The notes under the pieces: generated by a model
Seen by the model: only the letters and a program-made list of their open reading frames with translations
Told to the model about the DNA's origin: nothing
Database searches by the model: none
Shown: positions 1-64,000 of the stretch, piece after piece
Layout: every line of letters begins with the position of its first letter
Numbering within the stretch: position 1 is the stretch's first letter
Made by a program: the position numbers and the translations under genes
Assembly: GCA_949752735.1 (NCBI GenBank)
Contig: OX457038.1
Location: 58,619,906-58,683,905 of the forward strand
Length of the DNA: 64,000 nucleotides
Direction of reading: 5' to 3'
Source of the DNA: Lumbricus terrestris
Lineage: Eukaryota; Annelida; Clitellata; Crassiclitellata; Lumbricidae

Positions 1-1369
1 GCAGTTAAGCACCAGTAGACCTAGGCCTAATTGAAATACTATAGCACATAGCGTGGACGTTTTCATTCTTTACCAACACCTGCATTGAGCGGCAGCACAC
101 TTTGTTGGCATCCTTCAGAAGCGGGGGAAAAGCACGCATGCTTGCTACCAGAACACTACCTATAGGCTACTATCAGCGTATGGTTGATGTGATCAACGGT
201 GTAAACTCGGCAGACGGCTTTACATAGAATGAAGCCGTTAACTGTCGAAACACACGCACATGCAGCGACGTACGTGCGATCGCTTTTCGAATTCGTGATT
301 GGTTGGGCTGTTTTATATGCGCTCAACTTATAAGCTTTCACATTGACTAATGGATGGATACACGCGACGTTTATTAGGTCGCTAATAGCCTACTACTGCT
401 AGACTTCACGGAAGACAGCCGTAACTTAGTTGTAAGTCTTAATCTCACGTATACAAGGAAACCAGCCTCGTTGCTGACTTCTCAGTTGGTTCTAGAAGTA
501 TAACACACGCAAGGTTTTGACTCTGAAGAGGAGCCAGAGGTCTGGTGATCATCGTATCTTTCACAGCCAGTATAGGCCTAAAAGTGGTTCAGAAACTGTT
601 GACTATACACAGTCTCGATCTGCAAGAATGTGATTCTAAGACTTGTAATGCTGCTAACTTTCACAATGACTGCAGGATGGATAAAGGAATATGCAACATT
701 TAGAATTGGGCACAACTTTCACAGTGACTTTACAATAATTGGTGGTTCGTGAAGATTTTTGCAGTAATGACGCTTCTTAACTTTCACAGCAACAGTTATT
801 TGTTTACGATTTGTAAAGTCTATGATGTATGATCAACTTACATGTATATTAAACAGTTTGGTGCGGCGAAGACTTTCCGAATGACGATTCTAGGACTAAT
901 CTATAGTGAAGTTCACACTGAATACAATAGAGTCTATAATATAGACATATTATGTGGACCAAAAAGGTACAATGCAGTTACTCGGCTTTCGCAAAACCGA
1001 TCGATACTAGGCCGAAGACTAATGCCGTCATCGACGAACCAAGAATCACGGTACTCCAGCTATATGGGCGTATACTTTAGGGGCGGGGTTCACCGGGTTC
1101 ATACCCCCGTCCGAAATGGATAGCTTAATTTCCGAATTTGTAAAGCTAATTCTATGTGTTTTCCGGTCATGTCCATTGGAAACCCCCACCACCATATGGA
1201 AATTCCACCGAAATTTTTCCCTGGGTACTTCTCAGCTTCCGACGTATTGTGTAGGTATTAGCCTACTACAGGCAATTCTTTCGCTTTTACTTGAAGATGA
1301 CTGTAGACACAATAATGCAATGTCCAGTGTCTATGTATAGACACTCATAATTATATGCATATTTTTATA

Positions 1370-1372
<3 letters not shown>

Positions 1373-1407
<35 letters not shown>
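1373..1407. repeat. (TA)n microsatellite
   Basis: Uninterrupted TA dinucleotide run of about 35 bp. Confidence 0.9.
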
Positions 1408-1410
<3 letters not shown>

Positions 1411-1695
1411 TATATATGTGCATGAACATAATCAATGTGTAATTGTGCATATAATATTGTACAATATAACTTATATATAGCTATTTATATACACAGACGA
1501 GTATACAACTATGCTGCATACACCCTTTGTACATGTACAATGTACATTTACATTTACCCTAAATATATAATCATCACGTGAAAACAGAATATGAAATTAT
1601 GCATAGGCCTATATGCGCTCACATTACCGGTATAAATATTATAATAAGTATTTATCCTATGTGCATAATAATTATTATTATGTGCGTGTTGTGTT

Positions 1696-1713
1696 TGCGC
1701 ATGCGCATGCGCG
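1696..1713. promoter_or_regulatory. Overlapping NRF-1-like palindromes
   Basis: TGCGCATGCGCATGCGCG contains two overlapping copies of the palindrome TGCGCATGCGCA, the NRF-1 consensus typical of TATA-less, CpG-rich promoters. No exon could be assigned to a promoter here, so it may be a chance alternating purine-pyrimidine run. The following bases continue as GTGCGTGTGT. Confidence 0.3.
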
Positions 1714-2892
1714 TGCGTGTGTACGCATTCAAAGCTTCGTGTTTGCATACACGTAACGCGAGGAGTAGCAATCGCAAATGCGCATGAAAAGCCGATTTGA
1801 ACATCAAAGCGAGCGATAATGGGTCACTTAGTGCAGCGACGCACATATAACAAGAGACCTGACGTCGCAATTCAATCAACCCATATTATTATATTGGGTG
1901 GCGGAAATCACTTAGAAGCGTCGCTGCTCAAGCACAGGCAGCGCGACCTCTGTCGTCTGTTTGCAACATATTATTAATGTGACAGATTGTATTGCTGTCG
2001 GGACGCTGCCATCGACGGCTTTGAGATCAGGATTAAATCTCCAGAGGACGAAGTAAGGCTGCCTGTCATGGGGCTGGGGGGGGGCATAAGGGAGAGAGCT
2101 ATCCGATGGATCTACAATCTTCAGCTCGTATTCCAATGCCATGGACAACTCTTTTGACTCAACGCAGCGCTTGTGAATAAGCTGGTGCCCCTCGCCTGGT
2201 TTTTGTGTAGCACTTTATAAGTTTGGAGATCACGATTGCGATACGGTTACGCTATAACGGAATATGAGCTGAGTGTAAGGAAGTGGCGTATATTATTTTG
2301 ATTCAGACCTCGGGAGCTGACGGTTCAGTTGAAGATAATATATGATACCTGCCCCCACCTCTCGTCACTGCAGTCTGCAGAGTTCCCTCTAGGGCAAACA
2401 AACAGCGGGTTGGGACTGTTTTGGTGGCCTGGACCATGCAGTTGTGGAATGCGTCTCTGAAACACATGGACTACAATGATCCAACCACATTTATGGGTGA
2501 TTTTTCCGACTTCGATCATATAATTTATAAACAGACCATGGCAGTCCATTTGAAAGACGTGTAGTGATTAAGTTTATAACTGAAATTTTAATCTGCGTCG
2601 GCGGTATGATTTTTAAGCCTTATTGTCTATTTCAGCCAGTCTTAGGCCTAAGAACTTTTTGAAAACTGCAGAATTTAACATGTTTGTGTTGAACGTGACT
2701 TTGGAACTAAGCTTACATATATTATAGACTGGCGATCTTTCACAACATGTCATCTATAGGCCTACGGTTAACTGTTTCCGTGGTGCGTCTTAATGAATGA
2801 AAACTCCATAAAATTAATTATTGCTACGAACAGAATGTTTGTTCATGAGTAGTCTTTATTATAAGAGATGCATAATTGCATGTCTTATTCAA

Positions 2893-3200
2893 ATTCATTC
2901 ATTCATTCATTCCGAAAACTTATATAGCGTCCCCTCAAGAAGCCTACTCAGAGGCGCTCCCATCCCAGCCACATCTAAAAAGATACAGATTATTGAGCAA
3001 CTGGTAGAAAGCAGGCAAATTATTCCGAGGCAGTAAGCGTAGTGCAAGCGGGAGCCCATTCCATGTGGACGGCCCAACAACCGAGAAGGCTCGATCGACG
3101 CTGTTTGGTAGCAGAGCGGGTTCGAGGGACCAGCACGTCCCCATTGGCCGAAGAGCGTAAAGCTCGACGGGAGGTTATGTTAGAGACAGGGCTTATGCTA
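2893..3200 (-). mobile_element. CR1/L2-like LINE 3' fragment
   Basis: Read on the minus strand, 3144 to 2944 encodes RAFSVVGPSTWNGLPLALR and a short tail. This is the conserved end of ORF2 in CR1/L2-clade retrotransposons (AFSVxGPxxWNxLP). The + strand begins with ATTCATTCATTC and a TATATAGCG block, the reverse complement of the 3' tail (GCGCTATATAAAT...GAATGAATG) seen on other copies in this window. It is 5'-truncated and non-functional. Confidence 0.75.
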
Positions 3201-3375
3201 AGTAAACCATTATCAATGGTTCAGCTTCGGCATGACTTCGCCACTGACAGCAACAAGGCTTCTTAAAACCAGGTAGGGTCATGGAATTTTTTATATCCGC
3301 TATACTTATTAGGCAGCTGGACCTATAATAGGCCTTAGATGAGCAATTTAACGACTTGGCAGCGACAAAACACTA

Positions 3376-3447
3376 TAGCAGAGCGTGGTTTCGATCCACG
3401 GACCTCTGGGTTATGGGCCCAGCACGCTTCCACTGCGCCACTCTGCT
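3376..3447 (-). tRNA. Initiator tRNA-Met (CAT)
   Basis: The minus strand folds as a complete 72-nt initiator tRNA. The acceptor stem is AGCAGAG/CTCTGCT with an A1-T72 pair and discriminator A. The anticodon stem has three G-C pairs (GGG/CCC) around loop CCATAAC with anticodon CAT. The T arm is CGTGG/CCACG around ATCGAAA. A1:U72, the GGG:CCC stem and A54/A60 are hallmarks of eukaryotic initiator tRNA rather than elongator Met. A run of A on the + strand at 3367-3370 is a TTTT Pol III terminator on the gene strand. No intron and no disrupting mismatch is seen, so the gene is probably functional. Confidence 0.95.
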
Positions 3448-3549
3448 CTATAACAGTAGTCCTACCGAAGGCATTCAAACATTTATAACCGCTCATATCT
3501 TGCAAAAATGTCAGCATTATAGGCTTAGTAACAAGTGAATTTTCTAAGC

Positions 3550-3557
3550 CTCTAAGG
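3550..3557. repeat. Left target-site duplication of hAT element
   Basis: CTCTAAGG, repeated exactly at 4617-4624 on the other side of the element. Confidence 0.9.
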
Positions 3558-4616
3558 CAGCGGTTCTCAACCGGGGTCCGCGGACCCCTGGGGGTCCGCG
3601 GCCATCTGCCTGGGGGTCCGCGAGCAAGTCCCGAAAATTATATATTTCTTAGTTAAAAACATAGAAACAGATAAATCTTTGTCAAATTTTCAATATTTCT
3701 CATTTTCAATGGCGACATGAAACTACCGGTAATAATACGCTGATTAATGACAAATTCATTTGTTTTAGATAGGTCAGTTTGTAATCGACTCTAGATTTTG
3801 GGATGCTTTTGATAGAGTTTCTTAGATAAAAACACAGCCTGTAATTCATTTGAATAAACAACTCATGAGTTTCAACTTTGGCTTATCTGGCTGGCATTTT
3901 TGAATTAACTGAATTCCTCTACGCAAGTGATGCAGACTAATCTAATCACTCTTAGTGATAAAGTGTCTGCTTTTTTTTAAACTTGATATCTGGCGCAAAA
4001 CGGATAGTGGTAGATAACTTTGACACATTTGATCAATTGATCAATTGCATGAATTCTCATAAAAATAAGGAAATGCTCGGATCAATCAACCAAAATTTGT
4101 TAATTTAATTTTTGGTCAATCATAGATGGATCAGTTCAACTTCCAATTCGGTAATTTGAACGTTCACAGTTTTTCGTTGACTTCCAGTCAGTTTCTTGCA
4201 AACTTTGATTCGTGGAATTTACCAACATCGGAAATCATTGAAGTGACTATTTAAAATGGCATTAGGCCTACATTGAAGATGTACGTTGCATCCATGCAAG
4301 ATTTAGCTTGATGCACGAGTGTCTCGAGCAGATAAACTGCTCGAATATGCATGCCCAAACCTTACATTAAAATAAAATAGTTTTTTCTAATAAATTTCAT
4401 ATAATCTTATCTGCAATATAAAATTTGTACTACAGGATTGCAGGCCTGCAGGGGCATATCTATGCTATAGTATAGCATACATGTAGGCCTACTATTACAT
4501 AGGATTAACCTATAGAGTCGCACAGTCACGATAATGCGCCAAATTTCGGTGGGGGTCCGTGACCAGGACCAAAATTTAAAAGGGGTCCGTGAGTGTGAAA
4601 AGGTTGAGAACTGCTG
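3558..4616. mobile_element. Non-autonomous hAT transposon (about 1.06 kb)
   Basis: The left end reads CAGCGGTTCTCAACC. The right end is GGTTGAGAACTGCTG, whose reverse complement CAGCAGTTCTCAACC differs by one base. The ends are flanked by a perfect 8-bp duplication, CTCTAAGG. CAG...TTCTCAACC ends with 8-bp duplications are diagnostic of the hAT superfamily (Charlie-like ends). Subterminal regions repeat GGGGGTCCGCGG/GGGGTCCGTGA. The AT-rich interior has no long ORF and no transposase, so it would need a transposase supplied elsewhere. Confidence 0.93.
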
Positions 4617-4624
4617 CTCTAAGG
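4617..4624. repeat. Right target-site duplication of hAT element
   Basis: CTCTAAGG, an exact copy of 3550-3557. Confidence 0.9.
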
Positions 4625-4770
4625 CGTCCGGACAAGACTTTTACAAACGCATGACTGCTTTTCAGGCAATGTAACTCAGCCTATAATGGCCTCCGCTTGC
4701 AAAAGAGTAGGCTATGTTAGGCCATATATATAAGTAGTGGTAATACGATGTACCTGGCCCCTCCACGGTC

Positions 4771-4872
4771 GCTGTTTCTGGCCCACCACTGTTTCTGGCC
4801 CACCACTGTTTCTGGCCCGTCACTGTTTCTGGCCCGTCACTGTTTCTGGCCCGTCACTGTTTCTGGCCCGTC
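4771..4872. repeat. 17-bp subterminal tandem array, left arm
   Basis: Six head-to-tail copies of a 17-bp unit, GCTGTTTCTGGCCCACC or CACTGTTTCTGGCCCGT. The array lies about 45 bp inside the element end. The mirror array is at 11531-11632. Subterminal arrays like this often serve as transposase-binding clusters, but that role is inferred here. Confidence 0.9.
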
Positions 4873-5091
4873 ACGTGACTGTATGACGTCATCTGTAATG
4901 TATACTCTCACTAAAGACCCATGTTTTTGGCCCAGTGGGTTATAAACCGTCACGCTTCACTGATCATGGTCTTTGATCCTTTCTTTTGATCTTTTGTTCT
5001 TTTGTATTGGACGCTGAAGGGACGCTGCAGGGACGGGGACGGGGAAGGGAAGGGGAAGGGCTGGGGAAGGCGATGCGAGCCCCTCCCCTCC

Positions 5092-5161
5092 CCCTAACCC
5101 TAACCCTAACCCTAACCCTAACCCTAACCCTAACCCTAACCCTAACCCTAACCCTAACCCC
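5092..5161 (-). repeat. Telomere-type array (CCCTAA)n, left arm
   Basis: About eleven perfect CCCTAA units, so TTAGGG runs on the minus strand and points out of the element to the left. TTAGGG is the ancestral metazoan telomere repeat. The array is interstitial, with about 365 bp of element beyond it. Confidence 0.95.
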
Positions 5162-5717
5162 TTCGTCAGCATCTTTCGATTTTCAGCAGCTGCTACAGCT
5201 GCTTAGTCATTCTCAACTCAGTTCTTTTAAAGAATCACAATTTATATGGCGCCACATGCACTATAAGATGCGTACTATTTTAAAACTATAAGAGCAATGT
5301 TTCGAGTTTAAAATTCTGTACAAGGCTTTTTTCTGTTCATTTCTTTGACTTGTGAGCGATTCTCTTCTCATTTCTTTTAAAATGGTAGATTCTTTATAGG
5401 ACATGCACTGTAAGACATGTTCGATTTTTAAGATTCTGTTTTGATTTGTAAGGTATTTTCGACTCATTTCTTTTAAAACGGTAGTTTGCTTTATGGAACA
5501 CGTACTATTTTAAAATTATAAGAGGCATCTTTCGTTTTTAAGACTCTGGCCCTGTAAGACATGCACTATTTTAAAATTATAAGAGGCATGGGTCGATTTG
5601 TAATGAATTCGCCAGACAATTCTTTTAAAACGGTGGATTGCTTTTACTATTTTAAAATTATAAGAGCCATTTTTCGATTTTTAAGTTTCTGTTTTGACTT
5701 GCGAGGAATTCTTTATG

Positions 5718-5719
<2 letters not shown>

Positions 5720-5750
<31 letters not shown>

Positions 5751-5769
5751 GCGCGCACACATACGCACC

Positions 5770-5802
<33 letters not shown>

Positions 5803-5852
5803 GCGCGCGCACACATACGCACCCGCACACACACACACACACAAACAAACAA
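5720..5852. repeat. CA/CG microsatellite, left arm
   Basis: (CA)n runs broken by CGCGCG and by CATACGCACCCGCA. The right-arm counterpart (about 10575-10690) is 12 bp shorter. Confidence 0.9.
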
Positions 5853-5999
5853 GAAACTGCACAGACTATCCATCCACACCCATCAACCTCATCATCCAAC
5901 CCTCCATTCCACCCCTCCCCACCCACAAATATTCATTTTACACACTAGAGCTGAACATTACGATAGCGACAAACTTAGAGAGGCAGCAAACAGCAGGCT

Positions 6000-6600
6000 A
6001 GAAACTCTATATACGGCATCTCTCATCCTCCACAGCATTCAACCTCACCCTCCAACCCTCCATTCCACCCCTCCCCACGCACAATTATTCATTTTACACA
6101 CATGAGCTGAACATTATGGAAGCGAGAAACTTAGAGAGGACGCAAACAGGAGGCTATATTCCATAGGCATGGTATCTCACAGCCTCCACAGCATTCAACC
6201 TCACCCTCCAACCCTCCATTCCACCCCTCCCCACGCACAATTATTCATTTTACACACATGAGCTGAACATTATGGAAGCGAGAAACTTAGAGAGGACGCA
6301 AACAGGAGGCTATATTCCATAGGCATGGCATCTCACAGCCTCCACAGCATTCAAACTCACCCTCCATCCCTCCATTCCACCCCTCCCCACGCACAATTAT
6401 TCATTTTACACACATGAGCTGAACATTATGGAAGCGAGAAACTTAGAGAGGACGCAAACAGGAGGCTATATTCCATAGGCATGGCATCTCACAGCCTCCA
6501 CAGCATTCAACCTCACCCTCCAACCCTCCATTCCACCCCTCCCCACCCACAATTATACATTTTACACACAAGAACTGGCCAATCAGAAAGCTTGAAACCT
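6000..6600. repeat. 156-bp tandem array, left arm
   Basis: Units containing ATGGCATCTCACAGCC start at 6169, 6325 and 6481, an exact period of 156 bp, with a partial unit before and a diverged one after. Each unit carries CCTCCATTCCACCCCTCCCC and ACACATGAGCTGAACATTATG. The array is mirrored at about 9820-10400. Confidence 0.9.
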
Positions 6601-6984
6601 AGTGAGCGACTAATCAGAAGGCGAGAAATCCCACACACCCGCCACCCCACCCTCCAAACCTCCAAGCCTTCACTCCACACACACAAATTTGGCATACATG
6701 TATAAAATTTAAGCATCTAGCAACTGCTAAATCCTTAACATGACCCACTCAGAAGAATATAATTCATACATATTTACCAAAAATATTCCCAATATTCGCT
6801 ATTTTATTCGAAAATATACATATAACAGCAATAAATACAATTAAATTATACTAAATTATAACATTTATTCAGAATTTGTTACAATACTAAGCAAACTATA
6901 GCAGACAAGCGCCATTTTCATATATATTTCTTCTATATTTCTTACATTTCAAGCAAGCACAAACCCAAAAACCGAAGAAACGCG

Positions 6985-7690
6985 CAACCTTCCAATCCCA
7001 AGATGGCGATATTTCTAACTTTCTTGCACACACGAACTCAAAAATCAACGAATCCTGCAACAGGCCTTTTGGAAGATGGCAACATTTCTTACTTCCTTGC
7101 ACACTCGAACTCAAAAACCGACGAATCGCTCAGCCTTCCTTTCGGAATATGGGGGCATTGCTAACTTTCTTGCATACACGAACTCAAAAACCGACGAATA
7201 CTTCATCCTTCCACTCCCATTATGGTGACATTTCCCATTTCCTTGTACACAAAAACTCAAAAACTTAAGAACCTTGCAACATTTCAATATCAATATGGCG
7301 AAATTTCTAACTTTCTTGCACACACGAACTCATAAACCGACGAATACCTCAACCCTCCAATCCCAAGATGGCGATATTTCTAACTTTCTTGCACACACGA
7401 ACTCAAAAACCGACGAATACCTCAACATGCCAATCCCAAGATGGCAATATTTCTAACTTTCTTGCACACACGAACTCATAAACCGACGAATACCTCAACC
7501 TTCCAATCCCAAGATGGCGATATTTCTAACTTTCTTGCACATACGAACTCAAAAACCGACGAATACCTCAACATGCCAATCCCAAGATGGCGATATTTCT
7601 AACTTTCTTGTGAACACAAACTCAAAAACCGACAAATACTTCAACCTTTCACGTCCAAGATGGCAACATTTCTCAATTCCTTGCACACAG
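6985..7690. repeat. 73-bp tandem array, left arm into spacer
   Basis: The unit contains CAATCCCAAGATGGCGATAT, CTTGCACACACGAACTCAA and ACCGACGAATACCTC. Successive AATCCC positions at 7359, 7432, 7505 and 7578 give a 73-bp period. Units before 7330 are more diverged. The array runs past the arm boundary at 7487 into the spacer. The right arm holds the matching part at 8934-9440. Confidence 0.88.
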
Positions 7691-7893
7691 AAACACAAAA
7701 ATCGATGTATCGGCCAGCAGTGCTATCAGCCGGAGACAACATGGCCGCCTTTCTACATCATACACACAAACACGCACACACACGCACACATACACAGCAT
7801 TTCTTACGAGTCTAAGTCCAAATATCTATCACACACAAACAACTTTCCACTACAAGATAATGCACGCTCAATCTTTAACACACACGCACACTC

Positions 7894-7928
<35 letters not shown>

Positions 7929-8933
7929 CGCACACATACAGCCAAATTTCCCACTGCAAGGTAATGCACAGTCAATCTTTTGAACCCACACACACATGAG
8001 CTCTTATAATTTCTAAGTTCCAGATATATACTTTGTACAATTTTTCTAAATTAAGGTAGTAAGGACACATGAAACAACGAAGAATGCACTCTGTATAAGA
8101 CAAGTGCTCGAAATTCATAGTTGCAAAGTTGCAGGAATTGAACATTGACACAGGCAAAATGATAAGTATGATAGTTGTGCGAGCGAATAGGACTTGGATT
8201 TTTCGAATTATTTCAAAGTCAGACGCATGCCATTACCAATATACGATTTCAAACAGGCAAATTCGCTAAGTATGAAATGCAGAGATTGCATGGGGAACGA
8301 TGTAAGATGCAAAGCGTGGGGTGCGGAGAGGGGCACATTCTTCAGTTTGTGGAAACAAAGATGTTCATTGTCTGCAATATGACAGCAATTTTGACAAAGT
8401 TAGGTTTGCAGGCGGCGTATTACACGACTTTTTAGGGTTGAGCGTTTTAAGTTGGAGAAATTTGGGGTGGAGGAGAGTGTGCAGCATTAGGATTTGCGAA
8501 AACAAAAGATGTGACTCACATGCGATGAGTCATCGATTTCAGCAAAGTGCGATTATAGCGAGCGAAGAATGCAAGTTAGGGTTGCGAGCAGCATATTACA
8601 AGGTGAATTAGGTGTAGAGGACACGCGTTATTTGTCCAAAACTCTCGTTCGACAAATCGAAAATGCTAAGTTCCTAAATTTTTGCAGGGCAAATTCGTGC
8701 GGCGGCGTCCTTCGTGCGCTGCGGCGGCGATGCGCCCCGTCCCTCACGGGCGACTTCGGTTCCAGCAGCGAGGCGACGGCCGCAACATGTGCACCCAATC
8801 GATCGTGCTTTGACTCGTATGAAGCTAAAGTCTCATGCGTATTGTGGGGTATGGAAATTATTGAAAGATTTGTGCCGTGGCGTATTCGACTTTAGCTTGC
8901 ACGGGTCAAAGCTTGATCTAATTGGGAGCGCAT
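7488..8933. other. Unpaired spacer of the palindromic element
   Basis: The left part continues the 73-bp array and CA-rich runs (to about 7960). The rest is single-copy with a GC-rich patch near 8700-8775. Open frames of about 60-160 codons occur, but they translate repeats or lack recognisable domains. No transposase DDE/D domain, zinc finger or reverse transcriptase could be seen. The element is therefore probably non-autonomous. Confidence 0.7.
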
Positions 8934-11247
8934 GTCGGTTTATGAGTTCGTGTGTGCAAGAAAGTTAGAAATATTGCCATCTTGGGATTGGCATGTTGAG
9001 GTATTCGTCGGTTTTTGAGTTCGTGTGTGCAAGAAAGTTAGAAATATCGCCATCTTGGGATTGGAGGGTTGAGGTATTCGTCGGTTTATGAGTTCGTGTG
9101 TGCAAGAAAGTTAGAAATTTCGCCATATTGATATTGAAATGTTGCAAGGTTCTTAAGTTTTTGAGTTTTTGTGTACAAGGAAATGGGAAATGTCACCATA
9201 ATGGGAGTGGAAGGATGAAGTATTCGTCGGTTTTTGAGTTCGTGTATGCAAGAAAGTTAGCAATGCCCCCATATTCCGAAAGGAAGGCTGAGCGATTCGT
9301 CGGTTTTTGAGTTCGAGTGTGCAAGGAAGTAAGAAATGTTGCCATCTTCCAAAAGGCCTGTTGCAGGATTCGTTGATTTTTGAGTTCGTGTGTGCAAGAA
9401 AGTTAGAAATATCGCCATCTTGGGATTGGAAGGTTGCGCGTTTCTTCGGTTTTTGGGTTTGTGCTTGCTTGAAATGTAAGAAATATAGAAGAAATATATA
9501 TGAAAATGGCGCTTGTCTGCTATAGTTTGCTTAGTATTGTAACAAATTCTGAATAAATGTTATAATTTAGTATAATTTAATTGTATTTATTGCTGTTATA
9601 TGTATATTTTCGAATAAAATAGCGAATATTGGGAATATTTTTGGTAAATATGTATGAATTATATTCTTCTGAGTGGGTCATGTTAAGGATTTAGCAGTTG
9701 CTAGATGCTTAAATTTTATACATGTATGCCAAATTTGTGTGTGTGGAGTGAAGGCTTGGAGGTTTGGAGGGTGGGGTGGCGGGTGTGTGGGATTTCTCGC
9801 CTTCTGATTAGTCGCTCACTAGGTTTCAAGCTTTCTGATTGGCCAGTTCTTGTGTGTAAAATGTATAATTGTGGGTGGGGAGGGGTGGAATGGAGGGTTG
9901 GAGGGTGAGGTTGAATGCTGTGGAGGCTGTGAGATGCCATGCCTATGGAATATAGCCTCCTGTTTGCGTCCTCTCTAAGTTTCTCGCTTCCATAATGTTC
10001 AGCTCATGTGTGTAAAATGAATAATTGTGCGTGGGGAGGGGTGGAATGGAGGGATGGAGGGTGAGTTTGAATGCTGTGGAGGCTGTGAGATGCCATGCCT
10101 ATGGAATATAGCCTCCTGTTTGCGTCCTCTCTAAGTTTCTCGCTTCCATAATGTTCAGCTCATGTGTGTAAAATGAATAATTGTGCGTGGGGAGGGGTGG
10201 AATGGAGGGTTGGAGGGTGAGGTTGAATGCTGTGGAGGCTGTGAGATACCATGCCTATGGAATATAGCCTCCTGTTTGCGTCCTCTCTAAGTTTCTCGCT
10301 TCCATAATGTTCAGCTCATGTGTGTAAAATGAATAATTGTGCGTGGGGAGGGGTGGAATGGAGGGTTGGAGGGTGAGGTTGAATGCTGTGGAGGATGAGA
10401 GATGCCGTATATAGAGTTTCTAGCCTGCTGTTTGCTGCCTCTCTAAGTTTGTCGCTATCGTAATGTTCAGCTCTAGTGTGTAAAATGAATATTTGTGGGT
10501 GGGGAGGGGTGGAATGGAGGGTTGGATGATGAGGTTGATGGGTGTGGATGGATAGTCTGTGCAGTTTCTTGTTTGTTTGTGTGTGTGTGTGTGCGGGTGC
10601 GTATGTGTGCGCGCGCGTGTGTGTGTGTGTGTGTGTGTGCGGGTGCGTATGTGTGCGCGCGCGCGTGTGTGTGTGTGTGTGTGTGTGTGGGCATAAAGAA
10701 TTCCTCGCAAGTCAAAACAGAAACTTAAAAATCGAAAAATGGCTCTTATAATTTTAAAATAGTAAAAGCAATCCACCGTTTTAAAAGAATTGTCTGGCGA
10801 ATTCATTACAAATCGACCCATGCCTCTTATAATTTTAAAATAGTGCATGTCTTACAGGGCCAGAGTCTTAAAAACGAAAGATGCCTCTTATAATTTTAAA
10901 ATAGTACGTGTTCCATAAAGCAAACTACCGTTTTAAAAGAAATGAGTCGAAAATACCTTACAAATCAAAACAGAATCTTAAAAATCGAACATGTCTTACA
11001 GTGCATGTCCTATAAAGAATCTACCATTTTAAAAGAAATGAGAAGAGAATCGCTCACAAGTCAAAGAAATGAACAGAAAAAAGCCTTGTACAGAATTTTA
11101 AACTCGAAACATTGCTCTTATAGTTTTAAAATAGTACGCATCTTATAGTGCATGTGGCGCCATATAAATTGTGATTCTTTAAAAGAACTGAGTTGAGAAT
11201 GACTAAGCAGCTGTAGCAGCTGCTGAAAATCGAAAGATGCTGACGAA

Positions 11248-11311
11248 GGGGTTAGGGTTAGGGTTAGGGTTAGGGTTAGGGTTAGGGTTAGGGTTAGGGT
11301 TAGGGTTAGGG
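11248..11311 (+). repeat. Telomere-type array (TTAGGG)n, right arm
   Basis: About ten TTAGGG units pointing rightwards, out of the element. It is the mirror of 5092-5161 and one unit shorter. Confidence 0.95.
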
Positions 11312-11530
11312 GGAGGGGAGGGGCTCGCATCGCCTTCCCCAGCCCTTCCCCTTCCCTTCCCCGTCCCCGTCCCTGCAGCGTCCCTTCAGCGTCCAATACA
11401 AAAGAACAAAAGATCAAAAGAAAGGATCAAAGACCATGATCAGTGAAGCGTGACGGTTTATAACCCACTGGGCCAAAAACATGGGTCTTTAGTGAGAGTA
11501 TACATTACAGATGACGTCATACAGTCACGT

Positions 11531-11632
11531 GACGGGCCAGAAACAGTGACGGGCCAGAAACAGTGACGGGCCAGAAACAGTGACGGGCCAGAAACAGTGG
11601 TGGGCCAGAAACAGTGGTGGGCCAGAAACAGC
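11531..11632. repeat. 17-bp subterminal tandem array, right arm
   Basis: Six copies of ACGGGCCAGAAACAGTG-type units, the mirror of 4771-4872. Confidence 0.9.
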
Positions 11633-11842
11633 GACCGTGGAGGGGCCAGGTACATCGTATTACCACTACTTATATAGATTATAAACCCTACCATCTGAAC
11701 AACCTTTAAGAATATAGTTTGTGTACGCCTACGTTTAGGCCTATAAGTAGGCCTATGCGCAAGCGACGGGTCTGCTTGGCTGAATGCTTCTTTATCGTCA
11801 AACGAAAACTCAGTAGCACCTGTTTGATAAGCGTAAACGTCA

Positions 11843-11913
11843 GCGTGAGTGGTATAACGGTAGCATAGTTGCCTTCCAAGCAATTGATCCGGGTTCGACT
11901 CCCGGCTCACGCA
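11843..11913 (+). tRNA. tRNA-Gly (TCC)
   Basis: Complete 71-nt cloverleaf. The acceptor stem is GCGTGAG/CTCACGC with discriminator A. The D arm contains GTGGTATAACGGTAGCAT (A box). The anticodon loop is CTTCCAA with anticodon TCC. The T arm is CCGGG TTCGACT CCCGG (B box GGTTCGACTCC). A TTTT Pol III terminator follows within 10 bp (CTCTGTTTTAG). There is no intron and all stems pair. It starts 166 bp after the palindromic element. Confidence 0.96.
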
Positions 11914-13055
11914 CTCTGTTTTAGATTGCGTATTTGACCAATGGTAGGTCGCAAGCGACATGCATTCTGTGTTTTATGAAGTTTCTGTTAGCAATGCCGA
12001 AAACTAAAACTCTCATCGTTCACGAAAAATAAAGGTTTTGTTAATGATGACGATAACCAAAACGTCACGCAATAAGCCTATAGGCCCTAACGATAAAGAA
12101 TAAAAGCGAAAATTCGGGCCTTGCAACTATTGCTAAGACTTAAACTCGGCATACTAATAATATGCCCAACAGATAAAAATAACGAAAACCTTAGCTAAAA
12201 CCTTAATTTGGTCAATTTCGGCGAAAACTGAATTGTTACTTTGGCGTAGGCCTATAGGCCTACTTGCTTCACTCCATAGGTTTAGCCTATAAGAGTTAGC
12301 GCTAGGCATTACATGCAGATCGATATATCATTCTATTCGTTGGCCTATAATTATCTATGTCTTCCCAAAATTCATTAGGCCTAGGTCTATTTCTTTTATT
12401 CCAGTTTCGGGCAACTCGCTGCGACAATAAAAAATTTGACACTGCCAATTATATAGCCTAAGCCTAAGCCAAGTATTGTGGATTAATTAGGCCTAATTTT
12501 CTGACGAGTAGCCTTCGCCTTCTCTTTACTTTATCTAAAGCAAGTTACGTCAGCATAACAATATTAGTTTGCCTTAAATCGACTTAAATGCTAAGGTCAC
12601 GTGGGTCTAACTGGAGAAAATAGGCTTCCGGTTTAACACGTTTCTAACCGAGTTGCACTCAGTTGGTCAAATTCTTCACTAGGTCTATAATTATATATGC
12701 CTAACAGATTTCAAGAATATAAGTGTCATTCGCTTCGTGGCGCTGCTCGCGCCCATCCGGCAGCCGGGCAACCTGTTACCCATTTCGCGGTATCTAAATT
12801 GGTAGAGTCATTGCAAGCAAATGTTTTGTTTTTCCTATTTAAATGGATAAATAACCTTTAAAAAACTTTACTCTTAGGCCAATGGGGGAGGGGTTTAACC
12901 CTGAAACCCCCTTGTCTACGCCACTGGTAGCCTGCCAATGTAACCCGATGGAAATCAAAGTTTGAAAAGCCTAAGTCAAGTTTGCAAGTTGTTGGCGAGT
13001 GCCATGCGAGACATAATATTATTGTGTCTTATTGGGGATTAGGAGCTAGGACATT
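11914..13055. other. Intergenic stretch without recognised features
   Basis: AT-rich sequence with many TAGGCCTA-type octamers, a motif frequent across the first 18 kb. Near 12885 a short piece (GAGGGGTTTAACCCTGAAACC, then CCCCTTGTCTACGCCACTGG) looks like a transposon end, but no partner end was found. Confidence 0.4.
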
Positions 13056-13233
13056 ATATAGATATAGGAGACAGGGAGAGTGAAATAGTAAATTGTGATA
13101 GTAGACAGAGGAATTGAGATAGGAAAGAGATAGGAAAGAGGTAGTGAGCGAGATAGAAGACAGAGAGATTGAGATAGAAGAGAGATGGCAGACAGATAGT
13201 GTGTGAGAGGGAGATAGGAGAGCAAGATAGGAT

Positions 13234-13318
<85 letters not shown>

Positions 13319-13347
13319 CAGAGAGACAGAGAGAAATAGAGAGAAAT

Positions 13348-13404
<57 letters not shown>

Positions 13405-13453
13405 AATAGAGAGACAGAGAGAGAGAGACAGAGAGAGAGAGAGAGACAGAGAC

Positions 13454-13484
<31 letters not shown>

Positions 13485-13555
13485 GCGTGTGAGATAAGAT
13501 AGACTAGAGACAGGAGTCAGAGCGATTGGAGACAGATGGAGTGAGATGTGAGATA
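13056..13555. repeat. (GA)n-rich low-complexity block
   Basis: GATAGGAGA-type repeats merge into a long GA dinucleotide run (about 13240-13310), then mixed GAGACAGAGA repeats. Purine-only + strand. Open frames on the minus strand here are low-complexity artefacts. Confidence 0.9.
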
Positions 13556-13559
13556 GCTA

Positions 13560-13690
13560 GGAGAGAGATAGTAGACAGAAGGAGTGAGATAGGAGAGAGA
13601 TAGTAGACAGAAGGAGTGAGATAGGAGAGAGATAGTAGACGGAAGGAGTGAGATAGGAGAGAGATAGTAGACAGAAGGAATGAGATAGGA
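13560..13690. repeat. 32-bp minisatellite
   Basis: Four copies of a 32-bp unit of the form GAGAGATAGTAGACAGAAGG plus AGTGAGATAGGA. Confidence 0.85.
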
Positions 13691-13924
13691 GACGGTGTGA
13701 TATAGAAGAGATAGGATATAGAGAAAGAGAGCGATAGGAGACAGAAAAGGTGTTTGCTATAGTTAGCAAGGAATACTTGAGAGAAAGAGAGAGACATGAA
13801 GGAGAGAGAAACAAGACAGTGAGAGTGAGAGAAGAGATAGAGAGATGCTAGTGAGAGATACTTGAGAGAGATTGGAGACAGAGTATGAAATAGGATGAAG
13901 ATTGTGGACATATGAAGTGATATG

Positions 13925-14310
13925 GGAGAGAGACAGGAGACCGAAAGGGTGTGAGATAGGCTAGAGATAGGAGACAGAAAGCGTGTAGGATAGGCGAGAG
14001 ATAAGAGACAGAAAGAGTGTTGGATATGCGAGAGACAGGAGACAGAAAAAGTGTGGGATAGGCGAGAGATAGAAGACAGAAAGAATGTGGGATAGACGAG
14101 AGATAGAAGACATAAAGAATGTGGGATAGGCGAGAGACAGGAGACAGAAAGAATGTGGGATAGGCGAGAGATAGAAGACAGAAAGAATGTGGGATAGACG
14201 AGAGATAGAAGACATAAAGAATGTGGGATAGGCGAGAGACAGGAGACAGAAAGAATGTGGGATAGGCGAGAGATAGGAGACAGAAAGAATGTGGGATAGG
14301 AATGAGATAG
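13925..14310. repeat. 34-bp minisatellite
   Basis: About eleven copies of a 34-bp unit containing GACAGAAAGAATGTGGGATA then GGCGAGAGATAGAA. Variants GGATAGACG and GACATAAAG recur together, so a higher-order two- or three-unit period seems to have been amplified. Confidence 0.85.
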
Positions 14311-14359
14311 AGAAATGAGATAGGATAGAGAGAGAGAGTGCGAGATAGAAGAGAAAGAA

Positions 14360-14705
14360 AGGAGACAGAGACGTAGGCTGAGGCAGAGGCGTAGGCAAAG
14401 GCAGAGGCAGAGGCGTAGGCAGAGGCAGCGGCGTAGGCGTAGGCTGAGGCAGAGGCGTAGGCAAAGGCAGAGGCAGAGACGTAGGCTGAGGCAGAGGCGT
14501 AGGCAAATGCAGAGGCGTAGGCAGAGGCAGAGGCAGAGGCGGAGGCAGCGGCGTAGGCGTAGGCTGAGGCAGAGGCGTAGGCAGAGGCAGAGGCGTAGGC
14601 AGAGGCAGCGGCGTAGGCGTAGGCTGAGGCAGAGGCGTAGGCAAAGGCAGAGGCAGAGGCGTAGGCAGAGGCAGAGACGTAGGCGGATGTGTAGGCTTGG
14701 AGACA
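14360..14705. repeat. AGGCNG hexamer-derived satellite
   Basis: Array of AGGCAG, AGGCGT, AGGCTG and AGGCAA hexamers with longer blocks (AGGCGTAGGCTGAGGCAG) repeated at about 14436, 14550 and 14610. Because 6 is a multiple of 3, several frames stay open, which creates the long Leu/Arg/Cys-rich and Ala/Ser/Tyr-rich minus-strand frames that extend over 13504-14786. These are not genes. Confidence 0.9.
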
Positions 14706-15969
14706 GGCTGAATGACAGATGCAGAGAGAAAGAGAGGCAGACCTGAAACATAAAAACACACAATTACTAATAACAATAGTTACCAATTACTATAACAAGT
14801 GTGCCTTCTACGGCTCACGTCCTCTTTTATTTATCAGACAAAAACGAAGAGCTGTGTAGAGAGAACATTGAGACAGGCGCAGTCGAAGAGGGGGTTACAT
14901 TCAAACAGGCCTCGGCCTAGGTGAACACGAGATGTTACAATTGAGGTCCGCTTCTACCCGACACCGTGTCCCTATGTCCTCGCAGACTGGCAGCCTCCGT
15001 GCGTCAATTCAAGCACATACATTTGCACGTAATGTTGTCTGCTCTAGTAGCAACAAAATGGAGAACTTGCATGCCACAATTCTGCTCCACACGGGCGAGT
15101 AGAACTACCGAACCTGTGTTGCCTACTCTAGACATTGCGTTTGAAGATGACAAGACAGACATCGGACATGTCCTCGCAGATTCAATGGGGGCTATAAGGA
15201 CCCTATCATGGACCGTAGTCTCTCTCGATAGAACCACCCAGATCTGCTCGACGTCCTGACTATATCGTTGCAGTAATTCAATGCCATGCAATATTGTCTG
15301 CTTTGGTTACTAGGCAACATCAAGTCTATTTTTAGCTATTACGTAATAATGTCTAGTTTGAGCTATTACGTAATAATGTATATTTTTTAGCTATGCTGTA
15401 AAATTGTCTATCTTTAGCTATTATGCAATGTTAATCAAGTCTATTCTAGCAGTCTAACACAATTACACAAACCATGTCGAAGGTTGTTCTTCAGCGGAGT
15501 GTCGACCCGAGCAATCTTAAGGCTAAACTGTCCACCCTTCTCCTTCTTATGACCTTCAACCGACCGTCTGTCCTCTCATTGGACCGCTCAACAGAATCGT
15601 TGCCAATGGATGCAGATCACGTGATACCCATTCCAAAAAATCACCGTAGGTGCAGATGACGTCGTGTTTATTAATGAGAATAGCTAGGCTAGAAAGAAAC
15701 GCAAACAATTATAGTTCTCCAAGGTAAAGCAAATGACGTTATAATTCAGTCTCTTCGCCATTATTTTGCACTAAGCAAAATGATCTGATTCATAAATATT
15801 AATAAAATTAATATTATGCGGGGACAAACATAGTCTATTTAAAAACTATTATTATGAGGACAAAGCTTCATTTCAAATGCTATGGCAATAATCATAATTT
15901 TTTTATAGATCCATCCTGGCCGTTTTCTGTCTGTCTAGATCATCACTTCAACGCAAGCTAAAATTATTA
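14706..15969. other. Intergenic stretch, no supported gene
   Basis: The overlapping open frames near 14966-15291 on both strands resemble no family. At 15330-15430 a unit of about 28 bp containing GCTATTACGTAATAATGT is repeated, two copies well conserved and two decayed. Confidence 0.5.
15338..15374. promoter_or_regulatory. Two ATTACGTAAT palindromes
   Basis: Perfect 10-bp palindromes at 15338-15347 and 15365-15374, within a 27-bp direct repeat. RTTACGTAAY is the optimal site for PAR-bZIP/E4BP4 factors. No nearby promoter was identified, so function is speculative. Confidence 0.3.
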
Positions 15970-16135
15970 ATTCATTCAAGCATTTGTATAGCGCCTCTTC
16001 AAGAAGTCTACTCAGACGCGCTCTCATTCTAATCCACAGCGATATAAACAAGTCTTAATTAAGGAACCTGTAAAACGTTGATGAGAACCTCATGCAACAG
16101 GCGTATCTTCAACGGGACACTCAAGGCCGTAGGCC
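15970..16135 (-). mobile_element. LINE 3'-end fragment
   Basis: TTCATTCAAGCATTTGTATAGCGCCTCTTCAAGAAG followed by a CTCAGACGCGCTC block (36-base match split here) is the reverse complement of the 3' tail of the CR1/L2-like LINE at 16432-17432. It carries the tail and a short stretch upstream, in opposite orientation to that copy. Confidence 0.7.
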
Positions 16136-16431
16136 TACTAAATTTAGGGCGGGGGTGTTTTTGGTTTTGAACATCCCTCCCACAAATGAAATAATGCAAA
16201 AATGAAATAATGCATGATATGGTAGGCGAGGGGCGAAACTATAGTACACTAACTCGAACTCTAACCCTAAATTAACCGACCCGCACGACACCTAATCTCA
16301 CCTAGGCCTAACCGACCCTCACGACGCATAACCTGAGCTCTAACCGACCTTCACGACGCCTAATCTGACTCTAACCGACACGTCGGTCCTCCATACTATA
16401 GTTATGCCAGGCGAGGTTCTGGAATGGTATA

Positions 16432-17432
16432 ATTATATCTGTACATAATTTATACTTCTGATCTTGCATCTCTTCTTACAACGCATGCAGTTTTGGGTCA
16501 GCTTTACGCTGATGATGTACAAGCGTACAAGCATTGCCTATCGTCTAGCGCCATATCAGCGGTCCGGGACATGAGTGAGACCTTAACTGCCTTAGAAACA
16601 TGGATATCATCTAACCGACTGCGCCTAAACCCAACTAAGACTAAATTTATCTGGCTGGGCAATCGTAAGCAACTTGCTAAAATTGACTTCGATGCATTTG
16701 TGACTGAATTCCCCACTTACACTTTCTCAAATACGGTCCGTGACCTTGGTGTCCTGTTGGACCAAGAGCTCACATTTGCTCCTCACATTCACCGACTTAC
16801 TCGAGACTGCTACTATCAATTGCGTCAGCTTCGCACAATTGCTCGTTCACTGAAATCTAGTGCTGTCACCACTCTGGTCCATTCCTTCATTACTTCCCGT
16901 CTTGACTATTGCTCGTCACTCTACTCTGGCCTCCCATCCAATCGAATAATGTGCTTAAACAGAGTCTTACGCTCTGCAGCACGTTTAATTGGACATATCC
17001 CTAAATTTGATCATGTGTCCAGCTATATGCTGGAGACATTACACTGGCTTCCTACTCGGCAGCGCATATTGAATTTAGGATCGCTGCCCTAGTTAGGCAA
17101 TGCCAGCTTGGAATCGCCCCACAGTACTTGCAAGAGCTTTGTTGCTCCACTAGTATCCTAGACCACCGCCCCCTCCGCTCTGCACAGAAGGGATTGCTAT
17201 TGGTCCCTTTTGCACGAACTGCAACGATGCAGCATAGAGCCTTTTCTGTGATCGGCCCAGTTGTGTGGAATGAGCTTCCACAGGAACTACGTCTACTTGC
17301 TGGGGTTATTACTGGAACATTTTTTTTACTAAACTCAAAACTGTCCTTTTTTGCCGTGCTAGAGTCGGGAGCGCTTCTGAGTAGTCGCCTTGAAGAAGCG
17401 CTATATAAATTCTTGAATGAATGAATGAATGT
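16432..17432 (+). pseudogene. 5'-truncated CR1/L2-like LINE with frameshift
   Basis: The frame from about 16445 to 17092 encodes the C-terminal half of a reverse transcriptase: a YTSDL segment, the catalytic YADD box at about 16504-16515, then RLRLNPTKTKFIWLG, DLGVLLD, SFITSRLDYC and LHWLPTRQRI. These motifs, in this order, are typical of CR1/L2-clade LINEs. Near 17070-17080 the frame breaks by one base, and the rest continues in another frame (GIAPQYLQEL, FSVIGPVVWNELP) to about 17330. The copy ends with GAGTCGGGAGCGCTTCTGAG, GCGCTATATAAATTC and (TGAA)n, the usual LINE 3' tail. The endonuclease and the N-terminal RT are missing. A dead copy. Confidence 0.88.
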
Positions 17433-17455
17433 ACGGTACAGAATGGAGGTCCCGC

Positions 17456-17467
17456 TGCGCATGCGCA
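17456..17467. promoter_or_regulatory. NRF-1-like palindrome
   Basis: TGCGCATGCGCA, a perfect consensus, directly after the LINE tail and about 1.36 kb before the kinase start codon. Relevance unknown. Confidence 0.3.
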
Positions 17468-18588
17468 CACGAATATATCGATTAGGCTTATTGTCAGTAT
17501 GGATGCCGAGTCTCTGACAACTTTAACAATTGATATTTTTAAAGTTGTATTTACATTTTATTCGACTCTTTTGACGAACATTTTGTTAACCCTCATACGA
17601 ACAAGCGAAAAATCAACTTAATTTGAACAAATGGGTCTACAATTATAGTTTATATGAATGGTCTGAATTTTCTGGGTTTTTTCGGAAGGAAATCTGGGTT
17701 TATTTCTGAAACCTCAGTGGTAACACTTGCTGCAAACACTTGGAGTAGGCCCCCGTTATATATATCTTTGATATAAGGTCGTTGAGTAGGCTATAGGCCT
17801 AACCCTATAGACAATAAATTATGTTCACATCGACCTATCGACCACACATAACAAGCATTATTTTGCAAATCTTGTCTCTATCACATTAGGGCAATGAGTC
17901 ATTTTCTGCTATTAAATTAATTTCACTTTTGGAGTTGGAAGAAGAAAAATTCTTTCAAACGATAAATATTTTCATCTTATTTTGATCAGCAGTGTATATA
18001 TATATATATAGGCCTATGTGATTAAGAAATATGGGGGTTGTTGCGCATTAATATATGCTAGTTTGATGATTTTTGTAAATAGGCCTACTTTGACAGCAAT
18101 GTCCACTCCGTTACCAGACCTGGATCTCCATAGATGTCACTGAAAAACCGGAGTAGGTCCGAGTAGCATCAAATAGCCTAACTGCATGATAATCTGAACT
18201 TCATTGTAATTTGTAGGCTACTCGAACATGACGGGCATGACTTTGAATAGCGAGTCTCTATCGTTACATCAAATAATAATAATAATATGTAGAGATTAAA
18301 GTGCCATGGGTTCGTAAGCAACCGATTAAGAAAACCGTAGCAACGATTCAGAAGCACTTAGCAACGATTCAGAAGCACTTAAATAGTCCTAATTTGCCAC
18401 AAAGCATTCAACAATCTGGATTCCAAATAAAGTAAAAGAAGCTCAAAACTCGTTCAGATTTTCTATCTATAGAACTCTATAATTGTCCGCTACTAATCCC
18501 TTCTGTCCTCCTATTTCTCTTTCTACACATCTCCGTGTCTCAGTCTGCTTCTCTTTGTCATTCTATCTGTCCGAGTCTATTTTGGGAT
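17468..18588. other. Upstream region of the kinase gene
   Basis: AT-rich, no gene. Contains a TA run near 17997-18010 and a short exact duplication GCAACGATTCAGAAGCACTTA around 18340-18380. No TATA box could be tied to the kinase gene. Confidence 0.4.
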
Positions 18589-18637
18589 TGCGCATGCGCA
18601 TAAGCGGTGCCTGCCGGTAGGAAACAACAATGGCGCC
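18589..18637 (+). promoter_or_regulatory. Probable TATA-less promoter of the PCTAIRE kinase gene
   Basis: A perfect NRF-1 palindrome TGCGCATGCGCA (18589-18600) lies 218 bp before the start codon. It is followed at 18626-18637 by AACAATGGCGCC, close to the YY1 motif (AANATGGCG), which often overlaps transcription starts. The region is CpG-richer than its surroundings. Promoter assignment is inference from motif and position. Confidence 0.5.
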
Positions 18638-18801
18638 CGATGTTGGTCGATGACCGATATGCATCAGATATCAAATTTGGAGAATGTTTGCATTCACTGT
18701 TTCTGTTGCTACGATGTGCAAAGGAATAGGAGCGGATAAAACCAAATCAGAACTGTTAGTTCAGTGAGCTGCAAGAAATTCTTATGGTGCTGGTGCTGTA
18801 G
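18630..18801 (+). promoter_or_regulatory. uORF cluster in the 5' leader
   Basis: Four short upstream frames precede the main ATG: 18630-18653 (7 residues, strong AACAATGG context), 18659-18739 (26 residues, in frame with the kinase but stopped by TAA), 18684-18767 (27 residues) and 18784-18801 (5 residues). If transcription starts near the NRF-1/YY1 motifs, the leader would restrain translation. If it starts further downstream, some of these would be absent from the mRNA. Confidence 0.45.
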
Positions 18802-18817
18802 ACGGACGTTCGAGTCA

Positions 18818-18837
18818 ATGGAAGGCGTTAAGAGGAG
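18818..18837 (+). CDS. CDK17: Kinase exon 1 (start)
   Basis: Encodes MEGVKRR up to a codon split after two bases. Donor AG|GTGAGT is a perfect consensus. The exon is short and rests on its match to the N-terminal Lys/Arg-rich start of CDK16/17 and on phase agreement with exon 2, so it is the least certain exon. An alternative first exon is possible. Confidence 0.7.
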
Positions 18838-21800
18838 GTGAGTATATTTTAAATAGTCTTGCAGTCGAATGAGATGCTCTTAAGTTTTGTGTGAATGAAG
18901 AACTGTCACGTGACGTACTCTATTGTACCGTTGTTGTACTGTTGTGATACATCGGTTGCAACATTCAGTACAACGTTTCAGATGGTCATTTTCACCGAAG
19001 TTGAACAGCCGCCCTACACGGACAGCCATCAGGGGGAAAATGTGCGTTTAGCCGTCACTTAAACATGCCACTGGTGGTCAAGACCACACATTTATTAAGC
19101 GCTTGTTTGATGATGATTACACGTCAAACATGGAATGGTTGGGCTTTGAGCATTGCATGACTGAAACGCGCACTTGGCAGCACACTGCTTATGTACCCTT
19201 GTCCTCTCCAGATTCATACCAGACTCAGAAGCAGCAATCTTACTGTTGTCGATTTTTTAATTTGATTACGCTACGGTGAATAACTGGCATCAGACACAGC
19301 GTATTGGGGGGGGGGGGTGCTAGGCAATTAAGCAATTTTAGTGAATGCAGTAATTCCATTATTTCAAGTATTCTGCATTATACTGCTTGTTAACATTACA
19401 TGACAAATGTAAGTACAGTGTCCGAGGACCGTGAACATTTATTCACTTCAATCACTTGTCAAAATTTTGATTAGTTTGTCTGATACAAAATGGAATGAAG
19501 CATAAGTTTTTATACTGATTATGGCTTTAAAACACTTAATCCTCCCATGGAATGTTGTTTGACAAGTACGTCTAGGTTGGAAATGAATTAATTGCCAAGG
19601 TGGGCAGTTAAGTATTACGTACTTTTCAGCAACATTCAAGTGTTCATAATATGTTTACAGTACTTAATGTCTAATCTTTGTACGAATTATGTTCTTAGAA
19701 GTACTTGATCTTTATTCTAAATATGGGCTTTGAGATACTATTCTTACTAAATATGGTTTAAAGAAGTAGATCCATAGAATGTTTATTGGAATACCAATTG
19801 CAAACCAATATGCGTATAGCATAAAATTATGATCATATGATTCAGCCTTTAGTTCAGGGTGCTTACAAGTAAAGATTGTTTTCGTGTGAACCAAATTTAT
19901 ACTATTGGTGTTATTTCTTTTCTGGTTAAATGTTAAGAGACTTTATTAAGAAATGTTATTCTTCCCCTACTAACAAACAAGATCTGCTCAGTTATGTATA
20001 GTATATATTCCTAATTAGGAACGCTTTCATGTCAGACAATTAGCCGGTGGAAAAACTCGGTCATGAGCGTGAGGGGCAAAAGTGTTTCGTATGCTTGATG
20101 GGGAGCTGGTCATATTGTGCCTGCCCTCAGTCTTTCTGGACTGCTAAAAATAGATGGGAGTCTACTTCATAGCACTGCTGTTCATTGTTGAAGTATCCGA
20201 TAGTATATTCTCCTGTGCAGAGTCATTGCAAGACCACCTCTAGGCTCTCATGCTAATTGCAGATGTTAAATCCATACCAGCTGACCAGGCATAATTAATG
20301 CATCTTGGTCATTGTAATATGCACCATGTCGTGCAGACATAGTCCATCTGGACCATGCGTAAGCGACCAACAGGCCTGACTGCATATATAATATATTTTA
20401 TTGGTATGGGTGACGAATTTGAGCGTGGTGGTCACGTTTACTCCCTGAATGACCCGGCCTCCTTTCAGTCAATTAGAACTTTTTTAAACTTTATATGTCT
20501 TCGTTTTTGTTCTAGGTCTATGGATAATTACCATTTCGTCTGATTTCTTGTGATTTAACTTTAAGAAAAAAGTTGCATTTTTTCGCTCGTTGTGTGATAT
20601 GCTCTTATTCTTTAGTTGTGGTTGTTTTAAAACAGGATTCGGGAACGAGTAAACTACAGTAATCTGCTTGCTTAATCTTTGCACCGAATAAGACATTGTT
20701 TAATTGTTGTGTCAAAAATGACGTTAAAGGCAATGAGAGCTCTTCTTAACGAGAGTATGGGTTATGAATGGACTTCCTGATCTTTAAATTGTATGTGAAT
20801 GCTTTCCATGGCAGGACAAGCAGTTTAAGAAAAAGCGTCTATTTGATAGTGCTCGCTCGTCTATGTGGATTCATAGTTTAGCCATGTATGGCTATATTCC
20901 AATTGATGACTTGGAAAGACCCAACTAACCCAGTTAATGCAGTCATTACGCTCTTAGCTGTGGCGTTTACTAATAACATACACTGATGTGCCTAGAATTC
21001 TCTTGATCGACATTAGCTATTTGATGTTTGACCGCATTCACTGTCACCATCAATCAGACAGTTTTGTTGAATTACTTGAAAAAGCCAGCTGCAATGGTCC
21101 ATTCATGAAGGCCATGTATATAATAAGTGCTTTGTTTTGAGACAACTGATGTTTTTGCTTCTTGAATGTCTGCTCCCTTCAGTCATTACTTTTAAGAGCG
21201 TTGTCAACTGTCTACAGCTGTGGTTTGCAGCATAGATGTAAAAAACGTTTTTTTCCGTTTTTTATTCTCTCCCAAAAAACGTCGTTTTTTTCGTTTTTTA
21301 TTTATCCCATCGTTTTTTATCGTTTTTTATTCTTTCTTTAACTTTATTTATTCATTTACTTTCGGTTATTATTTTCCTTAATTTTCACTTTTTTCTGATA
21401 TTCCTTATGTTTTCCGCCAACTCTCAAGAATTCATCTAACTAAAGTCATTATTTCATCGTTTAACATCATCATTTAAGAGATAGCCTGCGTGTAGTAGGT
21501 TCCTAATGAATGTTTTCAAGCTTAAAATGCGGTTTTAGATGTAGCAAAGTCAAATTATTTACCGTTTCCGTTTTTTTCATCGTTTTTTTGTCGTTTTTTA
21601 TTTTTTCGAAAAAAACGACGTTTTTTTCCGTTTTTTATTTCGTTTCCATCGTTTTTTACATCTATGGTTTGCAGTGCTTCAGTCTGCAATTTAACGAAGG
21701 CACTTGCATTTTAGATGTGTCAGTTGAATATTTCATGAGTGATGTTTTTCGTTTTGCGGTATCTTCAATGCAGGTTTTTTGCCAGCTTGCAAATTTCGTC

Positions 21801-24800
21801 TCCCTCTTAAATAACTTTGCACGCATTGTAAAAGACCTTTGTTCGTTCATTCCAACCTTGACCACCCTCAGGACCAAAAACAGGTATTATCTATCAAATT
21901 GTTTCACTGTTCTGTCTCTTTTTTCTGTCCGTTCTGGGTTCTGGATCTATAACTGGCTGCTAAAGAGGTTCTTTAGAGGTATGTAGACCACAAGTGTTAC
22001 GCACAATGCCACTACTACCATTTAACTAGTTTTTACCTTTCCCAACCTTTGCTTGTAACCTGAAGTGCCAGTTATGATAACTTGTGATTGTAGGTCTAGA
22101 AAGCTGTCTTTGAAGCTGCTGAAGCGAAGACTATCTTGGACACGAAACTCCAGCACAACTTGTATCGATGAGTGCTTGACCGATTTGGCTGACCGCTTGA
22201 CCATTGAAGAAAATGGAGGCATCAAAGACAATGGCAGTGAGTTGCAGCAATTTCCTTCATCCGATAGTTGTGCATGTGTGTGCGTATTGTGTTTCTGACC
22301 ATTACTCTAACCAGTGCAGTTTATGACGATGTGCATAGAAACAGTAGCTGTTGAGAAGATCTAAAGTTGTGACATCAGGAAACAGCTGAGAATATTTCTT
22401 GAGCTGTTTACTTTGAAAGAGTTCAAGTTTTTTCTGGCAGTAGTCCAGTGGTATACTGTACTGGACTCAGAACGCAGCTTGGGGTTAAGATCCCACAGCG
22501 ACAACAAAATAATCGACGAGTTATGTTTCACTTAGAACTAGTGCGTTTGATGAGCATATCGTGAAATAACGTAATGTAATGTCGGTGGGAGGATTGGACA
22601 ACGAAGGATAAGACAGGGCAGTCCTAATATGCCAGGACCAAGAAAATGAGGTTGTAGTCTCTCTACTTGTGAAATCTACTCTACTAGAACCTATACTTGT
22701 TAAGCATGACATTGAAGAGCATACATGTATGTACTCCTGCGTAACAAGGTTCTTTTATCTTACGAAGCACCTATTAGTTGTTTTAGCTGCAGGGCTTCAA
22801 TGGTGAGTTTCTTAGAAGTCATGTATAAGCACTTGATACATGCATGCATGGCCACACTCGTGCTTGCATAAATAAACGCATACATACATATGCGATGTCA
22901 TAGGTATATACAACTTGGTGTAGTACGGCATATTATAGTTCTGGACTTGATCTAGCTTTAGGTGGTAATGCTACAAACAAGTTCTAGTGTGGGACATTTA
23001 GCGTAGGACTGTAGCATGTTGCTCCCTGCTGCTAATAGCCGCACTTATGAGGTTCTAAGATATACTATATAAGAAACTTGATCGAATGTGTATTTTGGTT
23101 TATTGTTATGGAACCTTTCATAATAAATAAATTGTGTTCTCTGGTGTGTACATGTCACCTTGTGCATATTAATGCATATTTACACGTATGCATTTGTATA
23201 ACTGTATATGTATGTATGATTGTGTGTATGGTTGTATGCATGTATGTATGTATGTATGTGTGTATGTATATATGCCTGACATTGCCTGTATGTATTTACT
23301 GATGCAAGTTTTTAGGCTCATGTGTATCCTGATATAAGATGTTTTAGAATGTTGACGTACTATATAAAATACTGGGTTGATCAAGTTGCTTAATTGCAAT
23401 TTTCGTGACTAAAATCAAATCTAATCTTGGAGAAGTTCTGCTTCTGGCAGTCATTAATCGGAAGTGAAGTGGAAATTATTATTATTATTATTCGTGACAC
23501 GCATTAGTCTTCTCTCTGCTGATGAAAGCCAAATAAGGTCTGAAAGTGTTGCCAAACTCAACATTTCCTGTGCAATTTGTGAGCCTTTCAAATGCGCAGT
23601 AAAAAAATGGATGGATGGGTCAATCAATAGATTGATCAATAAGTGGGAGGGTTACTCGATCTATGGGGGGGGCGTTGATGTATGGGTATGTTCACTAATT
23701 GATCAAGTCTTTCCTTCAATTCATACAATCATTTTCTCAATCATTCATTGTGTGGTGATTTGTTTGCCCATCTTCATATTTTCCATCCGTCAATGCATCT
23801 TGTCATCTGCACATCATTCCATTGAATTGAGATGTTCTTCAGCCATCTAACCACCCTTCCATCTAATAATGTTGTCTCTGTATAGTAATACAGTAAATGA
23901 TGATCATGGTGGAAATGGTTGTGGTTGTAGTGGTGGTGATAACGATATGATGATGATGGTGGTGACAGGCAATTAGTTTTGCGCGTTTTTTCTGCTTATT
24001 CTAGGATACTGGTTACTTGTATACATTGCTGTTTTGCATTGTTACCTTTTATTTGTATTGAATGTTTCCTGTACTAAATTGACATTCAATTGGTTGTCGA
24101 GCTGTAACACTTGTAGCGTATTAAATCGCTATTATCTATCAAACTAACTTGTCTGATATTATATGTTAATTCTAAGTAGGAGTTAAGCTAGATAATTTAG
24201 TTGGCGTATCTAGATTAATAATTTGGCATCTAGTGGATTAGTAACTAGGAGACCACGAATTTTGCGTACATGAGCGAGGCAGTCATGGTGACGTCAAGCG
24301 GTTACTACGGACGCTTACGTAAGCGAAAACATTTGCATTGATGCGTAACCAATAAAAAGCATCGAAATAAGCTTAACGGTTAGAATTGAATGGAAACAGC
24401 CACGTCATTGAAATTTGACATAAACGGTTGATTCCTTACATGAACATTGAGAAAGATGGTTGCTCAGTTGTGGCTGGCAATTCATTTGAAGTTTATTCAA
24501 TGGTGAGGATGATGATTATGCTCGTATCTGGTCGTAAAACAGTACGAGGCATTCGTGTGAGAGTAGAGGCGATTTAGAAATTCGAGGTTGCGAACTCTAA
24601 CGTCCGTGAAGTCTACATTGTAATCGTGACGGTTGGTGAGACGATATTCGTGTGTAGAGAAACGATTTTGGGCTCGTTGTCTCTGGTTGACATTTCAAGG
24701 TCATTTTCAATTGGGAAGGAAATTCTCATTGGTTGGAGTATGATAATTTGATGCTACGGAAGTATTGAATATTGTCTTGTCTGGTATTCGATCTGGATTC

Positions 24801-27800
24801 CACAGCTTGGCAGTATCTCATTATCCTTCTTCAAATATAGCACGGGGTTGCTTATTTTCATACAGTGAATCTACGGAGAATCTGCAGAACTATTTCTTCA
24901 AATATAGCACCGGGTTGCTAATCTTCATTCAGTGAATCTACAGAGAATCTGCAGAACTATTTCAAGGCCGTTTTACACTACAGAAACGACATGTCATATA
25001 TCTCAACTGTGGAACACAGATAAGCAAAAAGATAGTTATAATTAGTGATACGCCAAATAAGTAAATAGGAATATTGCGAAATTGTATTGTGTATTTAATA
25101 GTTTCAATTATATCATACATTTATAAAGAATTGGTGTCTTTTTGAACAGATCATTTAAATGCAGTACATTTTCAATTACCCGCTAAAATAAGCATAAAAA
25201 CGGAGACGTTACACACTTCAATGTAACAGCTTTCAGAAGATTATGCAGGTCTTGTTTGAAAAGGTGCTATATAAACCGTGGAAGCTATAAAGCATTTTAA
25301 GCTGGTCAGTGGTCGTTCCAGACGCTTAGAGCCTTAGACGACTGAAAGCATTGGTTATTGAAGCTGACTATTTAATGGCTGGCTGATGGCAATTGCAAAG
25401 TCTGCTTAAATAACTGACCAATGGTAATTACTTCTGTGTGAATAACTTAACACTGACCAGTATCAACATGTGCATTCTTGAATTGTTGTAATTTTTGTAA
25501 TTTTCCACATTCTGTGTAGCTATTAGTTCAAATGATGGCCTTGCAGTGGAATGCTTGCAGATTGCAGAGATGTGAGTGCATTCAGTTTAAACTGACTTGA
25601 CATAGTAGTTTCAAAAGTAATTGCCAGATGGATTGCTGTGATGTGGCAGCTGGACTGCTGTAATTTGGCACTTGGACTGCTGTAATTTGGCACTCAGAAT
25701 GCTGTGATGTTGCCTTGAGCTGATATAATGTGCAGCTTTGATCATCAACGTCACATGGCTCATGGCACATGAAGTGCAGATTTTGTGGGTCACATTTTTG
25801 GAAGTTACCATTTTTATTAGCAGAATTTTTCTAAATGTTACTGCGTGATATATGCTATGGCTAAAACCTGAATCCTGCTTTTTGATGGGTTTGAATCCAG
25901 ATGATTTGAAAGTTGTATGAATCGATGGTTTTTGCTTTGACGTTTGAAGAGCAGCCATTGATGAAAGCATAGTTTTTATAGAAGATCCCAATGCAGTGGC
26001 ACAATCAAGAGGCATAACCCTAGTTTTCGGTTGAACTTTCCTGGATTTTGGCAGGCAGTCTGACAGTTTTATGATTTTTTGCATAGCTGAGACCATAGTG
26101 CACATGCATGTGTATGTTACTGATATTTGTTTTGTTGGTTTGGGATATAATCATATGAGTCATATGACCAGCCTTTCATTCTGAATCAATCCTGGTGCTT
26201 TTCACTATTAACATTTAGCAGAGAATACTGCAATTGGCTATTTCTTGAATTACAATCTCAGTAATGATAATAGTATATTGTATGTTAATAATGATGATAA
26301 TAATAATATGCAAAATAGTTACAGTGATTGCAAGATTACTAATTTAATTATATATCGATACTCAATTTTTTTTCGTTCTTGAAGGACTGTCATCTCTATC
26401 TGTAGGGACATCATGAGTGTTCTTCATCAATCACATTTTCTTTAAAAGAATGAATTAGCAATGTTATTAGTGACGGTGACAGCGAGCACAGAAATGAATT
26501 TATGTCGCATAATTTGTGGTGTTGGAACTTTTTGATTCTGCCTTGTGTAAACAGCAATAATTATGAGCAATTGTTTTAGAAACCATAATGGCGCTGAATT
26601 ACGTAAAAAAATTATTAGATGAGCGCTAACGTGTTAATTTGATGTTGACTATTTAATTGTCATTACAAGTTTATGTGTGCTCAAGTCCTATACTGTGTCC
26701 TCGACTGTGATTGGCTGACAGTTTCCCATGATGGTTATGGAGTATTTTAAGAGGCTTTGTATATGTGGTCTGAGGATTTTGGGGTGATACATGGGATTAT
26801 GTGTTTTCTTAGACTTTTAAGTCTAGGGATGTTGGGTCGTCTGAGACTTGGGAGGACTTAGGATTCTCGGTGGTCAAAGACTTGGTGGGTGGTCATTTGA
26901 ACATGTGATCTTGGCACTCTTCCAATGCTAATGGACAGGCTTGTTGAGAAACATAAATTAAAGACTTGAAATGATATCATTGGAGATGCCCTTCATGTGT
27001 AGGAGGCTCACTTCAGTATTCATTATACTCCACGCTGACAAGTGGAGTACACAAGAAGCCAAGAGAGACAGAGAGAGAGCGAGAGCAATTGGAATATTGT
27101 CATGTAATATTTCTTAAAAGGCCATGGACCCACAGTGTACACTGTTGTTGTTGTTGTTGTTGTTATTCAAACAGAAGACAATGGTTGCTGCAGTCCTCTT
27201 CTCTCATATAGTCATTCTACGATAGATTGGCAATTTCTAGGCCATCTGTCCTCTGATTAAACATTTGTATGCCACCTGTTATTCAATTTGCTATTTCTAG
27301 GCTATCTTCAGCGGTCTTTTCCGCCTTTGTTTTAGCTTTGCATAATACGCATTTTGTGCCATCTGCCTTGTTCATCTGGCTGAGATATCATTCATAGCCT
27401 ACTGGAAAGACACTACATGTAGTGACATAGAGTAGCATATATTACAGTTCTATGGATCCAAAATCAGCTTGATAAGACTTCAATGTAGCTTTGTTATGAT
27501 TCTAACTTGCTTCATCGTGATGTAAATCATTACGGTAGTGTTACGGAAGGTGTCTGGTAGGTATTCTTAGTAGTTGTGTGTCTAACATTGGCAGCCATTG
27601 CCATCGCCATCTAATAATGTCATTCCCCATTTCAGTAAATGATGTTCAGTCTTCCTAAAGGTGAAAGTTGAAAATTATTGCATGGATTGTGCAGTTCTAA
27701 GAGGATCAGGGGCTACAGGGAAATCCAACTTTCACTGCATAGGTAAAGGGAAGTTAAATTTGGACATATTTGGTTACTTATAGCTAGGGGTTGTCCTAAG

Positions 27801-30800
27801 GGACTGCTCTTTGTCGTCCATGTTTTGCAGAAATAATTGCTGGTCGCTCATCTTTTCTTCAACATTTCCAGACTGTTCCTTTCTGATAAATGAAGAATCT
27901 AAATGGTGTTCCCGTTTTGCTTTTGCTGAATATTAAGGCAGGCATATCTTCATTTACGAAGCTCTTACTCTATCCATTGGTGTGTTTTCTTTGATGAGGT
28001 ATTGTGTGTTTGATGGCTTTTGCTTGGTCATTTGGTTCATCCGGTGCTGATTGTGCAAGAGTCCACCTACAGACCTGTGCAATTTTCATTGTGTATGAAA
28101 TGCTTTGAATGCTTGCCTTGAAGTTGACGTTTTAAAATGCCAACGTTGCAGAGTTGGTGTAAGAACTATGTAAGAAGTTCTGTGATGCACAGTTGCTTAG
28201 CATCACGTGAAGCGATTCATGGTTTATGTCCCCTTGGCAGATTATAGATACTATGTGTGTCCAAGTAAGTGTCCAAGTGCATGTACAATTGTACATATTA
28301 TAGTACCATACATGTGCATAGATCGTGTAGGATACAATTACACTATAGGCAAATACCGTATTTATGGGATGCAAAGGGCTAACAGTACTGGGAAGAAGAG
28401 TCCTAGGTTCCTCTTAATATATATATATAGTGTTGTCTGTGTATCATCATATTAACATTGCAACCTCGGCTGAATAAAGGACCACTTGTCGTGAATGGAC
28501 GTGTTAATGTTTTCCATTAGCTGGTAACTTAATAGAATCAAGCTGAAAATGTCAGGACATTTGGTCCAAAATTTATGCCATTTTTAAACGATAATATACA
28601 ATATTATTTGGCAGGAAATTGCAAATGAAAATTCAACTTGTATCTTCCTGGTGTGTTGATCACATATTTTGGCACCGAAATGACTCTGATGCATTGAGTC
28701 GTGTGCACTAAAGTTGACTATGATGGCAATGATATCTATTGCACATTAATCAGAACTTGCAATCTGTTCTAAACGCTGTGGCTTGCCTGATATATTCAGC
28801 ATACCTATAGATGGGCAATTGGGCATACATGCATATTTAGCAGTATATAGCGAGGGAAATGCACTCACTGACTGTCCAAAAATGCATTGTGTATAAGATT
28901 CCAATACTTAACTTCTTATTGTTGTGCAGTCGTGCTCAGTTTATCTTTAGGGAGCTTGTATGCAGGAGTTAGCCATGTCACTGCCACACAAGGTGACCTG
29001 CTTGTCCCTATATAACTCCAACTTCCATGGTGCTATTGTTCCATGGTGCTTCACAATAGCCAAAGGTCAATCTTTCTGGAAAGGGATTGACTCTAATGAA
29101 CCAATTGGTTTTCCTGTGATCCTTTTTGTAAGCATTTTAAAACCACTCTCACCTTGTCACATTCTTCACACCCTCCTCTCTCCCAGTAAGGTTACTCGGT
29201 AAGTATGGGCACTGGGCCATGAGGTTTTATAACAGATTGTCATATGACTTTGCATTAATGTTTCTATTTTATTTTGTCTGTAAGCTGCTGTGCATTTGCT
29301 GATAGGCTAATAAAGAATATTCTTAATTACTTACTTTTTGATCTTGGTTTGGTGTTGTCAGGTCATTTCCACTGAGGAGTTTCACTTGAAGTAGTAGTGC
29401 TATACATATTTACGATTAGAAATATATCATGTGTCATAAATTCATATATGCAAGAAGCAGATATCAATCAACCTAGTTTTAGGAATCTTAAACCAAATGA
29501 TGGATTCCTCATTTCTAGAAGTAGAAATGGACATCAGGTTTCGAATTCATGTACTGGGTACTATGTTGCGTCGGAGAAGGTAGTGATAACATGCACACGC
29601 ATAGGTCTATCGAAATGTACTTAAATGCCACCTAACTCATGCATACATACACAAAAACACACATACATGCATTTCAACATACATACATGTCTAGTTGTCT
29701 ACACAGATGCATGCATACACAGATGCATATACACATACATGTATACGTATGTTTATGTATATATGTACTGAATGCATGTGTAGATGTGCAAATTCGTATG
29801 CATTGCATGTACTTGTATACACACACAGGCCACATGTTAATAGATCACACTGACTTTAGCTGCACGGCTGTGTTGTCTGGCTAAATGTACTTTTCTTGTT
29901 TTGATTTGTTCATTTCTTAACCTTTGTCCTAAGCTCATTTCAATTTGATGGAAGGATGGTAGGAGTGGGTATCATCTTGATCAGGTTGATGGTGTGTTGG
30001 CGATCATGGTCACTTTATATGGTATGTCAGTAACTAGTGCAAGTGGATCATTGGTGATCATGCACCCATTGCCCTCTGCAGGACTCTGCAATCCGATCGT
30101 TCGATCATTCTCCGTTTACCTTCGAGCACTGATTGCGTTCGTTCGTTTCTTTCTCGATTTCTGTTTGTCTTCTCACGGTCATCTTCCATTTGACTGTCTG
30201 TATGTCTCTTCTGTTTGAACAGTCTTCATGTCTTTCTCTATCTCCTGGTCTTTCTACATACTCTTTAGCTGCGGTCTGCCTGCTTCTAAGTACTTCTCTC
30301 TGTCTGTTTCTATGTTTCTGTGTGTGTCTTAGTTTTCTTTGTCTGTGCTACAGTAGTGCATTGACGTCTTGTTTGTACTAGATAGCAACTCATGGATGTG
30401 GAAGTTGTTTTAATTGATTACGTACTTTGTTAGCTAATAGTTGTCGAATCGACGTGGTGATAATGCTACGTTTGTTTGTTTTAATTCACTGGAACATTAC
30501 TTTCCATGGTGTTACATTATATCTGCATTTTTTCTGTCCAGTGTATGGATTTTTGGCTATGATTTTGCAAGTTCATCGAGTCAGTCTGTTGTTTTTGTGC
30601 CCATTGTGTTGGCGTGCCCAACGTTCTTGTCTGTTGAGATATTTTTGGCTGTAAGTGCACACGACCATTGTCATTCTGTTGATGGCATATTGCAACAACT
30701 GGCAACGCTGCGGAGGACAGACAGAGAACAACGCGGCCAGTAAAACCTGTCCAACACGAGGAGCCAAATAAAAACGCATTACCGAGTCGGTTGACCGCTT

Positions 30801-33800
30801 GTGTGGCACAATATGTTCTGCTCGAAGCATACATGTGCCCTGCGACTGCTTTTATGTAGTGCCATTACTAAGGCTTTGTCTGTCACAGTGTCAACCTTAG
30901 TGAACAGTGATTGTTCTGTGATTAGCTGAGGCAGATCAAAGGATTTGTGACTGACAAGGCGGCTGAGAGGATTTTATGCAAGTGCAGAAAGCGTTGAAGT
31001 GGATTGCTTCATCGTGTGTTGCATGCATATAGGACACTTGCTTGAGATGCATCAAAGACTGAACTTCTAGTTACCCAGCAGTCCAATCAGAGACTGGGAT
31101 GCAAGGGTCAAGATTAGAAGTTTTTCTATGCCATGTTGATGAAACAGGTTTTAACAAAACAAGTTTAAAATGTCATTTAGATAGTACAAGTTTGAACTGC
31201 TAATACTTGGATGAAAAAAGTTGGAAACATTCCTTGAAAATTTGGGAGATTTGTGATGCACACCAGTCAATGATTGGCTTCACAAATTTTAGACCTTTAC
31301 TTGCTATTATGCGTGTGATGTTTTGTGATCGTGCTTGGTTGGTTTTATTTTGCCAATGAAATCTGTAAGTGATTCAGATGTAGCTAGCTCTGCTCCGGTT
31401 TTGGACTAGAGGATTGGAGAAGGTGCGAGAAACAGCAATGCTGTACATCTTGGCTGCTATGTTTCAACTTTGGTAACAGTTTTGCCTATGCTAATAGGTT
31501 CGACGTTCGTGCTGTTGGCAAATCTATAGACATTGCACAGCAAGTTTCCAATTGCAAGGCAGCTGCGTTTGAGGAATTCCAAGATCCGAATAGGAAAACA
31601 ATTAGGCTCGTCGTATCAAAATAAGTCTGAGGTTATGACGAGGAGGCGCAATGCTTGTGTGTCTGTGTTATGATGGCAAGAGTCGGAGAAAAGGTCGGAA
31701 GGTGCATTGCAGAATGGGTGAGTTGCTGCTGCTGCTGCTGATAGTGATGGTGATGATGATGATGCGTTCTACATAGAGAATTCTCTCTAATACGTAGGAT
31801 TCGTCGAATTTTGAATGTTGATGTATTGTGTTTTTCTAGAGAGTGCAGGACACTGCAGGTATCCTGTGTTTATGCATTTGGCTTATATGCTATGCTATGC
31901 TATGCTGCTCTCTGCTATTCTCTGCAATGCCATCTCTTCAGTTGTCGAGTTTTAGCCAGAAGTAGTTGCGTAAGGCCATATTAGGATGCAATGTTTAGTG
32001 TTGATCAAGATTTTATGCTAACCGTCGACATCAGTCAGGAGAGAATCCTTGTTTGATTTTACAAAGAAGTGAGTTGATGACTTACGCATTGTAATTACGA
32101 TACTGTCGAAGTTTCCGAATTCTGCTGCTATTAATTATTGATCAAAGTGTCATAAAGAGGAGTTGTAGTGTTTGTATTTTGGCTGCTATATGTTTTGACC
32201 TCTAGAAATGACCTCTAACTAATAATGGAGCATTTGTCTTACATCCTAAGATGTTACGTGGTTGCAATGTAGCTATTGTTAGCGTGATGGAGGGAGGGAG
32301 AGAGGGAGGCACGTAACAAACAGGTTGAAGAGATCGAATGGACATGGAATTAATTGTGACTGGATGATCGGACGCTTTAATACAGGAAGTTACATCTGGT
32401 CTCGTCGTTGTTTCAGGCATCGTTAGCGATAGCAACCGACGCATTGGATCGGACGGAGAGAGCGAAGACGTGTCTGGCACATCAGACGACAAGGATCCTC
32501 GCGTCTCGTCTTCGCCTATACGAATGCGCGTCAAACATCGCTGGACACACGAAGTAGGTCTATCTAACATGTATGTACAATGTATGTACACATGTATGTA
32601 TGTATGTATGTTCATGTATGTATGTGTGTATGTACACTGTACAATATACTTATGTGTGTGTATATATAAAATATATATATATGTATATATATGTATATAA
32701 TTTATTTTATATATGCATTTGTATGTATGTATGGGTCTGATATGCATGTGTGTATGTACACTGTACAGTATACTTATGTGTGTGTATATATATAAAATAT
32801 ATATATAATTATATATGTGTATATATATGTATATAATTTATATTATATATGCATTTGTATGTTTGTATGGGCCTGATATGCATGTGTGTATGTATATATT
32901 TGCACATTTTATTTGAGAGCTGTGTGTATTATTTTATTTTAAAATTTGTCTGAGAAGTCGATGTTATCATTAATTAGAAAGTAGTTATTTTTTAGTGAGT
33001 GTCTCTGGCTTGTGCCACCTGTACCTTCTCAAATGTATTGTCTGCTAGGAACAGACATTGGTGTAAATAAAACACTTGTGAACAGAAATTGGCTGAACAT
33101 TACAATCAAAGAGGAGCTTTTTTGGTGTAATTAGTCTTAAATCCTTGAAAAGACAGTATCATGCATTTTTCATCAGAACAAGTACTTTGCACATCGTAGG
33201 TGCTTCACAAAAGCATTTTCTTCCCCTTTCTAAAAGAACTTGTTTATTCTGGATATTAGCAGATCTTGTGATGTTGGTGGAGACCGTCTCTACTGGATAA
33301 TATATTATTAGAATATTTATATAGACCCTTTTGAACCTCACAAAGCTGCTGGAGTCGTTTTTTGTCATTAGCTGTGCTTCTGAGGGAATTCTTAAAGCAC
33401 TATAAAAGTCCATACAAGCTCGTTTATACATGTATAATACGGCTGAGATTTTTCTCGGAAATCTGTGTTGGATTAGTGCCTTGGGCCTGACACCAGGTGG
33501 AGTGTTGAGCAGATGATATTTGAGGTTATGACGGTGGTCGGCAGATATGATATGATAGCATCGAAGACTTGCTGACCTTGGAGGACGTCACTCACTTTGC
33601 TAGTGGAAACAAAGGCAGATTTAGCATGTCCTGTTATCATCGTGGAATGGAAGAGCCAAATGTATGTCCCTGTGTGTCATGAAACTGGGGATATGTATTT
33701 TGGCTTACAACCGGTTATTTGCTGCAAGTTATTATCGCATCATGTCTATATAAAAATTTACAGAGCACCTCTCGCAGTGTAGACTGATCAGAGGCGCTTT

Positions 33801-36800
33801 CAGCACAGATACCCCGGGGGGAAAAGATACGTCTTGAGAGAGCGAGAGGATGCAGGGAAGAGCCCAGACACGAGCCCAGACATGTATATATTTAGATTTA
33901 ATTATAAATTAACTAATTATTAATTAAAATTAATTGCTTATTAATCGCATGCAGAAACGAGCATGTACGGGCAGTTCTATAGTGCTTTTAGAAATGCTTC
34001 AGAAGCATATAGGAAAAACGTTGAACTCCCTCTGCCCCTCTGTCAATTCCCATCCTGTGTTGGGAAGTCTATCACAGTGGTCATTAATTATGCAGCTGGA
34101 ATAAACTGTTCAGGTAACCATTTTCAAACTTACAACATCTATGGAAATAACATGGGATGGTAATAAATGATGATTATATATATGTATATGTATATATAAT
34201 AATATAAAATAATATGATTGTATATATACAAGGGCGGATCCAGGGGGGGGCCAATCCGGCCATGGCCCCCCCCATTTCAAAAATTTCTTTTTTTTGACCA
34301 GCTATTTTGCTCGGAAAGTAGACGTGGCCCCCCCAAAAAGTAGTTCCATGGGACTTTGGCCCCCCCTTCGAAAATTTCTGTATCCGCCCTTGATATATAT
34401 ATATATATATAATACGATGATTATGTTTATATATATATAATATATATAATAAAATATATATAAAACATTAGAGATGATGGGACGTTTATCCTCCCCAAAA
34501 GATTTTTGTCCAATTCTGTCCAGTAGCAATCATCCCTTTTCCACCTCCCACCGAAAGGAAAGGTCAATTTCTGTAGCTGGCAATGATCTGTCTAGACTCT
34601 AAGAGTCATCGGTTCCATTGTCTGCGACCACGGTCCTTACTCTGCAAATCATCTGGGGCCTGACTGTCGTCATTCCAAGCACATCAGTTGCCTTTGATCT
34701 TGCCGCAGTCAATTCCATCGTCATCCTAATCTCTTTTCAGCTCTATGTGTTTTACGCATCGATCCGATCCGCCAATAAAATAATGCCGCACCCACCCCTA
34801 ACCTCACCCTAACCCCACCCCACCTCCAGTCGGGCGCCGACCCAACGGGACTCACCGTCCGACCAAGTCAACATAGGTCATATGATGATGCAGTGTCTCG
34901 CATTTGTAGCCTTTCTACATTTCTACTAAGGAAATATCAGCTATAGTGTGGCCTGAAGGCATATGTATACTGCCTAATGTCAAACCAGACTGGCCTGACT
35001 GTTGTTCACGTTATGGAATTTCCAAAGACCACAAGGTGCAATGATATCTGGTTAAAAGGCCACAGCCAAACCTAACATACAATTTACAATATAATTGCAT
35101 TTGATATTGCCCTTCCTACAAGCCCATAAGTGCTCACGCAATCGATGGCACTATTGCAATTATATTGCAGAGCAATTGTGAGTGAAGGACCTATACGTGT
35201 GTATGTATATGTGCACTTGATCAACGTTCATACACAGTAACCGCCTCGGACAAGGATTGTGAGCTCTGCATTACATTCCTATTGCTCTTACCAATCAGTC
35301 ACCTAATATATATATATATACTTACATTGATTTATTTATGCATACATAATTGATTGTGATAATTGTTTTATTGTTGTATAAAACATGCCCGTTCACAAAC
35401 CGGAGCATATAGTTAGAGATAATAAATATTAACACAAAACAAAGAGATTTAACTAATTAAAATAAATATGTGCATTGTACAATGTACATATATATATATA
35501 TATAAACACATTATGTGCACACAAGGCATACACGACAGTGTATACATTCAATTCAATTCATTTATTGTAACCAACCATCAACATACACAATAGACATAGT
35601 ATAACATGCTTCACATAATCGGATGGTAACAAGGAAGGCCCTAAGGGATGAATATCCCGCTAACAGGGACACCTAATTACATATGCAATTTTAACAGATG
35701 GCTTGACGGTTGACATAGTGAATTGAACAATAGGCTAAAAGAACAGCATGAGATGACAATTAATGTAGTAAACTTAACTAAAGAACGCAAAACAAACATG
35801 AACGTGTATACATAATTAAGTTAATTTGAGGTGGAAAAGATTTCTATGCACCGTTATCTTCATGCTCTCCGAGCTCTCGTGATGGTTGTTTGAACTTTCA
35901 AGCAAATCCAGATTGAAGATCACTGTTCTTCTAGGAGCCGGTCTTTTAGGCTGTTTTTCTGAGTCGTCCCTTTCCAAATGCACTCACAAGTGCTCTGCAT
36001 GGTAATTGCTTTCCAAAGACGACAGCAGTCCATTCCTTTAATGTTAGTGATTTAACGAATTGAAGATACTCGTGAATGGACATCAGAAAACATAATAACA
36101 TGAGCGTAAGAGCATGACAAAGTGATTTTCTCTCTGCTTATTAAATTTATATTCAGAAACATCAGATACTAAATGTGGCCTGAATGGATCAATTAGTGAA
36201 TTTAGTTGCTGCATGTCCTGTAAACTTATGCCTAAAGTTAGTATAAACTATACTAATGCAGGTGAAAAGAGATAATAATAAGGCATAAAATCGTGAGGTA
36301 TATAGAATGATGTACTGGTGGGATTGATTATACTGAACATTTGATTTTAACATGGAATGGCAATTCTATATGGTATCTTGCCTACTAATAGGTGTATACT
36401 GTGGTGGTGGTGGTGGCGGTGGTGGTGGTGGTGGTGATCGCCACTGTTGCGGTGGTGGTGGTGGTGATGGTGGTGGTGATCGGTGCCATGTTGTTTTGCT
36501 TCTGATGGTTTTTGTCCAGATGACCACTCAGACTCAGCGATGAGTGTTTTGTCAGGTGGTGGACAAGTGGTTGGTCGCCGAGACCGTTTCTATGGTGATG
36601 GCTTAATTGCTCGACTGGAAGTAGCACCCGACATTTAAGAATCCCTATCGGTGTCTGCCTTTTTACCACTTTGGATTGTCAGGTGGACTCTCCGCCTCGG
36701 GAGTGCATTGGAAACGTAGTGGGCGTTTTGGAAGCGAAGGAGGGGGGAGGAGGCTTTGTTGGGAGGGTGGACGTTCTTGAGGACTGGGCAAAAACTGTGC

Positions 36801-39800
36801 AATTTAATGCCCATGTTTTTGCATTTCTTTTTGCATAGATGTAAAAAACGATGAAAATAAAATAAAAAGCGGAAAAAACGTCGTTTTTTTCGAAATAATA
36901 AAAAACGACAAAAAAACGATAAAAAACGGAAACGGAAAATAATTTGCCTTTGTTACATCTAAAATTTCATTTTCAGCTTAAAAACCTTAATTGTTTATGC
37001 AATTTTATCAAGAAACTGCAAATAACACAACTTTATTATTAAGCCAAAATAATTGGTATAAGTAACATTAATCTACCACACACTTACTTTTTTCTTATAA
37101 CTTTGGTTTAATAAGAAATTCGGGCAAATTAAAGGTAATGAAATCTTTTCAAATTTAAATTGTAGACATAAGTCCACATTATAAGTTTATGCCGATTGAC
37201 ATAACACAATTAAAATCTAATCAGAAGCAAAAACCACAGATGTGTACTAAATTATATGTTGTACATTTGTACTTAAAATTGGTACTTATAACTATTAATT
37301 ATAGGCCCAAGAATTTTATATCAAAATAACTCTTACAAATTTCATTTCTTGTAGGGATCTACTACAAGTATTTTTCAAAATTATGGCTTAAATAATTATA
37401 TAAAGACCCTATATAGTTAGCTGCATCCTTGACAGTACGGTGAAAATGTATGGTATATCAGACAAAAATTAAATTAAGGAAAATAATATTAGACAGTAAA
37501 TAATTAAATGAAGTTACATAAAAATCCAAAAAAACCGATAAAAAACGATAGGAAAAATAAAAAACGAAAAAACGACGTTTTTTGGGAGAGAATAAAAAAC
37601 GAAAAAAACGTTTTTTACAACTATGTCTTTTTGTCTTTCCATTTCTTCATATCATTTAGAATGGTAACGCGCTGGCTAGAAGATCAGAAGGATGTTGGTT
37701 CAATGCAGGCTCACCCTTCAACTCCATATGGTACGAATCCTGTAAAATGAGCATCAGGAGAGCTGGGCGCCTTTCAGACAACAATGAACGAACGAATATA
37801 ATTGCAGATGCAGTAAATAAATAAGTACGGTTTAAAAATAATAAAGAGCGGGAAATAGATGAGATTAGATAGATCTATGAATGGAGAGAGTAATGGATAT
37901 AGGATATAGAGGAGCTTGGGAGAGAGAATGCGAGAGAGAGGGAGACACTTGAAGGATTGATAGAGAAAAGGATGGAGGGATGCTGAGAGGAAGGAGAGAG
38001 AAGATAGAGCCTGTGATGAATGAATAGAGAGAAGGGAGACTCACCCAGCGACGAAGCCATAGAAAAGAGTAGGGTCAGAGAAAAGGTGAGCGGGAAGCAG
38101 GAGGGATGGCATGAATAAAGGAAAGGTTGGTTGGAAGGAGGAGGTGTACTTGTGGTGCCAAGCACATACAGTCCGCTGGCTATCATTTATTGGATGCTTT
38201 GTAACCTACAAAAAACCGCCGCAGGTGCTGCTGCTGGTGATAATGATGATGACGATGGTGGTGGTGATGCGTTGATGGCTGGGTTCCAGTGGGTTGTGTA
38301 GGGATGGGGGAGTTCCCTCTTCTGAGCAGAAGGATAAGGAGTCTTGTTGAGATTAAGGATGGGTTAAGGTGGCGCCCGTGGCTTCTTTATAGTGCAGCAT
38401 CCTGTGTTGTTTAAAATGTGCCTTCGTGATCAATCAATTGGGTAGCCAGCCATTCAAGTGGGAAACACTTTTGAGAGGTACTTTAAAGCTGCTATATTAC
38501 ATTCATTATCTTGATACAAATCTTGTTTGCATTCCAACCTACATGCATTCTGGCACATACATACTGCATGTACACTTGTAACATCATTGATCCATACATT
38601 ATATCCGTACCGTACATACGTGCGGATGGTCTTCAATGCAAATACCGGTACCGATGAGAAAATTCATTTTATTTATATTTCAATTAGTTAGCAATTAATA
38701 AATGTTGTCTTTCAACCTTGTCTGATAATTCTTTTGTTTCGCATAAATGTTGCCATAATAGACTGATTTAATGTTTCCATATTGTCTGTGCTGTGTTGGC
38801 CGTGGCTGGATTGGGAATGCATCTGAGTAGGTGTCTTGAAGGGTGACTGTATAAATTAGGGAAAGAATGAATGAATACTTCATTGCTAATACTGTTATCA
38901 TTGCCTTTTTGGAAGCTTTTAATATGAGAAGACAATGGATGAAAAGTGATTGAAAACGTCATTGAATGCCCAGCTCGATGCTGAAGATTTATGGACATCA
39001 ATGAACATTGTTAATTAAAAACTGAAATTACCGATAGTATGAATTCAATACAGTACTTGTATGTAATTTGCCATACATTTTAAATTTGTCGTGGAAACTT
39101 TTAAACAGAAGTTTTTAGTTCAGAAAGTGAATAAAAAATTTAATTTTTCTGGGCTGGAATTTAATACCATATAGGAAACATAAGGCTAACTAATAAGTTC
39201 TAAATTGAATTTAATATAAAATATAAATCCTGATGTGTGTATAATCCCAGAAGATCTTTATAGTGGTGCATGTTAATATTTCGTCTTGCGTATAAAAAAT
39301 AACACTTTCATATAATTATTAGATCAATTTTTAATGTAAATTTTATATAATGATTACGTTGATACTTTAATAGCATGCAGTACAGCAGTAGTCGTATCTT
39401 CTTTGAGATTAATATTGTGATTAATTTGCACATGTATTAATATTTGCTGCACTCTGATTATAATTACAGCTCGTAAATTTCTAGCTTGGCTGGGAAAGGG
39501 AATGTGCGTGGATTTGTCGTAAGGGGAGGAATTCCAGGGAGAAATGTCCGAATGCCGTGCTGACAGAAGATATCAACGCATATGTTGATTTGACGTGTGC
39601 GAATGAGTGCCTAATGCGGCACCAAAATTTTTTCCTGCCACCGTTGGGTTCTCCTTCAACTGCCTGCTGTTAAGAGAGCATAGATTAGATTCAGTGAAAC
39701 AGATGAGACGTTTCTTGTCAGCAGTTACTTAAAGTTGTTGTGAACACCGCGTGGAAACTTGCCTGTTAAAAACGTGTACTGTACACATAAATTCACAGAG

Positions 39801-42800
39801 CTTTTGAAGATGGCTTTGCTAACCCTCCCCAGACTTTCTGGGTGACCCTGTTTTAGTCCTAAATGGCTGTATGGATGACCCTGTTTTAGTTCTTAAGGCC
39901 TCTATTGATGACCCTGTTTTAGTCCTCATGGCCTCTATGGATGACCCTGTTTTAATCCTCAAGGCCTCTATGGATGACCCTGTTTTAGTCTTCAAGGCCT
40001 GTATGGATGACCCTGTTTTAGTCCTCAATGTCGCTACTGGATGACGAACGTGTATACATGGAGCATCATTTCAAGAGATGCTCTTCAGGAACGTCATCGA
40101 CCTTACTGTACCACTTTAAATGGGACGGCAACTGTCAAGTGCATACGGAACAGAGGAAGAAGAGAAAGGCCAAGGAGTTCGTGTCATCGGAAACTGGACA
40201 ACCTATTGGACAGGAAGATGGAAGATGACCATGCTTGTGCAGCGGAACATCGAAGCTTGATGGAAAATGTTGGACATTCGGTGATTGAGTGGCATCTAAA
40301 TTTCAGACGACCTATTATTAGTTGCTGTTTAAAAACTCTGAGTGATGACAAAGGTCATTAGTGTAGCCCTTCTCATTCATCGAGGCTAGGGACTAGCACT
40401 TCTAGTGCCAGACACATGCAGTGGCAGAGTTATTGACCTTGGTTGACATTTGGTGTTTGATGATTTCAGCCATATTAGATGGCAATGAAAAAAGCTTCTG
40501 CTTGCTGGCAATTAGGACTAATATGGATGATTAGGTAGGGAAGGGTTTACTTTCGCGTAAGTGCATTGACACCATTCTGTTCAGACGGGGTTGCTGGTGT
40601 TGTCAGGTCCTAGGCGACTATCTGATGTTGTATTATATAAAATTACGATTACGTTAGAATTGCAAGCTTTCAGGAGACTATGGAAGGCTCCATAACTTCA
40701 GACAATGGAAATAATCCAATATTCAAGCTTTCAGACAATGGAAATCCTCCTTGTGTAGCTATTGGTTACTAGTGGTGGTTGTGCTCAAATTTTTTTGACA
40801 TTTTAGACATGGTCGATGCGCTATATAAATTGTCTTTATTGCTTAGCATTACTGGCTTGCAATATTATATTTCTCCTACAATTGGCATCTGCATCTGGCA
40901 TAGCGTTGTTCATGTTTTATTTTCACGGTGCAGCTGTTCCTAACAAATCTGATACATTCGCAGATATTTTGGGGTGTTGTTATACTTAAGTTGTCCACAT
41001 TCGAAGCATTGCCGAAGGTAACATAGCTGTGAGCCTTTAACTGCCACAACATGAGAAACTCGTCAGAGATGGCATACTCTGTTTAATATGTTTATTCTGG
41101 ATTTCCACTGATTGACTGCCTACCATATGTTGGAGCATGGATTGCCATATACGGTACAGGGTTTGCCATGTGTGATGCATGGGTTGCGATGTCTGATGCA
41201 TGGGTTGCCATGTGTAGTGCACGGGTTGCCACTTGTTATGCACGGGTTCTCTCATACATGTGGTGCTCAGGTTGCCAGATATCACATATGGATTGCCATG
41301 TCTAATGCACGGGTTGCCATATATGATGCACGGCTTGCCACGTGTGGTGTATGGGTTGCCACGTGTGACGCACTGTAGGTCGCCATGTCGAATGCCCGGG
41401 TTGCTATGTATGATGCACAGGCTGCCACGTGTGGTGCATTGGTTGCCATGTGTGATGCACGGATCGCCACATGATCTGATGCACGGGTTGTCATGTGTGA
41501 TGATGATAATGATGCATGCGGTGAGCCTTTCCGCCTGGAAATTTGGATTCCGGGTTTCGCACTTAGCAGACACCATAACAATATGGTGTACCTATAGAAC
41601 GTTCACACACATTTATTGTACGACGTCAAGCAATATCGTTGTAGCCTGCTTCCAGGCAATTATGTCAAAATACTTGAAAAGAGAATGTTTCTGCCTGTCT
41701 GTATACTGACTACACTGATTGTGTATCAGACAACTGATACACAGTCTGTTCACGTCAAGAGAATCAGACCTGAGGTTAAATTATTGTTTCCATCTTTCCT
41801 TAGCTTGCTTTTAAGACTGCAATGCCATTATTATTTTTAAAAAGCATGTTTGTCCAAGGCCATTCGCATTGACTGGACTGCTGCCCAAGGTCATTGCAAT
41901 CAGTACAATCACTTATGATGTGCAACTGTATATGATGATCTCTGGATCAATCAATGGTTGCGTGTGATTGAAATTAGTCTGCAGGGCAAGAAATCTTGAG
42001 TTCGGTCCAGATCCCATCGGATCGGTTCAGGTAGACGTGGAAAATGGAAATGGCCCACAGGGGAAATGAATCCCAATGCAGTACATAGCTTTTTTGGTAT
42101 TAATCACTTTTTATGATCAGATATTTATAGTGCACTAATTATAGATTTGCATCAGAAGCCAGGTAGCTGGAAAATTGAAGACCTGAGTTGTTTTCAAAAT
42201 GAGCTAAGGACATGGGAAGAGTTCCACAGGGCTTGTGGTTATGGATTCTGTATGATCAGTGGGTGAAAGGCACAGACTGTGCCTCCAAATCTCTTTTTAT
42301 CTGGAGTTTTGAGCAAGCAGTTGGCCAGAGGAAGCTGATATTAAGTTTGTCTGGGTGGGATTAGGCCAAAAAAAAATAATGCTGTGTTTCCGGTAACAGA
42401 GCTCTAAAAAATTGGGTAGGTAGGTCGGAAAATATTTTTATTTTGGTAAAATATTTTTATACAGTGACTGCCCGAAAAATTATACCCACTACTCTTTTTT
42501 GCATAAAGGTATACGCTGCAACAAAGTACGTGTTCTAAGCAAGTATAAACTGCCTATTTCCCGACTGTCTGCACCTAAAACTGCTCTAGAAAGCAATTCT
42601 ATTAATTTCATTTTGACATCTTTTCTGGTAAGATAAAGTGGGAAGGGAAGGGGAAGATGAGTGCGAACAGAACATCACTCCTAGGGGTCGTTCCAGATTG
42701 GCCGAGCCAGTGACTATAGTTGCATCTAGAGGTTGCTAGATTTATTTTCCCTTGTCACCGTTACAGGTGGCTCAAGTGAGAATTATAAGGCTAGAGGTTT

Positions 42801-45800
42801 CTCAAGACTGGCAGCCAGGAAGTAGTTAGTCAGGAGTGAAACTCTAATGCAGTGTCCACGCTGTAGTCGGGAGCGCTTCTGAGTAGATAGCTGAAGAGGC
42901 GCTATAGAAATTGAGAGATCAATAAAATAAAATGAAACATTCTATTCACTTGAAAAATGTGTTTTTTGGCCATGCTGGAGTCGGGAGCCCCTCTGAGTAG
43001 TTAACTTGAAAAGGTGCTATATAAATACTTGAATGAATGAATGTTAAATTCTTCACCAAAGAGTGCTTGAAATAAAAGGGAACTGCTCAGTGAGCGGAAG
43101 AGAGCAGAGTTAGTAGAAGAGAGCACTCTGAGCACAAAAAGGCACAGTAAACACAAGAGCACAGTGAGCAAAAGTGAGCAGAAAGAGGCAGAGAGCAAAG
43201 GAGGGCACAGTGATCACAAGAGAGCCTAGTCAGCTTAGGAATAAAGTGAGCAAAAATGGACTGTCTTAGGACGGAAAAACAGCAAGTTAAACTATAAACT
43301 TGCAGCAGGCTGTGTATAGCCATCATGTGCTACAGGCTAGATGGCCCTGTACTCAATGCCTGCAACGAGCTATCGTGAGAAAACCCTGCTTTCAGATCTA
43401 TTACTCTTCCCCCCCATCCACTCCACAACCGCCTGCTTTGTCAAACTGACCGTGGGAAATTATTGATTGCTCTAATTAACAGACCATTATATACCTTGAA
43501 AGACGACTGCTTACGATCGTCGTCGCCTTGGTTAGTGAAGGCTATAATTATGATGTTCCAATTGTACATCTCATATACGGGAGGCAATGTCAGTGTAAAT
43601 AAAAAAATCCACAAAATTTTCCGAGTTGCGGCAATAAAAGTGAGTTGGTCGGGTTACTGGAAACACAACATTAGTTTTTTGGCCTAAGATCCAACTCTAT
43701 ACGGAAGGCAATGTCACCGTATTATGTCAAAACAAATTTAAAAAAAAAAAATTTTTTTAATAAAATATTTTTTTTAATAAAATTTTTTTTTAAATAAAAA
43801 TATTTTACAAAATTATTTGAGTCGCGGCAATAAAAGAGGGTCGGTCGGGTTACCGGAAACACAACATTATTTTTTTTTGGCCTTACGTATCAGTTGAATC
43901 TACAAGTCAGCAAGTCGTTCAGTGCTGGACCACGAAGTGCCTTCCATAAGATGACAGAAACTGTGAGTGAATCCAGACTGGAAAAGTTGACCAACTGTGC
44001 AAGTTTGAAAATGTTAAGTGTGTAAGCAGGTCGTATGCCGCTATCCCTGTACTGGTGTAGCTGGAGTCTAACTAACGTAGCACTCTCTCTCTCGCTCTTG
44101 CTGTGACGTCATCGTAAACTACAAATTTTGAATTGAAAGTAACGGAGTGGTTGGATCTGGTTAGGAATTCTTCAAGATGTTTCAATTTAATTTGTAGCAG
44201 ATAGCCTGTCGGGTGAATAAATTGAGGAGTTAGATAACTGCGCTTGTGGGTTAACTTTGAATTTTGCGAAATTATGGGAGGGTCTTTCCTGGAATGAGAT
44301 GCAGTGTGAAATATGGATTGGTTGGAGAACTGGAGGAGAGTAGTGATGTGGGTGGGGTAGGGATTGGAAAAGAGTTAGATGGGAGGATGATCGGGCAGAG
44401 CAGGCCATGTGTCTATCTCTCTCGTCTGCATTGTCCCTGTCCTTAACTCAGATTGCTAAATGACCTTACCTATGTGGGGAGGGAGAGAGAGAGTGTAAGA
44501 AAAGTGCATGACCTTTACTTTGCCTCCTGCTGATTAATTTTTGTGGCAACCTGTTTTGCTCACTTAGGATGACAATGTGCATGATTAATGAGGCATTGTA
44601 TTTATACGTCAACATTAGATTTTAAAAAAAACTCTTTCAAGTCGTCCGGTTGTTGACATAATTATCATTTGTGTTTTTATTCAGGACATCAACAAGCGCC
44701 TGTCGCTGCCCGTAGACATCCATCTGCCGGAAAGCTTTCTCATCAAGCAAAGCCTCAGTCCGCTCTCCGATGGACCAATGAACCGTCGTCTCCGACGCGT
44801 TTCGCTTGTGAGTTCAATCACTCGCTCGTCATCGTCATGTCTTCTTACTCACTTTTAATACTCACAGTCTTCTTTTACTTACCATCTGACTTTCACTGTA
44901 TTTGCAAAGAAACTTCATTCTTGTTTGGTGATGTTTTCGTTTGATTAGTAAGCACAGGCGATGTTGTGTATACAGTCGAAACTCGGATTGTGGTGGATAT
45001 AGTCGGAGCTGCTCCGTAAATTCAGCAACGTTTGTTGCTGTTGGAAATTGCTTTGTAGTGAGTCCGGGGGGGGGGGGGAATCCGGCTAGGCCCCCCCAAT
45101 TCAGAGATTTACACAGGATGTGACCCCATATCAGGTTTCAAGCTTTCAATCTTTCAATTAATGGAGTGGGACAAAGTGAGAGAGAGAAAAGTAGCATATG
45201 ATTCATCAGCTTTTATATAACCGAAGCTGCTACGGTTTTTTAGGAATTTTTGGGAAAGAGACTAAAAAAGGTCATCATATTTTGGTGAAAGACCAAAGAA
45301 AAGTTTGGCCTCTCCTTTAAAGATTTCTGTATCCGCCCCTGAGTAAGTCTAGGTATGTCAATACTCAATAGGCACCCATCAGCTCATTTGGAGACAGGTA
45401 CTTCTGTTGAGAATACAATACCTGATGCAACGGTACCTTGGATGTCTGCCGACAGTTAAAACCGACTCCTGTCATAACTTGTGATCAGCTGTTTATACCA
45501 AAGGGATTGCGATCATTCTGCGTTGTGCCGGTTTGAAATTAAAATGCAAATTATTATTGTTATTTTTACATGAAAAGGAAAGTTGCATGGTGCTGCTGGT
45601 TTGTTACCTGAAAACTGAAGTTGTATGTGGGAATAGCATAGCACTTAATATGTGTTAAGTGAAATGGAAGTAGCATGCCACTTATAATACTGCAGTGCTT
45701 AGAATCAATCTTAGGCTGTGTTCTGTGAAGAGGAAGTGTGTCTATGGAGTGAGTGGGATTGAGCATGAGGGATTGAGTATATGGGATTGAGTATGTGGTA

Positions 45801-47690
45801 TTGAGTATGTAGGATTGAGTATGTAGGATTGAGTATGTAGGATTGAGTATGTAGTATTGAGTATGTGGGATTGAGTATGTGGTATTGAGTATGTAGGATT
45901 GAGTATGTAGGATTGAGTATGTGGGAGTGAGTATGTGAGTATGTGGGAGTGAGTACACAGAAGTCAACTGCAATCAACCTTACGACATGATGTATCACCG
46001 AAACTCCCCAGCAGCTGCGGCAATTACCTGCTTTTGTGTGGACGCAAAGAAAAGTATGTCGCTCAGAAAAGTATTGAGAATTTAATAGCCGTTATTTATT
46101 TCTGTTAAGTATAGCGGCCGTATTGACGTTACCGTAATAGGGCGACGAAGGGAAATCGATGTTGACCGGCTGTGAGTGCCGCCGCGTCTCTAGCGTTTAA
46201 ATGCTGTTTGCACTGTCCATTGTTGGAGAGCTGATAATGCACCAGGCATGGTTGGGGAATATTTTTTAAATAATGGCAGACGTTTATGAAGTCTGGAAAT
46301 TGCGATCAGATGAACGAGTAGTCGAGTATACTGACGATCGAGTATACTGACGATCGAGTATACTGACGATCGAGTATACTGACGATCGAGTATACTGATG
46401 ATCGAGCATACTGACGACCGAGTATGCTGACAATGGAGTATACTGATGATCGAGTATACTGATAATCGAGTATACTGATGATCGAACATAGTGACGATCG
46501 AGCATACTGACGATCGAGTATACTGACAATCGAGTATACTGACTGACGATCGAGTATACTGACGATCGAGCGCTCTTTCCTTTGACGCTTTTTCCTTTCG
46601 GCTTTTGCGATCGATGTTGAGCGGTTGAGAGGAAGAGAAAGTTTGATCAAGCGTAAAGACAGAGATACCGTTGCCCGCAGTGTTTTTTTGTCTATAGGTT
46701 TTTTGCTAGACATTCACGTGCAGGCGGTTACACATGTAACACAGTCGTGGACACATATATGTACACATACAAAGACATGGGCAGACACAAGTACAGATGC
46801 AGATATGAATACTAATATCTCCTGTGCCATTCAGATGCACTCAAGCGCAGGCGTGTTTGCAATTGGGCACAATAAATGTATGCATTTCAATGGACGCAAT
46901 ATGTATACTTGCGGACACACACAGAGACTATCGCACACATGTACGCACCACAAGCACACCAATGCGCTCATGCATAGGCATATGTGCATGCACAGAATAC
47001 GTGCGCGCATGCATAGATTAGATACATATGAACACATTGTGCACACAGCTAGATACAAGAGCATACCCATGCGAGACACATACCCATGCAAGACACATGC
47101 GCATGCAAGACACATACCCATGCAAGACACATGCAGATTTTCTGAGGTTGTGGCTGTTGTGGAGTTTGATTGGAGCAACTGGAGGATTTATTAGTCAGCT
47201 GACCCACGCTGATAGCCGTGGGCCGTGGCTAGTGATGCGTGATGCCACTTTCCCTGGAGCCAGTCCGTCCGTCCCACAGTCCAGTTCATGATCTGTTTCA
47301 CGAACGAAGGACAGGAGCTTTTCCAATTTACCAGAAGGATCTCGCTTCCATCAGCCTTTGTATCTCCTCTGCCTCCCTTTCTTTGTCTTGTCATTCTCTC
47401 TGCTCCTACTCCATCCTTCTACTTCCATTCCTCCTTCCTTTCCTCATCTTCACCGATTCCTTATTCCTCCTCTTTTATGTTCTCCTCTTTGGTTCTTTTA
47501 ATACTCCTCCTTCTCTATTACCAGCATTAGTTTGGATGAGAATGACCATTGCGATACTTGATTCTGTAATGAGGGATCTCAGCATTCCCAGATAGGCCAC
47601 AGCAGTCATAATCGCTGGTGGAACCTGTGGCTGTTGCTAACCTGAAAAATTTTAGTGAAATTTTTAGTCATCGGGGATTTTGCATCATCG

Positions 47691-47728
<38 letters not shown>

Positions 47729-47793
47729 GTCGTCGTCGTCATCATCATCATCATCATCATCATCAAAGAGCCGTCACTATCAATCCCATCCTT

Positions 47794-47845
<52 letters not shown>

Positions 47846-50800
47846 GTGTTATTAATATTATTTTAATTATCATTTAGATTAGGATTATTGTGTTGAATAC
47901 GTTTTTTTCCTTCTAAGAACCATATTTTCAGTAAGCTGTATATATGTGGCTCTCTTTAATGGTGCTGACTATTAGTTTATGGTTCTGATAAGAGAAATTA
48001 ATCAGTGTTGCTCTGACTGTATCCATGTGTCTAATATTTATGGTGCTATAGAAATCTTGGGTTAGATTAGACCTGTGTTGAAACAGTTCTAAGAAAACAG
48101 AGATAGTCCGACGTGTTTGTATGATGAGACCAGACTCTGTTTTGCTGATGGATATGGAAGAAAGGAATGCAAATAACTATCGCGAACGTTTTATATTCCA
48201 GTCGGAAATTGGCTTCGGAAAGATGGAATCCTATACGAAATTGGACAAATTGGGAGAGGTGAGATATCTCAGAATGTGCTCATTTATATAGTCTAAGCTA
48301 TTTTTTGATGTAATTTGACTGTGATAATTTACTTCTAAATTTAATTCATTCGGTTTTAATTCAGTTGTGTTTTCTTGCATTTAATTTCTAATTCTAATAT
48401 TACTGCTAAAAATAATTTTGTTTGCTGTTCCTATTTTAGTTCTCTGGTAATTTTGAACTTTTCCAGATAATTACTGTTCATTTCTGTAAACAGTATTTTA
48501 AGGGTGCTATATGGTTTGTTTCTTCAATTTCAAGAACACACTCATTTCCAAAGATATTTTCTTGCAATTTCTTCATTTATCAGAATGTCGTCCATATTCA
48601 AGAATATATGTGTTGTTGTGTGTGCGTGTTAGCGGTTATTGTTCTAGACTCTCAGTCCGAGAAATCATGTGCATGTCCCTGCTAGTTAAGTGTTTTAACC
48701 CTTCTGCCGATCGAGGGTATAGGATTTTCCTTACCATTTACTATACTTTGGCCAATAAAGGGTTGAGATTTTGAGGTTGCCTGTGCCCTTTTGCCTCCTA
48801 ATTAACTTGGATATGAATTTTGTGTGCCAACGTTCGATGAGTTTGGAAGGGTCAGACTGGAGGAAGTGAACTGGTATCTGGTCGGGGGTGGGGGGGGCAC
48901 TCATATTATGCCAACGATATGAAAATTAAGCTTCTAACCCTACATATAAAACCCAATGGGCATCACTTGGTGATAGCTTGGTGTCATTTCTCCTTCTGTT
49001 CCTCATCTTCCATTTCTATTTCCTACTTCTAGCTCTTTATCTTTGTCCAATTCCTCCTCAATGTCCTCTCAGCTTTCTACTAATGCTGACGAGATTGTCT
49101 TTTAACAAAACCACTGAATGACATGCGTTTAGATCCGTGTTCTTATGCACCCTTTCAGAATTGTTGTTAGAAGGATTCGATGTTATAATGGTGTGCATTG
49201 TTGTTGAGCCTTTTGTGCATGTACATGTATATCTTTTGCGCTTGCGAAGCAGATGATTTGCTGCCGCTTTTCATTGGCTGTGCCTCTTTGACCGAGTTCA
49301 GTGCATCAAATTTTTCACTCACTTCCATGTAACCAAATCACAGAGAATCCTGTTTTTCCAGCAATTATTTTTGGATTTCTCTACCTGTACAGTTTTCAGA
49401 TAAAAATTAAGGATATCCAGTGGAAATAAACATCGCAGTTCAAAAGCAGACTGCTCTGTCTGTCTCACTGTTTCTATCTCTTTATGTCTCTCTCACTATG
49501 TGTGCGTGTGTCTGTCTGTCTGTCTCTTTGTCTGCCTTTCTCTGTCTCACCTGCAGCAAGAGGTCTAATTGATTTCCACTAGAAGTAGCGCTCAATTGGT
49601 CCACTTGGTCGTCGAGAGTGGACATAATGGCAGCATTTAGACGTCTGACATATTTCGTGGAAAATAATTCATGACAGTTTCTGTAACGCTGAGTGAATTT
49701 TGATTTAGAGGAGGCTGATCGTATCTATATTATAAGGCAGAAATTCCATATGTTTGTTTATTTGTACGCTTTTGACAGAATTGACTCTCCCCTGCAGAAT
49801 AGGCTCGGAAATGAAACAGCGTCGGTTTAAAAAAAACTTTGAAATCGATTCTTACCCAAATTATAAGGTCAGATTGACTATTTTCAGGTTTTAATTCAGT
49901 TCAAAACAAAAATTATTAGCGTTTTAAGACAGATTTCATCAGTAATTGATCACACAAGCGCGTAACTCAAGAGTCTACACCGCATGACGTCATACCCGCC
50001 CAGTAATAATATCCGTAGCGCCCCGCAGAGACGGGTTACGTTTGGCTTTTTGGAGAAGCGATGTGGGGTGGAGGGTTGGCGAAAACCCGAAATTTAGCAG
50101 TCAACGATGGGTACCAGAGTGGGGAAGTGTTTAAAACCCGAAATTTCACTTTAGAACTCCAGTTATTAGCGTTTTAAGACAGAAGCGTTTTAAAACAGAT
50201 TTCATCGCTCACGCGTTGGTAAACAGTATCGAGCTTCAGTAAAAGAGTCTACAGCCCGAATGACGTCATACAAGCCCAGTAATAATTTCCCTAGCGGGGC
50301 GTGTTACGTTTGGCTTTTTGGGGAAGCGGGGTGGGGTAGAGGGTTGGCAAAAACTCGAAATTTAGCGGTCAACGTTGGGTACCATAAGGGAGTGGTGTTT
50401 AAAACCCTAAATTTCCCGGGCAACGCCGGGTTACACATCTAGTATGTATATATATAATTATATATACCATTATCGCATATGTTTGTTTTTGCATGTGTGT
50501 TTATTTTGCATGTGTGTTTATTTTGCGTGTGGGTTTATGAGATTATTTATCTACTGCCCTTAGAGCCTCACTAAAAATGCTGCTGACTTGTCTCCATGGC
50601 AACTCAACTTAAGGCACATAGAGTGGCATACATGAAGCAGCATCTATAGATACAAAGTATCTATTTGGTTTATCATTGTTGTCTTCATTATGATTGTCAT
50701 AATCATCAGGATTAACAAGCTGTCTTCGATTAATCATTAGATTTTAACCACCATGGCCCTAATTAAATGTGCAGTGCTTTGTGATTTGACCAGGGAACTT

Positions 50801-53800
50801 ACGCTACGGTGTTTAAGGGGAAGAGTCGCCTGACTGGCAGTCTCGTTGCCCTCAAGGAGATCCGCCTGGAGTTCGAAGAGGGTACACCGTGCACAGCCAT
50901 CCGTGAAGGTCAGACACAGAAACGGTCGTCGTGATTTCATGCTCTGCTTGTTGTGCTGCTGTTCGTCTCTGTTTGCCATTGCGCTTGCCAGCATTCCGGG
51001 GGCATTCCTGCATTTAATAGCAATTGCTTCTGGTGTTTTCTGTCCAATTTTGTGAGGTTCCTCACTGCTTGTGTGAATTTATAGGCAGAATTATTTACAA
51101 GAGTATTAATTATGTACCTCGTATGTAATATAGCATACGTGTGTAATACTGTGTTCCGTACATGGATATGTTGAAACATTTTCATATACATGTAGTGCCT
51201 GCTATGAACTGGTCTAAAGCAATGCTTGCAGAGCCATCTGATTCGTCTAACATCCTGAATGTGATCTGAATCAAATAGAATTAATCTGTTTTTGCACTGA
51301 ATGAAAGTGATGTTATTTGATCAAATGACAGCATCGTATTTGACGGAACAGTTTAGTCCACTGCAATGTTATGTTGTGCACTCTAATGTAATATGCAGCG
51401 TAATGCAATTTGATGCACTGTAAGGTAATGCAATTTTATGTCCTTTGATAAGCATCACATGTGATGTAAATGCCAGCTGAAGGGATCGGCATATTAAAAG
51501 GAATCGAGTGATTAGTAGGTGGAGCAGTTGATTTCCAGTGTTTATAAGCATCTTAACTGGCCGTACTTTTTTTCTTGCTTTTCCTTTCTAGATCTTCTTA
51601 AAGACTGATTGTTAAGAAAGATTAATTGGTAATGCTCTGCCGCTACAGTGCAATGTTGCTAATGCAATGAACGGAAATGCAAAGATGCCGCATCGATGCT
51701 GTTTGCATTTGGTTCAGGAGGGAGTTTGAACAGCCGGCAGCTAGCTGTTCATTATGCAGTTCAGTGCTGTAGCTTCATTGATGGGGATTAGGAACATGAT
51801 TTGGTGGCACTTAAATGGGCAAACTTTAGTGTATTCATTTAGCTGTAACCTGGGTTGAGCCTGTCCGCTTGAGCAGCAACGGAATGCATCTAGTCCGATA
51901 GTAGATGTGATGGGCAATCACAATAATTGCAATGATTGACCTTCACTTGAAAGGTCATGAGGACGGAAACAGAATGCATGGTGGGTGTGCACAGCATCCA
52001 GAAAATTCCAGATGGAAGAGTCATTTGCAGAATGTCATTTCTAATACAGTGTAATGTGTTGAAATGTTCCACTAAGTGCTGCGTTCATGAAGAACAAGTT
52101 CGTCTGTTAGCAAGTAGTGTTACCATTTGTGGATCTTCGCACAAACAAAACCCACCCAACAAGTTTCAACGAGTTGGTGTTAAGGGAGGCGGAGTGATCA
52201 GAAAGAATGAGTCAGACATGTATGCAGACAAACAGGAATGGAAGAGAAAGAGACATAAAACAGCTCAAGAGATGCAGGTTAGATAGACAAGGGAATGACT
52301 TCATTGATGAGGTAAGCAGTTCAATAGGCAGACAACAAAAGAGGGAGACAGAGGGGGAAGGAAGCAGAGAAAGACAGTGAGGCAGAGTGGAATGAAAGTG
52401 GAAGGATAGATATCAAATACGTCATGGATATTAACTATTCTGCTGGCAATGGAGACCATTCCATTTGCATTTCTGCGCAAGATTGTCATCCATGTGCGTC
52501 ATCCAGATTCCAGATGATAGCGGCATCCATCGGATGATCATATCTCAGACGCAACCCATTCCACTCAGCCAGATTGCGACTCTGGGACAGTACGCAATTT
52601 CATACGAATCCAAACATTTGATAACATAACCTATGTCGTTGAAAGTTCACATGAAATGACATAATGTGGCTTCACATAGATCTGGTCTGTACTACACTAT
52701 ACTGTGATAATTTTTATGATGAGTGATTTCTATTATTCTCTATGTTACAGTAATTGTTTTGCTGTGTGATATCATGTTGTTTGTTCTGCTGTCGTAACTT
52801 AATTGTTCTGAAGTGCTGTTGTATTCTTGCTTGTCTGTTCATCGGGCAACGCACTTCCTCCACTCCTCACTTGATGAGTGAATTTTCTGCATTGTTTTTC
52901 TTGCATAGTTTTTTACTCGGTTGGATTGCAAGCTACCACGGAACCCTCCTACCTTATCCTGGCTTGGGACAGGCTGAGGCCATCCTAAGATATCCTGAGG
53001 CAGAGTTGTTGTATTATACTGATTGTAAAGTTGTAGGATATTTCTTAGCCATAATTATGCTCCATTTATTATGTTACGGATTATGCGATGTTGTGTTATC
53101 TTAATTTCTGTGTTATTTAATTATGACAATGATCGATATCTGGTTTATTACAGTTAAACGATTGTCTGGTTTTAGTGTCGCTTCTGAGGGACCTGAAGCA
53201 TGCGAACATAGTCACTCTACATGACATCATTCATACTGATAGATCACTGACCATTGTCTTTGAATACCTGGTAAGATTATAACGGTTGCTTCACCAGATA
53301 ATTATTTGTGGTAGGTAGAAGGCTGCAGTGTATTTCATTCTGGATGATAGCAGTCTAAGAGACAAGCTTATGTAATCATAATCACACTTTTCTGCAGCTC
53401 CTCTTCAAGGAAAACTCAGATGTGCGCGTAAACGTAAAATAATAAGTGAATTTAGGTTTTGATATTGCAAGCATTCCGACCACACTAGTGTCACGTAAAT
53501 GGAAACGCAGAAGCACTTAAATTTTGAGACATAGAATTACGCTTAAAATCGTTATATGGAGTTGACCCTCTGGCCATACAAATCAAAGGTCATCGCAAAG
53601 CACCGCATAAGTTGCTGCTTACTGCTGTGGCGATTTGACTGCAGCGTTGTCAGAGTTGCTTTGAAAATTTTCAAATGCCATGCAACGCAATGATTTGCTG
53701 ACTTTACGGACATGTAAGTACTTCTGCCTTGACAAGTTTTTCTGTTAGCTTCCTGAATAGGATGTGCTTTGGAATTTCATTAACTTAGCTTTGGCATATG

Positions 53801-55625
53801 CGAGCAAGCAGCCAGTCCTCTCCTTTGCTCTCTCATCTTCCCGCACATTTTGTTACTGCATTTGTTCTGGGGGGAAAGTGGAGGAGAAATCTTATAACAT
53901 CTATCTTCTGTGATGATGGAGATTGAGCCACCAACCTCTCGTTTGAAAGTCTAGCATGCTCATGAATAAGCGATGCCCTGTGCCGGGCTTTCAAGTGGAA
54001 TTTTAGAAATTCAGAATTCATAACTATGATTTTTGATGCTTGCAAAGTCTTGACTTTTATTCAATGAACTAGAACAATGAACTTGTCTCACAACAGTTGT
54101 CTTTATGCATATATGTTTTAGGACAGGGACTTGAAGCAGTACATGGAAGACTGTGGCAACATGCTGCATGTGTCAAACGTTAGGGTGAGTGTTGCATTTG
54201 TTGGGGCTAGTGGCATTTGTTGGGGTGGGTAGCATTTGTTGGGGTGGGTGGCATTTGTTGGGGTGGGTAGCATTTGTTGGGGTGGGTGGCATTTGTTGGG
54301 GTTGGTGGCATTTGTTGGGTGAGTGGCATTTGTTGGGGTAAGTGGCATTTTGTTGTGGGTGGGTGGAATTTTTTGGGGTGGTGGCATTTTTGGGGTGGGT
54401 AGCATTTGTTGGGGTGAGTGGCATTTGTTGGGGTAAGTGGCATTTTGTTGTGGGTGGGTGGGTGGCATTTTTTGGGGTGGTGGCATCCGTTGGGGTGATT
54501 TTCATCCGGCTGCAGTGATTGGCTGCAGAGTCTTAAACTCGTCAAAACAGGAAATGGATGGACAGACACATAAAAGTCGATTAATGCCATTGCGAAATGA
54601 TTCGCATGGTTATATTGTCAGAAATTCGATCGTCAAGAGTCGGGAGATGAACGGGTTTTATAACCCCGTAATGAAAATAGTCAGAGTCCAAAGAGAAAAT
54701 TGTCAAAACATCAGACTGTATTCCAAGTGGCAGCATTATATGACTCCTGTTTTATCAGTAATCGGCATGCTGCTGTTTTTATGCTAGACTTTGTTTTCCA
54801 GAGAATTGGATTAGGTTTATTTGGGAGAGTGATGAACACTGTTTTTATTTATTTGTTCTGTTTCTTTCTGATGTAAACATGATCACTTGGTAATGGAAAA
54901 CTGAGAATGAGAACAAATTGCATGCAACTTATATATTGTATGTATATATATATATATATATATACATACAATACATATGTATAAATATATGCACATATGA
55001 TATCATATGTGAGTATATACAGCGTATATTTCTATACATACATATAATGTATCATGACTAAAAGCTATAATTCATGAATTTTTGGTAGTGTAAACAATGT
55101 CATTTCAGGATGAAGTTTAAAGGGGGGCATTTAAAAACCCGTTTTAAGGCAATGTGTGAATGTGAAGATGCACACAGCGTCATGCATGTGGTGTTATTGC
55201 TCTATTTTTTCAGATATTCCTCTTTCAAATCCTCCGCGGTCTTTCATACTGTCACAAGCGACGTGTCTTACACAGAGATCTTAAGCCTCAGAATCTACTC
55301 ATCAGTCAGCAAGGTGATCTCAAATTGGCCGACTTTGGTAAGTTCAAGATCTTCGTTCCTCTATCACATCCTCCTGCACCTAACGGTACTCCTCCTCATG
55401 TGCCTGTTTCTTCTCCCTTTGTTCTCTTCCATGGAAATCCATTTTTCCGTCTGATTCTCCAGCTCTTAAATCTTTTTCAACGCCAGTTATCCCTTTCCTT
55501 CCTTTCTTCCTTCACTTCCTGATCCTGTTACTTTCATCCTCATCTGATGCTTCTTCCTTCCCACCTGTCTCGTCTATTTTCAGCACACTTTGAGAAGCGT
55601 GATAAAGGCTAGCTAGCCGGATGTA

Positions 55626-55678
<53 letters not shown>

Positions 55679-58600
55679 ATTATATATCTTGATATATACA
55701 TTTGATGCCACTCTGACTCCATCACCATCTCCTTTTTCTTCAAACTCCATCTTCCATCTCCTCTCATCCTTCCCGCCCTTTCTCTGTCAGAGTGTTTTCT
55801 TTATTACTACACAAATTGATTATCACTGAACAATTTACATGGTTCCAAAGGACAGCATTCAATCAATTTAATCAATTTAATTGATCAGTTCATCAAATAT
55901 AACACGTATGTTAGTGCAGAAATGGTAGTAAGCTTATTTACGATATCTATTAAACACATATTTCTAGCTTTTCTAACCTATCAGTACTATCATATCTTTG
56001 TCTTGTTTGGCTCAGGTCTGGCGCGTGCGAAGTCGATCCCTACGAAAACTTACTCGAATGAAGTAGTTACGTTATGGTGAGTGATTTCTACGCTTTTCTG
56101 TTGGCTGCATTTCGGAAAAGTTGTTTGAATCTGATCAAATCTTCGTGATGACTGTTGACGGGTCAATCAATTGATTATATATTTAAATGCTGGTTGATTC
56201 GATCAATTGGAATACTGGTTGGTTGGTCAATCAATTGATTAATTATTGGGTCAATTGCTTGATTGTAGTGCTCCTGTAAGATGGGCATTTAGTGATTCAT
56301 CGATACAGTAAATTTAATATTAATTCAATTAATTCATTCGTGAAATTTTTATAGCGTTAGCTCATGATGCACAGATAAATATACAATATACATGGGTCAT
56401 GTGACACCATTGGACATTGCAGTGGAATGCAATCTGTTAGGGCATGAGATGAATGTGATTTAATTTGACCGACTGACTTTTCTCTTGATCATTTAGGTAT
56501 CGGCCGCCAGAAGTTCTGCTCGGGTCTACAGAATATTCTACACCCATAGACATGTGGTAAGCACTGGTGCGACAGTAAGAGGTCAAGAACTTCTGTAGTG
56601 CCACTGTGGTAATGCTCATGGCATCGGTGAATACATGCTGCTCAGCATAATCGACGTCTATGCCAAAGTTGAGGACGAGTCTGGTCGAAACTGAACTGGA
56701 AATCTGAGATGACACAAAAACAGCGTATGGACGAATCAAGTCCAGGATAAATGAGTTTGTAGATGATGTGAAGGTTAACTCCGACTTTGTGGTGCAGATA
56801 CTGTTTTGCCAGGAGAGAGTTCTTGAGCTTGGGCCAGTAGTGGAAATGAAAGCCCACCAAGGCTCATGCAGAACTGTGTTCAGTCATTTCATATTGAAAA
56901 TTTATATAGCACCTCTCTCAGAAACTTATTATACTGCGTGGTGCATTTGCATATAGGCCAAAACAGGGATGCCAATCGTAGCTTTTCCACCTAGATCTAG
57001 GTTTTTTCGGTCTTGTCTAGGTTTCTAGGTTTTTTCATGATCCTGCCTTTTTTTCTCACAGCGGTTTTTTCATGATCTTGCCTTTTTTCTCACAGCAGTT
57101 TTTTCATGATCTTGCATTTTTTCTCACTGCGGTTTTTCCAACTTTTTTACAAAAAAGACTTTTTTAGGTGAAAATGCATAAAAAGTCAAAACTTTTGTGA
57201 TTTTTGGACCGAAAATTGCAGATTTTGGAGCGAAAAAAGGTCATCAAAAATTGTAACAGGGAAAAGGAGCAAATTTTCTTCGACGGATGCCGAAAAAAGT
57301 CGTCACAAGTTTCAAGCCCGAAAAATCCATGTATTTTTCCGAGAAATTCTCAATCTAGCCTTTTCTAGCCTTTTTTCGCTTGGATCTGACCTTTTTTAAA
57401 ATTCAGAGTGGCATCCGTGGGCCAAAAGCTTCACAAATGCACAGCAGAATAGCTGTCATGATGCCTGGTTGTCAATCATGAGGCTTAGTGTTCATATCCA
57501 TGCCTCAACAGAAAGACGTTGAAGGTTCTATGCTGTCAGCTGTAAGGTCAGTCACTAAGGGTTGCGATTGACCCATCAAGCCACAGACAGAAATGTTAAG
57601 TTAAAGTGTGATATGTTCAACTCCAACTTAGTTGGTAATACTTGCGCGCATGACAACTTTTTGAGAACTTCATTTGTGTTGTGTTGGGTGTGTGTGACTG
57701 TATGTGTGTAATTGTTTGTGTGTGACTGTGCATTTGTGTTTGCAGGGGTGTTGGGTGTATTCTGTATGAGATGGTGAGTGGTCGACCTCTCTTTCCTGGG
57801 TCGTCGGTTGAGGATCAGCTCCATCTGATTTTCAAGCTGCTTGGTTCCCCATCGGAATCCTCCTGGCCGGACATCTCACTCAACGAACAGTTCCGATCGT
57901 ACAGGTTTCCATACTCGAGGCCGGAGTCATTTGTCAAATTGGTACCTAGGTAATCGCCGTACTGTTTTCTTAAGGGAATGAGGTTTGCCATTTCATTTAA
58001 CTAATTGGCACAATTGAAGTCATTAGATTAGATTAGATTTGATTAGATTAGATTAGATTAGATATGGTTGCACAAATTTGTGATCAGCAGTTTCCAACGG
58101 CCATCTTTTAATTCCAACTTTCCAGAAAGGACGTTTGGTTTCGAGGCAAAACTTCTTTACGTTTGATATTCACTGCCGTCAACTTTTAGGATCATTCTCT
58201 TTCTTTTATTTCATTTTTTAAACTATTGAAATTTATCCTTTCCAAGCAACCTGCACTTAAGAGGCAAATTCACAAATTTGTACATTATTAGTGTCTAATA
58301 ATGATGATAATTATTGTGGTGGTAGCAGTTGTGGGAGCAGCAGCTGTAGCTGCTATTGTTTTTAGCACTAGCAACAGCAGCGGTAATGATAAACAGCGGA
58401 AAGCCTTGGTTCAGTTAGAGGAAATTTTTACTCTGTCAAATCAGTACTGTAATATGCTACACCTTATGTCTAATGGCATAGACCATGATGATGGTGATGA
58501 TGATGGTGATGGTGAGACGATGACAATAAAGACGACGACGACTTTTATAATATTACATGTATACCATTGTCGTTGCAGTTGTCATTATCATGATCATCTT

Positions 58601-60603
58601 TGTCTTTAGCAGTGGCAATAATCAGCTCTTGATTGAAGTCATGTGATGTCATGATTGATTTTTTATGCAGCACCTTTCCTAGAAAACGACCATCTCTGTT
58701 GATTGAAGTGATGGCCAATGATACGAGAAACTTTCTTTCTAAAATATTGACTCTTTCTCTTTGTCTTTTAGGCTGGATGGTGATGGTCAGAATCTCTTAG
58801 GACAATTTCTGCAGGTGAATATATCAGTGATTACTCCTTGCTTTGTTTTTTTGGAGAGTATTGTTGCAGTTGATAAGAGGTGCTAGTGCTTAACAAGATA
58901 TATTCTGTGTCAAATAGTGTTCATCGTAATTTATTGGAATTTATATATATTCCAGTTTTTACTTATTTACATTTATATATATTTTATGTATATATATATA
59001 ATTATTTTTTTATATATATATTCTTGAAAGAAGTGCTGGGCAAAATATTTTGGTGATTTTAAATGGGATCGTCTATTAGGGACATCGGCAAAATTTAATG
59101 TGGATGGTGATGCCAAATACAGACAGATGCAAACAAGGAAAGGCGTCCAGGGTAGGTTGATGTTTGCAGAAATTCCTTATAAAATGAACAACCCCTGAGA
59201 ATATACCATATTATGTATTTAATTGCAATGCAGTTGTTTGCTTTTTTATGTGACATTCTGTTAACTTGTTAGTTGTCTGTAGTATAAATTTTTCGATATT
59301 TACCTGACTATTAGGCCAAATTTGAGTATTTATGAAATATTTTAGGCTAATTTGTTTATTTGACTATTTTTATGCCTTGCATTTTAAGGTGGGTGTCACT
59401 GATATGGGTTGTGCTCAGAGTTGCATCGGTTATTTTTCTACGAGGTGATGTTTTGAAGAGGATGTTGGCCCCAATTCTGTAATTGATGCTGTTAATTTTT
59501 AAAATTTTTATCTGTTGATTCATTGAACTTCATTGATATATATGTTCTGGATGCACTGTTTGCATTGATTCTGCTATTTTATTTTTTATGCAGTATAACG
59601 TGTTGAAACGGATATCGGCCCAAAATGCATTGCGACATGCTTACTTTGATTCATTGGGACTTGCTGTACATACACTTGCTGACAGTAAGTCATATATCAC
59701 AGTTGAAATTGTTAGAAAACAAACGTTTTTCTTAAATGACAACAATGTTAGTGACAAACAATCTTAGTTTTCTTGTAATCTGTTTCTGAACGCTGTGACT
59801 TCTTCTTTTAATGAAAGAAGATATGCCTGCTTCTTCTGTTTGAAGTCTGCCTTTAATCGGTCTCCATTCAGTCATATTGTTACCAATATTCATTTGGATA
59901 CTCAGGCTTTCACCTGTCAACTGATGCTCAACTTGCTCACTGTTCAGTCAACCAATTATAATAATAACAATAATAAAAATAATTACGGCAATTTATTTTT
60001 ATGGTGCCGTAACACAGCCATGCCGTTACAAAAGAGTCCAATGAGCCGGCTGATCGAATAGCGAGAGGAAGTCTGTTCCAACATCGAGGGCCAGTGGCCG
60101 GGAAAGCACAATCTTCGAAGCGCATTCTCAAATCGGTCCTCCAAGATGATTGGAGCTGAAACCCGGCCGCAGGGGAATGAGTCTCTGTGCAGCAATCATG
60201 CAGGTACTTGGACGCAGCTCCGTAAAATGAACTAGACAGCATCACCACACCACATGGGTTGTACACTGTTGTACAATTCGATGTAAATATAAGATGCTTG
60301 TTAACGCACCTGTAGAACCTACTCAGATGTGTGGTTACATGGTCAAAAGTTCTCTTGACTGAGCCAAAGTATGATATCTGCAATCCAGCACCACGATTCC
60401 TTGTTTGCCAGTGGCCTCCTAATTTGCTTGGCTCCAGAGAAATATATTTGCATGTTCGTTTTCAAGTATCAGTGTCTGTGTTGTTGCATCCTGCAGCGGA
60501 TTCTATATTTACGTTGCCGGGAATTGTTCTTCAGAAGGATCCGGGTCTGATGACAAGTTCATCTTCAAAGAGGAACAAGCATGGTAGGAAGGTCATACCT
60601 TAA
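18818..60603 (+). CDS. CDK17: PCTAIRE cyclin-dependent kinase (CDK16/17/18 family), 15 coding exons
   Basis: A Ser/Thr protein kinase of the PCTAIRE subfamily. Family members bind cyclin Y, often at membranes, and act in vesicle transport, neurite growth and spermatogenesis. The spliced model has 1443 nt and 480 residues, within the family range. Residues 1-141 are the regulatory extension, with [28 protein letters not shown] and RRLRRVSL; the last two are PKA-type sites that control cyclin Y/14-3-3 binding in mammals. The kinase domain is about 152-433: GEGTYATV loop (159-166, with the T-Y pair inhibited by Wee1-type kinases in CDKs), Lys181, PCTAIRE 192-198, Asp273 in HRDLKPQN, Asp291 in DFG, and WYRPPE 313-318. 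The tail contains [15 protein letters not shown]. Start 18818 is chosen because an in-frame stop lies at 18737 and MEGVKRR resembles the CDK17 start. It is probably a single pre-duplication orthologue of CDK16, 17 and 18; the LTIEEN segment looks most like CDK17. Confidence 0.95.
18838..22093 (+). other. Intron 1
   Basis: 3256 bp, GT-AG. It holds a G9 run near 19306 and the MITE at 21231-21666. The Lys/Phe-rich open frame at 21510-21986 crosses the MITE end and is not a gene. Confidence 0.8.
21223..21674. mobile_element. MITE with 8-bp TSD, copy 1
   Basis: The element proper is 21231-21666 (436 bp). It has perfect 17-bp terminal inverted repeats CATAGATGTAAAAAACG and is flanked by GTTTGCAG at 21223-21230 and 21667-21674. 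More than ten CGTTTTTT/AAAAAACG motifs fill both subterminal zones. 8-bp duplications occur with hAT and with P-type transposons, and the CATAGATG start is compatible with either. No coding capacity. A longer relative lies at 36834-37625 in opposite orientation. Confidence 0.93.
22094..22236 (+). CDS. CDK17: Kinase exon 2
   Basis: Acceptor TTGTAG|GT, donor A|GTGAGT. Encodes residues about 7-54, with [12 protein letters not shown] and [16 protein letters not shown]. This matches the CDK17 N-terminus (KRRLSL..., LAEQMTIEEN) clearly enough to fix the frame. KRRLS is a basophilic (PKA-type) phospho-site. Confidence 0.88.
22435..22505 (+). repeat. tRNA-derived SINE or tRNA pseudogene fragment
   Basis: An A-box-like TAGTCCAGTGG at 22441 and a decayed B box GGTTAAGATCCC about 40 bp later have tRNA spacing. 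The stems do not fold into an intact tRNA. Confidence 0.35.
24827..24961. repeat. 67-bp tandem duplication
   Basis: Two adjacent copies beginning TTCTTCAAATATAGCAC and ending GAATCTGCAGAACTAT, with several substitutions between them. Confidence 0.88.
25629..25715. repeat. 22-bp tandem repeat
   Basis: About four copies of GGACTGCTGTAATTTGGCAC-like units. Confidence 0.8.
32417..32553 (+). CDS. CDK17: Kinase exon 3
   Basis: Acceptor TTTCAG|GC, donor GAA|GTAGGT. Encodes residues about 55-100, including [15 protein letters not shown], the acidic Ser-rich segment found in CDK16/17 (GSDGESDQASGTSSD), and [12 protein letters not shown]. It enters with two bases of a split codon that exactly complete the one base left by exon 2, which supports direct joining. 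Confidence 0.92.
32621..32890. repeat. 124-bp TA/TG-rich tandem duplication
   Basis: A block containing TGTGTGTATGTACACTGTAC and ATATATGCATTTGTATG repeats with a 124-bp period (32623 and 32747), with a partial third start near 32880. It lies directly after exon 3. Confidence 0.85.
33755..33815 (-). mobile_element. LINE 3'-tail fragment
   Basis: TATAAAAATTTACAGAGCAC followed by a CTGATCAGAGGCGC block resembles the reversed tail (GCGCCTCTGAGTAG...GTGCTATATAAAT) of the LINE family in this window. Confidence 0.5.
34229..34392. mobile_element. Small terminal-inverted-repeat element (GGGCGGATCC type)
   Basis: 164 bp with ends CAAGGGCGGATCCAG and its complement (CTGTATCCGCCCTTG, one difference), then poly-G/poly-C blocks. 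It sits inside a TA run, so the target duplication cannot be read: ATATATA on both sides fits 7 bp, and shorter ones also fit. A non-autonomous DNA transposon. A decayed relative lies at 45059-45342. Confidence 0.75.
36402..36482. repeat. (GGT)n microsatellite
   Basis: Two GGT/GGC runs separated by GATCGCCACTGTTGC. The Gly-rich and Thr-rich frames over it are artefacts. Confidence 0.9.
36826..37633. mobile_element. MITE with 8-bp TSD, copy 2
   Basis: The element proper is 36834-37625 (792 bp), starting CATAGATGTAAAAAACG and ending CGTTTTTTACAACTATG. It is flanked by TCTTTTTG at 36826-36833 and 37626-37633. Its left side matches the right side of copy 1 (GGAAAAAACGTCGTTTTTTT, ATAAAAAACGACAAAAAAAC), so it is inserted in the opposite orientation. 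The AT-rich centre is longer than in copy 1. No ORF of interest. Confidence 0.93.
37655..37800 (+). mobile_element. tRNA-derived SINE-like element
   Basis: The A-box-like TGGTAACGCGCTGG (37662) and B-box GGTTCAATGC (37697-37706) have tRNA spacing. The following part ends in AACGAACGAATATA. It lies just after the MITE duplication. Confidence 0.5.
38776..38877 (+). mobile_element. LINE 3'-tail fragment
   Basis: GGCTGGATTGGGAATGCATC, then TGAGTAGGTGTCTTGAAGGG and ACTGTATAAAT, ending in GAATGAATGAATAC. These are degenerate forms of the family tail seen intact at 17370-17432. Confidence 0.65.
39843..40040. repeat. 33-bp minisatellite
   Basis: Six copies of GATGACCCTGTTTTAGTCCT plus CAAGGCCTCTATG (33 bp). 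Because 33 is a multiple of 3, the minus strand reads as an 11-residue repeat, [11 protein letters not shown]. No start context, homology or splice support for a protein was found. Confidence 0.9.
41110..41500. repeat. Degenerate GGTTGCCATGTG tandem array
   Basis: Roughly 18- to 24-bp units of the form ATGCACGGGTTGCCATGTGT, repeated about 17 times with variable spacers. Frames on both strands over it (Leu/Met/His-rich) are repeat artefacts. Confidence 0.85.
42862..42935 (+). mobile_element. LINE 3'-tail fragment
   Basis: GTAGTCGGGAGCGCTTCTGA, then AGAGGCGCTATAGAAATTG and an AATAAAATAAAA tail. Same family tail as 17370-17432. Confidence 0.7.
42968..43046 (+). mobile_element. LINE 3'-tail fragment
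   Basis: GGCCATGCTGGAGTCGGGAG, then GTGCTATATAAATACTTGAA and TGAATGAATG. Same family tail, about 35 bp after the previous fragment. Simple AGTGAGCA repeats follow at 43085-43260. Confidence 0.75.
44685..44807 (+). CDS. CDK17: Kinase exon 4
   Basis: Acceptor TATTCAG|GA, donor CTT|GTGAGT, 41 whole codons (residues 101-141). Encodes [18 protein letters not shown] and [11 protein letters not shown]. Both Ser-containing motifs are strongly conserved in CDK16/17/18. In mammalian CDK16 the RRLRRVSL serine is a PKA site that blocks cyclin Y binding. Confidence 0.97.
45059..45342. mobile_element. Decayed GGGCGGATCC-type element
   Basis: A left poly-G block with AATCCGGCTAGGCCCCCC resembles the element at 34229 (CCAATCCGGCCATGGCCCCC). 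The right end TTTCTGTATCCGCCCCTGAG matches its right end. The left terminus is damaged and no target duplication is visible. Confidence 0.6.
45750..45955. repeat. 14-bp minisatellite
   Basis: About fourteen copies of GTAGGATTGAGTAT with variants GTGGGATTGAGTAT and GTGGTATTGAGTAT. Confidence 0.9.
46319..46570. repeat. 16-bp minisatellite
   Basis: About sixteen copies of CGAGTATACTGACGAT. Each unit contains GTATAC, and each junction can form CGATCG, so single strands could form small hairpins. The Tyr/Ser/Ile/Arg frames over it are repeat artefacts. Confidence 0.9.
47683..47845. repeat. (ATC)n microsatellites
   Basis: Two ATC/TCG trinucleotide runs (about 47683-47764 and 47796-47845) separated by about 30 bp. 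Confidence 0.95.
48202..48258 (+). CDS. CDK17: Kinase exon 5
   Basis: Acceptor TTCCAG|TC, donor GAG|GTGAGA, 19 codons (142-160). Encodes [19 protein letters not shown], the conserved linker and first kinase strand up to the glycine-rich loop. Confidence 0.97.
48259..50793 (+). other. Intron 5
   Basis: 2535 bp. It contains the Helitron at 49724-50442, a TCTG/TCTC-rich stretch at 49450-49550, and a weak tRNA-like piece near 48627-48690 (TTAGCGG...TCTAGACTCTCAG). Confidence 0.8.
49724..50442 (+). mobile_element. Non-autonomous Helitron (719 bp)
   Basis: It starts TCTATATTATAAGGC after an A, and ends in a GC-rich hairpin (CCCGGGCAACGCCGGG) followed by TTACACATCTAG and a T. An A|TC...CTAG|T insertion without target duplication and a 3' hairpin about 12 bp before CTAG are diagnostic of Helitrons. 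It encodes no Rep/helicase. Internally, a segment of about 240 bp (about 49916-50160) is repeated at 50161-50414, sharing TATTAGCGTTTTAAGACAGA, ATGACGTCATAC and TTACGTTTGGCTTTTTGG. Confidence 0.9.
50794..50908 (+). CDS. CDK17: Kinase exon 6 (PCTAIRE exon)
   Basis: Acceptor GACCAG|GG, donor AAG|GTCAGA. Residues 161-198 plus one base. Encodes [20 protein letters not shown] then K181, the ATP-anchoring lysine, and the signature helix PCTAIRE (192-198) that names the subfamily and contacts the cyclin. Confidence 0.98.
50909..53175 (+). other. Intron 6
   Basis: 2267 bp. No gene or complete mobile element was recognised; only short purine-rich stretches near 52330. The frame at 50846-51055 is a shadow of exon 6 read in another frame. 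Confidence 0.6.
53176..53270 (+). CDS. CDK17: Kinase exon 7
   Basis: Acceptor GTTTTAG|TG, donor CTG|GTAAGA. Residues 199-230: [20 protein letters not shown] and SLTIVFEYL, the alpha-C to hinge region of the kinase. Confidence 0.98.
53271..54121 (+). other. Intron 7
   Basis: 851 bp. Contains a minus-strand tRNA-like SINE piece at about 53912-53985 and nothing else recognisable. Confidence 0.7.
53912..53985 (-). repeat. tRNA-derived SINE fragment
   Basis: On the minus strand, ATGAGCATGCTAGACTTTCA (A-box and anticodon-arm-like) is followed by GAGAGGTTGGTGGCTCAATC, a B-box-like stretch at tRNA spacing. It is not an intact tRNA. Confidence 0.4.
54122..54184 (+). CDS. CDK17: Kinase exon 8
   Basis: Acceptor GTTTTAG|GA, donor AGG|GTGAGT, 21 codons (231-251): [21 protein letters not shown] 20-bp minisatellite starts immediately after the donor. 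Confidence 0.97.
54185..55213 (+). other. Intron 8
   Basis: 1029 bp. Its first third is the G-rich minisatellite 54190-54495, followed by unique sequence and a TA run near 54940-54962. The Pro/Asn/Thr/Cys-rich minus-strand frames over the array are artefacts. Confidence 0.8.
54190..54495. repeat. 20-bp G-rich minisatellite at a splice donor
   Basis: About fifteen units of TGGCATTTGTTGGGGTGGGT with length variants. The transcribed strand yields clustered GGGG/GGG tracts able in principle to form G-quadruplexes, a few bases after the exon 8 donor. Confidence 0.9.
55214..55337 (+). CDS. CDK17: Kinase exon 9 (catalytic loop, DFG)
   Basis: Acceptor TTTCAG|AT, donor TTTG|GTAAGT. Residues 252-293 (last codon split): [27 protein letters not shown] with catalytic Asp273, and KLADFG with the Mg-binding Asp291. 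All catalytic residues are intact. Confidence 0.98.
55338..56015 (+). other. Intron 9
   Basis: 678 bp, pyrimidine-rich at the start, with a long TA run at about 55628-55672. No gene. Confidence 0.85.
56016..56076 (+). CDS. CDK17: Kinase exon 10 (activation segment)
   Basis: Acceptor GGCTCAG|GT, donor TTATG|GTGAGT. Encodes [20 protein letters not shown] and the first two bases of W313. [10 protein letters not shown] is the activation loop as in CDK16/17. It carries Ser in the place of the Thr that CAK phosphorylates in CDK1/2, consistent with CAK-independent activation by cyclin Y in this family. Confidence 0.98.
56077..56496 (+). other. Intron 10
   Basis: 420 bp, AT-rich with repeated TCAATTGATT motifs near 56165-56265. 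No gene. Confidence 0.85.
56497..56556 (+). CDS. CDK17: Kinase exon 11
   Basis: Acceptor ATTTAG|GT, donor ATGTG|GTAAGC. Completes W313, then [19 protein letters not shown] and the first bases of the next Trp. Contains the WYRPPE motif (APE equivalent) that closes the activation segment. Confidence 0.98.
56557..57745 (+). other. Intron 11
   Basis: 1189 bp. Contains a hAT-type element (56964-57419), a possible tRNA-like piece at about 57453-57505 (ATGATGCCTGGTTGTCAATC, then TTCATATCC), a short LINE-tail-like TTTATATAGCACCTCTC near 56895 and a TGTGTGACTG run before exon 12. Confidence 0.75.
56956..57427. mobile_element. Non-autonomous hAT element with 8-bp TSD
   Basis: The element proper is 56964-57419 (456 bp), starting CAGGGATGCCAATC and ending GAGTGGCATCCGTG (complement CACGGATGCCACTC). 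It is flanked by the duplication GGCCAAAA at 56956-56963 and 57420-57427. The interior repeats TTTTTTCATGATCTTGCCTT and CTCACAGCGG three times. CAGGGATGCCA ends with 8-bp duplications fit hAT. No coding. Confidence 0.92.
57746..57949 (+). CDS. CDK17: Kinase exon 12
   Basis: Acceptor TTGCAG|GG, donor CTAG|GTAATC, the largest coding exon (204 nt). Residues about 333-400: [34 protein letters not shown] and [10 protein letters not shown], the C-lobe helices. More diverged than the N-lobe but clearly family. Confidence 0.97.
57950..58771 (+). other. Intron 12
   Basis: 822 bp. Holds a GATTA pentamer run (58025-58060), GATGATGGTGATG triplets near 58485, and no gene. Confidence 0.85.
58772..58814 (+). 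CDS. CDK17: Kinase exon 13
   Basis: Acceptor TTTTAG|GC, donor CAG|GTGAAT. Encodes [14 protein letters not shown] after completing R401. Short but phase-consistent, and aligned with the LDSDGADLLTKLLQ/LDSEGIELITKFLQ segment of relatives. Confidence 0.93.
58815..59593 (+). other. Intron 13
   Basis: 779 bp, AT-rich with TATA runs at 58940-59020. Nothing else seen. Confidence 0.85.
59594..59684 (+). CDS. CDK17: Kinase exon 14 (end of kinase domain)
   Basis: Acceptor TATGCAG|TA, donor GACA|GTAAGT. Residues 416-445: [20 protein letters not shown] and [11 protein letters not shown]421 and the NALRHAYF helix close the kinase fold (RVSAEEAMKHVYF in relatives). Confidence 0.96.
59685..60496 (+). other. 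Intron 14
   Basis: 812 bp. Contains an antisense LINE C-terminal fragment (about 59990-60195) and short (AAT) repeats. No exon. Confidence 0.8.
59990..60195 (-). mobile_element. LINE ORF2 C-terminal fragment, antisense
   Basis: The minus strand encodes [20 protein letters not shown] and [10 protein letters not shown], the conserved LINE motif (AFxxAGPRxWNxLPxxIRxxxSLxxF). It belongs to a different subfamily from the 17-kb copy. The minus frame stays open further upstream to about 60383, but that part was not recognised. Confidence 0.7.
60497..60603 (+). CDS. CDK17: Kinase exon 15 (terminal)
   Basis: Acceptor TCCTGCAG|CG. Residues 446-480 and TAA at 60601-60603: [20 protein letters not shown], then [25 protein letters not shown] matches the CDK17 tail (SIFSLKEIQLQKDPG). 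The last residues are basic and unlike vertebrate tails. Confidence 0.96.
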
Positions 60604-61105
60604 AGTGGTCATACCTGTTCTTGGTGATATCCGTAGACGTAGTTAAATCAAGAAGCTATGTCTGATCATTGAGGTAGATTGTGCTGTGAGCAATGTTAAC
60701 AACTAGGTATAAAAAATATATGAAGTATTGATACATAATTGCACTGTAATCTTTATGAGATACATAAATATTATTGGCTGATACAGCACATTGATTTAGC
60801 AGAGGTTATCTAAGGGCTGATTTCTATTTCAGGACAAAGGATACTTTCTTTCCTACGTGAATGACAGTTCCACAATTCTCTTGCAAGTGCTTAACTGTGA
60901 CTCAAAATTTAAACCTCGATTTTTATGTCATCTAAATACGGATTTCTGTGATTTGTTTGCAAACGACTCTGCACTGCTTCTTTGGCACTTCTTGCTGCCT
61001 CATTCAGTAGGCATAATGAAAATGCAATTGTAGCTATGTATATTTAATTATGTATTAATGTCCAGTACCCACATGTATGTATAAATAAACCTAGAAGATG
61101 TATAT
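60604..61105 (+). other. Probable 3' UTR of the kinase gene
   Basis: AT-rich sequence from the stop codon to the first good poly(A) signal. The end is estimated; longer 3' UTRs are possible. Confidence 0.5.
61084..61089 (+). terminator. Candidate poly(A) signal AATAAA
   Basis: AATAAA 481 bp after the stop codon, the first canonical hexamer seen downstream. Cleavage would fall near 61100-61110. Confidence 0.55.
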
Positions 61106-63930
61106 CTGATGAATTCTTTTATATTATGATGAATTGGGCAAATGTATTTCTAGGCTGGTGCAAGGGTTGTCCTGTCATTTTGCAGATTTTTGAGTATAAG
61201 TTTTTGTAAAGAATAATTTGATGACAAGTTTCTGTGTTGGAGAAGATCGTTTTCAGATTTGTTGCGTTTGTTTTCTGTAGCAGTGAAGGCGAGACGGCAG
61301 AGCATGATGTTCTAGCAAGTGACTCGATTGACACCGATTGACGGAAGTTTTCTTTTTCTCCCGAGAATCATTTTCTTGACTCAATTCAGGAACTCTTCTG
61401 TAGCATTTGCTGGATCCGAATATAAAAGCGCAGCAGCAGTACTTTAATGTTTTTTGGACAGCAGTTTTTCTGGGAATTTTTAGTGAGTTGTCAGTCAGTC
61501 AGCTGAAAGGAAGCAATGCTATCAAGAAACTCATTGATTTTGGTTTTAACATGAGCAGATGTTTCCATTTTTTTCTTTGTGCTGATCTCAAGGAATGAGA
61601 TTTGCAAAACTGGACTTTACACTCCATTCAGTGAGAGATTTGTTAGAAGAGTGCAAGCTTTAATTTACGAAGACGTTTTGGGTAACTGCAATTGTGTGAG
61701 GAGATAGAACCTATGGAAGCTACCTTTCTCAGCTGTTTTGTGGTTTGTTAACCGTTTAACGATGGGCGTTACTAAAAGTGACTGGGAAGCCAATGCAGAC
61801 CATTGTTAAATAATTAAGGATGCTCTGATCTGATCCAACTGCCAAATCATGGTTCAAACTATTTGTCATTTGAGATGTGTTCACCTCAGAATTGCGTCTG
61901 TCCTGCCTGCATCTATGTCTATTGCAATGCTGTAAGCCACGAATCCTACACTGACCAAAGAGTCAACCTTTTGTTTCAGGATAATTCATGCCAAGTTGCT
62001 CCTATTGGGGGTCGACATCCACGATCTCAACATCCAGAAATGAGGCTCTGAGTTTGACCGAAATTAATGCAAACACATCTGTACATGATGAGGAAAGATT
62101 CTTGATGCCTGTGCAACAGAGCTCGCATTTTATATCACTCTATTTGGAATATATTGGTATGAGAGCCAGCATGTACTGCATGATTGTGTTTGTGGCCATT
62201 TTGTGTTTGCAACTTCGATTCAGCAATGGTTGGCTACCAAGTTGTGTGTAAAGTCCTATTGAATGCACTGAAATGCAGCTTGCTAATAGATCTCCAAAGG
62301 TGAAGCTAAGCCAACGTATGTGTCCATTCAGATTCTCTGTGGCCAATTATAATTATATACAAGGAAAGTATTGTGGCAGAAAGAGTTGGCGGATAGTTGG
62401 GGGAGAGTGGGACATCTCGATTGCGTGAATCCGGAAGTAATCTTGTTGCTGAAGCATTTACTCCTTTTCTTTATCCAGTATTGGACTTTCAGTTTATACT
62501 ACGACGATCTTTTGCTGCTTGGATAACGGAAAACGGACGAACCCGTTGGAGGAGAGGGCAAAGATGTGTCGTGCAAAGTGACCTCAGACGTTGAAGCTTT
62601 TTATTAGCAACCTATGTGTAGTTGATTCGTTAAGCCAAACATCTCTGCTTGAGTCAATTGCTTTGATTCGTTGAACAGAACTCCTGTTTGTAATATATTA
62701 TTATGTATTCTGTTTTTGCGGTCTTGTGTTTGTCACTGTGAGTTTGCTATTATCAGCACGAACGCTTTTAATTATTGTCATTGCCACGTCTACTACTATG
62801 GCCATGGTTACTGTAATTGCCACCATGGATGCCAATTGTTACCATGACTACAAAGTCTGATCGCATTTATTGTATGTGTGAAATCATGCGCATTCATTTT
62901 GTATGAAATCGTGTCGGTGCAAAGTCTATGAAAGATTTGTGTTGGAGTTGTGCTGAGCGAAGTGGCTTTCCTGCAGAAGAAATGGCATTACGAAAGACAT
63001 TTTCTAAAGACACTTCTTACAACATTATATTTCTATTGCTCAGAATCTCTGACTCTTTAAAGTCTGCGTGTTCTTGCTGAACTTTGTAGTGCATGTTGTT
63101 GTAAAGTTATGGTCCTTGCGATTGAGGTTAAGTAAACATCGTGGAAATGGATTATTATCATTGTTATTGCTTTTAAGTTTAGCATTTAATAGCTGTTCGT
63201 TTCTTCATTATTTACCAAATTACTTCACGTTGATCATTTTCATAATGTTAGGTTTCGTTGGTTATATTGCAATGTGTTTTTGTGAGCGGCGTATTTCTGC
63301 AAAGGTTTTTTTGCTTGCCATGGACAATGTGTGCTTGCTGTATTTTCAGTAGGCAATTGCCGACTTGTTTCTTTGGTTGCTATCGGCAACATACTTGTCT
63401 GATTTTATCATTCCAGCTGATTTGCCTCCTCTGTTGTGTCCCCATAAACCATGCTTCAACCAGGGATGAAGGAAGGTTCACTGCTTCTCATCCGGATTTG
63501 TTGCTGTATCTGTTCTGTACATGTTGTATCTGCTAATGAAGCCTACCTTCTAATTACCTGGTACTGTAACAGATATTGTATATCATACATTATTGCTATA
63601 AAATTCATGATCTCATGGGTATATGCATGTTGAACATAATATGACTTATGTTGCTAACGTCCCGTAATTATCCCATAAGGATTTTGCTTTTTCTGTCTAA
63701 CACAGCAATTACCGTAATATAATGTATCATGTAAAATTCTACATCAGTTTGAGCATGTGCATGTATATATATATTATGTATATATGTATGTATATACGGT
63801 ATTTATATAATTTTATATAAAATGTGTTTAGATTCCCATAATAATAATTATGCATACCTCCTTTAACACAATTTTTCAAATCCATGCAAAGGTTGCATAT
63901 CACATGACTGATTTCTAGAATGAGAGGTTA

Positions 63931-63962
<32 letters not shown>

Positions 63963-64000
63963 ATGTTATATCTTTGCATTATACTGGACTTCGCATTATT
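61106..64000. other. Downstream intergenic stretch, no supported gene
   Basis: AT-rich, with TA runs near 63765-63790 and 63935-63962. Open frames of 60-94 codons (for example 63068-63352, hydrophobic) have no family resemblance and base composition like the rest of the stretch. Confidence 0.55.

What the first reader, a model, noticed from the sequence alone, without database searches (positions are those of the whole stretch)
4727..11676. Nearly 7-kb palindromic element with arms that look identical
Seen directly: two inverted arms of about 2.75 kb, whose mirrored frames have the same translations and whose lengths differ only by 12 bp in a CA run and one 6-bp telomere unit. They flank a unique 1.45-kb spacer and end abruptly in unrelated flanks. 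The best known parallel is the Foldback class, with long inverted arms built of tandem repeats. The order and type of internal satellites match no family I know. Such similarity implies recent insertion or arm-to-arm gene conversion. I see no transposase, so the mobilising enzyme is unknown.
Basis: partly seen in the sequence, partly recalled or inferred. Interest (0 to 1): 0.88.

Follow-up and report, generated by a model that had tools for sequence, protein, structure and literature searches.

The report
Giant palindromic parasite of virus-like transposons
A 6.9-kb gene-less mirror-image DNA element in an animal genome turns out to be one of many copies that share their ends with, and probably borrow the integrase of, virus-like Maverick transposons in the same genome, linking two kinds of mobile DNA usually treated as separate.

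Summary
The palindrome is real: inverted arms 4727-7487 and 8934-11676 differ by one substitution and 18 gap bases, all in microsatellites. It is a transposon insertion: 6938 bp (4733-11670), ends AGTAGTGG, 6-bp target duplication TATATA. The own genome (1.06 Gb) holds many relatives: 182 candidates for the outer end, 40 scored; 435 for a middle-arm domain, 40 scored, all at least 99% identical. Exact 6-bp duplications flank 17 of 18 two-ended copies. Of 20 copies read, 10 carry seven genes, among them an A32-type ATPase, a retroviral-type integrase with chromodomain and an adenovirus-type protease (Pfam on one copy), and capsid and penton proteins judged from predicted folds of homologues. 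They share only end sequence with ours. So ours is a non-autonomous, foldback-shaped derivative of a Maverick-type family, presumably moved by that integrase. The coding copies are about 8.5 kb, without a DNA polymerase. The "unique" spacer is inner left arm whose partner is missing. Between-copy differences lie in both arms (66 of 73 sites): arms are copied from each other. Mobilisation and packaging are inferred.

The parts
4727..4732 (+). left target-site duplication TATATA
   Evidence: read directly
11671..11676 (+). right target-site duplication TATATA
4733..11670 (.). whole non-coding element, 6938 bp, ends AGTAGTGG / CCACTACT
   Evidence: none of the relatives' seven proteins found in it
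4733..7487 (+). left inverted arm
8934..11670 (-). right inverted arm
4768..4874 (+). 17-bp subterminal tandem array, candidate integrase-binding sites (inferred)
   Evidence: outer domain shared with coding relatives
11529..11635 (-). 17-bp subterminal array, right arm
4872..4946 (+). CACGTG, TGACGTCA and TATAAA motifs, promoter-like by eye, function not tested
5092..5160 (+). telomeric repeat (CCCTAA)11.5; also in the terminal repeats of coding relatives
11249..11311 (-). telomeric repeat, one unit shorter
5161..5719 (+). AT-rich diverged repeat domain; in coding relatives part of it is found at one end only, on the protease/capsid side
10690..11248 (-). AT-rich domain, right arm
5720..5851 (+). 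CA/CG array
10570..10689 (-). CA/CG array, right arm, 12 bp shorter
5852..6640 (+). 156-bp tandem repeat domain
9781..10569 (-). 156-bp tandem repeat domain, right arm
6641..6930 (+). non-repetitive middle domain: 435 candidate places in the own genome, 40 scored, all at least 99% identical
9491..9780 (-). middle domain, right arm
6935..7705 (+). 73-bp tandem repeat domain; its last part lies in the spacer
8934..9486 (-). 73-bp tandem repeat domain, right arm, shorter
7488..8933 (+). spacer: inner part of the left arm whose right-hand partner is missing; in L042 the same stretch occurs twice, inverted
8888..8933 (-). remnant of the lost right inner arm (38 of 48 alignment columns match 8786-8832 in inverse), joined to the 73-bp array at the microhomology CGAC

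Best explanation
Shown: the element is flanked by a 6-bp target duplication and belongs to a multi-copy family whose outer ends (17-bp array, promoter-like block, telomeric repeats) are shared with gene-bearing, virus-like relatives in the same genome. Shown: those relatives encode a retroviral-type integrase with a chromodomain, an A32-type ATPase and an adenovirus-type protease, and proteins whose database homologues are predicted to fold as double jelly-roll capsid and penton; no DNA polymerase frame was seen in them. Inferred: the palindrome is non-autonomous and is inserted in trans by that integrase, which recognises the shared ends and makes 6-bp staggered cuts. Shown: in six gene-less copies the two arms of a copy are more alike than copies are to each other (one pair, L039 and L041, excepted), and nearly all between-copy differences are present in both arms. 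Inferred: one arm is repeatedly rewritten from the other, by gene conversion or by replication through a folded-back (panhandle) strand; the same process would let an inverted terminal repeat grow inward, from about 0.4 kb in coding copies to 4.3 kb in the longest palindromes. Shown for this copy: the spacer is inner arm left unpaired. Inferred: an end-joining deletion of roughly 1.4 kb removed its partner.
Against: No mobilisation was seen; that the integrase acts on the gene-less copies is inference from shared ends. Our copy and L039, L041, L044, L055 have a different outermost 42 bp (AGTAGTGG type) from every coding copy read (AGTAGAGG type), so their direct partner may not have been read. 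Gene-less copies lack the inner sequence of coding copies, so they are not simple internal deletions of one. The terminal repeats of coding copies are less alike than the long arms: 93.3-99.5% in six measured (for example 12 mismatches in 382 bp in L053), against 98.7-99.8% for the window, L041, L042 and L043, so homogenisation is not equally good everywhere, or coding ends recombine with other copies. Copy number rests mostly on unscored candidates. Order of events is ambiguous: short-armed copies (L044, L054) could be ancestors or deletion products; L054 keeps part of an inverted spacer copy, which favours deletion there. The integrase was not counted genome-wide (search did not complete).
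Confidence: 0.86

Rival explanations
1. A classical foldback element of the Mutator or P superfamily, moved by a DDE transposase not found here.
For: Long internally repetitive inverted arms, no genes, arm identity: the picture of Galileo, Tetris and Tm1 (passages; Galileo discussion read in full).
Against: Those families make 7-10-bp duplications (Galileo 7, Tm1 mostly 9, Tetris 8-10, MuTAnT 9); here 6 bp in 17 of 18. Outer domain and telomeric tract are shared with integrase-bearing virus-like copies.
Confidence: 0.05
2. Assembly artefact: a chimeric inverted join.
For: Long palindromes are a known assembly hazard (recalled); the arms are near-identical.
Against: Six-bp duplications at independent loci on many contigs, different arm lengths, 17 inverted pairs among 40 scored middle-domain places, and coding relatives with the same kind of ends. 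No reads were available.
Confidence: 0.02
3. Arm identity only reflects very recent birth of each copy, with no arm-to-arm copying.
For: Some copies are clearly young (L039 and L041).
Against: In 14 of 15 pairs of copies there are 10-62 differences fixed in both arms (0 in L039/L041), against 0-6 arm-discordant sites per pair; independent arms would give mostly discordant sites. Our copy has the same switched 42-bp terminus at both ends.
Confidence: 0.06
4. The coding copies are themselves partly passengers: their replication and spread depend on the polymerase-bearing Mavericks of the same genome.
For: PF03175 polymerase: 78 matches scored of 957 candidates in the genome; no such frame in the coding copies read.
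Against: The coding copies have their own integrase and capsid set; the nearest scored polymerase lies 413 kb from any of 24 end places compared (three of them on a contig without a scored polymerase). Polymerase-bearing copies were not read for their ends, and most candidates were not scored.
Confidence: 0.25

Closest known systems
Mavericks / Polintons
   Same: 6-bp target duplications, AGT-repeat ends, inverted termini; coding relatives have rve integrase, A32 ATPase, adenovirus-type protease, predicted double jelly-roll capsid and penton
   Different: four coding relatives measured are 8.5-8.7 kb and no polymerase B frame was seen; the window element has no genes and 2.7-kb satellite arms
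Galileo (P superfamily), Tetris, Tm1, MuTAnT foldback-type elements
   Same: long inverted arms, in several with internal tandem repeats, many gene-less copies, arm growth by copying proposed for Galileo (PMC3573991 discussion read; passages of PMC4079207, PMC3169594, PMC4486113)
   Different: duplication length and enzyme type; arms about 0.3-1.2 kb in Galileo and up to 1.7 kb in Tetris (passages), here up to 4.3 kb
TU elements of sea urchin
   Same: foldback with tandem-repeat outer domains in a marine invertebrate (recalled; only a mention and a citation seen)
   Different: recalled 8-bp duplication and 15-bp repeats; no sequence was available to compare
Adenovirus defective genomes with symmetric end duplications
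   Same: large inverted duplications of one genome end, parasitic on a coding genome (recalled, no paper read)
   Different: here integrated, with added satellite sequence; no particles shown

Membership tests
Maverick/Polinton | 6-bp target-site duplication | tested here: met
   17 of 18 two-ended copies incl. the window's
Maverick/Polinton | 5'-(AGT)2//(ACT)2-3' type ends | tested here: met
   AGTAGTGG in the window element; AGTAGAGG in the coding copies is a near form; motif from passage
Maverick/Polinton | retroviral-type integrase | tested here: met
   in coding relatives (rve 3e-10 on L047; found in 10 of 10); the window element has none
Maverick/Polinton | double jelly-roll capsid, penton, A32 ATPase, C5 protease | tested here: met
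   in coding relatives; folds predicted on homologues P0124 and P0243
Maverick/Polinton | protein-primed DNA polymerase B | tested here: not met
   no frame of that size in the coding copies read and none by Pfam among the 8 frames of L047 tested; hence not filed as a Polinton in the strict sense but as a polymerase-less Maverick-type family and its non-autonomous derivative
Maverick/Polinton | length about 15-30 kb (passage) | tested here: not met
   8.5-8.7 kb in four coding copies, 6.9 kb window element
Foldback (structural class) | long inverted arms built of tandem repeats | tested here: met
Foldback of Mutator or P type | 7-10-bp target duplications | tested here: not met
   6 bp; lengths of the others from passages
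Foldback of Mutator or P type | transposase of that superfamily in autonomous relatives | tested here: inconclusive
   relatives read carry rve integrase instead; the whole genome was not searched for these transposases
MITE | short, usually under 600 bp (Galileo discussion) | tested here: not met
   nine gene-less copies are 5.2-9.1 kb

The most novel reading that the evidence does not exclude
The palindromes are inherited snap-back defective genomes of a polymerase-less Maverick: the end on the protease side, with its AT-rich domain that coding copies carry once, was copied onto the other end, giving a gene-less genome of similar length to the coding one that is replicated by panhandle synthesis with a polymerase borrowed from resident Mavericks, packaged in the coding element's capsids, and reinserted by its integrase. 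The AT-rich domain would be the packaging signal.
Probability: 0.2. Interest if true: 0.93.

Novelty: new variant of a known kind. Interest (0 to 1): 0.74.

Why it matters
Known foldback elements are placed mostly in Mutator, with exceptions such as Galileo in P (passages); here a multi-copy foldback family is tied by its ends, duplications and telomeric tract to virus-like Mavericks. It gives a natural series of terminal-repeat lengths (0.4 to 4.3 kb) and a clean record of arm-to-arm homogenisation, and it exposes capsid-coding Maverick relatives of about 8.5 kb without a polymerase, so the questions of what replicates them and whether a cellular genome can carry inherited satellites of an integrated virus become testable with long reads and particle sequencing.

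Tried and rejected
TAAGTAGTGG as a family probe: not specific. Coding content inside the window element: of 108 stop-to-stop ORFs of 40 residues or more, 11 were tested and none reached a Pfam cut-off; the relatives' seven proteins match nowhere in the window. Viral-contig scans for the 17-bp array and for the capsid protein gave no relatives. TA-duplication (Tc1/mariner-like) readings of the TA-rich ends, considered from memory: set aside because relatives inserted elsewhere show 6-bp duplications. Spacer as a captured host exon (suggested by a GC-rich patch at 8681-8820): no domain found, and the stretch recurs in relatives. The HCV_NS5a, ProQ, RNB and similar weak Pfam hits are under their cut-offs and taken as chance. 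The host species was not identified; a search for its COX1 family did not complete. Counting coding copies by their integrase did not complete. A genome search with the spacer did not complete. Papers: the search for Maverick + Polinton + foldback gave 5 papers; passages of two were read and report no foldback Maverick; six phrases such as 'non-autonomous Polinton' gave none. These searches cover only the open library, so they do not show that nothing is in print.
Full report
What is there. The two arms 4727-7487 and 8934-11676 were aligned end to end: one substitution, 18 gap bases, all inside the telomeric and CA arrays. Such identity over 2.7 kb is beyond chance. The outermost TATATA on both sides is best read as the target duplication, so the element proper is 4733-11670, 6938 bp, beginning AGTAGTGG. 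Internal order from either end: 17-bp array, block with CACGTG, TGACGTCA and TATAAA, (CCCTAA)n, AT-rich diverged repeats, CA array, 156-bp repeats, non-repetitive middle, 73-bp repeats.

Relatives. The window lies on contig C4 of a 1.056-Gb, 331-contig assembly that is not named; that it is an animal is inferred from the TTAGGG repeat and a LINE-type reverse-transcriptase fragment (RVT_1 E 2.7e-4, under its cut-off). The outer 364 bp give 45 matches from 40 scored of 182 candidates, 86-100% identical. The 290-bp middle domain gives 40 scored of 435 candidates, all at least 99% identical: 17 inverted pairs and 6 single places. I fetched 20 stretches holding 19 other copies, chosen from the best-scored places. 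With the window's there are 20: 9 gene-less (window, L039-L044, L051, L054), 10 with genes (L045+L046, L047-L050, L052, L053, L056-L058), and one rearranged, L055, in which no genes were found.

Target duplications. Of the 20, 18 have both ends readable (not L055, nor L057 whose left end is masked). Seventeen of 18 have an exact 6-bp duplication and all 17 sequences differ; 13 were found by script and 4 (L040, L045/L046, L056, L058) read by me from the printed ends. L047 has none. L048's left end lacks three bases and L056's right end has an extra AGT. The published vertebrate Maverick ends, among them (AGT)2//(ACT)2, with 6-bp duplications, are quoted in PMC8097293 (passage).

The gene-bearing copies. 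L049, L050, L052 and L053 are 8.5-8.7 kb from duplication to duplication; one copy on C16 is about 10.4 kb. Seven proteins read from L047 are found in all 9 other coding copies and in none of the other 10 copies or elsewhere in the window. Frames of the same length recur, but some are broken in some copies, for example the capsid frame in L045, the protease frame in L050 and the ATPase frame in L056. In L047 Pfam names an A32-type ATPase, an integrase with chromodomain and an adenovirus-type protease; the 235-, 302-, 275- and 453-residue frames have no match. For the 441-residue protein (part of the 453-residue frame), 3464 homologues were found among 7687 candidates; one, P0124, 83% identical, modelled at pLDDT 69, matches double jelly-roll capsids of Sputnik, PBCV-1 and mavirus. 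For the 273-residue protein, homologue P0243, 58% identical, modelled at pLDDT 91.6, matches mavirus penton and adenovirus penton base; the neighbouring 302-residue protein is its paralogue, about 48% identical. No frame of polymerase size is present (long frames in L057 lie in a masked stretch). The genome has many polymerase B genes (78 scored of 957 candidates), none closer than 413 kb to the 24 end places compared. Gene bodies of the other coding copies are 98.15-99.75% identical to L047, counting mismatches only.

How the two are linked. Coding copies share with the window the outer domain at their ends (partial at one end of L056 and L058), telomeric repeats, and part of the AT domain at one end only, on the protease/capsid side; gene-less copies carry the AT domain at both ends (9 of 9, in pieces in L040); the 156-bp, middle, 73-bp and spacer domains occur in none of the 10 coding copies at E 1e-8. 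Where seen, the telomeric repeats are oriented as at a chromosome end, in both classes. Inverted terminal repeats are 0.37-0.46 kb in six coding copies (L047-L050, L052, L053), 1.0-1.2 kb in L044 and L054, 2.76 kb here and 3.8-4.3 kb in L041-L043; L039 and L051 align in two pieces (about 3.1 and 3.2 kb together), L040 only in repeat pieces, L056 and L058 over about 160 bp, and L045, L046, L055, L057 gave nothing in that test.

Arms are rewritten. In the outer, AT and 156-bp/middle domains of six gene-less copies, 73 ungapped sites vary; 66 are the same in both arms of every copy, 7 are discordant (L039 1, L041 4, L051 2; window, L042 and L043 none). The window differs from L042 at 25 sites, all in both arms. 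L040, L044 and L054 were left out because their arms are partial or short. Left against right over about 3 kb: window 2736 of 2737, L042 2995 of 2996, L043 2987 of 2988, L039 2917 of 2922, L041 2951 of 2962, L051 3068 of 3073. The window's terminal 42 bp match L039 and L041 (40 of 42), not L042 and L043 (33 of 42 with 11 gaps), while its interior matches L042 and L043, and this mosaic is the same on both sides. Gene conversion and panhandle replication both predict this; I cannot separate them. Against a uniform process, terminal repeats of coding copies are less alike (93.3-99.5%).

The spacer. Window 7400-8937 occurs twice, inverted, in L042 (97%), and most of it twice in L040, L041, L043 and L051; L044 has it once, in two pieces, L054 once plus a 398-bp inverted part, L039 once up to 8332 plus an inverted 394 bp. 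Window 8888-8934 aligns in inverse to 8786-8832 (38 of 48 columns), and relatives continue there into more spacer where the window jumps to the 73-bp array; the junction shares CGAC. So the simplest reading is that this copy lost the inner right arm. The 1.4-kb size is my estimate from L042.

Size. Lengths implied by the 17 middle-domain pairs run from 6956 to 9255, nine of them 8232-8537, near the coding length; this assumes the window's outer arm length for all. It fits a packaging limit but is weak evidence.

Literature. The Galileo discussion (PMC3573991) was read in full and proposes the same arm-growth route; PMC4079207, PMC3169594, PMC4486113, PMC8097293, PMC4028283, PMC3671162, PMC6431247 and PMC8504770 were seen as passages only. 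Adenovirus defective genomes and sea-urchin TU details are recalled.

On recounting I corrected the wording on the duplications (all 17 differ), the pairwise range (one pair has no fixed difference), the remnant coordinates, and added the terminal-repeat result against uniform homogenisation and the test.

Noticed in passing
11843-11914: A tRNA-Gly(TCC) gene starts 166 bp right of the element's right duplication; a tRNA-Met lies at 3376-3447. Whether the family favours tRNA neighbourhoods was not tested.
   Followed up: no
16433-17424: Fragment of a LINE-type reverse transcriptase; 654 homologues of its 219-residue part in the protein collection.
   Followed up: partly
13097-14684: Long purine-rich GAGA-type, 34-bp and 42-bp arrays right of the element.
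   Followed up: no
L055 (G000:C14:16335269-16340560): Two right-hand ends in the same orientation whose 6-bp flanks are reverse complements of each other (GAGAGG, CCTCTC), suggesting an inversion that involves a copy of this family.
   Followed up: partly
own genome: Very many open polymerase B frames, mostly of about 1100 residues (78 scored of 957 candidates): the host seems rich in polymerase-bearing Mavericks as well.
   Followed up: partly
own genome: All six unpaired middle-domain places are on the minus strand; probably chance or an effect of which candidates were scored.
   Followed up: no
spacer centre, L040, L042, L043, L054: The centre of the palindromes keeps two diverged versions of a 30-bp motif, on opposite strands around the centre, so homogenisation may stop short of the hairpin loop.
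   Followed up: partly
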